From Plicaturopsis crispa FD-325 SS-3 (lineage: Eukaryota > Basidiomycota > Agaricomycetes > Amylocorticiales > Amylocorticiaceae): DNA of 64,000 nucleotides. Under the pieces are notes generated by a model. That model worked only from the letters and a program-made list of their open reading frames with translations. It had not been told where the DNA came from and made no database searches. The DNA lies in NCBI GenBank assembly GCA_000827205.1, contig KN832574.1, positions 341,436 to 405,435 of the forward strand, given 5' to 3'. A program made the position numbers and the translations under genes. Below, piece after piece: positions 1 through 64,000 of the stretch. Each line of letters opens with the position of its first letter. The first letter of the stretch is position 1.

Positions 1-894
1 ACGGGCGTTTTCTTTGTGCGAGGTTTTGCAGAAAGGGGGTAACACGAGCTCCATTCGCAAGGTGGGAGGACACCTATATACATTTGCGGGTGGCCTCGAC
101 CGCGCGCGTGCTCTTGCGCCGATCCGGGAGCGCCGTACAATCAATGTGTGGAGGAACGAGAAAGAAAACGGATGGAAGGTTATTAAGGAAGGTAAAACTC
201 GGTAGGTTATGGAAAACTTGGGCAGTGATGAGGACGGGACGGCAGCGTGTATGATTCAAAAGAGACAGGAAAAAGCGGATGGAGTACTCACTTCGGCGGC
301 GCGGCGACGTAGGACTTCGACGGTATGGACAGAGGATCATGTCGGCGGCGTGGGGGCTGTTTCTCTATTTGCGATTCGCGACTGCCCCGTCAGTGCGGAG
401 AAGCCGCCCAGCCTTGATCTTGTGAGCCGCGTTGTCGGTCCGAAGCTCTGCCCTTCTGCGAGATTTTTGGAAGTGGTTGTCGACAAGAAATGGGATGGTG
501 GGGGAAATATGTAGCTGCGAAAGAGTCCGTGTATCGGAACTGTGCGTCAGGAGCGGAGAGTACTGAGTAGGAGAGTGCGAGAAAGGGGAGGTGTATTCGT
601 GCAAGATGAGCAGCGGAACCAAATCCACGCGACTTTAATTTCCCTGAGCCATCGATCTGGATCCATAGATCGGGATACGCGCATGTGGCTGGGACATGGA
701 CTCGACCCTAAGTGCGCGTGTCTGGCGGCTTACGACGGGGAGCGTGTACGGTGTCGTCTCGTCTACGTTCAGAGCGTTTGGTGGCTACGCTTACAACTGT
801 GATTTTGTGAGTTTTAGGGCAAATACGGATTTTACAGGTCTAAGTACGAAAAGCCGATTCTGGGGATTTTTACGAGGAGGGCGGGACGCTCTAC
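1..894. other. Left edge, no gene assigned
   Basis: This stretch lies downstream of the truncated DUF6534 copy. Several short reading frames overlap on both strands, but none matches a family I know. A minus-strand open stretch around 365-480 is rich in Arg and Lys and has acceptor- and donor-like signals nearby, so it could be part of a gene that continues off the left edge. I cannot support a model. Confidence 0.3.
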
Positions 895-1301
895 GACACC
901 GGCGAGAAGGATGCATATGTCTGTGCCGAGTGGTGGTGCCAGCAGCAAAGAGGGCTGGCTGATATCCTTCACGGTCATCGTGTAGAGCGTGAATGACACA
1001 CACGCCGAATACGCGAGCTCGCATATCCTGCACGGGGATAAGAGTCCTGTCTACATAGAGTAGACGTCGAAGCTGAGACCTACCAGATAAGCCCGACCTA
1101 GGATGTTCGGCGTTAGGGATAGAATATGATAGTTGCACGAGATGAACTCACCAGTGACTTCATCCATTTCGCATCGTCGAATCTGTGGAAGTACGTGTAT
1201 GTCTGGCAGCTGACGACACCAAAGAGACATAGCGAGATGAGGATTCCGATCTCGGTTGCACCCAACGCCTTCTCCAGGTCCAGCGTGCTGCTAGCAGCCA
1301 T
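895..1301 (-). pseudogene. Truncated DUF6534 seven-helix membrane protein (copy 1)
   Basis: The ATG at 1299-1301 (minus) opens a protein very like copy 2: it begins MAASSTLDLEKALGATEIGI and continues through the first helix. The next two exons also fit the family: a short exon reading VGLIW, then ICELAYSACVSFTLYTMTVKD and on to LLAGVV. Similarity stops near position 895. Helices 3 to 7 and the C-terminal tail are missing, and the following sequence is unrelated. It therefore holds only about the first third of the roughly 325-residue family protein. What remains has no visible internal break and the promoter-side sequence resembles that of copy 2, so it is a recent partial copy lying in the opposite orientation. 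It may still be transcribed, but a working membrane protein is unlikely. Confidence 0.75.
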
Positions 1302-1868
1302 GGCTGACGAGGAAGAGGAAGAAGTGACCTGAAGTGACTTGCCAGAGCTGAGGGAATTTCGAGCTTGAGCACCGAGTTCTTAAGCAAAGCGCGTCTTGAT
1401 GGGCCTGGCGGCTTAGACTCGGATAGGCTTTGGTGTAGCCGGTATGTAATTGGGACAAGCTTCGGGTAGCCGGGGTGTATAGAGTCGCAAGGCGGTGTAT
1501 TGAGCTTCATGAAGCCCCGCGGAACTTCGAGTGATACATCGTACGTTCTTGCGCCCTAGAAGGTGCAAAGAACGACTCGGTTTTATGATGCAAATTTGGG
1601 ACTTGGAGACTCCGACGAACATCATTGCCTGAGCCGCCCTACGTGGCATGTGCCCGAACCTTTTCACTGTCATAAACATCGTTAGACATTTACTCAAACA
1701 GAAAACGCGCAAGCGCCGCATACAACGAAACCACGTACCCGTTCCGCCAACGACGGCCGAACGATGAGAGCAACCAAAAGTCAAGTGCCAGTACTAGTGC
1801 GCGCGGGGAACAGAAGAACCACGAGGATTCGGCGACGGGCCGCTGGGATTTCACAGGGTCATCTAATC

Positions 1869-1877
1869 TTATCTGAT
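1869..1877 (-). promoter_or_regulatory. Iron-type GATA factor site, distal copy
   Basis: The minus strand reads ATCAGATAA, a perfect match to ATCWGATAA, the consensus of fungal iron-repressor GATA factors (SreA/Fep1/Urbs1 type). It lies 95 bp upstream of the BolA2 start codon. Confidence 0.6.
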
Positions 1878-1899
1878 CCCAAGGTATCCTAAGCTGATC

Positions 1900-1908
1900 T
1901 TATCAGAT
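1900..1908 (-). promoter_or_regulatory. Iron-type GATA factor site, proximal copy
   Basis: The minus strand reads ATCTGATAA, a second perfect ATCWGATAA match in the same orientation. It starts 31 bp from the first, close to three helical turns, and lies 64 bp upstream of the BolA2 start codon. The shared flanking bases (ATCTTATC, then GATCCCA) suggest the pair arose by local duplication. Confidence 0.6.
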
Positions 1909-1972
1909 CCCACCCACCTCTTACAAACCCGCTTGCGTCGTCCACGTCTCCCCGTCTCTCACTCCCTCCACC

Positions 1973-2439
1973 ATGGCCGTCGACGTAAAAGCCCTCGAAT
2001 CCGCCATCCGCGGCGCAGTTTCCGTCAGCCACCTCGATATTGAGGACCAGTCGAATGGCTGCGGAGAGAATTACGCTATCATCATCGTCAGCCCTGTACG
2101 TTGTCGTATTCACACAGCTCGTACGATGCGGGGAGGGTACTCATATATCTCGCTTTGAAACAAAGGATTTTGAGGGAAAGACGACGCTGGCGAGACATAG
2201 ATGGGGTAGCCACTCGTTTCTAGCTTTTCAACAAGGCTACGAAAGTCTGACACGAAAATTTTCGCAGTGAACGATTTGCTGAAGAACGAGATCGCACAGA
2301 TGCATGCGTTCTCGCAGGTGCGTCGAACTCGTCTATTCCCGCTCGTCGTATGACCCCTAGACTGAAAGATTCGTAATGCTGGCAGAAAACGTTCACGCCG
2401 AAACAGTACGAGGCATACACCGCGAAGAACACCGAGTGA
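1973..2439 (+). CDS. BolA-like protein BolA2/Fra2
   Basis: BolA2 (Fra2 in yeast) pairs with monothiol glutaredoxins Grx3/4 to hold a bridging 2Fe-2S cluster and passes iron status to iron-responsive transcription factors in cytosol and nucleus. Four exons (1973-2095, 2166-2205, 2268-2317, 2386-2439) splice into 88 residues, the usual family length. It starts MAVDVKALESAIRGAV. The conserved cysteine is in the motif SNGCGENY (about residue 29), the RHRWVNDLL helix follows, and the conserved histidine ligand is in EIAQMHAFSQKTFTP. There is no mitochondrial presequence, which fits the cytosolic BolA2 type rather than BolA1 or BolA3. Two iron-type GATA sites lie 64-104 bp upstream. Confidence 0.95.
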
Positions 2440-2792
2440 ACCGCCGCATCTTCGAGAGTGACTTAACGAGGGGTTTTCGCAGACTCGACTCTACTTGTAT
2501 AACATACCCCCTGACCAACTGGATTTTCTGGACCTGCCACCTGTGCGAGTGCGAACAAAGAAACGACACTGGACAAGCCTACTCAGCCCACACGCCAAAG
2601 ATAGGATAACGCATATAGTATTGTAAGACAAGCACAGCAACAACAGCACATAGTAAGGTAACATCATAAGGTAACACATAAAGTCATAACAGATAACAGA
2701 TAATCGTAACATCCGAGTCCAGCCACAAGTCCAGCATCGCACACCGTACACCTACTTACCGTTAACATCCATCCTTCGAACAACAAACCCAC
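2440..2792. other. Convergent 3' intergenic region
   Basis: BolA2 and the 618-residue gene end towards each other here. The middle is AT-rich with repeated ATAACA and GTAACA runs around 2640-2710, which fits 3' untranslated sequence. No reading frame in it is convincing. Confidence 0.5.
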
Positions 2793-4712
2793 TCAATCCG
2801 ACATATCCACATCATCATCCAGACTCTCCAGCGAATTCTCCTTCCCGAGCCCGCGCGTGCGCTTCGTCCGCCCCTCCTCCTCGGCCATGCGCTTGCGCTT
2901 CCGCGTGAAGCCCACGTCCATGGTGAGCGTGGCGTCTTCTTGCAGTGGGTCGCAGCGCGCGGCCTTCGGCTTCCGAGCGAGACGGCGCGTGGCCCGGTCT
3001 CGCGGTGCTGAGACGTACTCCAGGGGCGGCGGCGGGTAGGTGACGCGCGTGAGGGGTTTTCCTGTCCGACGCGCTTGCGGGGGGTCTTGCTGCTGCTGCT
3101 GTCCGCCTGGAGTAGCCTGTGTGCCCTGCAAGTTCTGCCCCACGACCGGGTACGCGCGCCCATTGTCGGCCTGCGGAACCCTGAACGTGAACCCCGGCGA
3201 GCCGATGGACATCTCCGAGTCCGAGCGGCCGAGGGAGAGCGTGGAGAAGGGCGCGGTCATGCCGAAGGTGGTGCCTGATGGGCCGAGGGGCTTTGCCCGA
3301 CGCGCGGGGGCTTGTGGGTAGACGGACTGCATGGAGGTTGTTGGGGTGTCCTGCATCGAGGCTGTTGGCGTGGCCTGCATCCCGTCCATACGCGGCGCCT
3401 GCATCCCGTTCGTGGGCGTCGCCTGCATCGAATCCGCGCGCTGCATCCCGTCCATATGCATCGAATCCGCGCGCCGCAGGGTAAGCGCAGACATACCCAG
3501 CGTCGAGCCCGAGGGCCCGAGCGGCTTGGCGCGCATGACGGGCGAGGCGACCTTTGCGCGCATGACGGGCGAGGCGACCTTCGCGCGCAGGACGGGCGAG
3601 GCGACTTCGGTGTCGGTGGACTGCATCGAGTCGGTGCGCTGGAGTGGGCGCAGGGACTGCGTGGTGAGGGACTCAGGTGCGCGGGGCGCGAAGGACTGCG
3701 TGGGTGCGCGCGACGCGAAGGACCACGTGGGCGGGAAGGACTGCGTGGGCACGAAGGACTCGCGAGGCGCGAATGACTCGGTGGACGCGGCCCTGCGCAG
3801 CTGATTGTGCGGCGCGCGGGGTGCGGCCATGGAGCCTGCGAGGGCGGTGCGGAGGAGGCCGCTCGTGTCCGAGGGCGCGCGGCGGAGGGATTGGGCGCGT
3901 GGCCGGGTGGAAGGGGTGGTGCTGCGTTTCCAGTCGAGGAGGTTGGATGTGTCGAGAGGGGGGCTGCCGTCTGGGAGGGAGAAGGGGTTGGGGAGGGTCT
4001 GCGCCGGGACGGTAGGGGAAAGCGCGTATTCGCTCTCCGGAGTCTGGAAATTCACATCGAGAGGAGACAGAGCCTCGAGCAACAGATCCCCAGGGGACCC
4101 ATCCTCCACCTTCGCCCGCACCTCCCCTTTGCCCATAAGATAATCCATATTCCCCACCGACACCCCATTCGACGCGCACGCCCCCTCCGCCGCCTCGCGC
4201 ATCTGCTCCCCCGTCAGCCCCGTCGGGTCCGCGCCCCACCCGAACGCGGCGTACACGTCGCCGTACGTCTCGCGGTGCAGGTTCGCGATGGCGCACTGCA
4301 GCTCGGGGGTGGCCAAAGCGGGGCACGCGCCGGCGCGGTCGAGGAGCGGCCAGAGGGCCCAGGAACACTGCATCATGCCGGCGTCGTAGGAGTTTGGTAA
4401 GCCGGTGAGGTGCGTCTGCTGGGAGAGCGCGCGGTGCGCGGAGAGGCCGCGGACGGCGGCCTGTGGGAGGGTGGCATGTTAGCGAATAGAGGAAGAGAGG
4501 AGGGGAGAAGGGAGAGGACGCACTGTGAGGTACTTCATTAGCTCGACGATGTGCGCTGCGGGCGCGTCGGCGTAGGTGACGGAAAAGAGATCGTCGAGGG
4601 CGTGGCAGGCGGCGACATACGCGTTTGGGTCCAGCCAATCGCTGTTGCTCGGGTAGTCGCTGAAGGTGAGGGCCACCAGGGCTAACTTCATCACGAATTC
4701 GGTGCTGTCCAT
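2793..4712 (-). CDS. Hypothetical protein with disordered, repeat-bearing middle
   Basis: Two exons (4524-4712 and 2793-4460) give 618 residues. I do not recognise the family. The first ~150 residues look folded and helical (starting MDSTEFVMKLALVALTFSDY) with several tryptophans. From about residue 200 on the protein is low-complexity, rich in Ser, Pro, Arg, Gln and Met. Short units recur: VASPVMRAK three times, AKPLGPSGxTxGMxA twice, SFxPR/SFxP several times and GMQATPT-type units. The C-terminus has basic clusters (TRKRKRMAEEEGRTKRTRG) that could serve nuclear import, followed by an acidic end (DDDVDMSD). The start was chosen at the first in-frame ATG of an open exon, and the splice keeps frame. 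A nuclear scaffold or regulator is possible, but this is inference only. Confidence 0.8.
3532..3612. repeat. 27-bp coding minisatellite, three copies
   Basis: A GC-rich 27-bp unit containing CGCATGACGGGCGAGGCGAC is repeated three times head to tail inside the 618-residue gene. Each unit encodes VASPV(L/M)RAK. The unit length is a multiple of three, so changes in copy number keep the frame. A looser Met- and Gln-rich repeat lies beside it at about 3330-3480. Confidence 0.75.
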
Positions 4713-5828
4713 TGCTGAAGAAGGCGAGGATCGAGAACGTTGCGGTTAGGTGCTAGGAGTGTGTGGGTGAAAATGCGGGGAAAAATGAAAGGAGGAGGGG
4801 AGAGTTGGAGAGATGGTTTTATAATAGGTGCGTTGTGGATAGAGAGCCGGATTTGGCGAGGAATGTTGCGGCCATTGTTGTTCGATCGGGATCTCGCTGG
4901 GCCACCCACCGCTTTGCCAGCTCAACTTTGGCCGTCCTTTGGCAACTCGTGGAGCCCCGCATAGAGAGGAAACAAGAGACAACATACGACTGCATTTCTG
5001 GACGAAAAATACTTAGTCGGAAAGGGCTCAGTATGGCAGACTCTGGTGGCTGAACGAGGTGGAGAAGAAAAAACGAGGGCGACGCGAAGCTGAACTCATC
5101 ACGTGAGATTGCGACACGTGTCACATGTTTCCTGTCTTTGGCCACCTCTTTGAAATCCGCGTTTTCTTCCTTGTTTCTTCCACTTGAACAGCTCGAACCC
5201 GACGCCATTGGTCTAGTGGAAAGTTGCAGTCGAAAGCGCCACAATGCACCGCGCTGTGACAAGACGCCGCCAATTGCAAAGGTCAAGTAAACTACTGAGG
5301 TAAGAAAACGCGCCTCTAAATTTCTGGTACACGACAGCTGAGCAACGCATTCGAGACATAATCTCGTCCGAGTCGTTGGCGGGTTGAGTATGTCGTTCTG
5401 GTATGTAGCGCTTGCGATTTATTGGTTGAGTATAGCTCTAACGCTGTCTTTGGCAGTAAAAAGGACCAGGTGGATGCCACGCAAAATGTGTTTATGATCT
5501 CGAGCGCTCTCCAAATCGACGAATATCTATGCTACAGCAGAGTCTTTCTGTTGCTTCAAGCATCCGTCATGCTCAACTTCAATCTCTGCGAGACTTCGTG
5601 CAGCGAAAAGCACACAAACATGGCCCTCTGACTCTATACTTAGCCTTCCAAGCTGTGCCGCTCAGATCATGATTGAACTCCCGATGAGATGCGCGCAAGC
5701 CCAAGCAAGTCCGTGCACTCAATGTGGGTATTCAAGCTGTGAGCTGCTCAAGCGCTCAAGGATCAAATGCCCTCAGCCTTGGTGATTCGTCTCTTCCTAC
5801 TCTCTCCTTCACTGCATCTTCGTCGACT
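4713..5828. promoter_or_regulatory. Divergent promoter region, 618-residue gene and DUF6534 copy 2
   Basis: Both neighbours are transcribed outward. The half nearer copy 2 (about 5740-5828) resembles the promoter side of truncated copy 1. Reading frames exist on both strands (for example a short spliceable frame at about 5389-5632), but none resembles a known protein. Confidence 0.4.
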
Positions 5829-7434
5829 ATGGCTGCCTGCGACACACTTGACCTGGAGAAAGCGTTGGGTGCAACCGAAATCGGCATACTCTTCTCACTG
5901 TGTCTGTTTGGTGTCGTCAGCTCACAGACGTACACATACTTCCGCAGATTCCTCGACGATGAGAGATGGATGAAGGCACTGGTACGTTTATCCGGTACAA
6001 TTGACCCATTTCATCTCTAACACCGAGAATGTGTTAGGTTGGGGCTATCTGGTGCGTGCATGCTTAGACGTTCCGACGCAGATTGGGCTCTTACATGTCC
6101 CTCCGCAGGATATGCGAACTCGTATATTCAGTGTGTGTGTCAATCACACTGTACACAATGACCGTGAAGGATTTCAGCCGGCCCTCATCGCTGATAACAC
6201 CACCACTCGGCACGGACATATGCATCCTCGTAGCCGGAACGATCTCTGCCCTCACCCAGGTGAATCCCCCACTTATCCTCTGTTTCTTCCCCGCCTATAA
6301 TCATGACACACACAGGCCTTCTTCGCGCGGCGTATCCGTATCCTCTCCGGCAGGCTCCCCCTCGCAATTATGTGCTGGGCGTTATGCGTTGCCCGTTTCG
6401 CGATATCATTCATGGCCACCGTCGAGAGCTTTGGGACGACTACGTGGATCGTGTACATTGCGGGTGGGAGGTGGACGAGCGTTTCGCTGCTTGGTGCGAG
6501 TGTGTTCACGGATCTCCTCATCGCTGGATCGCTTTGCTATTATCTGCTCCGGGAGAGGTCTCGCGCGATAACACCGTACGTGCACCTATACGCCTTGACA
6601 ATGCGAGGCTGACCGCATGAGAACAGTACGGTCGCGATACTGGATAAATTGCTCGTGTGGACAATCCGTGAGTGCTGGCTGCGACTCTACATTCGTCGCA
6701 TGCTGTGCTTGACATTTGTTTTCAGACAACGGCTTGCTTACGAGGTCAGTACACTAAACCGAATGTACTGCGCCAGAAGGTGTACTGAATTTCATCGACA
6801 GTGTAGCCTCGCTCACCATGCTGATAACCGTACGTACTCATCAAGGACTCGAGCTTTGGGCCACGTCTCATCCTCGTCTCTCTTCCAGTTTCTCGCTGCA
6901 CCAGGCAACTGTAAGCCCCCACCGAACTGACCTCGAGGCCTCTTCCTCATCTTGTCACGAGCAGTTACGTGGCTAGGCATCTTCATGTTCTTGCCCCGTC
7001 GTAAGTCCCGCGTCCTCAAAGTCAATTCCTCTACGCACCCTCCCGCTGATAATGTATCACGAGCAGTATTCTCGATGTCCCTCCTCGGCTCGTAGGCCCT
7101 TCTTCCCTTATCCCCTTTCGTGCTCTTGCATAACTATAGCAATGCGCAGACTGAATGCGCGAACGAGCCTCCGACGCGACCTCCAAGTGACTATTATGAG
7201 CAGCGTCCAGCACTACCCGCAGCTCCGTGTCGAATCGGCGGACGAGTTGCGATATCGGGCTGATGGAGGAGCTGGGAAGGTATGTGCTTCATAAGGGTAC
7301 TAGTATCGCGGACGCTGATACATGAAGAACCGTAGGATGTCTCTGCTGAACTGTGCCCGCCGGAGGGTACGGTGGTCACCCCGAGAACTGTTAGGATTCT
7401 GGGGCATGGCACCACGGGTGACACGAATAATTGA
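5829..7434 (+). CDS. DUF6534 seven-helix membrane protein (copy 2)
   Basis: DUF6534 proteins are polytopic membrane proteins expanded in mushroom-forming fungi; their role is unknown. Exon 1 (5829-5981, 51 codons) starts MAACDTLDLEKALGATEIGI and ends DDERWMKAL. A 14-nt second exon gives VGAIW, then come ICELVYSVCVSITLYTMTVKD, the helix-4 exon, and the short exons typical of the family (LDKLLVWTI, VASLTMLIT, VTWLGIFMFLPR, FSMSLLGS). The tail begins LNARTSLRRDLQ. After the last intron the frame ends GHGTTGDTNN at 7432-7434, without the acidic DxELGW ending of copies 4, 6 and 7. All splice phases checked are intact, so it looks functional. Its closest relative in the window is truncated copy 1. 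Confidence 0.85.
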
Positions 7435-7784
7435 AAATGGAGGATTGTTGGTGTGAAGTGTCGTAGATGTATAGGTATGTGCGAATCTGGGTGCCGCGCA
7501 TATATCTCGAGGTCTGATCTCACTGGTGGTCCAGCAGACACTGCCATGTATGGTCGATGTGCCGTGCAGTCGTCAATTTGTATGAGCAACTTCTTGGGAT
7601 GTCGATCGATCGTTTCTCTTTGGCACAAAAAGCGTCTTCCCCGCGATGTCACGGATGAGTCTGTATTTAGCTTCTCCGTCATTCATCGCGACATGTTGCG
7701 TGAGATATAACACACGACCACTTCAGTTTTCCTGTCGTTTATGAGCACTGAAGAACACTTTCAACCTTTTCTCACTCTAGAACA

Positions 7785-8050
7785 ACGATGTTATCTGTCG
7801 GCAAACGTTGCGAAGCACCTCGTACTCGGGCCTGCCGATAATCATCCGAGACCCCACGCTGGGTAGAAGATATATATTGTGAGTGTTTTTCGTTATATCC
7901 CACGCCCTTCGAACTCTCACCAAAATCTAATCTATCAACACAGCGGCGATGCATTCTCGATGATCTTGCAGCCTAAGCCTTGGATTTTCGGCCGTGGCAT
8001 CTATGCTGTCGCGGGCGGCGAAGGATCTGCACGGCATTGTCACCTATCAT
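7785..8050 (+). pseudogene. Exon-like fragment, possibly a cytochrome P450 N-terminal remnant
   Basis: Two open stretches joined by a good GT-AG intron (about 7879-7943) read through IIIRDPTLGRRYIFGDAFS and then QPKPWIFGRGIYAVAGGEG, ending at a stop. The pattern (a membrane-proximal D-P-x-L segment, then K-P-W and G-x-G-I before a G-x-E-G) recalls the region of fungal P450s ahead of the I helix. There is no start, no heme-binding cysteine motif and no continuation nearby. It could be the relic of a lost gene or a chance open frame. Assignment to P450 is tentative. Confidence 0.22.
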
Positions 8051-8130
8051 GATATCCGGTAGGTGTGTGCATCTCAGAGCAGGCGCTCCTGCCCTTTGCT
8101 GACAGCATCAATTACACAGCGCGCGGCGTG

Positions 8131-8140
8131 TCTATATAGT
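8131..8140 (+). promoter_or_regulatory. TATA-like element of DUF6534 copy 3
   Basis: TCTATATAGT lies 64 bp before the ATG of copy 3, a position like the TATA-like elements of the other copies. Confidence 0.5.
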
Positions 8141-8203
8141 GCGTATGTCCACCCTGCTTGACTGCAGTCTGGCACTCCCTCTCGACGCTCTTTGTTTGTA
8201 CAT

Positions 8204-9705
8204 ATGACGAACATTTCTCTCGAGCTGGATGGCACCCTCGGCGTCCTGGTGATCGGTGTCCTCGTTTCAATATGTCTGTTTGGCATCCTCACCGCACAAG
8301 CTTTTTCATATTTCCGCACATTCACGAACGACTGTTCAGGGTTGAGAGTTTTCGTGAGTGTTCTGTACAGCTAGCATACCCGTGCGCTTATCCGACTCTA
8401 CATGCTGCTTAGGTCGCGTTCGTGTGGTATGCGTTTCCCGGCGTATGTGTTGCGCATCGGTTGACATATTCGTGGTTGCAGGACATGCGACCTGGCGCAT
8501 ACGGTGACCGTTTCGGCTGGGGTCTACATCATGGCTGTAAAGGACTTCGGCCAGACGCCGAAGCTGGTCAAGCCACCATTTGAGGCGAACATGTCCGTCG
8601 TGTTCACCGGAATAGTGGCCGCCCTGGTCCAGGTGTGTGCGCATTTCGCTTTATCTACGAGCCAGCCATTTTTTATCAAGCACGACTATGCACTACAGTC
8701 GTTCTTCGCGCGGCGGATATGGGTCCTGTCCCAGAAAATATACATCACCTCCATATGCTGGTTCCTATGCATACTCCGCTTGGTGCTCTCCGTCTTGGTC
8801 GCTAAGGGGGCGTTCGAAATGGTCGATTGGACGCAATATATGGAGGATTGGGGAGGCGCGATCATCGCTCTCTTGGTGTTGAGTGCCTGCATCGATTTTC
8901 TGGTCTTTGGATCACTGTGCTATTACCTCTGGAGGGAGCGTGCCCATGCCTTTAAACGGTATGTACGCCACAGATCCTTCACCTTGCGGTTCTCACCATA
9001 ACGCGACAAGAACCGCCAAATTGCTCGAAAAAATCGTTTGCTGGACAATTCGTGAGTTCTTTACAGCGTTTGGGGTTTGTATCGTGTTGTATCTGTTTCA
9101 TGGCTGATTCTCGGCCCTTTGGCACACGTCTACCCAGAGACTGCGTTGCTTACCAGGTGCGGTTAAGTCCACCGTGTCCAAGTCTTGAGCGCATTCTGAC
9201 AGACGGAGTGTTCAGCATGGCGTCGCTCACAATGCTCATTGTCGTAAGCAGGCTTGCTCACTTTCCTCGGCCGTGCCGCATCTTGCTGATTTGTCTTGGA
9301 CAGTTCATCACCATCCGGAATAGTCGTATGTGACTTTGCCATCATCCGAGGGCCATATTCTGAATACAAGATGATCCCGCTTCTACAGATGCGTGGCTTG
9401 GTATTTTCATGTTTTTACCACAGCGTAAGTCGAAGCTTTTCGGCGTGGGTTCTGTGCTAATATTACCTTGTTAGTGTTCTCAAACTCTCTTCTCGCATCG
9501 TGAGCAGTTATTTCTGGTCTTCAGGTCTATTCAGTTGATGATCTCCCCTGCCAGCCTGAATCTCCGTGCAACAGTCCGACGGCATTTCGAGGACCAACGG
9601 GAGATTCCGATTGCATTGATCGACCAGTCAGGGTGTTTCCTCAACGATCCGAATACGGGGCAAGCGCCCTCTCCCAAAGTTAGTTCATCTGCCTCACATC
9701 CTTAG
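8204..9705 (+). CDS. DUF6534 seven-helix membrane protein (copy 3, divergent)
   Basis: The start is the ATG at 8204 (MTNISLELDGTLGVLVIGVL), aligned with the other copies. The exon order is that of the family: a 14-nt exon 2 (VAFVW), then TCDLAHTVTVSAGVYIMAVKD, SFFARRIWVLSQKIY, LLEKIVCWTI-type exons, SMASLTMLIV, AWLGIFMFLPQ and FSNSLLAS. It differs from its neighbours in exon 1, which ends SGLRVF where the others have R-W-x-K-A-L, and in the tail, which lacks the DxELGW ending and stops at 9703-9705 after an Arg- and Asp-rich segment. One late intron uses an unusual GTCGTA donor. The frame stays open throughout, so I call it a diverged but probably working gene. The exact 3' end is the least certain part. 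Confidence 0.75.
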
Positions 9706-10653
9706 TGATATTTTGGTCGACTTATCAATCACAGCTACCGCCCATGATATTCGCTCCATCTGACATGCGAAGAATCACAGTCATATAAATCTAGATGGCA
9801 CTTCGCTCGTGTCCGACCTCAAATGAAAAGAACTTTCGCGGCTCGCTATAATGGTGGGCAACGGACTGCTCGAAGGCGCAAAGGCGATTTAGAAAGAGGG
9901 GTCGTCATACATATTCTCGTGTATGTTTGTCAATGACTTGTAATTACTAATGTACGTTACGGACGTCGATAACGTTCCAGTAGGTTGTTTCACGCCTATT
10001 GCATTTCTTCAATGTGCTGACGGCTGCAAAGAAACATAGGCCCCAATCCCATATTGACGTGTCCAGTGCATCGCGGGCACCTTTCTCTTTCTCATCGACA
10101 AAGTCTCGAAACTCAGCCCTGTACAGTACACGACGCATCCCCCGTCGTTCTCGCATCTGATACATCTGATACCATGCACTTTCCCACTGTTCCGGTAAGG
10201 GACTGGATCTGAAGAAAAATAGCCGTATGTAATGCCTTCCTGCTCTCTTGTACGGTTCATGATAACCAAGCATAGACTCTACCAGGTTTGTCCGATGCCT
10301 GGTGTTTAGGTTAGCCTCACACACCCTGAATATTCAGCTCCACTAAGCGTGTGCTTCTTTTGGCGCGCTCTGATCCTGACAAACTCAAGTGAGTCCCGGT
10401 AGCTTACTTTCCACCGAAGAGAGCTGTTTGAGTGCCCTCCTCGGTGCCTACACTCTCTGAACGCGCGGGCTTGGAACAGATCTACGTGCAACAGCTGATC
10501 ATATCAATTGACGGAATCCCCGTCTCTGCACCGCTATCTAGATGCGGCTCTTACGACGGCCATAATGTCGCGATACGGGTACATATACCTTTAGCACCTG
10601 GACTACCGTGCACTCAACTGCACATATCGCGATACAGCACACTATAATTCGTC
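9706..10653. other. Intergenic region between DUF6534 copies 3 and 4
   Basis: Small open frames occur on the minus strand (about 9947-10324), but their codon content looks random and no family is recognised. The TATA-like element for copy 4 is listed separately. Confidence 0.4.
10576..10594 (+). promoter_or_regulatory. TATA-like element of DUF6534 copy 4
   Basis: GGGTACATATACCTTTAGC contains a TATA-type core about 70 bp before the ATG. Its GGGTA...ATACC framing resembles the equivalents upstream of copies 6 and 7. Confidence 0.45.
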
Positions 10654-12273
10654 ATGGAAGCGAGTCCTAGCTTCGCTCTGGACAACACTGTCGGCGCCCT
10701 CGAGATTGGAATCATAGTTTCCGCCTGTCTCTTTGGCATCACGACTAGCCAGGCCCACACGTATTTCCGCAAATACCCAGACGACCCGCGGTGGACGAAA
10801 GCTCTGGTAAGCACTGACCTCGTTGTCAAGCCTCGGACGCTCATGTATGCGCACTCTGAACTATTGGGGATAGGTCCTCGTTGTTTGGTAGGTCAATTTG
10901 CCATCAGCATGCGCCTTGCGCGCCTGCTTACAGTTGCACTCACACTTAGAGTACAGGTGGTGCGAGTTAGCGCACCTCGTCGCCGTATCGACGTCGATAT
11001 ACAACCTCAGCATCACCGACTTCGCGCAGCCGCAGATGCTCGTGCACCGCCAGCCCGGCGTAGTCGTCTCCATCCTCGTCAGCGCCGTTCTCGGGCCGCT
11101 TGTCCAGGTGCGTACATTGGGGGCGATTTTTTAAGGCAGGCATTGCTCATCTGTGCCCCCGAGTAGTCCTTCTTTGCGTACCGCATCCGCAAAATCTCCG
11201 GGAGCCCGTACATCCCCGTCCTGTGCTGGTGCCTCTGCGCCGCGCGCCTGCCCGTGTGCATCCTCGCCGCGGTGGAGGGCTTCCGCACGACGAACGCGCT
11301 CGTGTACATCTCGCAATGGCGCCCGCTCTTCATTGGGCTGCTCTCCGTGAGCGCGTTCAACGATGTCACGATTGCGGTGACGCTGTGCTACTACCTCAAG
11401 AGCGAGCGGGCACGGGCTATGCAACGGTAGGCAGCCGCGCAGTTTTAGTTCCAGGTCAGCAGCTCACTTGGGGCATGCGAGCAGGACTGCGGAGGCACTC
11501 GACAGGTTGATCATTTGGACTATCCGTGCGTGCTCTTCTTTTTCTGTGCTACCACTACACTCATTGTGATTTGCGACTTTAGAGACCGGCTTGATAACAA
11601 GGTGCGCCTCTAGACATCATGCACGCAGCGGCGGCTCAAGCCGAAATCAAGCGTTACTGCTGTTGCGGTGCTCGTTACTGTGAGTGCGGAGGACACACCG
11701 CTCATGGCCATGCATACTGAAATGTCTGCAGTGCCTTTCTATGCCGGATAACTGTACGTCGCTGTGAAAAGACCTCGGAAAGCGCTCACAAGCCCTGCAC
11801 CCAGACGTCTGGCTTGGGATTTGGATTCTCTTGGCCAGGTGTAAGCACACTACAATTGCATGAGCACCGGCTGTTTGCTTAAACCGCATCGCATCGTTGC
11901 CGGAAACAGTGTTCTCAAACTCTCTGCTTGCATGGTGTGCAACCCCGTCTCAAAATAGCTTACTTGATCGAGTTCATAAGACTCCTCTTTTGACAGGCTC
12001 AATCAGCGCACCGTGGGCAGCGCATTCCGACCGAATGCCGTCAACTTCCCGCAGGCCGATAGACTCTTGCCTCGCGGCACTAATAGGACAGACCTCACAG
12101 TCACCCCCGTGGTCTCTATTGATACGCCAAAGGCGACAGGGATGGCCGCGATGTACGACCATCCGTACGCGACTGCGCAGGCTGTGAGTCTCCACGTGTG
12201 TTCTCGTGTGCTGCACTCAAGCATGACGGGATAGGATATGGAGCTTGGCTGGGTGCATGGCCGAGCTATTTGA
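10654..12273 (+). CDS. DUF6534 seven-helix membrane protein (copy 4)
   Basis: This copy gives the cleanest gene model. Twelve exons sum to 975 nt, or 324 residues, with every splice phase consistent. Seven hydrophobic segments follow in order: LEIGIIVSACLFGITTSQ; the segment around CELAHLVAVSTSIYN; VVVSILVSAVLGPLVQ; YIPVLCWCLCAARLPVCI; LFIGLLSVSAFNDVTIAV; LIIWTIQTGLITSVT; and VWLGIWILLARLFSNSLLA. A soluble tail follows, with LTVTPVVSIDTPK and the ending DMELGWVHGRAI. Six exons are under 40 nt (14, 19, 28, 22, 36 and 25 nt). The seven-helix layout is receptor-like or transporter-like, but no catalytic or ligand motif is visible and the function is unknown. A TATA-like element lies about 70 bp upstream. 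Confidence 0.92.
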
Positions 12274-13254
12274 GCCAAGATTTTCACCAACATCTAACCA
12301 AAACTCCCTTAGCTCGCAACGATGTACAGATATTTATTTTTTTGATAGTTTGCCGCACCGATGGTAGGCCAGCATGAAAGGTCTGAGTGCCTAGTCGCAT
12401 TGCGTTCTTGGGTCGGTGGTCTCACACAACAACTTCGTGGAACAAAAAAGAGCGAAAGAGGAAGGGACGCGACAGGACGCGACCTCTGTCGCATGCATCA
12501 CATGATAGGGCTCGGAGTATCATGTGTGTTCCTGCTACTTACCGTCGACGCGGCGGGATGGTAAACGACGACAATTACGGTGGCCAGGGAGTCCAGACAA
12601 CGCTGGAAAACAAATTGCACCAAATTTTCGCCTCTAATAGTCCGTATGTACAGCCTACGAAATCAATACAAGTTTGCCGACTGACTTGTAGGCGCAGGTG
12701 AGTACCTCACTGTCTTAACGCTTACCTTTCATTGACTTAGCACTATACATACAGTACTCAGGCTGCTCTTTGAGTGACAGACTAAATCTCTACGGGAGAC
12801 TCACTCGCTCTCTACTGAAGATTGTTGTGGCACAGATACGACATTAGCGGAGTCTTGCCTCAGACTATTGCAATCTTAGCAGTCGCGTCCACTTCCCGCA
12901 CTCTCTCTCCTCCTCATTGCTGTCGAGTTCACTCAGATAGCTGAAGGCGTCGTCGTGCTGCAGTTGATCCATAGTGATGTGTGTCACTTCAATCTGTGCT
13001 GCCTGACACAAACATCTGTTCTGTCCGACGATGTTTGATCTCTTGCCGCACACACGTACAGCAAGTAATTACTTTGACGCGCCGTGATGCAGGCGTCTCT
13101 CAGTGCATACAGTTCAAACGTCTGTCGCCATCTCTGCACCATCTGCCTTCTGCATGAAACTACGATGCTTGTATCATGAATGGCACTGTAGGCTGGGTAT
13201 TTGTACGCCCCAAACTTATGTTTCTCCTCCTCACCACTTCTAACCCCTCGCAAT
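12274..13254. other. Intergenic region between DUF6534 copies 4 and 5
   Basis: No gene recognised. The AT-rich start (around 12325-12350) fits the 3' end of copy 4. A TATA-type GGGTATTTGTACGCC at about 13195-13209 lies about 50 bp before the ATG of copy 5. Confidence 0.4.
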
Positions 13255-14839
13255 ATGGAATCTAGTCTCGACTTCGTGCTGGACGGCACCGTTGGCGCCT
13301 TCGAGATTGGCGTTATGGTGTCGCTATGTCTATTCGGAATCATGGCTTGCCAGGCCCATACATATTTTCGCAGGTTTCCAGACGATCCGCGATGGACCAA
13401 GGCGTTGGTGCGCACGAACTCTCCTCTACCACTGAACCTCAGATACTTACATAGCGCAACACTAGGTCACTATGATCTGGTACTTATGTGTGCCGATTAA
13501 AATTGCTGCAAATGCTGATTTCCTTGTAGCTCCTGCGAGCTCGTGAATGCTGCGTCAGTGGCGACGGCGATATACACTCTTACTATCAAAGACTTCGGGC
13601 AACCGGAGAAGCTGCTGGCGAACCAACCGGGCGTGCTGTTGTCTTTCATTGTCGGCGGCATTGTCGGGCCCGCTGTTCAAGTGAGCACACGTACACTACA
13701 TCAGTTACAAGAACTGCGACCCTGATACACCGCGCCAGTCATTAATCTTTGCCTACCGCATACGCAAAGCCTCTGGGAATTTGCGCATTGCTTTAGGGTG
13801 TTGGGCTTTAAGCGCTGTGCGCTTTTCGGGGTGTCTTGCCGGGACTGTGGGAGGGTTCCGTGCGGTGAATACAGTGACGTTTATCGCGCAGTGGCGCGCA
13901 TTGTTTATAGCGCTCCTGGCCATCAGCACGTCCATCGACGTTACCGTGGCGGTGTCACTCTGCTATTACTTCAGAAGCGAGCGCGGGCGTGCTATGCGAC
14001 GGTAAGCAGTCCCTTGTCCTTAGTGACTGCAGCCTCCGTGTTTATCATGCTGCTATAGTACAGCGAAGGTGCTCGACAGGTTGATAATATTGACGATCCG
14101 TGCGTAAACTTTGCCATGCCATATCAAGTGGTAGCTGCTATTCTGACGCAGTTGCAGACACCGGGTTGCTCACAAGGTGAGCTATCAGACTTACTAGATA
14201 ACTGCTACAGCCGCTCATTCGGCATGTATGAGTGTGACCACCGTTCTCGTCCTTGTCACTGTGAGTGCGGAAATATCCCCAATTCCACGTATCCTGAATT
14301 GAGCTCAGTGTCTGGCTATGCCGAACAACTGTAAGCGCTTTGGTCTCTCCCTAGATAAAAACATTGATGGCGCCCCGCGCTCAGACATATGGCTCGGCGT
14401 CTGGCAGGTGCTCGCGCGGCGTAAGCACACCCTACTTGTCTTCATTATTTGTCTTGGTCTCACTGTAGGGTCCTCTTCCCGTTCTTCCCTGCACAGTGTT
14501 CGCGATCTCCCTGCTCGCATCGTGAGCACACCGGCATTCCCTCTCGCTCTGTATCTCCGTCCTAAATTTCTTCTTCTTGTAGGCTGAACGGGCGGACCCC
14601 AGGCCGCCCGGAAACCGTCTGCCTCCGCCGCGCGTACTGCTACGCCTGCAGCACGGCGCTCAAGATCGGCCCCGCGATTGCGATCGAGGTGCAGAAGACG
14701 ACGACGATGGCGACGGAAGATGGGGGGCCGTACGCGTTGGATACGCGTATCGAGCAAGCTGTGCGTCCTCCTAACTTGTGCCCGTGCCCTGTGTGCTCGT
14801 TCAATTTTGTTCCCTTAGGACTCTGAGCTCGGACGTTGA
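13255..14839 (+). CDS. DUF6534 seven-helix membrane protein (copy 5)
   Basis: It starts MESSLDFVLDGTVGAFEIGV, with a 153-nt first exon ending DDPRWTKAL exactly like copy 4. A 14-nt exon 2 follows (VTMIW), then SCELVNAASVATAIYTLTIKD, the helix-4 exon beginning SLIFAYRIRKASGN, VLDRLIILTI, SVTTVLVLVT, the IWLGVWQVLAR exon and a 25-nt exon (FAISLLAS). The tail opens LNGRTPGRPETVCLRRAYC, more basic and cysteine-rich than in copies 4, 6 and 7. It ends DSELGR at 14837-14839, so the terminal acidic exon is kept but its last residue is changed. No break was seen. Function unknown, as for the family. Confidence 0.88.
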
Positions 14840-15322
14840 GCTTTGCCGAACCTATATCCACAGATATATATTTCTTCCACTTTGCAATCGGACTGGACGA
14901 AAAAGAATGGACGCCTTTTGCCTATTTACTTGAGACATGTATGTATTCGTATTCCAGCATTCGACGCGCTATTGCGCTTGAATACTCTACCAGACTATTA
15001 AGTATTCGAGACATTTGTACACATACGAGGTACTACACACTTTAGTGGGCTATCGCATCCTCTGAAGGTACGGACGCTGCATAAATGGCGCTCTCGCCAG
15101 GGATCCAACCGAGCTCCAAATCCTTTACGATCACATCAGGCAAATCCGTAGCTTAGAGATAGAGGAAACTCATAGCCAGAGAGCCTCGTACTTCACTACC
15201 AGCGGGTCGATAGACTCGGGACGATATGTAAGGTGCTGACCGTGCTCCCGCCGCGCGTGCTTCAGTGTCTCCACTGTGACTTATCATGGGTTACGTCATT
15301 CCTCCAGGGGCCTGTGGTACGC
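14840..15322. other. Convergent 3' region
   Basis: Copy 5 (plus) and the 453-residue gene (minus) end into this stretch. It holds AT-rich patches and no supported gene. Confidence 0.4.
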
Positions 15323-16825
15323 CTAACCCTCGTCCGAAACGCGCGTTCCACGTCTTGCATCGCCGGCAGAAAAAAGTCGATGGAGTTGTCCCGGTCCGCG
15401 AGTGTTTCGATCCTTTTGGTTCTGGAGAGGTGGTGATTCAGGTCGAGGAATGGCTAGTGCGGGCATTTTGCTCGAGGGCCGTGGTGAGGATGGCTCAGGT
15501 GTTGATTCGGGTATCTCTTGCTGGTATACGGGTTCTTCTGGAGCCCTCAAGAAATCGAGAACATCTTTGACGATCTTCCGGTGCCAATGCAAGGCCGCCG
15601 CCGTTCCGTAATGCAGAAAAAGCGTGATCGCTCGGTTTGCGAGCTCTCTGATGTCGTCTGGGTATATGTCTCGGCTTGAAAAAGATGTCATCATATCGTA
15701 GGTTAGTCATTCACACGTTCACCGACTGCCAATAAAAATGCACCCACCGGAGTTCAAGGCAGTCGATACAAGCCTCGATAGTTCGGGCTGAATCGTCGAT
15801 ACCGGGACGCAAATGCTGGAGACGCCACCGAATAGTCTCGTGATTGACTCGAGGCCACGCTTTGCGACGGCCGCTGCATATATACGCGAATCGCCGGCGT
15901 TCTGCGGGAAAAAGACGTGCACCGAGGGGCCACAGTAGGCTGACGGGATGCGCAGCGATGGCTTCGCGCGCACCGGGGTAGTTGTTTGTACAGTGCGCGA
16001 AAATGGCGCTGTAGCGGGCGAGGAAAGGTTTAGAGCGATGGTCCCAGTAACGTTTGTCGTTGAGGCACGTATCGAGGAGGCCAATGCGTAGGTTAAACCA
16101 GAAGACAAGCTCGTCTTGCTGGGCAAAATCCCATAGGAAATCGACGAATTCGTCCTGCATGCCCAGGTGCAGAGAATCAATATCCCTGTGCGAGTCATCA
16201 ATACTCATCCGTCAGCTGTGGACCGGAGAGTACGTACACGTCGTTCTTTCCGAGCGAATACGATGAATATCCGAGTACGAACGAGTATATCTCGTCGTAG
16301 GTCCGCTTTTGGAGTGCTTTTATGAAGTGCGCCGTCTGGCGGCACTCGATTTGCAGACGAATCAAGTGCATGGCGCGGCATGTTATCCGTGGACTGTACA
16401 CTGGTCTGTGCGTCACCAGGTGCCTATATGAGCATGACATGTGTGCATTATAAAGTCAAGACAGCGGTGTACCTGGATAGCTCAATAAGATCATCCCAAA
16501 CAGGTCCCAAGGTAGGTGGGACCTCGCCAGCCGTGCGCAGTTGTTTGAAGACCAGGTTTTCTGCTGCTGATAGTTTCATTCGAATGATTACATTGTCGAG
16601 CGCACGCAGTTGCAGGTTGCCGAGAGCCTGGAGTACACGCCCCGCTGTGGACCCGATGCCAACCCAAACCGTGGTCGCATTCGAGGTCGTGGAGAGCGCT
16701 GCTGTGGACACGACAGAGTCCGAGTCCGTTACTGTATTGTCAGTGTCAAGCGCGATGACCCTGCGGAGCGGCGTCCTGGAGCTCGTCGCGGCATCCAACG
16801 CGTTGAAATGTAAGAAAGAAGGCAT
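15323..16825 (-). CDS. Hypothetical helical protein, 453 residues
   Basis: Four exons (16473-16825, 16238-16423, 15715-16185, 15323-15674) sum to 1362 nt. All three introns interrupt a codon after its second base. I recognise the style of a basidiomycete family of unknown function but cannot name it. The N-terminal part is Thr-, Ser- and Asp-rich. From about residue 120 the chain is helical, with many aromatic residues: IRLQIECRQTAHFIKALQ, FVDFLWDFAQQDELVFWF, RIGLLDTCLNDKRYW, HPVSLLWPLGARLFP and EACIDCLELRWVHFYWQ. The last 60 residues are proline- and arginine-rich. There are no membrane helices or catalytic motifs. An alpha-solenoid-like fold is a guess. It separates DUF6534 copy 5 from ARMT1 and is transcribed against both. 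Confidence 0.85.
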
Positions 16826-18157
16826 TGTCCAGGAGGATGCTGTTGACGAAAGGCACAACTAGCATGGCGCCTCATAAGTGTACGCATGCATAGTCGAGCA
16901 GTCGGCACAGGCGTAAGTAGCTTAAAGCTTAACAGAGCGACAGACCGCTAACGTGGCTCCGCCACCGACGAGGTCCTGCCGCTATACAACCTAGGTAACC
17001 AACTGCAGTACTGCACGTCTGCGGTCGTCGAGGTGCACGTCTGACAGTATCGCCACCTGATCTGATGGCCGTGCCTCCCCTGTGCATTGCCCCGCTCTGT
17101 ATTCGCATCTTCATGAACGCACGCACAAAGAGGATCGAACCAAATTGGTTTGGCTCCCGTCAAAGCGGGCAGTGGAAACACACCATAGCCCCCGCCACAT
17201 GTGCTTTGAGACCTCGGAGCGTCCGATGCACTTTCATCCGCTCCCGTGGTATAAACGCTTCAAAACCGAGTAAGTTGAGGAAAACTCGGGATTGGCCACA
17301 GAGCGATCTCGGTACAGGTCGCAGGGCGAGCTCAGGAGTGGCGATGTGAGTGTTTGTGTAGAATCGAGGACGAGGCGAGATAGGTTGTGGGGCAGCGAAT
17401 AAGTTCGAACGGAAAGACTGGGCAAATGGGCGAACAGATGAAGGGCTGAGAAAGGACGGATAGTTGTGAAAATGAGCAAACAGCTTACGAGTTCGTCGAG
17501 TACGGCTATGATCCCGCATGGATAGACAGTGGGCACACTTGACACATGCGAATAAATGGCGTTTGATATGTACTGTCCTGGGAGCGGCGACTCGGACAAC
17601 GTCAATCCGTCCTATAGTAGAATATGGTGAACGAGACCTGCGGTGCGTCAAATGGTGTTTGCTCTGGGGTCATCTCAGAGGGTTGTCGGAATCAACTAAA
17701 ACGCAGCACGAACCATGTTCAACAATCTTACACGAACAATGACGATCTACCAACGCGCGCCCACAATATTCACGGCCGTTGCTCTATGCAAATTGAGAGA
17801 CGGTGGGCGCTCTTCATGACTCTGAGGGCGTACGGCTGGAAGCGTTCATAGAAATACCCTAGAACTTAGATAGTGGCTCAAGAACGAGAGAAGCAGGAAT
17901 TGTCGCAGGATGCCAGGAGAGAAAAGTGCAAAAAAAAGGCCGCAAGAAGTTGAAGAAGAACGGTTCGCCAACGCCTCGGACCTCCTCGGGCCGCCACTGC
18001 GAATTGCAATAATTTCCGATTTCCACAGCTTCTCGACAACCTGCACCGTCAAGTCTGAATCAACTGGCGCTCCCTTTGATTTCGACGCACTTGATTTCAC
18101 CGGACTCAGTGATTTCGAGAGGACTCAAGGACTAGTTTCTTAGACGATTGCGGCACG
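16826..18157. promoter_or_regulatory. Divergent intergenic region, 453-residue gene and ARMT1
   Basis: About 1.3 kb serves two outward genes. A 77-codon open frame at 17910-18143 (plus) ends just before ARMT1, but it resembles nothing known and its opposite strand is also open. I treat it as chance or a leader region. Nothing else was recognised. Confidence 0.4.
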
Positions 18158-20580
18158 ATGGCGCGCCCACCGCCTTACAACCTCGGCGACCAGACGTCGT
18201 TCGGGTACACCACCGTCACCAGGCGCTGGCCCGTCATCCTCACAACAGTCATCGATGTCCTGTACTCTACTAACCACAACATTGCGTTGGCGAATGAGGG
18301 GAAGGGCGACGGGAATGTAGCCCTTGACGAGGGCAAGGCGATGATCGAGCGCATCAGCAGGCTCAAGTACAGGATGGGTAGGGTAAATGATCTCGAGTAA
18401 GTACGGCCCTTACATTTATGTAGAATGTCAATTGACCATCTCAAACCTACGCAGACCGATAGAGCGCGACGGCGAGCCCCTCGTCGACGAGTACAATGTT
18501 GAGCTTGCACGTCTCAAGGAGGAGGGCGCAGGGACGTGGTTCTCTGCGCCCTGGCTGTTTGCAGAGTGCGTACATTGCTTATCTCCTTTGTCGTGTTGCT
18601 CATTGTGCTGGCTTAGGTGCTACCTGTGCGTATGCGATGGACCCATCGCATGAATTTTCCCCTCTAACCGCGTCCATACGCAGGTACCGTCTCCTCCGTA
18701 CACACTTCGCGAGCGCGTCCTCCCCGTCCTGGCGCACCTTCGACCCCTTCGGCGTGCAGAAGCGGGACGCATGGAGGGGCAGCGGGAGGGCAGTCAGAGG
18801 TGCGTGCTTCTGCGGTCATCCTCAATCTGCTAACGGTGTTTATTCTACTATGAATGCTAGAGATCGCTACGACAATGCACATCCTCTCGCGCGAGCTGGG
18901 TGACGCATCTCAACGTGAGGAGCGCGCGAAGGACGATGAGGGTGAAAAACTGCACAATGACGAGAAGCTGCGCGTGCTGTTCAAGCAGATGTTGCAGATG
19001 TGTCTCTGGTGCGTGTGGGCGAAATGAAGATGTGCGCACTTTCCATGCTGATGAGAAACTCTCTTTTCACGCAGGGGAAACGCCACCGTAAGTGGCTGCA
19101 CTCGTCTTTCATCCCGCAGATTTCACGGCACGCAATCTGTGCAACTGACGACCGTCCGCAGGACCTATCCCTCCTCACGCATCTCACCGCGGCGGACATC
19201 CGTGCCCTGCAGGCCGCGGACGAGCGCCGCGAGGCGTTCATCCTACGCAACGACGAGGCGCAGGTGTGGGCGCATCTGGTCAAGGGCAATGGGAAGGGGC
19301 GTGTGGATATTGTGCTGGACAACGGTGTGTGCCCTGTCCGTACGCGACGCGCGTTTTTTGATCTTACAAGTCCGGTGGGGCAGCGGGATTCGAAGTTCGT
19401 TTGGGTGGTTTCGTCTAGTCGGAGAAAGTGGTGCTTACTGCGCTGTGACAGCTCTTCACGGACCTCGTGTTCGCGGACTTTTTGGTGACATATACGCCAT
19501 ACGTGGGGCGCGTTGTGTTCCAGTGAGTGGCCCTGTTTCTCGATGCGTTGTGTCTTGTACTGATATCTACCCACCAGCCCAAAGCTCATCCCGTGGTTCG
19601 TCTCGGACGTGACCCCGCCCGACTTCCGCGCAATATTCGAGGAGCTCAGCGATCCCGCGTTCTTCCCCGCCGATGACGTCACGGACGGAATCGAGGGCAA
19701 GCCAGACAGCAACGCGCACCTGCAGGAGATGGTCGCGCGCTGGAAGCGGCACCTCGCGGACGGGACGTTCGCGCTGAGCGTGCCGCTCGACACGCCGCTC
19801 GGCGGGACGCGCTCCCAGTCTACAGCAGGCGGTGAAGCGACGCCTGCGTACTCACGCGCAGACGCGACGCCGGAGGAGCAGGCGCAGTTTTGGACGTCGC
19901 CATGGCCGTACTGGGACATGGAGACGCGCGCGCCGGCGCTGTGGGCGAGCCTCAGGGAGAGCAGCCTCGTTGTATTTAAGGTGCGTGCACGCTGGCGGGC
20001 TTGGTGGTGTCGTGACATGGGACTGGTGGTAACTGAGTGGTGCTGGTGTGCTGATTTGATACATTTCATGCGCAGGGAGATTTGAAGTGAGTCGTGATAA
20101 TCGGTGTTTGTGCGGAGATTACTGGCTGACGACTATGTGTGCAGTTTCCGAAAGTACGTGATGTGCGTTTTAAGTTAGGTGGGACAGTCATTGATGGGTG
20201 TTGCAGGCTTACGGGCGACGTGCAGTGGCCCGCGTATACGCCGTTCGCGACCGCCCTAGGTAAGTGACGTTCACCCTCTGCCTGAATATGAGCCAACGTT
20301 TATGCTGACGCGCGACCCTAGGGCCGCTCGCCGGCTCGTTCCCGCTGCTAAGCCTGCGCACGAACAAGGCAGACGTCGTTGTCGGCGTGGACAAAGACGT
20401 CGCAGAGAGGCTAGAGCGCGAGGAGGGGCAGAAGTGGCGCGTCGACGGGCGGTGAGTGCCTGGTTTTCATGACGCACTGCCACGCCCTTGATGCAGGGAC
20501 CGGCGCTGAATTACACGCTGACAAACCTTGCTTTTGTGTAGGTATGCGTTGATCACGTTCGAGGACGCTGCACGGTAGAT
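18158..20580 (+). CDS. ARMT1/DUF89 metal-dependent carbohydrate-phosphate phosphatase
   Basis: DUF89 subfamily III proteins (human ARMT1, yeast YMR027W) are Mn/Co-dependent phosphatases that remove damaging sugar phosphates such as fructose-1-phosphate in the cytosol. Fifteen exons sum to 1524 nt, giving 507 residues and an intact frame. Family landmarks in order are PPYNLGDQTSFGYTTVTRRW at the N-terminus, PWLFAECYLYR, LWGNATDLSLL, the metal-binding DNAGFELFTDL, WFVSDVTPPDF, and FKGDLNFRKLTGDVQW near the C-terminus. Five exons are microexons (9, 13, 11, 11 and 9 nt: 18617-18625, 19075-19087, 19384-19394, 20076-20086, 20145-20153), and each encodes part of one of these conserved motifs. The methyltransferase activity once proposed for human ARMT1 is disputed. 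The gene sits between DUF6534 copies 5 and 6 and is unlikely to be functionally tied to them. Confidence 0.95.
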
Positions 20581-21563
20581 TATATGCAGAGGTGTGTATG
20601 TGGCAAGACAGGTGTGGAAGATAAAGTACGTGCAGTGGTCGTTATCATGGGCACTGTCATTGATGCACTTTGCATTGTTCAGTTTCTGTTGTACGTTTTC
20701 AAGAATGAGAACAAGTCTGTTACTCACCGAGGCTGAGGCGGCGCTTGTCGGCGCTTGATTTGCTCGGATTGGCTCCACCCCCCATCCCAAGTCTATTATG
20801 TTTTGCTGCGATATGTAGCTGCTACTTGTCGATGGACTGCGGCAGCAAGATCTCCGCGCGAAAGCGTGTCTCTGGGGAAAGGCACTTGTCCATCTCATCT
20901 AGGCGGATTACTAGGCTGGCCCGAGTGGAGAACAGTGGGCACCTACAGCCTTAGCTTTCAACATCGCTGACGGGGAGGTGAAAGGGTCGACACCCGACCG
21001 CCCTGGTGCCGTTCTCTCCTGTTCTAACGTTGTTGCTAGCCAAGCTCTGATTGGCCGTAGGTTATCCCCCCAAAACGCAGAGCTCTTTCCCAGAAATACA
21101 TGCGACGGAAAACATTCGGCGAAGACCAAATGCCGAGTGGAATGCCATGGTATCCGACGATATGTGCACCTCGTTTCATCCCCAACTCCTCAGGCGACAG
21201 CTACCACACCGCGACCTCGCCGACCAACACTTACAGGCTAACAATGTGCCAGCTGCGGCGATGCTTTTGTTTCGGTGTGCGGGCTTGACGTCTTGCTGAC
21301 ACTCGAATCGTACTAGTCGAGGACAGCCGTACGCAACGACCGTGGCTTGCGTGGCAGTGATCCACCGGAAAAGCTTCTAGTCTCAACCTATGGGCCGATG
21401 GAGCGTGATTCTTTGGGCGCGTGCCGCTCGCCGCTAACTGCATACAACTCTGGCGTCCCGGTCGCGGTGCTGTAGGGGTTGCACATGCTGCAGTACTGCG
21501 AGGTAGGTACTTATACCCTTCGCACTTGAATGTTCCCTCACCACTTCTGAATCGCGGCACTTT
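20581..21563. promoter_or_regulatory. Upstream region of DUF6534 copy 6, duplicated before copy 7
   Basis: From about 20810 onward the sequence can be aligned by eye with the region before copy 7 (from about 23450): CGATATGTAGCTGCTACTTG against CGATATCTAGCTGCCACTTG, shared GGCACCTACAG blocks, and CCCAAAACGCA near 21070 and 23670. No gene was recognised. Confidence 0.55.
21511..21525 (+). promoter_or_regulatory. TATA element of DUF6534 copy 6
   Basis: TTATACCCTTCGCAC lies about 50 bp before the ATG and is shared almost base for base with copy 7. Confidence 0.6.
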
Positions 21564-23193
21564 ATGGAACCAGCTAGCCATAGAATTAGGCTCGACAGTA
21601 CTCTGGGTGCTATCGAGATTGGTCTCGTCCTATCCTCCTGTCTATTTGGAGTTGCGACCTGCCAGGTCCATTCATACTTCCGCAAGTATCCCAACGACGC
21701 TCGATGGACCAAGGCCCTGGTGAGTATGGATTCCGTTATACTCTAGATATCTCATTCTCATTTATACGCCTCGTTGTCCTCTGAATAACAGGTCTCGGTA
21801 GTTTGGTGAGTGCTACTGAGTTGTGGTATTTGATAAATCCCAATTTCCAGCTCTCATGCAGGTTCTGCGAGTTGGCACGCATCATCGCGACCTCGACCTC
21901 GACGTATACTTACGCCGTTAGAGACTTTGGACAGCCGCAAAAGCTGTGGATTCGCACCCCGGGCATTCCTATAACTGCCTTGATGAGTGGCATTGTCGGA
22001 CCAGTTGTCCAGGTGTGTACATCACGGCGTGGGATGATAAACCGGGGCACGTTGGTGCTTATATCCCCTCCGCCAGTCGTATTTTGCATACCGTATTCGG
22101 AGAGTTTCTGGGAAGTCGCCCATCGCGTTCGTCTGCTGGGGTCTGGCCATTCTGTGCTCTAGTGGCTGTTTTCTCTCCGCGGTGGAAGGGTTTCGCGTAA
22201 AATCCGGACACCAGCTTGTCAAGGAATGGCGATGGCTTTATTCGGGGACGTTAGCCGTCAGCGCAATTCTCGACATTACCATCGCGGTATCACAATGCTA
22301 TTTCTTTAAGAATGAGCGCGCACACGCAATGCGACGGTATGTACTCCGTTGATCCTCCTGTTCCTGCAGTCTGATGACCTAGTCTATCTAGGATGGCGAA
22401 AGTACTTGATCGGTTGATGTTATGGACTATTCGTGAGTGAAGATTCTGGCAAATATTTGAGAACTACTCATAGATCATTCGAACTCAGAAACCGGCCTAC
22501 TTACTAGGTATGTCCGCAGAGATTTAATGGCGGACTGCGACCATCGCTGAGAGCTGTAATCAAGCGTGAGCGCCGTTGTAGTACTTGTCGCTGTAAGTGT
22601 CGTCTGACTCGGGCCGTGATTTGCGTATGCTGACTTTACTGCAGTGTGTTGCTATGCCCGAAAACCGTACAGTATCTCATGCTGTCATCTTCATATCGGG
22701 AGCGTGCTAATGATTCCCTGCATTTAGTCATATGGCTTGCACTCTGGATGTGCTCATCGGGGCGTAAGTAGATAGCGCTCTAAGACAGAGACCCCTCACT
22801 AATCTCCGTCTACCGTATTCCGTCTTTGTTGATGTTAGTGTTCGCAAACTCATTGCTTGCATGGTACGCACCCCAGCTGTGCTTCACTCCCTGTCGATCT
22901 TCATGCGACCCATCTTCCCAGGCTAAATCACCGTTCTGTCGTCATTCCTACCAGCCCGAATACCGTCCCCTTCCTGGAAGGCAATAGATCACCCTCTGCC
23001 TTCTCTCGCAACACTAGGACAGAGCTCACAGTCGGCCCTGCAATTTCTCTCGGGATGCCAAAGCCGTTGGGGAAAGTGGCTAAGCATGACCCACCGTATA
23101 CGGCTGCACAAGCTGTGAGTCCCGGCCTGTGTTTCTGCGCACTGCACTCACTCGTCCGCGCAGGATTTGGAGTTAGGCTGGATGCGTAGCTAG
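21564..23193 (+). CDS. DUF6534 seven-helix membrane protein (copy 6)
   Basis: It starts MEPASHRIRLDSTLGAIEIG, with exon 1 ending NDARWTKAL. The short exon reading VSVVW follows, then FCELARIIATSTSTYTYAVRD, the SYFAYRIRRVSGKSP exon, MAKVLDRLMLWTI, SVSAVVVLVA, CVAMPEN, VIWLALWMCSSG and FANSLLAW. The tail (LNHRSVVIPTSPNT, later LTVGPAISLGMPKPLGK) ends DLELGWMRS at 23191-23193. The frame is intact in every exon followed. It is the nearest relative of copy 7, sharing promoter, tail motif (LTVGP-ISxGMP) and 3' flank, and the two form a tandem segmental duplication. Function unknown, as for the family. Confidence 0.9.
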
Positions 23194-24055
23194 ACCAAGT
23201 GACGGAGATCTCTGAGGCTGCACGATATACACGTCGAATGTCAAGGGGTGCGCGAATTGGAGTGAACGAATTAATCTCTCTGCCGTCCGAGGTGGCCCAA
23301 CTCTGGACGAGAATCCGGTGAATCTTTCAACCAAGAGACACTGCACAAAATCTGACAGATTTTTCCCTTGGACCCGATGAATTTTGAGGTTGAAGTGCAT
23401 GATCGTCTGTTCTCATCCTCGCCATCGACAATGAAGATCGACGGACGATATCTAGCTGCCACTTGTCACTACCACCTTATACGGCCATATCACTAGACGG
23501 ACCTGGGTGGAGCACAGTGAGGCACCTACAGTTTTATCTTTATCACTGACCAGGGTAGATGGAGTCAACGCATCTCAATCGCACACAGATGCCACTGTTC
23601 CCTTTCTGACGCATCTGTTGCTCAAGTTCTCTACCCTTCTCTGGTGTACTGGCTATCGAATGCCCTGCCCAAAACGCATCGCTTAGCCCAGCAACACATG
23701 CCGACAACGCAGCTTATTCAGTGAAAGCCGGTGACGGGCGGCAATGTCGTCGCTTCCGAACGTCCCTGATGCCCATTTCGCCCTTCTTGCGAGGCAAGTA
23801 CGGAACTTTCGACATCAATCAGGGCTTCGGAGTCCGCAACTCTTTGGGCGTTTCACTGTGCCGTCACGTCTACACCTCACAGCGCCAAGCCTCCGTCGCA
23901 GGATTTTCATCTGTGCATTTCCAAGCGCTAACCTGATACACCATACTACCTCTAGCGCCATGCCTGCGATGTCGCTGGAAATGCACAGGGTAGAGGCAGG
24001 TATTTATACCCTTCGCGCTTTTCAAATTTGATCACACTTTCAGACGCGGCACATT
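23194..24055. promoter_or_regulatory. 3' flank of copy 6 and promoter region of copy 7
   Basis: The first ~250 bp resemble the sequence after copy 7, and the remainder resembles the sequence before copy 6. No gene was recognised. This is the junction of the two duplicated units. Confidence 0.5.
24002..24018 (+). promoter_or_regulatory. TATA element of DUF6534 copy 7
   Basis: ATTTATACCCTTCGCGC lies about 40-55 bp before the ATG, matching copy 6. Both copies also share CGCGGCAC directly before the start codon. Confidence 0.6.
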
Positions 24056-25651
24056 ATGGAATCCATCCCTAGCATTGCGCTGGACGGCACCCTGGGGGCG
24101 ATCGAGATTGGTGTTGTCGCCTCCTCCTGTCTATTTGGAGTTGCGACCTGCCAGACCTACACGTATTGTCGAACATTCCCAGATGATGCATACTGGATCA
24201 AGGTTCTGGTAAGCACGGACTTCGTTCCTCAAACACGCTCTGACAGGCTCTCCAGGTATTCGTGGTCTGGTATGCTCTTCTACGCGCGCCCCTTCTCAAT
24301 GTTACCTTTCTAACCCTGGCGCAGGTGCTGCGAGCTAGCACACGTTACCGCCATGTCGACATTGACGTATGCTTCGACTATTACAGATTTTGGGCAGCCA
24401 CAAAAGCTTTTGTTGCGGATTCCACCAGGGCTTATCGTAGCCACCCTTCTCAACGGCATTGTCGGACCGGCTGTACAGGTGAGTGCGTGTGTGCTTACTC
24501 CAAGGAAGGACACTAAACTGTTTTGGATGTTGACAGTCATTTTTTGCTTGCCGTATACGAAGAGCCTCTGGGAAGTCATACATCGCAGCAATATGCTGGC
24601 TCCTTTCTGCCGTACGCTTTTTTGGGTGTATCGTTGCCGCGGTGGGGGGTATTCGCGCGGCATCATTACCCCAGTACATTGCGCACTGGCGATGGCTTTT
24701 CATAGCCCTTTTGGTCGTCAGCGCAGTCAACGACATTATCATTGCGGCCTCACTGTGCTATTACTTCATGAGCGAGCGAGCGCGCGCTCTACAACGGTAC
24801 GTCATGGCCTAGCTCTCGCTTTCCCGGCTAAAGCTATGCTATTTGACAGAACTGCGAAAGCCCTCGATCGTTTGATAATATGGACAATACGTGCGTGATT
24901 TCTACATACGCGTAGGAACTGTTCTAATCTTCTGAGCATGCCCTGGCAGAGACCGGCTTGCTAACTAGGTGCGTGACCCGATACTCAAAGTTGGATGAAT
25001 ATGACTGCTTAATTCAAGACGAAGCGTGACCACCGTCGCCGTACTTATTACAGTAAGCGCGAATCAATTTTCCCCCTGATATCTCCGTCCTGATTTTACT
25101 GCAGTGTCTGGCAATGCCGAATAACGGTACGTTATTTCATCCTCGCGTCTTCAAACATGTAGTGACTCAACGAACATCTGGGCTCAGACATATGGCTGGG
25201 ACTTTGGATCATCTTAACGCGATGTAAGTGGCATCATTCCTGGTTATGTCGCAGGCGCTCTGATGACATTGGATCTCTCCATCTATACATCCGGAAAGTA
25301 TTTGCAAACACCCTGCTTGCATGGTGCGCATACGTCTCAATTCGTTGACCTACCCCATTAACAACCATGCCACCTCTATTTTCCAGGCTTAATCAGCGTA
25401 TTGTGGACAGTCCTATCCGACCGAAGAGCGTAAAGTTTACCCGTACATCACAATGCGGCCCTCGCACAGAGCTCACAGTCGGCCCTGTTATTTCTATCGG
25501 GATGCCGCAGCCGCCGGGGAAAGTGGTTAAGTATGATCCTCCGTATATGGCTGCACAAGCTGTGAGTCCCAGCTCGTGTTTTCGCGCACTGCACTGACTC
25601 GTCATCGTCAAGGATTTGGAGTTGGGCTGGATGCGTGGCCAGGTCAAATGA
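24056..25651 (+). CDS. DUF6534 seven-helix membrane protein (copy 7)
   Basis: It starts MESIPSIALDGTLGAIEIGV and then VATCQTYTYCRTFPDDAYW. Exon 1 ends W-I-K-V-L, a variant of the W-T-K-A-L of copies 4-6. Later exons follow the family order: RCCELAHVTAMSTLTYASTITD, an SFFACRIRRASGK-type exon, AKALDRLIIWTI, SVTTVAVLIT, CLAMPNN, IWLGLWIILTR and a FANTLLAW exon. The tail contains LTVGPVISIGMPQPPGK and ends DLELGWMRGQVK at 25649-25651. An adjacent open frame after the stop (MTDIDVLSQSGGGTMFT-type) is in another phase, so the ancestral tail may once have been longer. Intact wherever followed. Confidence 0.88.
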
Positions 25652-27650
25652 CGGATATCGATGTCCTCTCACAGAGTGGCGGCGGCACGATGTTCACGTC
25701 GAATGTCAAGGAGGGCGCAGGTTCGATGTGGACAAATTTGACTGTCTACCGTTTGTTCTCATCCTCGCTATGGGCAATAGCGTCTAACAGACGAGATCTG
25801 CAGCGCTGCTGCTCGTGTGCGTGACTCGTCGCCAGCGTACGTCGCTAGACAACATCCCCGAGAACGACGTCGAAATACCCCAGCTTCTGGTACTTCCCAC
25901 TACCATTCCGAGCTACCACTCCCACTAGAGACTGAAGCACTGGCGTCTCACGACCATGAACATATGAACTTCTCGTTCTGTTGTGTCCCTTCTGATGTTG
26001 TCGTGCCGGTTCCCTACTGCCCTGCCCTGAAGACAATTCCCCGCCCACCCCTCGGCGTTCGTCCACCTCGTCCGAAATTAAGTGCTACTAGACGCCTCGG
26101 CTTGACGCACCATAGAGACGGTGGGAGCGCAGAATGCATATTGGTAAATAGAGTATACGACGCTGGCAAGTATGAAATCAAGAATGTGATGTGTGGGGCA
26201 GACTCGATGGCCATTTTGTAGGTGACTGTTAATTTGCGAGGCGAAGTGCGATGGCAAGTGAAAAGATTCGCGGGCAAGAAAAGTTGAGCGAAGTAAAACT
26301 ATTATTGCAAGTGCTGTACTTACGGCGTACCTAGTGACTAAAGGGTGGTGTCGAGACTATGGGCAGGGCAGCTGTTCCACTTTGCAAGCTATACAATTCG
26401 CGGCGGGCCGGGGTATCAGCGTCGACCACAGCGCGCCAAGGCGGCGCAGCCATCGGGGGTATCCGACGTGCATAGTGCACAGCCTGTAATGGCCATTGGT
26501 CGGACACACACGTAGCCACAGCCCAAGGGAGCCCGGAGCAATCATGGAGAGCATGCGAAAGGGCCTCCTTGTGGCGCCTACTTGGTGATGAACAATGTGC
26601 AGATGCCAGACCTGCTAGGTCGTGATCATATGCGGCCGCTTTGAGCGCCTTTGGCATATGCTGAAAAGACTGAGATAGCTGGGAACTTTGTTGAGGTTAT
26701 CGGGAAGATTTTCTTGGTGTTGGCGAACCTATGTAATCGTGCCTTTGCAACAGGCGCGCAGCTACGCGCAGCGGCCGTGAAAGGCAGAGGCGCTCGGCGA
26801 CGGCATTGATGGCTATCAACGTCAACGGAGTCGACAGTCGGGGATAGATTGGCAGCGATGGGAGCATCAGGATTGAGGTTTTAACTTCGTGGACTTAAGA
26901 TCGTGTGCAGTGCTTTAGCATGGTAAGTTCCCTCCTACTTGTTAAACGCTGTACAGGAATAGCGAGGACTCACGGTATGTGATTCAAGGGACATCGGGCG
27001 GAGATCCTTAGGATATCCTTGGACAGACAAGGCATTCGTACGTCCCAGGCTGGCTACCTAAAACCAATAGGAACCTGCGGAAGGGGACAGACTCGATCAG
27101 ACGGCCGATGTCCATCTGGTAAGGGCATATTTAGGCACTGTGACTCGGCGGTGACCCATTAGCCCTCCGTTTGTGGCGGCGAAATGCGATGTAGCAGCAG
27201 TGTCGTCTATTTCCGCGAAAAAACGAGGATAGCGTAGCGGTATGTTTTTGAGAAATAAACACAAGTCCGGTTATGTTTTTTGGGAGCGAGGACGAGAGAG
27301 AAATGCCTCCGACTGAGTCCGAAAGGCTACCGGAGAACGCCGGTGTGACATTGCGTTTGTTCCCGAAAAGGAAAGCATGTAATGAGGCACGGACGGAAGA
27401 TTAAAAGACTCGAAAGTTGGACGGAGCATGGCGGTTTTGACGAAGCCTTTGTGTTTCTCTCCCTTTCATTTCCACGCCCAGGAAACACACGGCGGCGCCG
27501 GTTTTAAAACGCTTCGTCTGCTGTTCAGACGCTGGACTTGTGTGCTGCGCCCCTTCACTCTTTCACTTTCACTTTCTCGCCGCTGGTACTCGGTCTTGCT
27601 GCTGGACAAACAGCCACTTCAATTTCAAGCGTTTCCATCCACTTACTGCT
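25652..27650. other. Gene-poor 2 kb between the DUF6534 array and the polytopic pair
   Basis: The first ~150 bp belong to the copy 7 duplication flank. Beyond that, short frames occur on both strands (for example minus 26331-26657), but none is recognisable. The last 200 bp before 27651 are pyrimidine-rich with repeated CTTTCACTTTCACTTTC, and a TTTTAAAA stretch lies near 27503; these may be the core promoter of the next gene. Confidence 0.4.
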
Positions 27651-29730
27651 ATGGCATTCTCCTTCACGGACAAGCTATGGGTCAAAATAAAATCGGTGGT
27701 ATGTGTCCATTGTTTTCCATCCCGCGTGCTGTCTAACCAGGTCATCGCCGGACACTAGTATCTTAGAATCACGTTCTCAAAATTCACGGCAGCGTTCTTC
27801 ATTTTCGGGTTTCTGCATTGTTTTGCACAAGGTGAGGACAACTACTGTGCCACATATTCAATTTGCTAACCGCTATCTGCGCAGGGCTCATACAGTCGTT
27901 CATGTTCTCCATAGACATGAACGCGAGTAGTCTCGCTACGAGCATAGTCACCGAGGCGCAAGTCAGCCGGAGAGAAATGGCGTGGCTCACGCGCTCCGGC
28001 GAAGACTTCAATCTCAAGCTATGCACAGACATCCCGTATGGCCAGGCAATCGACTCCTGCGTCACGGTGTTTCAGTCCGGGCAACCTAACATCACTGTTC
28101 CCGCCGGGTATAGGCGGCAGGACGAAGCTGAGTCTGCCCAGGATCTTAACCCCGCTTCGGATTGGAGCGCATATGGGTCTGTGAATGGGGTCACCGTTCA
28201 GCTGGACGGTGAGGCGAGCCCTCGCTTCTTGAACACACAATGCACTCGAGTCTTGGTGTATCCCCAACAAGTGTCCGTTGACTTTTCTTTGCGTTGACTG
28301 TAATGAAAGCTCAGTGTCATACAGGCTTCAAAACCTGAAACGTGAAGATATCGCTCTGATCTGCGTACAGTTTTGGCTTTTCTACATGTCATTTGTTGCA
28401 GTAAGTGTGCCTAATAACCGAATTCTGTTCCGAGGCTCATCGTTCTGTCAGGTGGTGTATGACTCTGTTCCTCATACGTGAGCCTAATTCTCTGTGATTG
28501 CAGTTCTGGGTGTTTAAATGTATTTGCAGTCTGGCGATATTATGCGCCCGTGTCTTGACCACAGGGTGGTCGGCGTATTCAATATGGCGCCTCAAAGACA
28601 TCGATGTCCGGTTCCGCACACTCGTATCCGACGCTAGCTCACCCTGTCACGCCGACTTGTTCTCCACATTTGTCCCGTCGCGAGGCCCGCTGGAGATCGC
28701 GGATCTTCTCCTGAACTGCACTGCGCTCGTGATCTCTGCATACCTGTCGATAAATCTGCTCAAGGTGCGCAACGCCGGTGCCGTGTGCGTGCAATTAGTC
28801 CTCATGATCTGCTAGGTGTACACAGAACATACATTCAAGCGAGTGGGCCCCCCGCCGAACATTATGCGGATATATCGCGTGAGTTGCAATACATGAACTG
28901 AGTCGTATCAAGCCTAACATCTTCTCAATCCGATAGTATTTCCTCGCTATCTTTGTGTGCCTCCAGCTCTCAGGCTTCTTGCTTGTCACCGCCATGGGCT
29001 TGTGGATTGATCAACTGTTCAACACTGCGGTAGCGTTCATCTCTACGCACACCACGATCTACATCGCCTCTTTCTTGTTCACCGCCATTGCACGTGCCAT
29101 CACTTCATTCGCTCTCTCTGTCGACTAACACGCCAACCTACAGCTTCTTATTCCTTGGGTCATCCTCGGCTGGTTCGCCGTCCGCCGCGAGGTGCGTCTC
29201 CCAATCTCTGCTGCCTCCCTCACTCGTTGACAATGTTATGTAGCGTCGCAAATTGATGACCACCTTCCTGGTCATTGGCTTCATCTTCATAGCAGGGTGG
29301 TCCGTCATGTTCTACTCGCAGGTGTACCGCTGGCAATTCGTCCAGTTCCCCTTCTTCGCCTGCATCACCCTCGAGGCGTTCATCGTCATGATCGCAAGCT
29401 GCGTCCTTGGCGCCGTCTGCTGGCGCAATTTCGACAAAGGGCTCGCGCACTATCGTAAGCACTTTCTCTACGCGCCCCCTCCCTTCCTTGTCCACTTGCT
29501 CGATGGAGGATATGAACTGATGAATTGACTATGCGATTGCAGTGTATGTAGAGGAGGTGCTGTCTTCGACGGATTTCGAGCACGCGGTGTTCCCCCGCGA
29601 CATGGAGAAGGGCGAACCGTTCGACGCCCCGCCCGTGTACGAGATTGACCTGCGCATGGGCCCCGCGTACACGGACGTCATCGACATCAAGTCCCCGCCA
29701 GCGGCGTACACCCGATCTGATTTTGTTTGA
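27651..29730 (+). CDS. Polytopic membrane protein with Cys-bearing loop (paralog A)
   Basis: Eleven exons sum to 1509 nt, giving 502 residues with all phases consistent. I do not know a named family. Layout: a short cytosolic start (MAFSFTDKLWVKIKSV), helix 1 (FTAAFFIFGFLHCFAQG), and a ~115-residue loop with three cysteines (KLCTDIP, DSCVTVFQSGQP, TQCTRVLVYPQQ). Seven more hydrophobic helices follow, including ICVQFWLFYMSFVA, LAILCARVLTTGWSAY, LLLNCTALVISAYLSINLL, LQLSGFLLVTAMGLW, LLIPWVILGWFAV, FLVIGFIFIAGWSVMFYSQ and FPFFACITLEAFIVMIAS. The acidic tail begins YVEEVLSSTDFE. If helix 1 is a signal anchor, the rest is an ectodomain followed by seven helices, a receptor-like plan. That is inference. 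One intron (29090-29143) is GC-AG. Its paralog lies about 3.2 kb downstream on the same strand. Confidence 0.85.
29090..29143 (+). other. GC-AG intron in paralog A
   Basis: The donor reads GCACGT after ACCGCCATT. Only this choice keeps the frame to CTTCTTATTCC. The same intron in paralog B starts GTACGC, so the GC donor arose by a single T-to-C change in this copy. Confidence 0.75.
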
Positions 29731-30211
29731 ACCCAAGATGTCTAGAGCTGTAGGACTGTTCCATTCGCCTTGGTATGGTTTTTCGCGAGCGTGGTCTCGC
29801 GTGCATTGAATTGTTTGTTTGTCCTTTTGTTGAATCGCACGCACTGTATCTGTAGAGACACTTGGTAGAATTGAATTCGTAGCATTCGCACTGTACTTAT
29901 GTCGACGTCCTAGGGACACTTCAGCCTCAGCTCGGGCTCAGGTCTCAGGGTGATGGTGGGGAGTAGCTCATTGGACAATATTGGCGCGGCTCTATGTCTA
30001 ATCCACACCCTCTACATGTACTAGTAGACGCTACATTATTACATTGCTGTCCGTGACAGCACAGGACGCCTACTCGTGTACGTCTCCGACAGATCGTCCC
30101 CTGAGACCTCGTATCTCCGCACCTAACTCTAGGGCGCGTTTCCCTTCCAGCCAAAGCATCGCCTCTGAATGAATCATCTATATTAGTATCCACACTAGTC
30201 CCAAACTGGTC
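29731..30211. other. Convergent 3' region
   Basis: Paralog A and the thioesterase gene end towards each other. No gene was recognised. Confidence 0.4.
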
Positions 30212-32056
30212 TCAGGACTCGCCTTTGTATGTCCTCGGGACCACGTATCGCTGCAGCGGCTCGCCCGTCTCGCGGCACCAGGTGAAGCGGAAATCATTTG
30301 TCGTCTCCTCGTGGCCCGTCTTCGCATCAACTACATTCGCTTGCACGCCGACATGCTGCGATATGCGAAATTAGTACATATGCGTTCTCCGTGCAGCAAG
30401 TCGCTTACCACGAGGGTCGGGAACTCCGGGGTGGAGCTCGTGTGGAGGATGTGGGAGGTGAGGCGCAGGATGGACCCGATGGGGACCGGCTTCGCGAAGG
30501 ATATTCCGTCGAGGGAGAGAAAGCGGACATGGCTCCGCGTGAAGAGCGATGAGCTTGTGAAGCCGAGCTGTGGAAGCAGCATGAGATTTTTTCATCGGTG
30601 CGAGGGCGTTAGCCAAAGGCGCGTACCTCATACGCCAAGCGCATTAGGTAGCCTAAGCATGCAGGAGTGAGCAAGTGTCACAGGCCGTTGTGCTGAATGT
30701 TGGAGCCTTACCTCCGAAGATTTTCTGGTGCACACTGCAGAATAGTAAGCACCACTCTCATAAAACGGGAGGGGTAGAGACGTACTTGCGTTCTTGCGGA
30801 AACATCAACATCGTGCTCTCCTGTCTGCTGTCGCTCATCCAAACTCTATTGGGATCAGGGTGCTCCTGATCTTCCTGTCCGCGCGCCAAGTACAATGAAT
30901 GCAGAGCCTCTGCCTCCGCTGACGTCGGGGGGACGCGGGACAACGATTGCAAAGCTTTCGACTTGCGGTTGCTCCGTAGACCTGGGAAACGGAGACGATG
31001 ATCAGCGAACATAGAAGGGCGGGCGAAGGGCGAGGGGAGTATGTACCTTCGCCCATGGCGAACAATGCCTCTTCTTCTGCAGTGTTGCGAACGAGAGGGT
31101 TAACTGGTCGGGCGTGATGGGAGAAGTCCCTGCAAACCATCGAAAATCGCCCTGGTTCACGATACGAATGTGAGCGGAGGCAAGCAAAAATTCGAGGTAC
31201 AGACATGAGTGTACCTAACAGTAACGTCTCGTCTTCGCCGCTGGGGCCAGGAGCCTCCATTTTGACAGCAATTTCCATTGAGCTCCGACCGGTATGGATT
31301 ACCTGCCCACTCAATTTAATGTCGCGCTGGAGATTCATGGGCGCGAGGACGTCCAATCTACGTATGCCATTTATTCGATTCAATGTCTCCAGATACGAAA
31401 GTGGGTATTCATACCTGTCGACAGACGCGGTAACGATGTAGAAACCTTGATCCGCCACTTGCTTCAAGTCCTCGACGCCGGGAAGCATATGTTTATAGGC
31501 CACACTCCCAGCCAGACTGTCCAGGTGTTCCATCATCTTCCCTGTGCGAATGGTGCCGTACGAGTTTGTGTATTGCTCGAAGAGTTCAGGCGAGGAACCG
31601 AAAGGAAGGACAAGCTCGGTGTAAGAGTCTGCCATCGTACGCGGGGGAAGGGGATCGGACAGAGGGGGTGTTTGGGCGTCCGCACGCCCCGGGGATGGGG
31701 GCGGCTCAGTGGCTTTGAGGAGAGCCTCCGACCACAACATCGGGCTTCTCATGGGCATAAGGGAATGGTGAGCAGGATCGGACATTCTCCCTGTGGATAA
31801 CATTGAGAGAGGTGCTCCGTTGGATGGAAATCATGGACTACTTACTGACCCTTTTCAAAAGTCGGTCCATGGCCGTGACATCGTGCGTTTCCTTCGCTGC
31901 CTTGAATTTCGATTCCTGAGAGCTTGGTAGAGGCGCTAAGGTTGGTGCGACCTCATTCCGCACCGCGGACGCGATGAAAGTACGAGCTGAACCGGATGAA
32001 CGCAAGACCGCGCACTGTCCCGCTCGAACGGCAGGACCAACCTGACTAGAAAGCAT
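30212..32056 (-). CDS. ACOT9-like mitochondrial acyl-CoA thioesterase (double hotdog)
   Basis: ACOT9-type enzymes hydrolyse acyl-CoA to free acid and CoA in mitochondria. The start (32054-32056) opens a basic, serine-rich presequence, MLSSQVGPAVRAGQCAVLRS. A splice joins LLKRV to RRMSDPAHHSLMPMRS, then SYTELVLPFGSSPELFEQY follows. The first hotdog domain has GTIRTGKMMEHLDSLAGSVAY and the conserved block FYIVTASVDRYEYPLSYLE. A linker with the family string LSRVPPTSAEAEALHSLY leads to the second hotdog domain: MLMFPQERNVHQKIFGGYL, then MRLAYELGFTSSSLFTRSHV, with SILRLTSHILHTSS. The gene ends ETTNDFRFTWCRETGEPLQR, then VVPRTYKGES. Several short introns were followed in frame. It is transcribed against the two polytopic paralogs that surround it. 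Activity rests on family resemblance. Confidence 0.92.
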
Positions 32057-32965
32057 TTTTGTTCAGTATCAACGCTGTACAGCGCACGGTAAATGAGAGA
32101 AACAGAGACACATGTTTCATGCGGTTTTCATTGACCTCGGTGATGTCGCCAATGAAGCCGACGCTGGTCGGCCCAAAACGGGATGGCGCGCGCCTGTATC
32201 CGGTTGTCGGCGTCGACTGATGATGAAACGGCGGCCTCAAGGCTCCCAACCTCCTCCCAACGTCGCTACAAATGAAACAACTCCATGTCGCTGTACCTGC
32301 TTTCCCGACTCCGTCCAATGCGAAACGTTTCGATGCTCCTCAGTTCAAGTCTCAACAATAATTTTGGCAGCGTTCGCGGCGTACATCTGGCTTTGTCGAT
32401 GTGCAGGTGATCTTCAGGACCCGCGTGCTCAAGCCCACAAATCTGCATCACTGGCAGTGCAGATCATCGATGCGGTTCTCTGCCGTCATGTCTCCTGCTG
32501 CCCGCCCGGCTGTTGGTGAGATCCACCCAACTTCTAACTCGTAGCAGCTAGCTTGGTTTCAGCTAGCGCGAAAATGCATGCCATATGTACTACACGATGC
32601 AGTGTACGTTGCGTGGCGAGACCGCGCCCGAGACACCCTCGGCAATATACCCTCGAGACTCCACTGCAATTTTTATATAGGTCCCCAAGGAGCGATTGTT
32701 ACCGGACACGCGACGCGAATCAATAATCAGGGAGGCAGAGTAGGCCAAGCGAGTTTTATTGGAGACTGGGGGCGGGTCATCCAAACCTTGGCTTCGGATG
32801 ATGTACGCGAGGCAGAGGAGCATATATGCCGTGTTGATCTGTGCTCTTTTCCCTCAACCTTGACGGTCGCACAAATTCTCGCCACTTTTCTTGTGGTTTC
32901 CTGCTGTGCAGTTTTCTTTACACCCCTCTTTAATTCACTGTCCTTTACATTTTCTTTCACTAACG
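32057..32965. promoter_or_regulatory. Divergent promoter region, thioesterase and paralog B
   Basis: Both genes start outward from here. Overlapping frames at 32046-32519 on either strand are not recognisable. A TTTTTATATAGG element lies at about 32670-32681, and a pyrimidine-rich tract (TTTACATTTTCTTTCAC) directly precedes the paralog B start, like that of paralog A. Confidence 0.45.
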
Positions 32966-35129
32966 ATGACCCTTTCATGCATGGACAAGTTATGGATCAA
33001 GTTCAAATCACTGGTATGGATCACTTTCTGTACTTGGGCGTGCCACTATTGAATTGCTGTCACTTTGTCCTTGAAACAGTATCTCCGAATCACGTTTTCA
33101 AAATTCACGTTGGCGTTCATGATTTTCGGCCTGTTACATTGCTTTGCCCAAGGTAAATAATTTGCATGCATCCCGCAAAGCATCCCTGACAAACACGTGT
33201 TTAGGACTGATCCAGTCTTTGATGTTTTCTCTTGACTCGGATGCCAACACACTGGTTACAAGCATTGTCGATGAGGCCCAAATCAGCAAACGAGAACTGC
33301 CATGGCTCACGCGCCAGGGAGACGATCTCGATCTCAAGCTATGCAGAGAGGTTCCTATCGACTTGACAGTCCCATCATGCTTTACGGTGTTCCAATCCGG
33401 GCAGCCCAACCTCACGCTTTCCGCGCGGGATCAAAAATGGGTTCGTATGCGCGAGATTGTTTTTTTTTTGAGATGACACCGACTCACGGATATATGCACA
33501 TCCAGGAGATAGGCAGCAGCCGCATTGTCAACGAGTCTCTGAGTACCACGAGCGACGCGCAGGGAGTCACAGTCCAGTTACCTTATGATCGAGGGACCCA
33601 GTTCTTCTCTACGCAATGCACCGAAACTCTGGTGTACCCACAGCAGGTGTAAGCTGCCGGATGACACTGTAGTGTTCCTGCATTGACGTCCTGAAATTAA
33701 TAACAGTCTTCAAAATTTCAAACGCGAGGACTTGTCGCAGATATGTGTTCAGTTCTGGCTCTTCTTCATGTCGTTTGCCGCCGTCAGTGTCTTTAAAACC
33801 GCGGGCATGCGTACATGTACTAACAAAGGATGTTCTGATTCAGGTCGCGTACGACTCCGTCCCGCATACGTGAGTCCCTCGTTATCATCGTACGCCAATT
33901 TCTGCATGCTTACACGTCTCGGAAGTGTGGCACTCCTATGTGCAAGGATTCTGACGACAGCGTGGTCGGCATATGCGCTGTGGCGTCTCTCCGACATTGA
34001 TACTGTATTCCGTGCCCTGGTATCCGATTCTGCGTCCGCATGCCAAGTAGACCTGTTTCCGACGTACTTCCAGTCTCGGAGACCACTGGCATTGGGTGAT
34101 TTGATGCTCAACATCACTGCGCTTGTTATCTCTGCATGCTTGTCCATCAACCTGCTCAAGGTTTGGAAATTTGTATCTGATTTAATAGTTAGACTGGCTG
34201 GCTGAATACTCCCGTAGGTATCCTCCTCTCGCACGTTCAAGAGAGTCGGGGCACCGCCTGAAATAATGCGCATCTATCATGTACGTTTAGGCCTACCTGA
34301 AACATGCGCGCTCCGGCTTACAGTATCTTCACGGAATCGTGTAGTACTTTCTGGCCGTCTTTGTGTGCCTTCAACTGTCGGGCTTCCTGCTCATGACCGC
34401 GATGGGCCTCTGGATCGATCAACTCTTCAACACAGGCGTGGCGTATATCTCTCGGCATACTACGATCTACATCGCTGCCTTTTTGTTCACAACCATAGTA
34501 CGCATCAGGCTGTCTTACGTACCGCTGGCCTTACTGATATGGTCGCCCCCAGACTCTTGTTCCGTGGATCATGTTGGGCTGGTTCGCCGTTCGACGCGAG
34601 GTCTGTTGTATCGTACCCGTCATTGCGAAAGGCTATTGACGTTTTGCACCAGAGGAGGCCGTTTATGACAGCGTTCCTGTCGCTAGGCTTCGTCTTCATT
34701 GCCGTGTGGTCGATCATGTTTTATTCGCAGGTCTACCGCTGGCAGTTTATCCAATTCCCGTTCTTTGCTTGCATCACCATCCAGTCCTTCGTTGTCCTCA
34801 TCGCTAGCTGCCTTCTGGGAGTGGTATGCTGGCGCAACTTTGACAAGGGTCTCGACCATTACCGTACGTCGTTTTCTGGTGTGTGCATTGCGGCGTTGCT
34901 GACTCGAGAATGCGGTTTAGTCTACGTAGAGGATGTTCTCTCTAACTCGGACTTCGAGCCGGCAGTGTTCCCTCGCGACTTGGAAAAGGGCGATGCGGCC
35001 GACGACGTCCCTGACTTCAGCGAGCTCGAACTGAAACCGAGATACCGTGCGGAGGTTCTCGACATCAAAGGCCCGGCTGCACCACATTCTCCTTACGACC
35101 CATTCCGCGCAGAGCGTGGCGGCGATTAA
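32966..35129 (+). CDS. Polytopic membrane protein with Cys-bearing loop (paralog B)
   Basis: It opens MTLSCMDKLWIKFKSL (exon 1, 48 nt as in paralog A) and continues YLRITFSKFTLAFMIFGLL into helix 1. The loop has the same cysteine pattern (KLCREVP, PSCFTVFQSGQP, TQCTETLVYPQQ), and the seven following helices align with paralog A throughout, for example LCARILTTAWSAYALW, LQLSGFLLMTAMGLW and FVFIAVWSIMFYSQVYRW. The tail begins YVEDVLSNSDFEPAVFPRD and ends at 35127-35129. The loop carries one intron absent from paralog A (33441-33505, donor GTTCGT), and the loop is shorter and less acidic there. All other splice sites followed keep frame. Function unknown; the pair is a tandem duplicate split by the thioesterase gene. 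Confidence 0.85.
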
Positions 35130-35268
35130 AAGCATCGAATGCACCCTGCGTACACAGAGATACCCACTTATTAGACTGTATCAATAGCTCGCCACAGGCA
35201 TCATCCACTTCAACGCTGGACCTTTACTTATACCCAAAAATGGAGACTCGCGATTGACCCCGTCAGTG

Positions 35269-37460
35269 TCAGATCCAGTATGGATGGGCGTTTGTCACGT
35301 CCTCGACATGATTGAGCGTCACGCAACCACCTCCCTTTATGCATTTGGCCATCGACGTCGCGACTTCGAGTCCTTCATAATATGCGCCGTGCATAAATCC
35401 TAGAAGCCATTAACCAATGACATTGTCCCCTAGTAATGACATGAGCTTCAACTCACCAAAGAACTTCTGGCTAGTAGCCTCCCCAGCAAACCAGAGGCGA
35501 TCGTCGACGGTGGCGCGTAGATTCTCGTGATGCTCGCTGAAGAACGAGGACGGCCAGTTGGAGTACGACCCGCGGAACACTACGGTGTGCCCGTGTCAGT
35601 GTGCGAGCAGATAATTGAACGGCATCTGACACATACGTGGGTCGGAGAACCAGCGATTATAATGGAAGGCAAGAGGCTCGGGGACGTCTACGTCCGGGAA
35701 CATGTTCCGGACGACGCCCATGACTTCCGCCTGGACTTCGGTGTCTGACAGCGCCTCTATGCGTTGAGAGAAGTCGCCCTGAAGGACCGGTGCATAAGTT
35801 GCTGACACTGGGAGTCTAGCGGTAGAGGTAAAATACCGTGACGGTTACGAAGAATATCCCTGATCCAAGGAAGAATTTGGCGTGGTCCAGAGATTGCCAT
35901 ACCGGATAACGTCTGGGCCATCAATAGTGAGTCTGCGGTGCCTTAGATAAAGGAAGAGAATTACCCTCTTTCGGTGTCTGCATATAACGCCATCTGTGAA
36001 GGCGCTCAGGCTACAATTGCCAAAGACGACGAAAGTAAACACCCTTGCCTCGTTGTCTGCCCAGAATTTCTTGGGGAACTGCAAAAATATTTTCGAGTAC
36101 GTTGCCTGAAGGTCTGGTCAATACCTGTGCCTCTATTTGTACACGAGCTTCTTCACCATGGTCATACTTTGGATGGCCTCCTATGCACAGGCCGTTAGTG
36201 TACGTGATTTTTCTGACACTTTGGGGCGAACCTCTTTCCATTGTGGCAACTCCGGTACAAAGCGCACATCGTCGTGCTGCAGCACGCCCAAGCTAAAGGT
36301 GCACAGAGCGTAATCGGCGGTCAGCGTCTCTCCGTCCGCTAGTACCACGCTGACCCCGGAGTTCGAGTACGAGATGTTCTGGACGAGAGCATTGAGGGCG
36401 AGCTGGCTCGGATCCAAGAAGTCGTCGGCCTCTGCTTGAATGTATTCTTTGAAGCCGCGCTGGTCGATGGACATCAGGTTATCGTCTCCGAATGTGTTGT
36501 AAGTGAAGTTGTTTCCCTGACAGTGGGCATCATCCATTGATTGTCGAAGGAGGTTTGAGAGTATAGTACACATACCCATGAGCTCGCGATCCAGGACGAC
36601 TCTTCGGGTGTCTGTGCGTACTCCCTACGAAATGAGCGTCATGGGATGAAGTACGAGTCTGCCATATGAAACAGAACACTGACCAATCGAATTGATAGTA
36701 TTCACTTGCTGCGGCATGGGCGGTCCTGGATTTGGCACCACCAAGCGAATACCCGGTCCTGGCTGTTCCATCGACAAGCTTCTTCGCAACCCGTGCACCT
36801 ATACGTATAATCAGCACAGTTTTAGACTATTTGTCAACACGCATACCGGCAGAGACTGTGAGGTCGGTATACGCATCCACAGACTGGTTGAACACGTCCA
36901 GATAGTCCACGGCACCAGTGTGGTCGTACGTTTCTGGGGGACCGAAGTACTACGTCAAATGGGTCCACAAGACCGTTGGACAGGAGATGCAACTCACTGA
37001 TGTCATCCCAGTCATTGTATACCGTGTGAAGCCCGTGCTTTTGGGCGAGTGTAAGTATCGGATTGGGAGGCCCGTCTCCATCCTGGGTGCCTTGTATCTT
37101 GGCGTAAAAACCATCGCCCGTACTAAGCCTCTCATCTCTGGGCATTCAGACGAACAAACAGCGTACCCAGTTGGCTCCAAGCTCCAGAACAACCTCTTTT
37201 CCGGGGGCACCGAATGTTATCGATTTGAGGCGGCCGCCTAGTTGATCCTGCGCTTCAACGAGCATGAAATCGTCGATGCCCTGCTCGTGCAGGGTCCGGG
37301 CTGCGATTACGCCCGCAATCCCACCGCCCAGGATGAGTACTTTGACATCATTAGCGCGTTTGGTAGCGTCTGTGGCCGAGTCTGCACCAGGGATGCTACG
37401 GCTGGTGACAACGGACCCCAAGGCGAGCAGAGAGAGCGCAAAGAAGATTTTTGAAGCCAT
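35269..37460 (-). CDS. Secreted FAD-dependent amine (polyamine-type) oxidase
   Basis: Flavin amine oxidases oxidise polyamines or other primary and secondary amines, releasing an aldehyde and H2O2. The ATG at 37458-37460 opens a clear signal peptide, MASKIFFALSLLALGSVVTS. The FAD-binding motif follows (VLILGGGIAGVIAARTL, then LVEAQDQLGGRLKS) with LELGANWV, the usual amine-oxidase order. Downstream exons give GARVAKKLVDGTARTGYSL, the substrate-domain segment NNFTYNTFGDDNLMSIDQRG, DYALCTFSLGVLQHDDVRF, and the C-terminal FAD contact region FRGSYSNWPSSF to RLWFAGEATSQKFFGFMHG. The stop is at 35269-35271. About ten short introns were followed in outline, so exact boundaries in the middle are less certain. 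A secreted role, for example in amine use or peroxide supply, is inferred from the signal peptide. Confidence 0.9.
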
Positions 37461-37958
37461 GGGATAGGTCTTCTTGCGGCTTTCATGTCCCGCTGCTATA
37501 TGTATAGCACATGGTGATTCGGCATGAGAAGCCAAGGAGAATTGCGAGCCATGAGCGCCTGAGCAGGCGCGCGAATGAACTGAGATAGCTGGAAAGTGTC
37601 GTAAGTGCCTGATCAAGTAGTCTGAACACTGAAATGACATTGCTGTAGCTGTGTGCATACCTTGGGCTGAACTTGGGCTACCTAGTTATATGCTATGCTG
37701 CGGCGCCGTTCTATGGCATTAACAGCTCTGTCAGAGCCAATTTCAATGACTTTCATTCGATTGTTGAACAGTTGTTGAACGTTGAACGTTGAGTCTAAGC
37801 GAGGCAAGTTAGCGAGCCTCATTTCCGATATCAACGTCGAAATTTGTAAATCACACAAAGATAAGATTATCGGTGCATGTCTGCATGTCTACAGGCTAGT
37901 ACTATCACTTTGCTATGGCACAGTGTTTTGTGTTTGCTTCCGGAGGAAAAATGCCGGT
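37461..37958. promoter_or_regulatory. Upstream region of the amine oxidase
   Basis: The amine oxidase and the NCS1 permease are on the same strand, so this is the oxidase promoter plus the permease 3' end. It contains a tandem GTTGAACGTTGAACGTTGA run at about 37772-37791. No gene was recognised. Confidence 0.45.
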
Positions 37959-39902
37959 CTACACCGTCACCTCGGACGTATGAGCACCCCGCGCACCGTC
38001 TTTAGTCCCTTTTTCTATGCTATGCACGCTGCCACTGACACTGTCTGATCCTTTCCCCTCCTCGTCATACTCAACATCGTCTTCAGTGTGTCCAATCACA
38101 GCCTCGTCCATGTACGTCGCGCGCGCAGGGAACAGTGCCGAGGCAGCGTAGTACACAGTGGAGGCCACCACGAACCCATATATCCACGCGAAACTGAAGG
38201 TGTCGACGGCGCCGCCTACGTTTATGGCGGGATTGATGCTCGACACGAGCCCGGGTAGGTTGGGGACGACACTGCAGAGCAGCGCGAGCACGGCGCGCCA
38301 ATTCGTGCCGTAGGAGTAGAAGTAGCGCCCCTTGGGATCGTACATTGCGGGCACGTCGACGTGCGTTTTGTGGACGAGCCAGTACTATTGGAGAAGTCAA
38401 AGCGCGATCAGGCTGCATTGCACGAGTGTCAAGAGACGGAGACTTACATCGGTAACCATGATCCCAGCAAAAGGACCTAGGAATACGGAATATCCGTTCA
38501 TGAAAGAGAGGAATCCGGTTGCCTGCGCGAGGATCTCCCAGGGGCAAAGAGCCCACCCGCCGACAAACGCACATATGATCTGCCCGCGGCGAATGTTGAT
38601 GTACCTTGGAAATAGCACAGTCATGTCATTGCCGGCACAGAGCGAGTTCGCAGAGATATTCGTGCCCAGCCTGGTGAGAAGAACAGTCAGGCAGGTGGAG
38701 CTAGAGCAGGACGCCTGGAACACACGTTGTAAGAACGAAGGCAAAGCTAGCGAAGAATGCGGCTGCGCGATTGTCCCACTGGTCGATGAGCTTAAGCGGA
38801 TCCCACAGAACAGCGCCGTAGAGTTGAATCCCAGCACTGGTGACTGCGATGCCAACAAAGCCACAGAGTGTGAAGACCACAGGGATGATGATCAGCTGGA
38901 TGTACTGGTGACGTTCATTCTTCGCATATCGCTAGAAATGGAGAAAGTTAGAAGCCTTTCACAGCACAGTGACATATAATTCCTACCGTGAAGTCTGGAA
39001 TATTGACGGCTAGGGTCGAGTATATTCCGAGCGCGCTATTCAGTGCACTAAGCCATGCCCAGCTGAGTGCACTCCCATGCAGCGCAGTATGCTCAGCCAA
39101 TATTCCGCCGCTGGAATTCGACGGCACTTTGACGAAAGCCCAGATCAACATGGCTAGCCAAGTAGGCGGCACGATGATAGCCTTAGCCAGGAAGAGCCAT
39201 CGAATCCGTTGCGGGGAGACGAGCATAAATGGGAATTGGATGAGCCAGTACAGAAAGTAGCACATCAGACCGGACGTCGTGATGTTCGCGGACGCTGGAA
39301 GGTGGTTGGGCATGCGCGCGAGCGAAGGCCATATCGCTTTTAGCATCTTCAGGAGACAATTGTGAGTGGCGTAAGGATGAGAGAATGACAAGCCCAAACT
39401 TACTTGGTAAACACATTCGGACCCCGTGAATGTCTGGATGCCAAACCAGAACATGGATAGGATGACGCGCGATATAACTGAGAAGTAGGAGAACCAGAAG
39501 CCGAATGACGAGCGGTTGAGCACGGGGAAAGGGATATGCAAACGCGCACCTATGGTGCCGTTTGCGACCATAGTGAACGCGATGATGATATGACCCACAG
39601 CAATAGCAGGCAAAGCCTGGCGCCAACCTGGGCACGACCGCGTCAGAAAATACGTGCATTCTGCCATGCAAAGGATGAAGGACGCAACTGAGACCCAGAC
39701 CGGCCAGCATCGTGCTGGCGAGCTCCCACACGGCGACGTTCGTCGCGTCGGATATCCAGTACGCGATGTAGTTCCACGTCGTCCATGTGCGAAGGCGTGG
39801 CGGCACAGGGTCCATGTCGCGGTTCGACCATCGCGAGCTCGGCGCGAACGACGACGAGGGCGGGGCAAGCGCCCAATATCCAGGCTTGAGGATATGGGCC
39901 AT
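37959..39902 (-). CDS. NCS1-family nucleobase/allantoin-type permease
   Basis: NCS1 symporters bring uracil, allantoin, uridine, cytosine or related compounds through the plasma membrane with protons. The start MAHILKPGYWALAPPSSSF leads to SRWSNRDMDPVPPRLRTW, then TTWNYIAYWISDATNVAVWE, the family signature ahead of helix 1. A splice gives TMLAGWRQALPAIAVGH, then GARLHIPFPVLNRSSFGFWF, IQTFTGSECVYQMLKAIWP, SWAWLSALNSALGIYSTLAV, NIPDFT, GTNISANSLCAGNDMTVLFP, INIRRGQIICAFVGGWALCP, GFLSFMNGYSVFLGPFAG, and DVPAMYDPKGRYFY. The C-terminus is acidic (DDVEYDEEGKGSDSVSG), ending at 37959-37961. About twelve hydrophobic helices can be counted. The sequence resembles the uracil/uridine/allantoin (Fur-type) branch; the exact substrate cannot be read. 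Confidence 0.93.
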
Positions 39903-40913
39903 GGCGCGGCGATGTGGTGGGGGGCGTCAACGACTGTGGGAGTTGGACCCACATCTTTATCGTGCAACTCCAACAGGCGTGGTGCGCAGAGATAAGCAGA
40001 CGGTGGCAAAAGGTGCTCTATCTTAGACCCAGATGCGTTAACGCGGCCATCGCGCAGGGTCAAGAGATCTAAGCGAATGACTGACAGAGATTAGCATATG
40101 GGCCCCGATTAGATATGAAAAAACACTCACCCACGCCGCCGAGCGGAACCAGAAATCGAAATCGAAAGACCATTTCGAAACCGGTGAGAAAAAACAGAAG
40201 AAACGCGTCGCAACTCGTAGGCAGATGAGGACAAACGATTCTGCCAACGGAAGTACTGTCGCTATAGCACATTATAACACTCAGAGCGAGGCTAATCGTG
40301 CCAGCTCCCTGCACCTAGCCCTATGGACCATAATTAAGCGTGTGATAGCCTCGCGATGAGAGCTCCGCCCGTAGAAGCACATTACGAAGAGGCGGAAAGT
40401 TGAAACCGATGTCCGGTAACAAGACATTGCTCCTGGACCTTAGACGAAAGTGACTCGCAAGGTGATTCAAGGCCTTTACGCATTATCATTTGCCTACACA
40501 CTTGAACAAGGAATGACGTTAGGATGCAATGCGAGACAATAGACTAACTTGACGGACCATACTGATACAAATTGTCCTCGAGGCAGGTATGCAACTTCAA
40601 AATACCACTCAAGATGTGTGGACTTGGTTGTGCCTCGGTGGGGTAGAGTCCATGCAGTAGCAAGTCGTCAAGGCGTGCACACCGCCAATACGTGCTAGAA
40701 CAACCGTGTTTATGCGTAAAAATATAAAGGAAACACGGTGGTTCGTTTGGCGTCGGCGACTAGAGGAGAGAGAGCGTTTCGGAAACGAACGGCGCGAGAC
40801 GGCGCGACGCCACCGACGTCCAAATCCGTAACTTATAAGCACCGGTCTCGAGTCGGCTGCTGTGTAACTTTGACTGCTACCACTACTTACTCTGCCCGCC
40901 GCCTCCTCTTCCG
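39903..40913. promoter_or_regulatory. Divergent promoter region, NCS1 permease and C1 kinase
   Basis: Two outward genes share about 1 kb. A TATA-like ACTTATAAGC at 40831-40840 lies about 75 bp before the kinase start. No gene is supported within it. Confidence 0.45.
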
Positions 40914-43011
40914 ATGGGCTCAGACGCGTTCGATGTCATTCCCTTCGAGGATATCAAGGGCGATTGGAAGAAACTGGGCTCAGGATCTTTTGGAAATGTC
41001 TACAAGGGTCAGCTCCATCGGCACCAGGTTGAACACGGCCGGTCTTACTTACCCATTGGTCCCCCAGCCTCGTACCTTGGTATCGACGTCGCCATAAAGG
41101 AGGTCTTACCATCCAACGAATACGATGTAGCCAAATACTTCGAGCGCGAGTGGCGGTTAATGAAGTGAGTAATGTTGTCTTCAAATATCTCCAATGTGCG
41201 CTCGCCGCGATTATGGTACCAATCGGCGGTGACGGTTTCGCGCCCCCCGTTTTGACTGTTGTTTGTGCTTGCACGGAACATGACAATACGACGGTGCACT
41301 GGATCGACAAAAGGGCGTTCTTGTGCCAGTCCCAACCTTTGGATCGAACTACGCTCGACGACCTCTCGCTTGTCGGCATTTGCTTACTGAAATTCCTCCT
41401 CACAGGGAAGCACGACATCCAAATGTCGTGCTCTACCTTGGACTATCGCGCGCACCTGAGCCCGACAACCGAATATTCATCATCAGTGAATACATTGAGA
41501 ACGGAAATCTGCGCATGTACATCCATGACAAAACGAAGCCCCTTCCATGGCGACTCCGTCTTTCCTTTGCCACCGACATTGCCCGCGCACTTGCCTACCT
41601 TCACGCCCGGAAATGCATGTGAGTGCTCCTGGAATTGTTCCGCTAGCCTCTCGAGATGCTTACCAAGCACGTTAGTCACCGAGATCTCAAGGGCGAAAAT
41701 CTGCTATGCACAGAGAACGGCCGACTAAAGATCACAGACTTTGGTTTTGCGCGAATCGCGGCACGGAACGACGACGAGTCGAAGCGGCTCACTTTCTGCG
41801 GAACAGATTCGTACATGTCCCCCGAAATTCTCATCGGTGACCCCTTCGATCTCCCCACCGACATATTCTCCCTCGGCGTCATCTTCTGCGAACTTGCAGC
41901 ACGGAAACTTGCGGATGACCACACTTTCAAGCGCACAGCTCCGGGGTTTGGCATCGACGCACAGGAGGTCCACCAACTCGCGAGTCCGGGCTGTCCTCCG
42001 GCCTTCATTTCGCTTGCCCTCGATTGCCTTTCCGAAGATCCAGCCGCCCGCCCGACCACCCGCGCTGTCCTCGAACGCCTTCGCGAGATCGAAGCCGAGA
42101 TTCTTTTGCGTCCCTCTGACGGCCAGGACTTACATGTTGGCTCCGTCAAGCTCATGTCGGCCGCGAGACGCCCCGGGGCGGCGCCGCGCATTCCAAGCTT
42201 CGGCCAAGGCGCTGGAAAGGACGCACCACACACTCACGCGGAAGACTCAGACTCGGACACGAGCGACGATGAGCTGATGGAGGCCGTGGCGAATCTCGAA
42301 AGTGCACGCGTGGGCAACGGAAGTGCTTGGGGCCAGAGCCAGCAGCCCCTCCTCGACGACATGTCGAGCACTGCGTCCACGGTGAGCACGTACTCCGAAT
42401 ACAGCACAACAGTCATCCGCTCCCCGCCTGCCTCGCTCTCCTCCGTCCTCACCGTCCGCCCAAATGGATCGCCCACCCAAGAAATCACGCCGTCTGCCGA
42501 ATCATTGATGTCCATCGCGTCATACCACACGGCGCACTCTTCGATAGCGCCCTCGATAGCGATGGCTACGGAGGGTGGATCGACCATTCGCTCGCTTCCG
42601 CTTGTGCATCGGTTCACCCTCATCAAGCCGGGTGCGAAGCGGGCAGCGGCTCCGGCTGCTGCTACGCCGCCTGGTCGATCGACCTCGCCTGCTCGAGCTG
42701 GGGAAGGATCATGGAACCCTTTGGACCTGTTCTTCTCGAGCGGTCTGCTTGTCGCCAAGTGCGATATCTGCACGAAGCGCCTGGGCTGGAAGCCTGTGCT
42801 TGAGTGCGACGACTGCGGCTTGAGGTAAGTTTCTCTACTTAAATGAGGCCCATATTTTGCCCCATTTGACTGACCATTCATTGGTAGAACGCACGTGAAG
42901 TGCGGAGAACTTGCGCCGCGCGACTGCGGTCTCCGTCCACCACGCCCCGGGCCTGGCTCCGCTCCCTCCACACCGCTCAAAGCGAAGGCACAATTTGCCT
43001 CACCCCGGTAA
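40914..43011 (+). CDS. Protein kinase with C-terminal C1-type zinc finger
   Basis: Four exons (40914-41164, 41406-41618, 41676-42824, 42888-43011) sum to 1737 nt, giving 578 residues. The kinase domain fills about residues 15-300: the glycine loop LGSGSFGNVYKG, the VAIKEV lysine, the catalytic loop HRDLKGENLL, DFGFARI and CGTDSYMSPEILIGDPFDLP. All key catalytic residues are present and the type is serine/threonine TKL-like. A disordered Ser/Ala-rich linker follows. The C-terminus (about 500-560) has a C1 zinc-binding pattern: CDIC, CDDCGLRTH, VKC and GELAPRDC, with the leading histidine in VHRFTLIKPG but separated from the first Cys pair by a longer insert than usual. C1 domains bind lipid (diacylglycerol) or proteins. 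The first intron is long for this genome (241 nt). The target pathway is unknown. Confidence 0.93.
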
Positions 43012-43542
43012 CAATCCCTCGCGACCCACATCCACCCGATCTTGCCGCTGGACCATCAGTACATACACCGCGACAGTGTAGCCCAATACGTGTATCTTAC
43101 GACCTCACGACCCCCCTGCATTATTTTCCATCCGCGTCGATTTGTCTGCATCTTGTGTCTTTATTCACCATTCTCCGAGAAGACTGCCGCGCTACATAGC
43201 ACTCCCACAACATTCACGCACTTACGTCTATATATCCCTAACGGGCAACCGTTGTAATTTTCGGACAGGCCAAGGACAGGCAGCGAGTTTCTGTGTGCGG
43301 TACCACTCAATTATACCTAGCATATACACTGTACAGTTGACCCCAATTGAAGAGTGGTACTGAAGGCATGGCGTAGCTGAGTACATTTGTTCGATAAATC
43401 AGGTACAGATGTTGGTTTGCTTAGTTGTATACTAGTCATGGCATAAAGTCCTCCTCATGCAATTGTACATAATTCAAAAATCCATGGGCCCTTGGGAGAA
43501 AGTACTGAATAAGAGCACTTGACAGTCGACGCTATTAAGAAC
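43012..43542. other. Convergent 3' region
   Basis: The C1 kinase and the MLKL-NTD gene end towards each other. It holds short open frames and AT-rich stretches and no supported gene. Confidence 0.4.
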
Positions 43543-46500
43543 TTACCAGCCGATCTGGGAGATATACCCTTTCTTCAGTTCCGGCCGTGGAGCGCCCTTG
43601 GGCGCACACATGGGGGTGTCGGAATAGTATGGTTCATGCGCAGGATCAAGAGAGGTGAAAAGATAGAAGATGGCAGGGGGCGGGGGATGCTGCCATGGGT
43701 GGTGGTTGAACGCAGGGCGGCCGAAACTCGACTGTGGGGCATGGTGCGGACGGTGGAATGACGGCGGCTGTCCGGGGATGGTGCCAAATTGACGGATGTA
43801 GAAGTTCTGATTGACTCCGACACGCGTGACTGCACGGTTATCGTATCTCAGCCGCACTGGAAGGAGGAGAGAGCATCGCAAGACGCACCCAATATAAGCT
43901 GGTGCGGCAGGACCTGAGCTTCTGCGGCGAGAGCCTGTCCTTTGCGGAGGAGGAACCGCCATGCGTCCGTAGGAGAGACGACAGATGCTTCGTGGATGAT
44001 TTGAGAGTCGATCTGCGTGTCTGCGGTTACACCGATCGCCCAGCTAATTGGTAGGGAGGGAAGTCAGCACGGAGCGACACACCAAAACCAAGAAGCAACT
44101 CACCCTTTCACGTCCCCAGGCAGATCATACCCTTCGAGAGCCTGACGTGAGGTAGGCATATTCTTCCAGGTCCACTGCGTTCCGTATGCCTCCTGGGTGA
44201 GATCAAATACCACCAGGCCATCTTTGACGACGTTCCGAAGCAGCACGAAGGACTCAAAGCCCTTCCCTTGTGGGATATATCCGAGGTCACCGATAGCAAA
44301 CTTATTAGCCGGGACGGAGCGCTCGCTCCATGTATGCGCGTGAGCTTTGGCATTGAGGCTGGAAGCCCGCATGGCGGCAACTGTGAGGCACATGCCATCA
44401 TCGGCGGCTTCGAGTAGGGATTGGGCACGCTCTGATAGAGCTGGAGGCTCGCTTTCAGCGGGCAGAATCCCGCGCACGAGAGCTAGGAGGTGGTTGATTT
44501 TGTCTCGCATATCCTTTGTTACTAAGTAAACCGTTATAATGAGGAATCAGTCATTGGCGTCGAATTTTCGGGACTAACCCTCATCATTATCGGACTCAAG
44601 CGTTTTTCCGTTATTTGGGAGTAGCTGCGGTATTAGATGAGTTGTCTGTGGAGACATAATGCTATATGCACGTACGTTCAAGCAAGCGTTGACAAGGCTG
44701 TACGTTAGATTGTAATTCCTATACGTGTGCCACTGGCCTTCCTTGGGAGGGGGCAGGCCCAAGATCAGGTTCTTTTCACCGTCAATTCTGAAGCGTGCGT
44801 CCTAAGAGCGGATTCCAACCGTTAGAAGGTTGACGGATTTAGTTGAACTATGCGCTTGCCTGAACGAAGTCTTGCATCTGGCTGTCAGATAGCCCAAGTT
44901 GACGTTGTGTGTAAGAGGTTGCATCCTGCAAGCGAGGTCATTGCACTATTCAAGGAAAGGTCAACTGGATGCAAATCCCTACATGAATGTCTCGATACTG
45001 GATAAACAGTCAGTGGATCATTGAAAAGCTTATGGCTGGGCACGGTCTCACGAAACGAAGAAGCAGCTCAGCTGACGACGCCAGAGTGCCAGAACGAAGG
45101 GTCTCGAGTATCATAGCGCGAGGTGATTTGGTGTCCACTGTATTGTACATTGGCATGAGCTGGAGGCTGAAGAGTCTAGAGTATGGAGCGTACCGTTCGC
45201 GAGAACGATGAAAGGAGTCGGCGTCTGCTCGTCCGAATAGCCTACCATCTGTGGCATATTCGGGTGACTGTAGAACCCATCCAATCAGTAAACTGCGGCT
45301 CGACTACGAAAATTCTACTCACAAGATGTTGGAAAGCACTTTGACGTCTCTCAGCCACTCCTTCAGGCAGTTGAAGTATTAAAAGTTGTAGTGGGAGACT
45401 ATAGGGCGCCACACATGCCTTAGCAGCTTGTTCTCGCGGACCATCATATTTTTTGATCAGCGATTTTTGGCCGTTTACGTGCCCTTCCACGGCACCAGAC
45501 CACCAGTCGTCTTTGAGGCGCGAGCGACCACGCAGACGTACTTCAGAGGAATGATATCGGCGAAACTAAGAGGAGTATTTAGTAGCGGCGTGGGTGGACC
45601 TGTCTTAACTCACCCCGTGGTCTTCATCGAGGGATACGGATGAGAGGGTGCCCGAGAGCAGGTAATCGAGTTCTTCGCATGGTTGTGGTTCACTGGAAAT
45701 GGAGCGAACTGTCCGAGTTTGTGTGTCTTGGAGGGCAAGTTTAAGATCCTGCGAGTCATTCACCGGAGATGCGTTTTTCTCCATCGTGCGTACAACGAGT
45801 GTAGACACTTCGGAACTGTCTGTGACACCAGAGCCCACGGCTTTGGCCTTGAGATCGGATGTCTCCACCGAGGAAGGTTGCGAGCCGATAGCATAGTGTA
45901 TATCTATTAGAGTAGCAATCTCAAGAAATTTGAGAATTGTAGTTCGACACATGGACAAATAATATACGAACACACCTGGAAAGACTGAGAGGCATCATCC
46001 AGGGCGGCGTTGAAGTTGGCCAAGGACTCGTTGATGGATGTCTGCCGCATTAATCGAGATTGCCACCTGAACGCATAGAACGCATTGGCATTAGCTGAAT
46101 ACGCGCACCACAAGGGCATGCGTACTTTGACTCCGCCTCCGCTCTCATAAACTGATAGATCTCTGATAAAGTGCTGGGACAGCGTCAGTGCAGGAAGAAA
46201 TTGATGCTGCGGTGAATTTACTCTTGAAATGTGCGTAGATTCTTCACCAAGCGCGGCGGTGCGGATGCCCAGCGTCCATTCATGTGATCTTTGATATCAA
46301 GCAAAATGCGCGCCGCACGGCGTGCTATACGAAGGCATCCCTCTTTATTCGCTTGAAGAGACTGTGTTTGTGAGATACGTGGTTAGCGGCGAGTCAAATA
46401 GATTGTTACCTGGATGGTCTCGAATATCAGCAACAAGATGGACACAGCGGCAGACGCAGGTGGGAAGGACATCATGCCGGTGAGCTCGTGGACAATTGAT

Positions 46501-46571
46501 GTCACGGTGTGCGCGACATGCAACGCGTCCTTCGGCTTGAGCGACTTCTTGCGAATGAAAGTCAACGGCAT
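43543..46571 (-). CDS. MLKL-NTD-type helical bundle fused to a kinase-like domain
   Basis: The start (46569-46571) opens MPLTFIRKKSLKPKDALHVA, then SIVHELTGMMSFPPASAAVS, and a helix-rich segment (KEGCLRIARRAARILLDIKD, FYAFRWQSRLMRQTSINESL, FNAALDDASQ). This matches the four-helix N-terminal domain that basidiomycete NLR-like proteins share with MLKL (MLKL_NTD class). A Ser/Thr-rich linker follows, then a kinase-like region: LKDDWWSGAVEGHVNG, KYDGPREQAAKAW, RDVKVLSNI, HPNMPQMVGYSDEQTPTPF and EGQWHTYRNYNLTYSLVNA. I see no HRD or DFG motif, so it is probably a pseudokinase. The C-terminal part (VRLRYDNRAVTRVGVNQ) is Pro-, His- and Phe-rich, ending ISQIGW. At least ten introns; one appears to be only 32 nt. 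In MLKL and fungal HET systems such bundles can permeabilise membranes, but for this protein that is inference. Confidence 0.75.
43857..43888 (-). other. Probable 32-nt intron
   Basis: Removing the 32 bases from donor GTGCGT to acceptor TTCCAG joins HQLIL to VRLRYDNRAV in frame. Reading through keeps an open frame but changes the upstream phase. It is far shorter than the usual 45-60 nt introns here. Confidence 0.5.
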
Positions 46572-47046
46572 GCTAAGAAGTAGCGCCGTGTGACGTTGAC
46601 GCAGTGCCAGTTAATGGTTATGCGTCGCGTTTCTGTGGTATACAGAAAGGAATCCTCGTTTCGAGCATTCGAAACGGAGAATGTGAGGATAGGTCGCGCG
46701 TTGGGCGCCTACTATAGTCTGTCCTGCAACTTCATGTCAGACGTAAAACACTCACAGCCATGGAAAAACCTACGCCTCGATATGAGCGCTACAATGCCCG
46801 TCGTCTTAAGAATTTGAATATTTTCTACACAGCGTCGTGTGCTTTGAAGTAAGGCGAAAACATCGATAAATGCTGTGCATACGTTCGTTCTTGGTTCCAA
46901 GGTTCCAGGAACACGACAAAATGAAATCCCGTGATCGCAGCCACCGTGTCGCGCCGCGTCCGCTCAAGTGAACTTGTCTTTATATTTTGCTCTCATCTTC
47001 AAATATCTGTTGTGTTTTCTCCGGTTTTCTTGGTTTTCGGTTCTAG
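46572..47046. promoter_or_regulatory. Divergent promoter region, MLKL-NTD gene and GEN1
   Basis: The two outward genes share under 0.5 kb. No further element was recognised. Confidence 0.45.
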
Positions 47047-49869
47047 ATGGGCGTGCCAGGGCTATGGGATGTCAGTGGTATCTCTTGGACCATGCTTTAC
47101 ATTTCTGACGACAATTCTAGATAATCCGTTCGACAGGGGAGGTTCGGTCATTGACCCACCTCGCTGTGGTTGACGGCTTTCAAGCAAACCCAGGCGGTAG
47201 ACGCGGATACCGTATCGGAATAGACGCAAGCATATGGTTCTTTCACGCCGCGCACGGCAAGGAGGGCGAGAACCCGGAACTGAGGACACTCTTCTTTCGC
47301 TGCGCACGTCTCATGAACACCCCCTTCTTGCCGCTGTTTGTTTTCGACGGACCAAAGCGGCCGGGCTTCAAACGCGGAAAACGCGTCTCTGGAGAGAGCC
47401 ATTGGCTGACCACCGGAATGAAGAGCATCATTGAGGCGTTTGGATTTGAGTGGAGAACAGTGAGTGGACCGTTCTTCCGGATTGAACGTGACTGACGCGC
47501 TGCAGGCCCCCGGCGAGGCTGAGGCAGAGTTGGCATACCTTAATCGCATAGGTGTCATTGATGCCGTTCTTTCTGACGACGTTGATAATTTTCTCTTTGG
47601 TGCCAGAGTGGTTGTTCGCAAGTAAGTCCTGCACGCGAAATGGAGCTATGAAGTTTGGACCTGACGTTCACTTAGCCCAAGCAATACTCTTTCTGGGAAT
47701 AAGAGCCATCCGACCAAGAACTCTGCCGGCAGAGACGACGGACAACATGTAAAAATTTTCCGCGCTGCGACAATCGAGGCAGAGCAATCCATCGCGCTTA
47801 CCCGTGGCGGCTTCATTCTGATTGGACTTCTGAGTGGCGGCGACTACCATACCGCTGGACTGACACGATGCGGTCCCACCATCGCTCATGGCCTTGCAAA
47901 GTGCGGTTTTGGAGATGTCCTTTACCAGGCCGCCCTAGAACTCACCCGCGAGCAACTGGTCACTTTTCTTTCCGGGTGGCGAGAGCGACTGCGAGAAGAG
48001 CTGCGAACAAACTCGCAGGGGAACATGGGCAAGAAGAGCCCCGCCCTCGCCAAGGCGGTCCCCTCAGACTTCCCCGACATCGACGTCCTGCTCTCCTACG
48101 TGAACCCCATCACATCCGAAACCGAGGCCGCGCGCAAGGGCCGGCCCGCCCCCATCCACGTCACGTGGTCCAAGGAGCCAGACCTGGGCGGCATTGCGCA
48201 GCAGTGCGAGCAGTACTTTGAGTGGGGCTTCAAGGAGCGTATCATCAAGCGCTTCCGCACCGTGCTGTGGCCGTCGGCGGTGCTCCGTATCCTGCGCCGC
48301 GCGGCGCTGGATATGGATGTGCGCAGCGGCGCTATCCCCCCGCTTACTCCACGGAAGAACGGGAAAGAGCATCGTATGCCGGTGGGCACGCCGTCGAAGA
48401 TGATCGCAAAGCATTTCTCGTCGCGGAGGGCCGGGGTGTCTGATTCTGAAGAGGGAGAAGAGGAAGACGAGGAGAAGCGCTTGATTGTGAAGATCCACTC
48501 GAAGCGCGAGCACGCGTCGACCGACGGCATCCTTGAGTACCGCCTCGAGATCGCCCCCGCCCAGCTCGTCCGGCTCGCAGAGGCAGGAGTCCTGGGCACG
48601 CGCCGCGCGATTTCTGATGCAGAGGACTCCGACAGCGAAGACGACGGCGAGGACTCGGACGGTGAGGGGAAGAAGAAGGGGAAGAAGAAGCCGCCCGTGG
48701 ACCCCAACAGCCATGTGCGCATATGGATGCCCGCGTGTATGGTCGCCATGGTCGAGCCGGGACTCGTGCAAGAGTACGAAGACCTCGCGCAGAAGCGGCT
48801 TGACAAGAAGGCCGGGAAGGGCCGTGCGTCCCCGAAGAAACGCGCTGCCAAGAAGAGCGCCGGTGCGGAGGGCATGTCTGAGGAGGAGGAGGAGGTCCCT
48901 AAGGCGAAACCTCGAGCTACTAGGAAACCAGCTGCCAAGAAGGCGCCCGTGGTCGTTCCGCAGAGTGAGGACGAGGATACGGATACCATGGCCGGTGTGC
49001 GCAAGGACCTTTCCACTTTCTTCGCCGCGAGCAAGAGCGGGGCGGCTGCGAGGAAGCCCGTGAAAGGCGCAGGGTTCGCTACGACGTCCCAACCCAACCC
49101 TGCCTCGAAACCTAGGCGAAAGCCGTCTCCGATACCCTTCCCAGACGACGATGCGCCGTCGTCATCGCGCGTGTTATCCTTGTTATCTGGGATCTCTCAG
49201 CCTAGCAAAGGAAAGGGGAAATCCACCGTCGCCTCCATATCAGGCTCGCAGCACGACGCAGATTACGGGGAACCTCCAAGAGGCTCACAACCTAAGCCCT
49301 TCCCGATGTCGTTCGATGATTTCATGTTTAATCCTAACCCGCAAGAGGACGAGGATATGGATGCTTTCGCCGGACCGTCGAAAGCAGCCCCCGTCCCTGT
49401 CAACATGCCCCGACGCAGAAAATCCCACTCGTCTGGTTCCGATTCGCGCACCGACGGAATTACGAAGTCCCCGCGCAAGGCTGTTGAGCAAACATCGCCA
49501 CGCTCAAAGCGTGTCGCGAAGGCGAGGGAACTTTACCAAGAAGTAGAAGAAGACTCCGAATCAGATACTGGAGGATGTCGTCCCGCCTCCCCGTCGCCTT
49601 TCAGGCCCCGCGTCGGTTCTTCGAGACTTGCACCCGCGAAACCCAATCCAAACACCTCGGTCATCGAAATCTCCAGTGACTCGGATGCCCCAGCTGCGCC
49701 GCCTAGTCGCCCCAAGCTCCAGCCACTGCTGGCGGCGAGATCTAAAATGAACGCGCGAAGCAACACAGAACCCCTCGCCAATGCTGCGAAACCACACAGG
49801 TCGAAGCTGAAGCCTGCGCTTTCTGCCTCCGACCAGAACCGAGACATGGATATCATCGATTTAACTTAG
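47047..49869 (+). CDS. GEN1/Yen1-type Holliday-junction resolvase (XPG/Rad2 family)
   Basis: GEN1/Yen1 nucleases cut four-way DNA junctions symmetrically late in recombination. Four exons (47047-47070, 47121-47459, 47506-47621, 47676-49869) sum to 2673 nt, giving 890 residues. The 24-nt first exon encodes MGVPGLWD, the XPG N-terminal signature, continued as IIRSTGEV. The XPG-N domain has the catalytic aspartate in GYRIGIDASIWFFHAAHGK and FVFDGPKRPGFKRGKRV. The XPG-I domain has APGEAEAELAYLNRIGVIDA and LSDDVDNFLFGARVVVRN, with the metal-binding acidic residues present. IGLLSGGDYHTAGLTRCGPT is the helix-two-turn-helix region. A GEN1-like chromodomain region may lie around the FKERIIKRFRTVLWPSAVLR and VKIHSKREHASTDGILEYRL segments. 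The last ~400 residues are basic, Ser/Pro-rich and disordered. The unusual GTCAGT first donor is confirmed by the frame. Confidence 0.95.
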
Positions 49870-50063
49870 GGAGCACATTCTTGTATACATACATACCCTC
49901 ACGAAGTCATTATATCTTTCCTCCTTTCATCTTTTCTTTGTACTCCTCTCTACGATATTATACATTTAGCCTGATAATCGATATAGCATTGGTTGATACA
50001 AAAGTGGAGTGACAAAATCCCTATTCCTCGTACAACGTAGATTCATTCCGTGAGATGCGTACA
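49870..50063. other. Short convergent 3' region
   Basis: It lies between the GEN1 stop and the tuberin stop (50064, minus) and contains pyrimidine-rich and AT-rich sequence consistent with two 3' untranslated regions. Confidence 0.5.
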
Positions 50064-53000
50064 CTAGTAACTGGTCGTGAAGTCCCTGAATGGCTGCTGC
50101 GCCATTATGCCTTCCACCTCGGTCGCTGCGTCTGGCGCCGTACCGTCGTTGGCCACCTGTGTCGCCCGAAACCTTTTGATTATCTGCAACCTCTGCCGCC
50201 AATTCGTCATCATCTCAACCCGCTTCGTATCGTATTCGGTCTTGACGAATACGGACGTGAACCAATCCCCGAGGAGACTGAGCTGCCTGACGAGGAGGGG
50301 CAGGCTTTCCGCCGAGATGAGTTTGAAATCGCCAACGGGGGCAAATTCGGTCATCCCAGGCGCGCGCTGGACGGTGACCTTGAAGTACTCGTTCTCGTGG
50401 ATGTTGTTGGAGAATGCGGCAATGGCGCCCAGGGAATGCGGCTCGATGACGATGTTGACGAATTGGAATTGCGTCTTCAGCGTGTCGAACTGGTAGGGGA
50501 TACCAGAATCGTTCCAGACGATACGGACATGTGCGTTTCCGATGTGCATCTTCTTCTGCGTGCAATCTGGATCCTCGGGTCTTGTGGGCATCATCGTCGC
50601 GGTGTGGTACAATACTTGTCCAATGTCGTCCCACCAAGCGTAGGCATAATCGCCGTGGTGTGCAGGGTCTAGCCGTCCGACGTAGACATCTACTTGTCCG
50701 CGTAGATATATCAGTCGACCGATACCTTCCAAGAACCGCGTATATGCTGGGGATCCGTGGGTGTTGCGAAGTATGTCGACTTCAGATGTCTGTCCAGGCG
50801 CGACATACATAATCCCAACTTCATGAGTGTCTATGACGGGAGTATGATCCAAGACACGGAACATCCGGGGTAATGCAGTCGAATCTGCGATCCTCCGATT
50901 TTGACGCGACCTGACACTGTCTGGATAGGAGGAGAGTTGGAGAGCGAAGAACGAGGGGTCGATGGCAACCTCCTTTCGCCGCTGGGATGGTGCGGAGCCA
51001 CTCCACACATAGCCGGTTACAGGGTCGGGTGGAGGCGGTTTGTCTGCATCCGCTGCGCCGTCGTCCGTAAAAATGGGGCGGACACCATCTTCCTGCTTGA
51101 GAAAGTATTAGGAGATAAATTATCCGATCACAACAATATGTGCTCACCATAGGCGGAGGGGTCTCCGATTCTGGAGACTCAGAATCCAAAGGCTGGGGAT
51201 TGGAAGGAGCGGAGGGACGATGCCCCAACAGCAGAGTAGCAGGTATGGATACCATGTCGGGATCAACATCGCCCGCGCTGACCAGTGGCACATTTTCGAC
51301 ACGGCATAAGAACTTGGTGACGCCCGATGGTCGCCGGGACACAACCTCAACCCAGCCCAGCCTTGCAAGAGCGCGTATGGTGACGATTGAGTTCCCGAGG
51401 ATCCAACTCTTCTCGCTGAGCGCGATCTCTGGCGGAGCATGCTGGTGCTCAGTGGGATTCATGAGGATGTCGCTCAAGACCGACGCGGTGGCCGGTCGAG
51501 GATCGGCGCTCGCGTAAGTATAGCGTGCGAGCCAGTCGAAACAAACCTCCGTCGGTTCATCGATTTCGTCGTTGCCTTCGTTCGCCAGAAGGAGCTGGCG
51601 AGTGATGTACTGGACATGGCGGGGCCGATCCGGTAGCTTGACGGCCAAAAACCAAACATACACGAGATAATACGACATGATACGGACGTGTTGTGATAGG
51701 GCCCATGAAATAGTGGGCGACGATCCGGACCGATTGTGATGTTGGAGATATTGCAACGCCACTCCGAACACCATTTTGAAGTAGCCCTCGGTGAAATTGG
51801 CATGTAGTTCACGGAGAGAGCCAACGATGGACAAGAATCCGATGATGTGGACTGCCATGTCTGGATTCGACATGATCTGGGACAGTTTTTCGAGTATTCT
51901 AGATAGGAACTTCGTCATGGAGGATGGGAGCTCAAACGCAGCTAGGGACAGGGCGTGGAGGCAGCACTTGATGGTAGCGGGCTGCCCGTTCAGGCCCCTT
52001 TCGAAGACCTCTACAAGCATATGCCGACGGCTCATGTCAAGACACCTCTTGTAGCTGATAAGCACGGATAGTGTATGGTAGGCCAACCCTTGGGCGTCAC
52101 GAGCTTTGAGATTGTGCGGCCAGCGATCGACTCCGGCAGCGAGGTCGCCATTGACAAGACCTGTGCACAAGGTCAGAACCAGCCGCGCGACGACCTCCCT
52201 TGCCTTCGGTCCGCAGAAAAGGTGTTTATTGGCAAGCTGAACGGGCAGATGGCATAGCACGTAGGACAGGATTTCCCAATTTTTCTCCTTCTCCAGAATG
52301 TTCACGAGAGCCGTGAGGTATCCAGATATCGGTAATATGGCTTCGTTTTCTGGGTCGTTAGGATGATAGGAAACGAGGCTCTCGCTGGGGGTATTGACGT
52401 CGGAGATAGTGAACGGGAGTGACTCCGGTAGATTCCATATTGGTTCCCTAGGCTTAGAAATTGAAGTAGCGACCGGCGCCGGTAGGATTGTGGCCGTAGC
52501 TCTCGAGCGACTTCGACTAGAGGCAGAGCTTGACAGTCGTCCTCCTCGTCCACGCGAAACTCGTCGGCCGTCTCTCTCCTGAGGTCGGGCGCGAGGTTTA
52601 TCATCCGACGGAATTTCCGGAGACTCTGCGTTACCCTCACCGGGCCCTCGCGAAAGAGTGCCATTCCGATGTATGAGTGAGGCCAGGTTCGCAATGTGCC
52701 CATCGGGGTCATGACCGGCGTCGGCGTAATACAGTCGGTGGTCCCGGTCTGCACGTAACCGCATGAGAAATTGCAGGATGGTCAATCTTGCCCTTGCCGA
52801 TTTTGACTCCTCCGCCATAGACAACAGTATGCGAAAGACATTGACTGCAAGTCTTACGTTTTCCCGGACGAGCGCATACGGGGTAAAGGCCATCTGGGAG
52901 AAGACAGTTATGAGTGCCGTTGCAGCACTCACCGCTCTAGGGACGAAGACGAGCGTGTGGGTGTGAGACGGAGATGGGGGACTTGTATGTCTCTCGGACG

Positions 53001-55541
53001 AGATGTCGCGGTCTTCACGTGGATGCTGCGATTGAGACCGTGACGGTGTCGCGGAGGTAAAGGATGACAGTAGAGACATCACCGATGGCATGGTGGACTC
53101 TTTGTCCTTAGACTGCCCATGGAACTCCGACTGCATTCGGGACACCACAGGTGAAGCGACCGTGGATGACCCAACCGAGAATGACGGACGTGATGAAGGG
53201 GAATGGTCCACTACAGGTATAAGGATGTCGCTCTCTTCAAATTCGTCGGTGGTAGAGGCAGCCAACGCTAAGATGTCGATGATGTCTTCGACAGAGCTAC
53301 CCTCGATGGCTGGGGCATCCTCATTTTCGCGCGCCTCAACTGCACGCAGCACAGCTTCCTGGCCCAGGACAGCCCACCATACATGTCCGTCCCCGTCTTC
53401 GGATTGTGGGCCCGACACCTGCCTGCGACAGAATTCCTCGACGAGATCTGCGAGGGGCCGTCGATACACCGGCATATCCATGACAGAGTCGTACACACTC
53501 GAAAGAGCGGTCATAGTGGCTTGCCGAGTAAGTGGGCGGTCTTTTTGAAGCAGTGTACGATTGCCTAGGATGTTCTTCCAGTTCGTGAGCCATTCCGAGG
53601 ATGTAGGTGATAAATCATGTTGTTCAGTCATCACAAGTGGCAGCTTGGCAGTGTCTCTGTCAGTCAAGTGGTCTGCTATGGATAGAAGCGTCGTCGACAA
53701 GAGTGGGTTGAGAAACATGGTGTGATCGCGATCCAACAGAGACGTCAGCGTCCGCAGGAAAGGCGTGGGAGCTGTCGAAGGTTGACCGAGAGGAATAATA
53801 AATGGCGACTCGTCGGCATTTCTGGATATTAAAAGGTTAGGATGGACCGTAAGCGGAGACGCAGACCGTGGACAGACTTGAGCGGGTAAACATAGCTTGC
53901 GAGCGCATGCAGGGTCTCGCCCACCGCCGTCGACTCGTCATCGTCCATGACGAGATTATCCTCCCGCATATCGAGCTCTTGCAGGATATCCTTGAGTGTT
54001 CCCGCAGCCTCGTCCAATATCTTCTCCCTGCTCTCCATCATCTCCTTCAGATCCTTTCCGAGGTCCATCCCGAAGTTGTGATCGATCCACGCCTCGATGG
54101 ATTTGCTCAGCACTCGGCCCAGCTTCGCTGCATCCCAGCCGTAGAAATCGTCTTTCGGCCAGGCGCGCTCCATAGCCGCTATCTCAAGGTCCATATGTCC
54201 AGGTGCCCCCGAAGGCGTGTACGACACGGAGCTCTCACGGTTGATGTACGCTCTAGCGAGCCTCGTACTCAGCCCCCGGCGGATGTAGTTGCGCAGCTGA
54301 CGGTGTGCGCCCGTGGATCTCGCGATGGCCACACGCACGTCGTCTTCCGCGCCTGCGCCCGGAGGGAAGAGGTGCCTTTTTAGAATGAGCATACACGACT
54401 GGGTGTACGGGCCGGTGAACAGGGAGTTGAGCATCACGGTGATGCGATCCTCGGGACTTTCAGAGGTGGCAGACTGGTTTGTGAGCGCGAGGCGGGGGAG
54501 GGGGGATGCGTAGAATGCGAGCGCGCGAAATAGCAGCGGCAGGACTTCCTTAAGATGCGCGGGAGGAAGCGTTTTGAGTTGCGAGTGAAGGTGGTCAAGG
54601 TAGAGGGCGACCGCGATGGCCGCAGGGTGTTTTGGCGGCGGCGGCGGCGGCGCCTGCATTTGTGATGGGGGAATGGACATGGAGGATGGATGGCGGCGGT
54701 GTGCAAATGGTCGGGATGGTGTGCTGGAGGCAGAGTAGGGTGCATCGGACGACGTGGGTGTGGACGACTCCGGCGGGGTGGTGTTGGAAGGCACGTTGAG
54801 AGAACGCTCGAGGAGGCCAGCGTAGAACGACAGAATACCAGACAACTCGTCCTCCGGGACCCTTGCTACTATCTCTGCACTCGCCAGCACGGATGCAAGA
54901 AAAGCGGAGACAGCCTCGATGCACCTCTCCCGTTCAGCGCGTTCGACCTGCTCGACACAGGCGTCCGTAAGGAGCAACGCTTCAAAAGCCCCCTCGATCC
55001 ACAATTTCAGTATTCGTAGGAACTGCGCTTCCTGACCAATGATCTCGCTGCCTGCCTTCGTCAAGGCGCGTAAAGCCCTCAACCGCGGTTCCCACATCTC
55101 CTGGGACCAAGCTATCCTCTGGCCCAGGAACAGCGAGAAGTAACCCATCCGGTCAGCCGTTGTGAGCAAGGTGGCTCCGACGTTCTCCCAGTACGCGGTA
55201 ATGATATCATAGCCGGCGATTTGGAGGGTAGCAGGCGAACTCGGCGCGCACAGCGACGCGAGGACGGGATTGAGAGCGGCTGGACGTGGGAGAGGTGCAC
55301 ACGAGGATAGAACATTGGCTAGCGCGCGCGCATTGGCAGGCCCTGGGACGGCTGGGGGCGTCAGTGCCTCAATCAACTCTGACGGCGAGATGATTGGCGG
55401 CGTTTGTGTTGCGGGCGTCTGGGGCGTGGAGAGGGGTTCTGCCTTTGCATGGCGCCGCCAGTTCAAGTTTGACAAGGAAGCAAAGGTGGTATTAGCGCGC
55501 GGTCGCCTGGAAGACGAGTCCCCTTCATGCTGGGTAGGCAT
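50064..55541 (-). CDS. Tuberin (TSC2), RapGAP-type GTPase activator
   Basis: Tuberin, with hamartin (TSC1), turns off the Rheb GTPase and so restrains TORC1 growth signalling. Three exons (53878-55541, 51148-53821, 50064-51095) sum to 5370 nt, giving 1789 residues, close to human tuberin (1807). The long helical N-terminal part includes LQIAGYDIITAYWENVGATL and SVHGLRLRLRS-type segments; the middle alternates helical repeats with Ser/Arg-rich disordered loops (RRVSRGRGGRLSSSASS). The RapGAP domain lies near the C-terminus: NTHGSPAYTRFLEGIG, YAWWDDIGQVLYHTATMMPT, and the catalytic asparagine thumb in GNAHVRIVWNDSGIPYQFDT, then FQFVNIVIEPHSLGAIAAFS. The first intron was placed at 53822-53877 (56 nt, GT-AG); a shorter 26-nt alternative also keeps frame but is unlikely. 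The start was set at MPTQHEGDSSSRRPRANTT; upstream sequence may hold a 5' untranslated intron. Confidence 0.95.
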
Positions 55542-55912
55542 GCGGCGTGCCCAGTGCTGGCTATCGTTCTGTGGTAAAACAGTCAGATATCGCGGGATAC
55601 GGAGGAAAGTTTGGCACGGACTCGGACACGACTTCAATGCTACGGCCTTTCAGCACTCTCTCTCTTCCCAACACACTACCAGGGTGTCCGGAGTATAGAG
55701 GACTTGATAAAGGACTCGAGAATGCACCGTCAAAGACTCGAAGTGAAGTGAAGAGAAGTATGATCGCGTCTACGCGAGCCGGAACTAAAGATATACTTAC
55801 TGACTTTGTACTGACTTGCACTGAAAGCATCGACACACGGAATATAAAAATTCTACACATTACAACAACAACAATAGATATGTTATCTACACAAGCGTCC
55901 TAGCCAAGTCTA
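55542..55912. promoter_or_regulatory. Upstream region of tuberin
   Basis: Tuberin and the next gene run the same way, so this is the tuberin promoter plus the 3' end of the VHS-GAT gene. An acceptor-like TTTTACCACAG just ahead of the start suggests a 5' leader intron. Confidence 0.45.
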
Positions 55913-58876
55913 CTAATGTACTCCGCTAACCAATGAATGACCCTCCCGAATCCGTTGCTGTTCAGCCCATGCATCGTAAGCATACCGCACCGGCTGATGA
56001 TGCGGTCGCCTGTATTCATCCGAGTCAGAGTCGGCAAGACTCTCTTCCCGCTGTGAAGACATGTCCCTATGCTCGTAGAACATTTCGTCCGTGTCAAACG
56101 CTGCCATCGTCGCATGAGTATACGGGTAAAGCAGAGTAGAAGAGGAACCATACCTTCAGGCTGGTCTGTTACAACCACCTTCCGTTTGCCGAGCGCTTTA
56201 GCACTTGGTTTGACGGGCGTTAAGACTTCTTCGTCATCAACTTGCTGATGAGAAGACGCAAAGTGAAGGCGCTCCAGCCCATTATGCAGCTGCTCCCGGA
56301 AGTGGCTATCCGCTGAGTTGCTCCTGGATGCGCCATCGGAAACTGGAGATGATGTGCGCGAAGATGAGGATACAAGGCCTGGCGAGCGGGGGCCGTGTGG
56401 CGCCGGAGGCGGTGGTGCTAGTGCTGCTGTCTGTGCCGCCTGTAATGCGAGATGCTGACTGCTGGCAGTTCCGGTGTGTGATGGCAAGCTGGGTGGTATA
56501 CGGGGTAGACGGTGGGTATACGTGTGAGAGGGTAATTCCGGGGAGTTTGATGGTGCAGGGGATGTACTGCGCGATGACGAGCTGCCTCCATAGTGTGTGT
56601 GCGACGGCTCCAGATAGCCTGTGCCGTCGTCGTTATATCGCAAGCGCTGCATTTCGAGCAAGAAATAAGTGACTTATCACTTTGGGAAAGAAAGCAATGG
56701 CCTACCGATCGATCCATTTTCACTTCATTCCTACTCATTTTTTCGACGTCGCGCTCGACAGCCAGCCGCTCCAAATCATCATACACGCGAAGGGCTTCAA
56801 GGAGATCTTCATTTGCCTCAAGCAGTGCCGCCAACAGTTTTTCTTCGACTGTCAGCTCGACAGGGCTTGTGTCGTGTCCCGGATTGCGGTCCGGGCGGCC
56901 ATTCGCGAGCCGCGAATGCTCAGCGCCCGCAGAAGCCCAAGGGATTTGGGCATATATGAGCTCTTGCGAGGCCCGACATTTGGTGTAAAATTCCTGCGTA
57001 GTGATGTCTGTTTGAACGATACAAAGTGCCCATCGGTGACAATGCATACCTTGATGATCTCCTTCCGCGTCAGATCTTCCGGGCGCGCAAACGCAAGCGC
57101 TTCGGACAGTAGGGAAGCGTTCCCTTTGCCGATCTTGCATTCCTGGAACAAGCGACGGATGTCTTCGTCTGGCGGAATGATGCGATGTTTCGAAAACGAG
57201 GACTTCCGTTTCTGGCGGAAGTGTCATTACTCAGCGTAATTCGCCGAGTCGGAGGGAAGAACTCACGGCCGTCGGCTGCACCTGATCCGTCTGCGAAAGC
57301 TGTCGATCCATAAATCCAGTAGCGCCGCCAACATGCTGCGATGATCGTGGCATTGGCGGGTTGAACATGGAATCTTCGGTGTCAAATGGGATGCCCTACA
57401 GGAGAGACTGAGTGAGTGATACAGTGATAGACTGCCGACATGTAATCCGTACCTCGTCCGGAAGGCCCACTGGCTTGACTCGTTTCCAGAGGCTCTTAAA
57501 ACTTTCCTTGGTATCTTTCGATTCTATGCCAATAATTTAGTCCGCCATAAAACTGCACAATAGCTTAATGGGCACGCACTTGGAGATGTGCTTGCAAAAG
57601 CGGCGGCTGCAAGGACGTCCATTAATCGATCCTTCACCACTGGAGTGGTTCGCGGGGACGTTAGAACGTCTTCAAGCGTGTCCATGAATTTACGCGACGT
57701 ATTCTGCGCAATGAAGACATCCGAGCAATTTCGTAGCATTATTGCCCATAGCTAAACGTGGGCACAGCATTAGCAGGTGCATGGTACGGTAAAAGTTTGA
57801 ATACCACGTACGCGGGCAGCGGCCAATTGAGCCGATGGTTCGGCATATTTGAACTCTCTCCGCAGTGCTCGGACGGCCTCCTTCGCGCATGTGTCACTGG
57901 CGGAAGCGCGCTCGCAGACCTCCAGGACAAGAGCCCAGTCCTCCGATGAAGTAGCAGTTAGCCATCCTATTCAGCAAGCCAGTAAAATTCATGTCAGGAT
58001 CCTAAGTGACCCATCGAGGCGATATGACTTACCTATCATCCTCGTCAGCTCGGCAGGATTATCATCATCTCTCTTGTATTTTTCCTTCCAACGATCGTTT
58101 TCTCTATCCTTGTCCTTTCCACGATCTGGCTCAGACTCCTGCATATGATCGAACCCTCTTTCGCGCTGACGCTCCTGATCATTATGCCGTTCTGATTCCC
58201 GTTGACGCTCGGCTTCCCGTTGGCGTTCGCGCTCCCGTTCCAGGTGTCGTTCACGCTCCCGTTCGCGCTCCTTGTCGCGATGGCCCCAGAAGGCCTTTTT
58301 CTCCTTCTTCTCGTCTCGATGTGAATAGTCCGACTGTGTCATCCGTTCCTCTGAGTGTCCTCGTCCTTCCCTAGACTCAGAAAGCAGGATGGCAGGACGA
58401 GGCTCGAGCGCCGCGAGAATCCCTAGAGGGCCTGGAGCAGGAGGTGTCTTCTTCTTGTGTGCGGTATCGCGACCTCTATCCCGTGGCGCTTGATTTGTGT
58501 TCCTGTTTGCATGGTAAGTCGCGACATTCAAGGGTGAGGAAGAGCGGGGGGCAGAAAGGGGGCTAAGTACGGGCGGAGAAGCGCCGGGAGGAAGTGAACC
58601 AATAGAAGAGGAATGAGATCCTGACAGAGGGGGTCGCTGTGACGGCTGCAAATGGGACTCGCTCAATGTCGATACGACCTCCCAACGATCTTCGTCCATT
58701 GAAGCACCGCCGAGAACAGCATCGCGACTCTGCATAGAATATATCGGATGGGGGTCCTGTGGAATCGTAGCGTCAATAAGCTGGAAATGGCGATGCAAAT
58801 ACCACTGTACCTCGGACATGTTGCCAGATACGACCTTGGCCATCTTTGGCTTGTCCTTGCCGAATAATTTTTTCAT
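55913..58876 (-). CDS. LSB5-like VHS and GAT domain protein
   Basis: VHS-GAT proteins bind sorted cargo and ubiquitin and link endocytosis to actin; yeast Lsb5 is the closest named relative. The start (58874-58876) opens MKKLFGKDKPKMAKVVSGNM. A charged, Arg/Glu-rich stretch of repeated RERERER and REAERQRESER units follows. The VHS domain reads YLTATSSEDWALVLEVCER, then EAVRALRREFKYAEPSAQL, LWAIMLRNCSDVFIAQNTS and FMDTLEDVLTSPRTTPVVK, then SFKSLWKRVKPVGLPDEGIP. The GAT domain reads DEDIRRLFQECKIGKGNASL, FYTKCRASQELIYAQIPWA, and LEANEDLLEALRVYDDLERL. The C-terminal third is Ser/Pro-rich and disordered, ending EQQRIREGHSLVSGVH. Several introns were followed in frame. The exact order and role follow from family resemblance. 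Confidence 0.9.
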
Positions 58877-59103
58877 GGTCAGAGTAGGACTGCACGAAGC
58901 AGCAGGACAAGTAGAAAAAGCAAGAGAAAAGGAGGAAAGCCAAGGAGCTAGAGGAGAAAAGTGAGCGGGGCCAGTGACAAGTCGGTGCACAGTGCGACAC
59001 TTGCGATTCCGAAGGCAGTGTCCTGATCTCCGTTTCACGTGGACTTTCCTTACCGCCGCGTTTATCATTCGTACTGCGATCATCATCGTCCCTGGTCGAC
59101 GAC
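58877..59103. promoter_or_regulatory. Short divergent promoter, VHS-GAT gene and GH3 enzyme
   Basis: Only 227 bp separate the two start codons, so the genes probably share promoter elements. No specific element was recognised. Confidence 0.5.
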
Positions 59104-61361
59104 ATGTCTACTCAACTTACGGACGAAATAAAGAGAAACATAGGACAGGCATGTCTCTCGCTAGCATGCACACGCTTTCGCTGATTTCTACCAGCATTTT
59201 GTGTTCGGTTTTCACGGCCATGTCGTGTCAGACGACGTCAAGACGCTCATCCGCGACTATCACGTCGGGTAAGACGCTCGTCGTCAATAGTAGTCGTGCC
59301 TCGTGCCTCACGTCAACAGGTCCATTATACTGATGAAGCGGAATGTCCAGAGTGCGTTTGACTTTACCCTCCGCACGCCATCGCTAAGGATTGTCGTCGG
59401 TACTCTAGGCTTCCACCAAGTGCGGAATCTAGTCTGTGATCTTCAGCAGATCGCAAAGGATGCTGGCCATACAAGGCCTTTGTTGATAGGCATAGATCAG
59501 GAAAATGGTTGGTCTGAAAAGTTGCTACTAGGCGGCGCTGAATAAATTGTAGGTCTGGTGTCCGCATTCAGCTCAACGGCCACTTACGAGGCAGGAACAC
59601 AATTGTGAGTACTCTTGTCTATAGTGTCTCTCTTTTGGTGGTCGAGAATCCGTTCGACATGCACGGCGGGTCGTAGAACGGTGCACGATCTTGGAACCCA
59701 TCTGCTGATGAGGGTCACCCAACTCTGTCGTTTGAGCGGAGGCATGAATGCAGAACCTTCTGCGTCCTTCCGCCGGCCTTTCGGTTTGGGAATAGGACCT
59801 TGACTCACGATAAATGAATAACTGAAGAATCGAACAATGCTATACACTTTTCTGGATAGAGCTAATTGTTTGCAGCCCGGGTGCCATGGCATTAGCTGCG
59901 ACCGGGTCTGTGGATCTTGCAGAGAAAATCGCTATAGCCACTGGCCGCGAGCTGCGCTTAGCGGGCGTTAACTGGGCCTACAGTCCTGTCGCCGACGTCA
60001 ACTCAGACCCACGAAATCCAGTCATCGGTAAGACCCGCAATCAGCTCGTATCTGTACTTTTCGCTGATGATCCCCAAGGTGTACGCTCATTTGGTGACAG
60101 TAAGTCCTATCATCGCTCTCACCATTTGAAAACTTAACCTTTGCTCTTCTTAGATCCCGAAGATGTTGGCAAGTTTGTCGTTGCTGTCTCGCGCGGTTTG
60201 ACGTCAACCGGGATTGCCCCATCCCCGAAGCACTTTCCCGGTCACGGTGACACGCACGTGGACTCGCACCTTGCGTTACCGTGCATTGACAAGTCCAAGG
60301 ATCTGCTGGTCGCTACCGAGCTCGTCCCATTCCAAGCAGCCATCGACGACCATGTTGCCAGTATCATGACCGGCCACATGGCGCTTCCGCAGCTCGTTGG
60401 CGATGAGACACCATCCTCACTCTCATTTGCAATTACTACAGTCCTCCTCCGCGACGAGCTGGGCTTCCGCGACAGTGTCATCGTCACAGACTGTCTTGAG
60501 ATGGAGGCGGTCGCCGAAAAATACGGCTCGGAACGGAGTGCCGTCATGAGCTTCCAAGCAGGCGCAGATATTGCGATGATCTGCCACACCATGTCGCGAC
60601 ACCGTGGATCAGTGGAACTCACCTACGAGGCCGTCGCGAGCGGTGAACTCTCCCTGGATACGCTCAGAGCTAGCGAGGCACGCATCAGCGCCCTCAAAGA
60701 TCGGTTCGTGGGCTCATGGGAGGAGGTCCTATCAAGAGGCATCGATGATGCACAGCTCGCCCTGCTGAGAGAACAGAACGCGGCTCTGAGCGCCCAGGCG
60801 TATTCTAGTGCGATAGCGCTCGTGGGTGACCCTGTATCATTCCGCCCGCTGTCGACAACCACCAACGTGCTCGTGTTCACGCCTGTCATGGAAAGCCTCA
60901 ACAGAGCCGTCGACGATGCGGAGGGTGTGCTTCGCGAAGCAGGTCGGGTTCGAAACACGGCGGGTCCATCGTACCTCGCATTCGCGGACTCCGTCGCGAG
61001 GCGAGCCTTGAGGGAGCACATCGTCTACTCATCTGCTACGACCGTCACCGCCGAATTGAAGCTGTCAATCGAATCCGCGTCTGCAGTCATCTTCACCACT
61101 CGCAATGCCGATCGCAGCACATGGCAGATTGACTTTTTGCGGGCTGTCCTAGGAGCGCTACCCCCGTCGACGCCGAGAGTCCTCTTGGCCAGCTGCGCCC
61201 CGTACGACTTTCTGAATGCCCCCGACATCGACTCCCCTTACCTGGTCAGCTTTGAATTTACGGCACCTGCTTTGGAGGCAGCCGCGGCTGTGATATTCGG
61301 AGAAGTGCAAGCGAAGGGAATCGTCCCCGTCAAACTAGAAGGTAAGTCGGCACATCGTTAG
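59104..61361 (+). CDS. Glycoside hydrolase family 3, NagZ-like beta-N-acetylhexosaminidase type
   Basis: GH3 enzymes cleave beta-linked sugars; the NagZ branch removes N-acetylhexosamine. It starts MSTQLTDEIKRNIGQ with no signal peptide, so it acts inside the cell. The first intron (59149-59194) is GC-AG. Exons then give HFVFGFHGHVVSDDVKTLIR, YHVGSIILMKRNV, PLLIGIDQENG, the NagZ-type barrel strands FPGAMALAATGSVDLAEKIA and GVNWAYSPVADVNSDPRNPV, and KHFPGHGDTHVDSHLALPCI, the NagZ signature with its His-Asp pair. IMTGHMALPQLVGDETPSS and DSVIVTDCLEMEAVAEKYGS follow, the latter holding the probable nucleophile Asp in TDCLEMEA. The C-terminal half (ALVGDPVSFRP onward) resembles the second GH3 domain. 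Splicing at the end may extend the frame to LEAPAW rather than LEGKSAHR. Substrate not readable. Confidence 0.92.
59149..59194 (+). other. GC-AG intron in the GH3 gene
   Basis: The donor reads GCATGT after GGACAG and the acceptor is TACCAG. This is the only join that leads from the start exon into HFVFGFHGH in frame. Confidence 0.65.
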
Positions 61362-61671
61362 AAGTATATTGTCTAGCGCCTGCATGGTAGTGCGTATATA
61401 CGTAGCAATACCTTGCAATACCCAGTTGATCTGTACAACCTGTACATACAACCTGTTGGTCCGCTGTGTGCGAGTTCATTTGGAGAAGCTGGCACGCGTG
61501 CCTGTGGCGTTCAGCCACATCATTATTTGTTTGCTCGACGCCGCGCGCTAATTTACCGAGCGTCGAGTTCACCACGGCGCGTTCCTTGCCCATCGACCAC
61601 CACCTCATTTTTGCCAAACAACACGCACAAGGCTCAAAACTACTTGAATTCAACAGGTTTTTTGGTCTTCA

Positions 61672-63864
61672 ATGTCTTCGAAAGCGTATGACTCGGAGCT
61701 CTACGATGGTACGCCTTTCCAAGTCTGACTCATTTCTTCTGACCTACAATTTGGCTGTAGATCTGTACGGTGACGGCGAAAACACCGAGTATGCAGTACC
61801 CCTTCAAGACCCAGAAGATGATGGAGACAGGGATGACAAGGAAAAACAATATGGATCCAGCTCAGACGCTACCAGTCCCGGCCCTGACAGCTCGTCGGTC
61901 CCTCAATCCGCCAACAAAGCTGCAGGACACAGTCTTCCAGCAAAACCGCCATCTCCGGGTGCCGCCGCCCTTTCATACTCCGCCCAGATAGCGCGGCAAT
62001 TTTCGGCGTATCAGCAGACGCCCAGCCAGGAACGTCAGCAGAGGGCCGCAATCCCTCTCCCACCAAACCCTCGAGGAGTGGCTGCAGCACCTGCCCCTAT
62101 ACCATCGGTCATATCCACACATGAAGCTCCTGGCGGCCGCCAAAATGTCGATAGGCCTATCAGACCGTCGGAGATGAAGGACGAAGGGTGAGTTCCGTCT
62201 TTGTTATATCGATCATAGTGTCTCTCCATCGGCTCGGAATGGGCGTTGTATCGCAGCACATACAGTCGTGGTTTCTTTTGACATGCTCTCGTCACTTACT
62301 GTGCTAGTATCCATCGCTATTCCCAACGAATACTGGACCAGAGCTGCTACTACGATACGTCTACTCAACTTTACAGTTGCGCATATCTCGTATTCTCTCT
62401 CCTACTCGACACCTCTCGTCTGATATATTACGCGGAACTAATGCTCGTTATCGTTTTCCTGGCACTCTTTCTGGCACTCAACTCAACTTGTCGACATACT
62501 TTCCCTCTGCAATCTATCTCGTCCTATCTCTTGTGGTTCCCACTGGTCAGCAAAATGTTCGTTGGCGGTCTCAACTGGGATACAACAGACGGTATATAAT
62601 CTTTGACGTCGACCTTTATTGGTGCTGACCACCGTCGCGTTCTTTATTGACTGATTTTGTAGAGGGTCTAAGGAAATATTTCTCCGAGTTCGGCAAGGTA
62701 ATATACTTCGCTCCGTGGCAATTCCCTCGATACTGAGGATACCCCCCAAGGTCGATGCATGCACTATTATGCGTGATCCAGATGGCCGCTCTCGTGGGTT
62801 TGCCTTCTTAACCTTCGAAGAGCCGTCGTCCGTGAATGCAGTGATGGTTCGCGAACATTATCTGGACGGAAAAGCTGTGAGTACTGCATGATTAGGAGTC
62901 TTAATTGCCACTCACCAATCTTCCGCGCTAGATTGACCCAAAACGTGCAATTCCCCGCGAAGAGCACTTGAGAAACACGCGTTATTTCCTAGGTGAGTTC
63001 AGCAGGCATAATGAGTCTTGCTCGCTCGTGACCGTTCATGAAATTTGCTTCCAGGCGGGCTTTCTCCGTCAACTACCTCTGAATCCATGCGGGAGTTCTT
63101 CTCGGTGTACGGGAAGGTCGTCGATGCGACCGTCATGGTCGATCGTGAAACTGGCCGTTCGAAGGGCTTTGGATTTGTGACGTTCGAGGACGCTAGCAAT
63201 ACTGATCAATTAGTGGGGAAGCAAGGTTTAATACTCGATGATAAACAGGTAAGCGTTCAAACTCGTGGGCAGTGGAGCGCAGACTGATCCTGCATTCAAG
63301 ATTGAAGTCAAAACTGCGCAACCCCGCAGCCAGCGCGATGCAAATAGAAACGCGAACAGTGGCCCGAATGCACGGGAACCGTTCTTCAACGACCGTGACT
63401 CTAGGACTCCCACTACACCAAGCGCCATACCATTTCCCATCCAGCAGCAACAGGCTCCTAATCCGATGATGTACCAACGCATGATGGGCCAGATGCCTAT
63501 GATGGGCGCCAACATGCCCATGATGAATTCATTCCAGATGGGAATGCCGATGGGTATGCCCGGATTCCAAGCTCCCGGAAACATGATGATGGGCGGAGGA
63601 ATGGGCCATATGGGCATGGGGGGCATGAATGGCATGGGCAATATGCCCTTCGCTCGCCCCGGGCCCGTTGGAATGGGTGTCGGCATGGGCGGCGGGATGG
63701 GACCCGGTGGGATGGGAGCTAGTGGCATGGGGATGGGCATGGGGATGGGCATGGGAGGAGGTGCGGTGAATCCAAGCTTTGGAAGGACGATGAACGCGGC
63801 TGGACCAGGACCAGCGAGGATGACGAACCGTGGTCAGCATCACTTCCACCCGTACGCGCGATGA
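61672..63864 (+). CDS. Hrp1-like RNA-binding protein with two RRMs
   Basis: Hrp1/Nab4-type proteins bind pre-mRNA 3' ends and shuttle with mRNA. It starts MSSKAYDSELYDDLYGDGEN, with an acidic, Ser/Pro-rich N-terminus of about 170 residues. RRM1 reads KMFVGGLNWDTTDEGLRKYF (RNP2 MFVGGLNW) and RSRGFAFLTFEEPSSVNAVM (RNP1 RGFAFLTF). RRM2 reads RYFLGGLSPSTTSESMREFF (RNP2 YFLGGLSP) and GRSKGFGFVTFEDASNTDQL (RNP1 KGFGFVTF). The joining segment includes DPKRAIPREEH. The C-terminal ~160 residues are Met-, Gly- and Pro-rich with QMGMPMGMPG-type repeats, ending NRGQHHFHPYAR at 63862-63864. Introns fall inside RRM1. The intron between the N-terminal exon and RRM1 is unusually long (about 350 nt) and may hide a further exon or an alternative first exon. 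Confidence 0.93.
63430..63775. repeat. Met/Gly codon-rich low-complexity tract
   Basis: Dense ATGGGC-type repeats encode the prion-like or phase-separation-like Met/Gly-rich tail of the RNA-binding protein. Confidence 0.6.
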
Positions 63865-64000
63865 TGAATGGGACCCGTCCTTTGGATTTCATGATTTCGA
63901 TACGCATGTATGTATATATTAGCTATTCTTAAACGTACGCACACGCAGGAGATGCATGTAATGTTAGACAACGCTTTCTTGCTCTACGAGCTCCAACCTC
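63865..64000. other. 3' end of the window
   Basis: Sequence after the RNA-binding protein stop, probably its 3' untranslated region. No further gene starts before the edge. Confidence 0.4.

What the first reader, a model, noticed from the sequence alone, without database searches (positions are those of the whole stretch)
1869..1908. Two perfect iron-type GATA sites directly upstream of BolA2/Fra2
Two same-orientation ATCWGATAA sites (ATCAGATAA and ATCTGATAA) lie 31 bp apart within 105 bp of the start codon of a gene whose product senses iron with Grx3/4. ATCWGATAA is the published consensus of fungal SreA-type iron repressors. A perfect match is expected about once per 65 kb on two strands, so a pair this close is unlikely to be chance. 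The idea is that the iron-sensing adaptor is itself repressed by the iron GATA factor, forming a feedback loop. I know of no such report in basidiomycetes.
Basis: partly seen in the sequence, partly recalled or inferred. Interest (0 to 1): 0.8.

Follow-up and report, generated by a model that had tools for sequence, protein, structure and literature searches.

The report
Iron-repressor sites before BolA2 gene
In this fungus, probably a mushroom-type one, the gene for an iron-sensing helper protein (BolA2/Fra2) carries two copies of a rare switch sequence that also sits before some iron-uptake and heme genes, which suggests that the iron sensor is itself controlled by iron.

Summary
Two ATCWGATAA sites, both on the minus strand, lie at 1869-1877 and 1900-1908, 65-104 bp before the ATG of a four-exon BolA2/Fra2 gene. 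Each is part of a longer repeat, GGGATCWGATAAGATYAG. The core ATCWGATAAGAT occurs 23 times in the 33.2-Mb genome (reversed control 1); GATCWGATAAGAT four times, two of them here. Of three loci with a same-orientation pair (gap 0-30), the other two are 20-bp tandem arrays.

Other core sites lie in the FET3/FTR1 divergent promoter (16 bp identical to a BolA2 site), between FAS1 and ferric-reductase genes, and before heme oxygenase and SFH5-like genes; 12 of 23 have no clear target. The genome encodes a two-finger GATA factor with a four-Cys linker, as in SreA/Fep1/Urbs1. BolA2 is thus probably a direct target of the iron GATA factor.

If Grx4-BolA2 strips the cluster from that factor, as in S. 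pombe, the loop is double-negative and sharpens the switch. Conservation and mRNA response were not testable. S. pombe fra2 mRNA does not respond to iron, so the wiring would differ.

The parts
1863..1880 (-). Distal extended site GGGATCAGATAAGATTAG, holding ATCAGATAA (1869-1877)
   Evidence: 93-110 bp upstream of the ATG
1894..1911 (-). Proximal extended site GGGATCTGATAAGATCAG, holding ATCTGATAA (1900-1908); ATCTGATAAGATCAGC is shared exactly with the FET3/FTR1 promoter site
   Evidence: 62-79 bp upstream of the ATG
1302..1972 (.). Intergenic region shared by the divergent membrane-protein-like gene and BolA2; no HGATAR motif in it besides the two sites
   Evidence: motif scan of the region
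1973..2439 (+). BolA2/Fra2 gene, CDS join(1973..2095,2166..2205,2268..2317,2386..2439), 88 aa, Cys30 and His67 at the Fe-S ligand positions
   Evidence: gene model; exon 4 start corrected by eye; Pfam BolA E 6.8e-17; PDB relatives
832..1301 (-). Divergent neighbour, membrane-protein-like; the predicted fragment has no Pfam match, a similar gene predicted at 6158-7095 matches DUF6534
   Evidence: gene models; Pfam; the sites are about 570-610 bp from its ATG

Best explanation
The two sites are operators of the fungal iron GATA factor (SreA/Fep1/Urbs1/Cir1 type) in the core promoter of BolA2. With enough iron the factor binds both sites, which lie about three helical turns apart and so on one face of the DNA, and holds BolA2 low together with FET3/FTR1, ferric reductase, heme oxygenase and an SFH5-like gene. 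In iron shortage the factor lets go and BolA2 rises. By the S. pombe mechanism more BolA2, with Grx4, would strip the [2Fe-2S] cluster from the factor, so the two inhibit each other and the switch becomes sharper. Shown here: the sites, their rarity, their company in the genome, the gene and the factor's presence. Inferred: binding, repression, the direction of the loop.
For: Core ATCWGATAAGAT: 23 places in 33.2 Mb against 1 for the reversed control; with a leading G, 4 places, 2 of them here. Of the 23, besides the 2 at BolA2, one each lies in the FET3/FTR1 divergent promoter (164 bp before the FTR1 ATG), 133 bp before heme oxygenase, between divergent FAS1 (157 bp) and ferric-reductase (208 bp) genes, and 95 bp before an SFH5-like gene: 6 of 23 in all. 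7 of 21 sites outside the window fall within 300 bp upstream of a predicted ATG against 8.5% of the sequence (binomial P 0.0013; two of the seven are before related GNAT genes and so not independent). A two-finger GATA factor with the linker CPGDGRCDGTGGTSACSGCPTFNN is encoded at C10:225869-226574. The two other BolA-family places found have no listed ATCWGATAA within 7.8 kb (C3) and about 110 kb (C1). Reported in vivo sites of U. maydis sid1 and S. pombe str1 and fio1-fip1 comply with ATCWGATAA (passages of PMC2610380). S. pombe Fra2 His66 and Cys29 are cluster ligands and the cluster passes from Fep1 to Grx4-Fra2 (PMC10704371 abstract).
Against: No expression, binding or cross-species data could be had. 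S. pombe fra2 mRNA is constitutive (passages of PMC4045890) and A. fumigatus bol3 rises after iron addition (passages of PMC11285713), so control of a BolA gene by an iron GATA factor is not general. 12 of the 23 core sites have no clear target gene within 300 bp, 4 of them around the FET3/FTR1 locus but not in its promoter; 5 more lie before genes without a known iron link. Which genes count as iron or heme linked was decided after seeing them. The probable Grx4 gene on C18 has no ATCWGATAAG on its whole contig. Seven GATA loci lie over the cut-off, and a second one (C6:1286496-1286873) also has two matches and was not read. About 670 bp before the likely start of the factor's own gene hold no ATCWGATAA.
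Confidence: 0.76

Rival explanations
1. The sites bind a different GATA factor (nitrogen, light or development) and BolA2 does not follow iron.
For: Seven GATA loci lie over the cut-off, one of them the Cys-rich factor; another (C6) also has two matches and was not read. All share the GATA core.
Against: The flanking ATC and the GAT extension mark the same 12-mer that sits before ferroxidase/permease, ferric reductase and heme oxygenase genes. The intergenic region has no other HGATAR motif.
Confidence: 0.13
2. The sites serve the divergent membrane-protein-like gene, not BolA2.
For: The intergenic region is shared.
Against: They are 65-104 bp from the BolA2 ATG but about 570-610 bp from the other; at the other iron/heme genes assigned here the distance is 95-268 bp.
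Confidence: 0.05
3. The pair is a chance or neutral duplication without function.
For: The two other close same-orientation pair loci in this genome are minisatellites, and 12 of 23 core sites have no clear target.
Against: No tandem repeat at the sites (whose one row lies at 1936-1958); 0.055 pairs expected genome-wide and 0 of 20,000 Markov copies with such a pair; 16 bp shared exactly with the FET3/FTR1 promoter site.
Confidence: 0.06

Closest known systems
SreA control of grxD in Aspergillus (PMC6762210, passages seen)
   Same: ATCWGATAA before the gene of a cytosolic iron-sensor component; repression by the iron GATA factor under iron sufficiency
   Different: There the target is the monothiol glutaredoxin, and Aspergillus appeared to lack a cytosolic Bol2 (its Bol3 was later reported dual-localized, PMC11285713, passages seen); here the target is BolA2, and the contig of the probable Grx4 gene has no ATCWGATAAG
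Fep1-Grx4-Fra2 of S. pombe (PMC4045890, passages; PMC10704371, abstract)
   Same: BolA2-type partner with Cys and His ligands; GATA-type iron repressor
   Different: fra2 mRNA is constitutive in S. pombe
Urbs1 of Ustilago maydis and Cir1/Grx4 of Cryptococcus neoformans (PMC10672361, PMC6282196, PMC2610380, passages seen)
   Same: Basidiomycete iron GATA factor; sid1 sites comply with ATCWGATAA; ferroxidase and permease under its control
   Different: BolA and Fra2 do not occur in the main text of PMC10672361; PMC6282196 says the role of the BolA-like protein remains to be examined

Membership tests
Iron GATA factor (SreA/Fep1/Urbs1/Cir1) regulon | Promoter carries ATCWGATAA | tested here: met
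   Two perfect sites; extended core shared with FET3/FTR1
Iron GATA factor (SreA/Fep1/Urbs1/Cir1) regulon | The genome encodes a GATA factor with fingers flanking a four-Cys region | tested here: met
   C10:225869-226574, both fingers and the linker read in L057; layout as in passages of PMC6282196 and PMC2610380; no tree was made
Iron GATA factor (SreA/Fep1/Urbs1/Cir1) regulon | Factor binds the promoter; mRNA falls with iron in a factor-dependent way | not testable with these tools
   No expression or binding data held
Iron GATA factor (SreA/Fep1/Urbs1/Cir1) regulon | Sites conserved in relatives | not testable with these tools
   The genome 'has no relatives here'; by their descriptions the genome collections hold prokaryotes, and metagenome scans were capped at 0
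BolA2/Fra2 | BolA domain, closer to BolA2 than to BolA1 or BolA3 among solved structures | tested here: met
   Pfam E 6.8e-17; PDB: a putative uncharacterized protein 5e-16, a BolA-like protein 3e-15, BolA2 entries from 1e-13, BolA-like 3 at 1e-8, BolA-like 1 at 8e-4
BolA2/Fra2 | Cys and His cluster ligands (S. pombe Cys29, His66) | tested here: met
   Cys30 and His67, same spacing of 37 (sequence; ligands from PMC10704371 abstract); not aligned directly to Fra2
BolA2/Fra2 | Cytosolic, partner of Grx3/4 | not tested
   The match to solved BolA proteins begins at residue 6, so no room for a long leader; no localisation or binding test

The most novel reading that the evidence does not exclude
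In this lineage the transcriptional feedback on the iron sensor has been placed on BolA2 rather than on Grx4: the iron repressor and its own de-clustering partner inhibit each other, giving a bistable or hysteretic iron switch whose set point is tuned by two operator sites.
Probability: 0.38. Interest if true: 0.68.

Novelty: new variant of a known kind. Interest (0 to 1): 0.52.

Why it matters
The Grx4-BolA2 pair tells the fungal iron repressor when iron is short (shown in S. pombe). If the repressor also sets the amount of BolA2, the sensor is inside its own regulon. That would change how the switch behaves (steeper, with memory), and it differs from S. pombe, where fra2 mRNA is flat. It also gives a 12-base core, ATCWGATAAGAT, for proposing iron targets in this fungus, among them a heme oxygenase, an SFH5-like protein and a group of GNAT acetyltransferases.

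Tried and rejected
The same-orientation pair near FTR1 first looked like a positive control for pairing. It proved to be a 20-bp tandem array about 0.8 kb past the FTR1 stop, and the C8 quadruplet likewise; neither is used as support. Plain ATCWGATAA is a weak predictor: of the 8 loci first listed (L001-L008, of 343 sites) none had a site within 300 bp upstream of a predicted ATG, nor an iron gene that I recognised; two of the eight had no predicted gene and other models were cut or poor, so this is a small control. A codon model alone gave almost no genes and was replaced by a spliced model that still errs: it missed part of BolA2 exon 4 and misplaced the FTR1 start. At the cut-off BolA2 itself was not called, so that count is conservative for the window. 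In one search a predicted frame opposite FET3 would start 7 bp from the L043:5004 site; I take it as spurious. The Pfam BolA search reads exon by exon and did not list the window gene, so further BolA genes may have been missed. PF13434 gave only partial matches; no siderophore gene is claimed. Two PF00462 hits taken for possible Grx4 are a Grx5-like protein (L058) and a CPYC dithiol Grx (L059). The first Pfam call on a BolA2 fragment found nothing; the full model did.

Full report
Observation. The window holds two ATCWGATAA sites and no more, both on the minus strand, at 1869-1877 and 1900-1908. The downstream gene was modelled by splicing rules and its exon 4 start corrected by eye: CDS join(1973..2095,2166..2205,2268..2317,2386..2439), 88 aa. 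It matches Pfam BolA at E 6.8e-17. Among solved structures the best hits are a putative uncharacterized protein, a BolA-like protein and then BolA2 entries; BolA3 and BolA1 entries score far lower. Cys30 and His67 stand at the spacing of the S. pombe Fra2 ligands Cys29 and His66 (PMC10704371, abstract and outline seen). The sites are 65-73 and 96-104 bp before the ATG. No other HGATAR motif lies in the 671-bp intergenic region.

Chance. Two sites in 64 kb is ordinary (18 of 100 shuffles). The genome has 343 sites against 134 for the reversed pattern. Same-orientation pairs with a gap of 0-30 bases occur at three loci (five overlapping matches), reversed control none. Two of these loci are 20-bp tandem arrays; the window pair is not. 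At the genome-wide rate 0.055 such pairs are expected, and 0 of 20,000 Markov copies of the region had one. The two sites agree over 18 bases as GGGATCWGATAAGATYAG. Their shared core ATCWGATAAGAT occurs 23 times (reversed control 1), and GATCWGATAAGAT four times, two of them here; the other two, on C14 (L053) and C17 (L055), have no clear target. ATCWGATAAG occurs 78 times against 36 for its control, so the further AT is enriched: 23 of 78 against 1 of 36.

Company of the core. The 21 core sites outside the window lie in seventeen 10-kb regions that I fetched (L016; L041-L056). Genes were predicted with a home-made finder and proteins checked with Pfam and PDB. Six of 23 sites lie in promoters of iron or heme genes: two at BolA2, and one each at FET3/FTR1 (divergent; 164 bp before the FTR1 ATG, with a plain ATCTGATAA 127 bp before FET3), heme oxygenase (133 bp; Pfam E 5e-29), FAS1/ferric reductase (divergent, 157 and 208 bp; Fasciclin E 7e-7, Ferric_reduct E 2.5e-28 on a hand-trimmed model) and an SFH5-like protein (95 bp; best PDB match SFH5, E 5.5e-27). 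Yeast Sfh5 is a hemoprotein (PMC7462610, start of abstract seen in a search listing). Five more lie within 300 bp of other genes: an MFS transporter (75 bp), three sites before GNAT acetyltransferases (258, 179, 251 bp) and an acidic protein (90 bp). The other 12 have no clear target: three lie past FTR1, one past the FET3 end, one in an apparent intron of an NmrA-like gene, one 445 bp before a gene without a Pfam match, and six elsewhere (L042, L044, L046, L050, L053, L055). What counts as iron or heme linked was decided after seeing the genes. Blind to identity, 7 of 21 sites outside the window fall within 300 bp upstream of a predicted ATG against 8.5% of 234 kb (L016 and L043 overlap and are counted twice in that background; one duplicate site was dropped), P 0.0013. 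With the BolA2 sites, which the finder missed at that cut-off, it is 7 of 23, P 0.0023. Two of the seven are before related GNAT genes, so they are not independent. As a small and imperfect control, the first 8 of 343 plain sites showed no such pattern.

The factor. Pfam GATA gives 10 matches, 9 over the cut-off, at seven loci. One pair at C10:225869-226574 reads finger, CPGDGRCDGTGGTSACSGCPTFNN, finger, the layout described for the SreA, Fep1, SRE and Urbs1 group (fingers flanking a region with four conserved cysteines; passages of PMC6282196 and PMC2610380). That this exact linker is their hallmark is recalled. A second locus with two matches (C6:1286496-1286873) was not read. No tree was built.

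Specificity. The two other BolA-family places found (C3:2256520-2256871 and C1:3373707-3373844) have no listed ATCWGATAA near: the nearest are 7.8 kb and about 110 kb away (whose list of the first 100 sites runs through C1-C3 into C4). The search was exon by exon and did not list the window gene, so it may have missed others. The monothiol glutaredoxin gene on C18, probably Grx4 because the C13 one looks Grx5-like, has no ATCWGATAAG on its contig; other forms of the site were not tested there and its upstream DNA could not be fetched.

Mechanism. In S. pombe the [2Fe-2S] cluster passes from Fep1 to Grx4-Fra2, which inactivates Fep1 in low iron (PMC10704371 abstract). If that holds here and the factor represses BolA2, the two inhibit each other: positive feedback, a sharper switch. 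The 31-bp spacing puts both sites on one face of the helix (inference). Cir1-type factors might also activate (recalled), so the sign of control is an inference.

Known work. SreA represses grxD, and ATCWGATAA is found in the grxD promoters of 20 Aspergillus species; those fungi appeared to lack cytosolic Bol2 (passages of PMC6762210). S. pombe fra2 mRNA does not respond to iron (passages of PMC4045890). A. fumigatus bol3 mRNA rises after short iron exposure (passages of PMC11285713). The U. maydis Grx4 paper has no BolA or Fra2 in its main text (term counts), and in C. neoformans the BolA-like protein remained to be examined (passages of PMC6282196). The C. albicans Grx3 paper reports Bol2/Fra2 as a Grx3 partner (passages of PMC7319344); in PMC10602907 BolA occurs once, in the reference list. 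In the passages seen none of these shows GATA control of a BolA gene. My searches of the open library listed no title or abstract start reporting a BolA2/Fra2 gene controlled by an iron GATA factor; subscription papers are mostly not held.

Limits. No expression or binding data exist here.

Noticed in passing
L051 3489 and 6426; L056 5003: Related GNAT acetyltransferase genes (C9, C27) carry the ATCWGATAAGAT core 179-258 bp before the predicted ATG; possible unrecognised iron-linked enzymes.
   Followed up: partly
L052 5000 and L047 5001: An SFH5-like gene has the core 95 bp before its ATG, and a heme oxygenase gene at 133 bp: a possible heme branch of the iron regulon.
   Followed up: partly
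L016 5022-8531: Core sites and plain GATA sites recur downstream of FTR1, between and beside similar open frames (possibly F-box-like, by eye); part of them sits in a 20-bp tandem array. No function assigned.
   Followed up: partly
L017 5105-5184: Four tandem copies of a 20-bp unit, each holding ATCAGATAA, on C8, next to the end of an open frame.
   Followed up: partly
window 832-1301 and about 6158-7095: Two similar membrane-protein genes (one a DUF6534 match) lie near BolA2, suggesting a local duplication.
   Followed up: no
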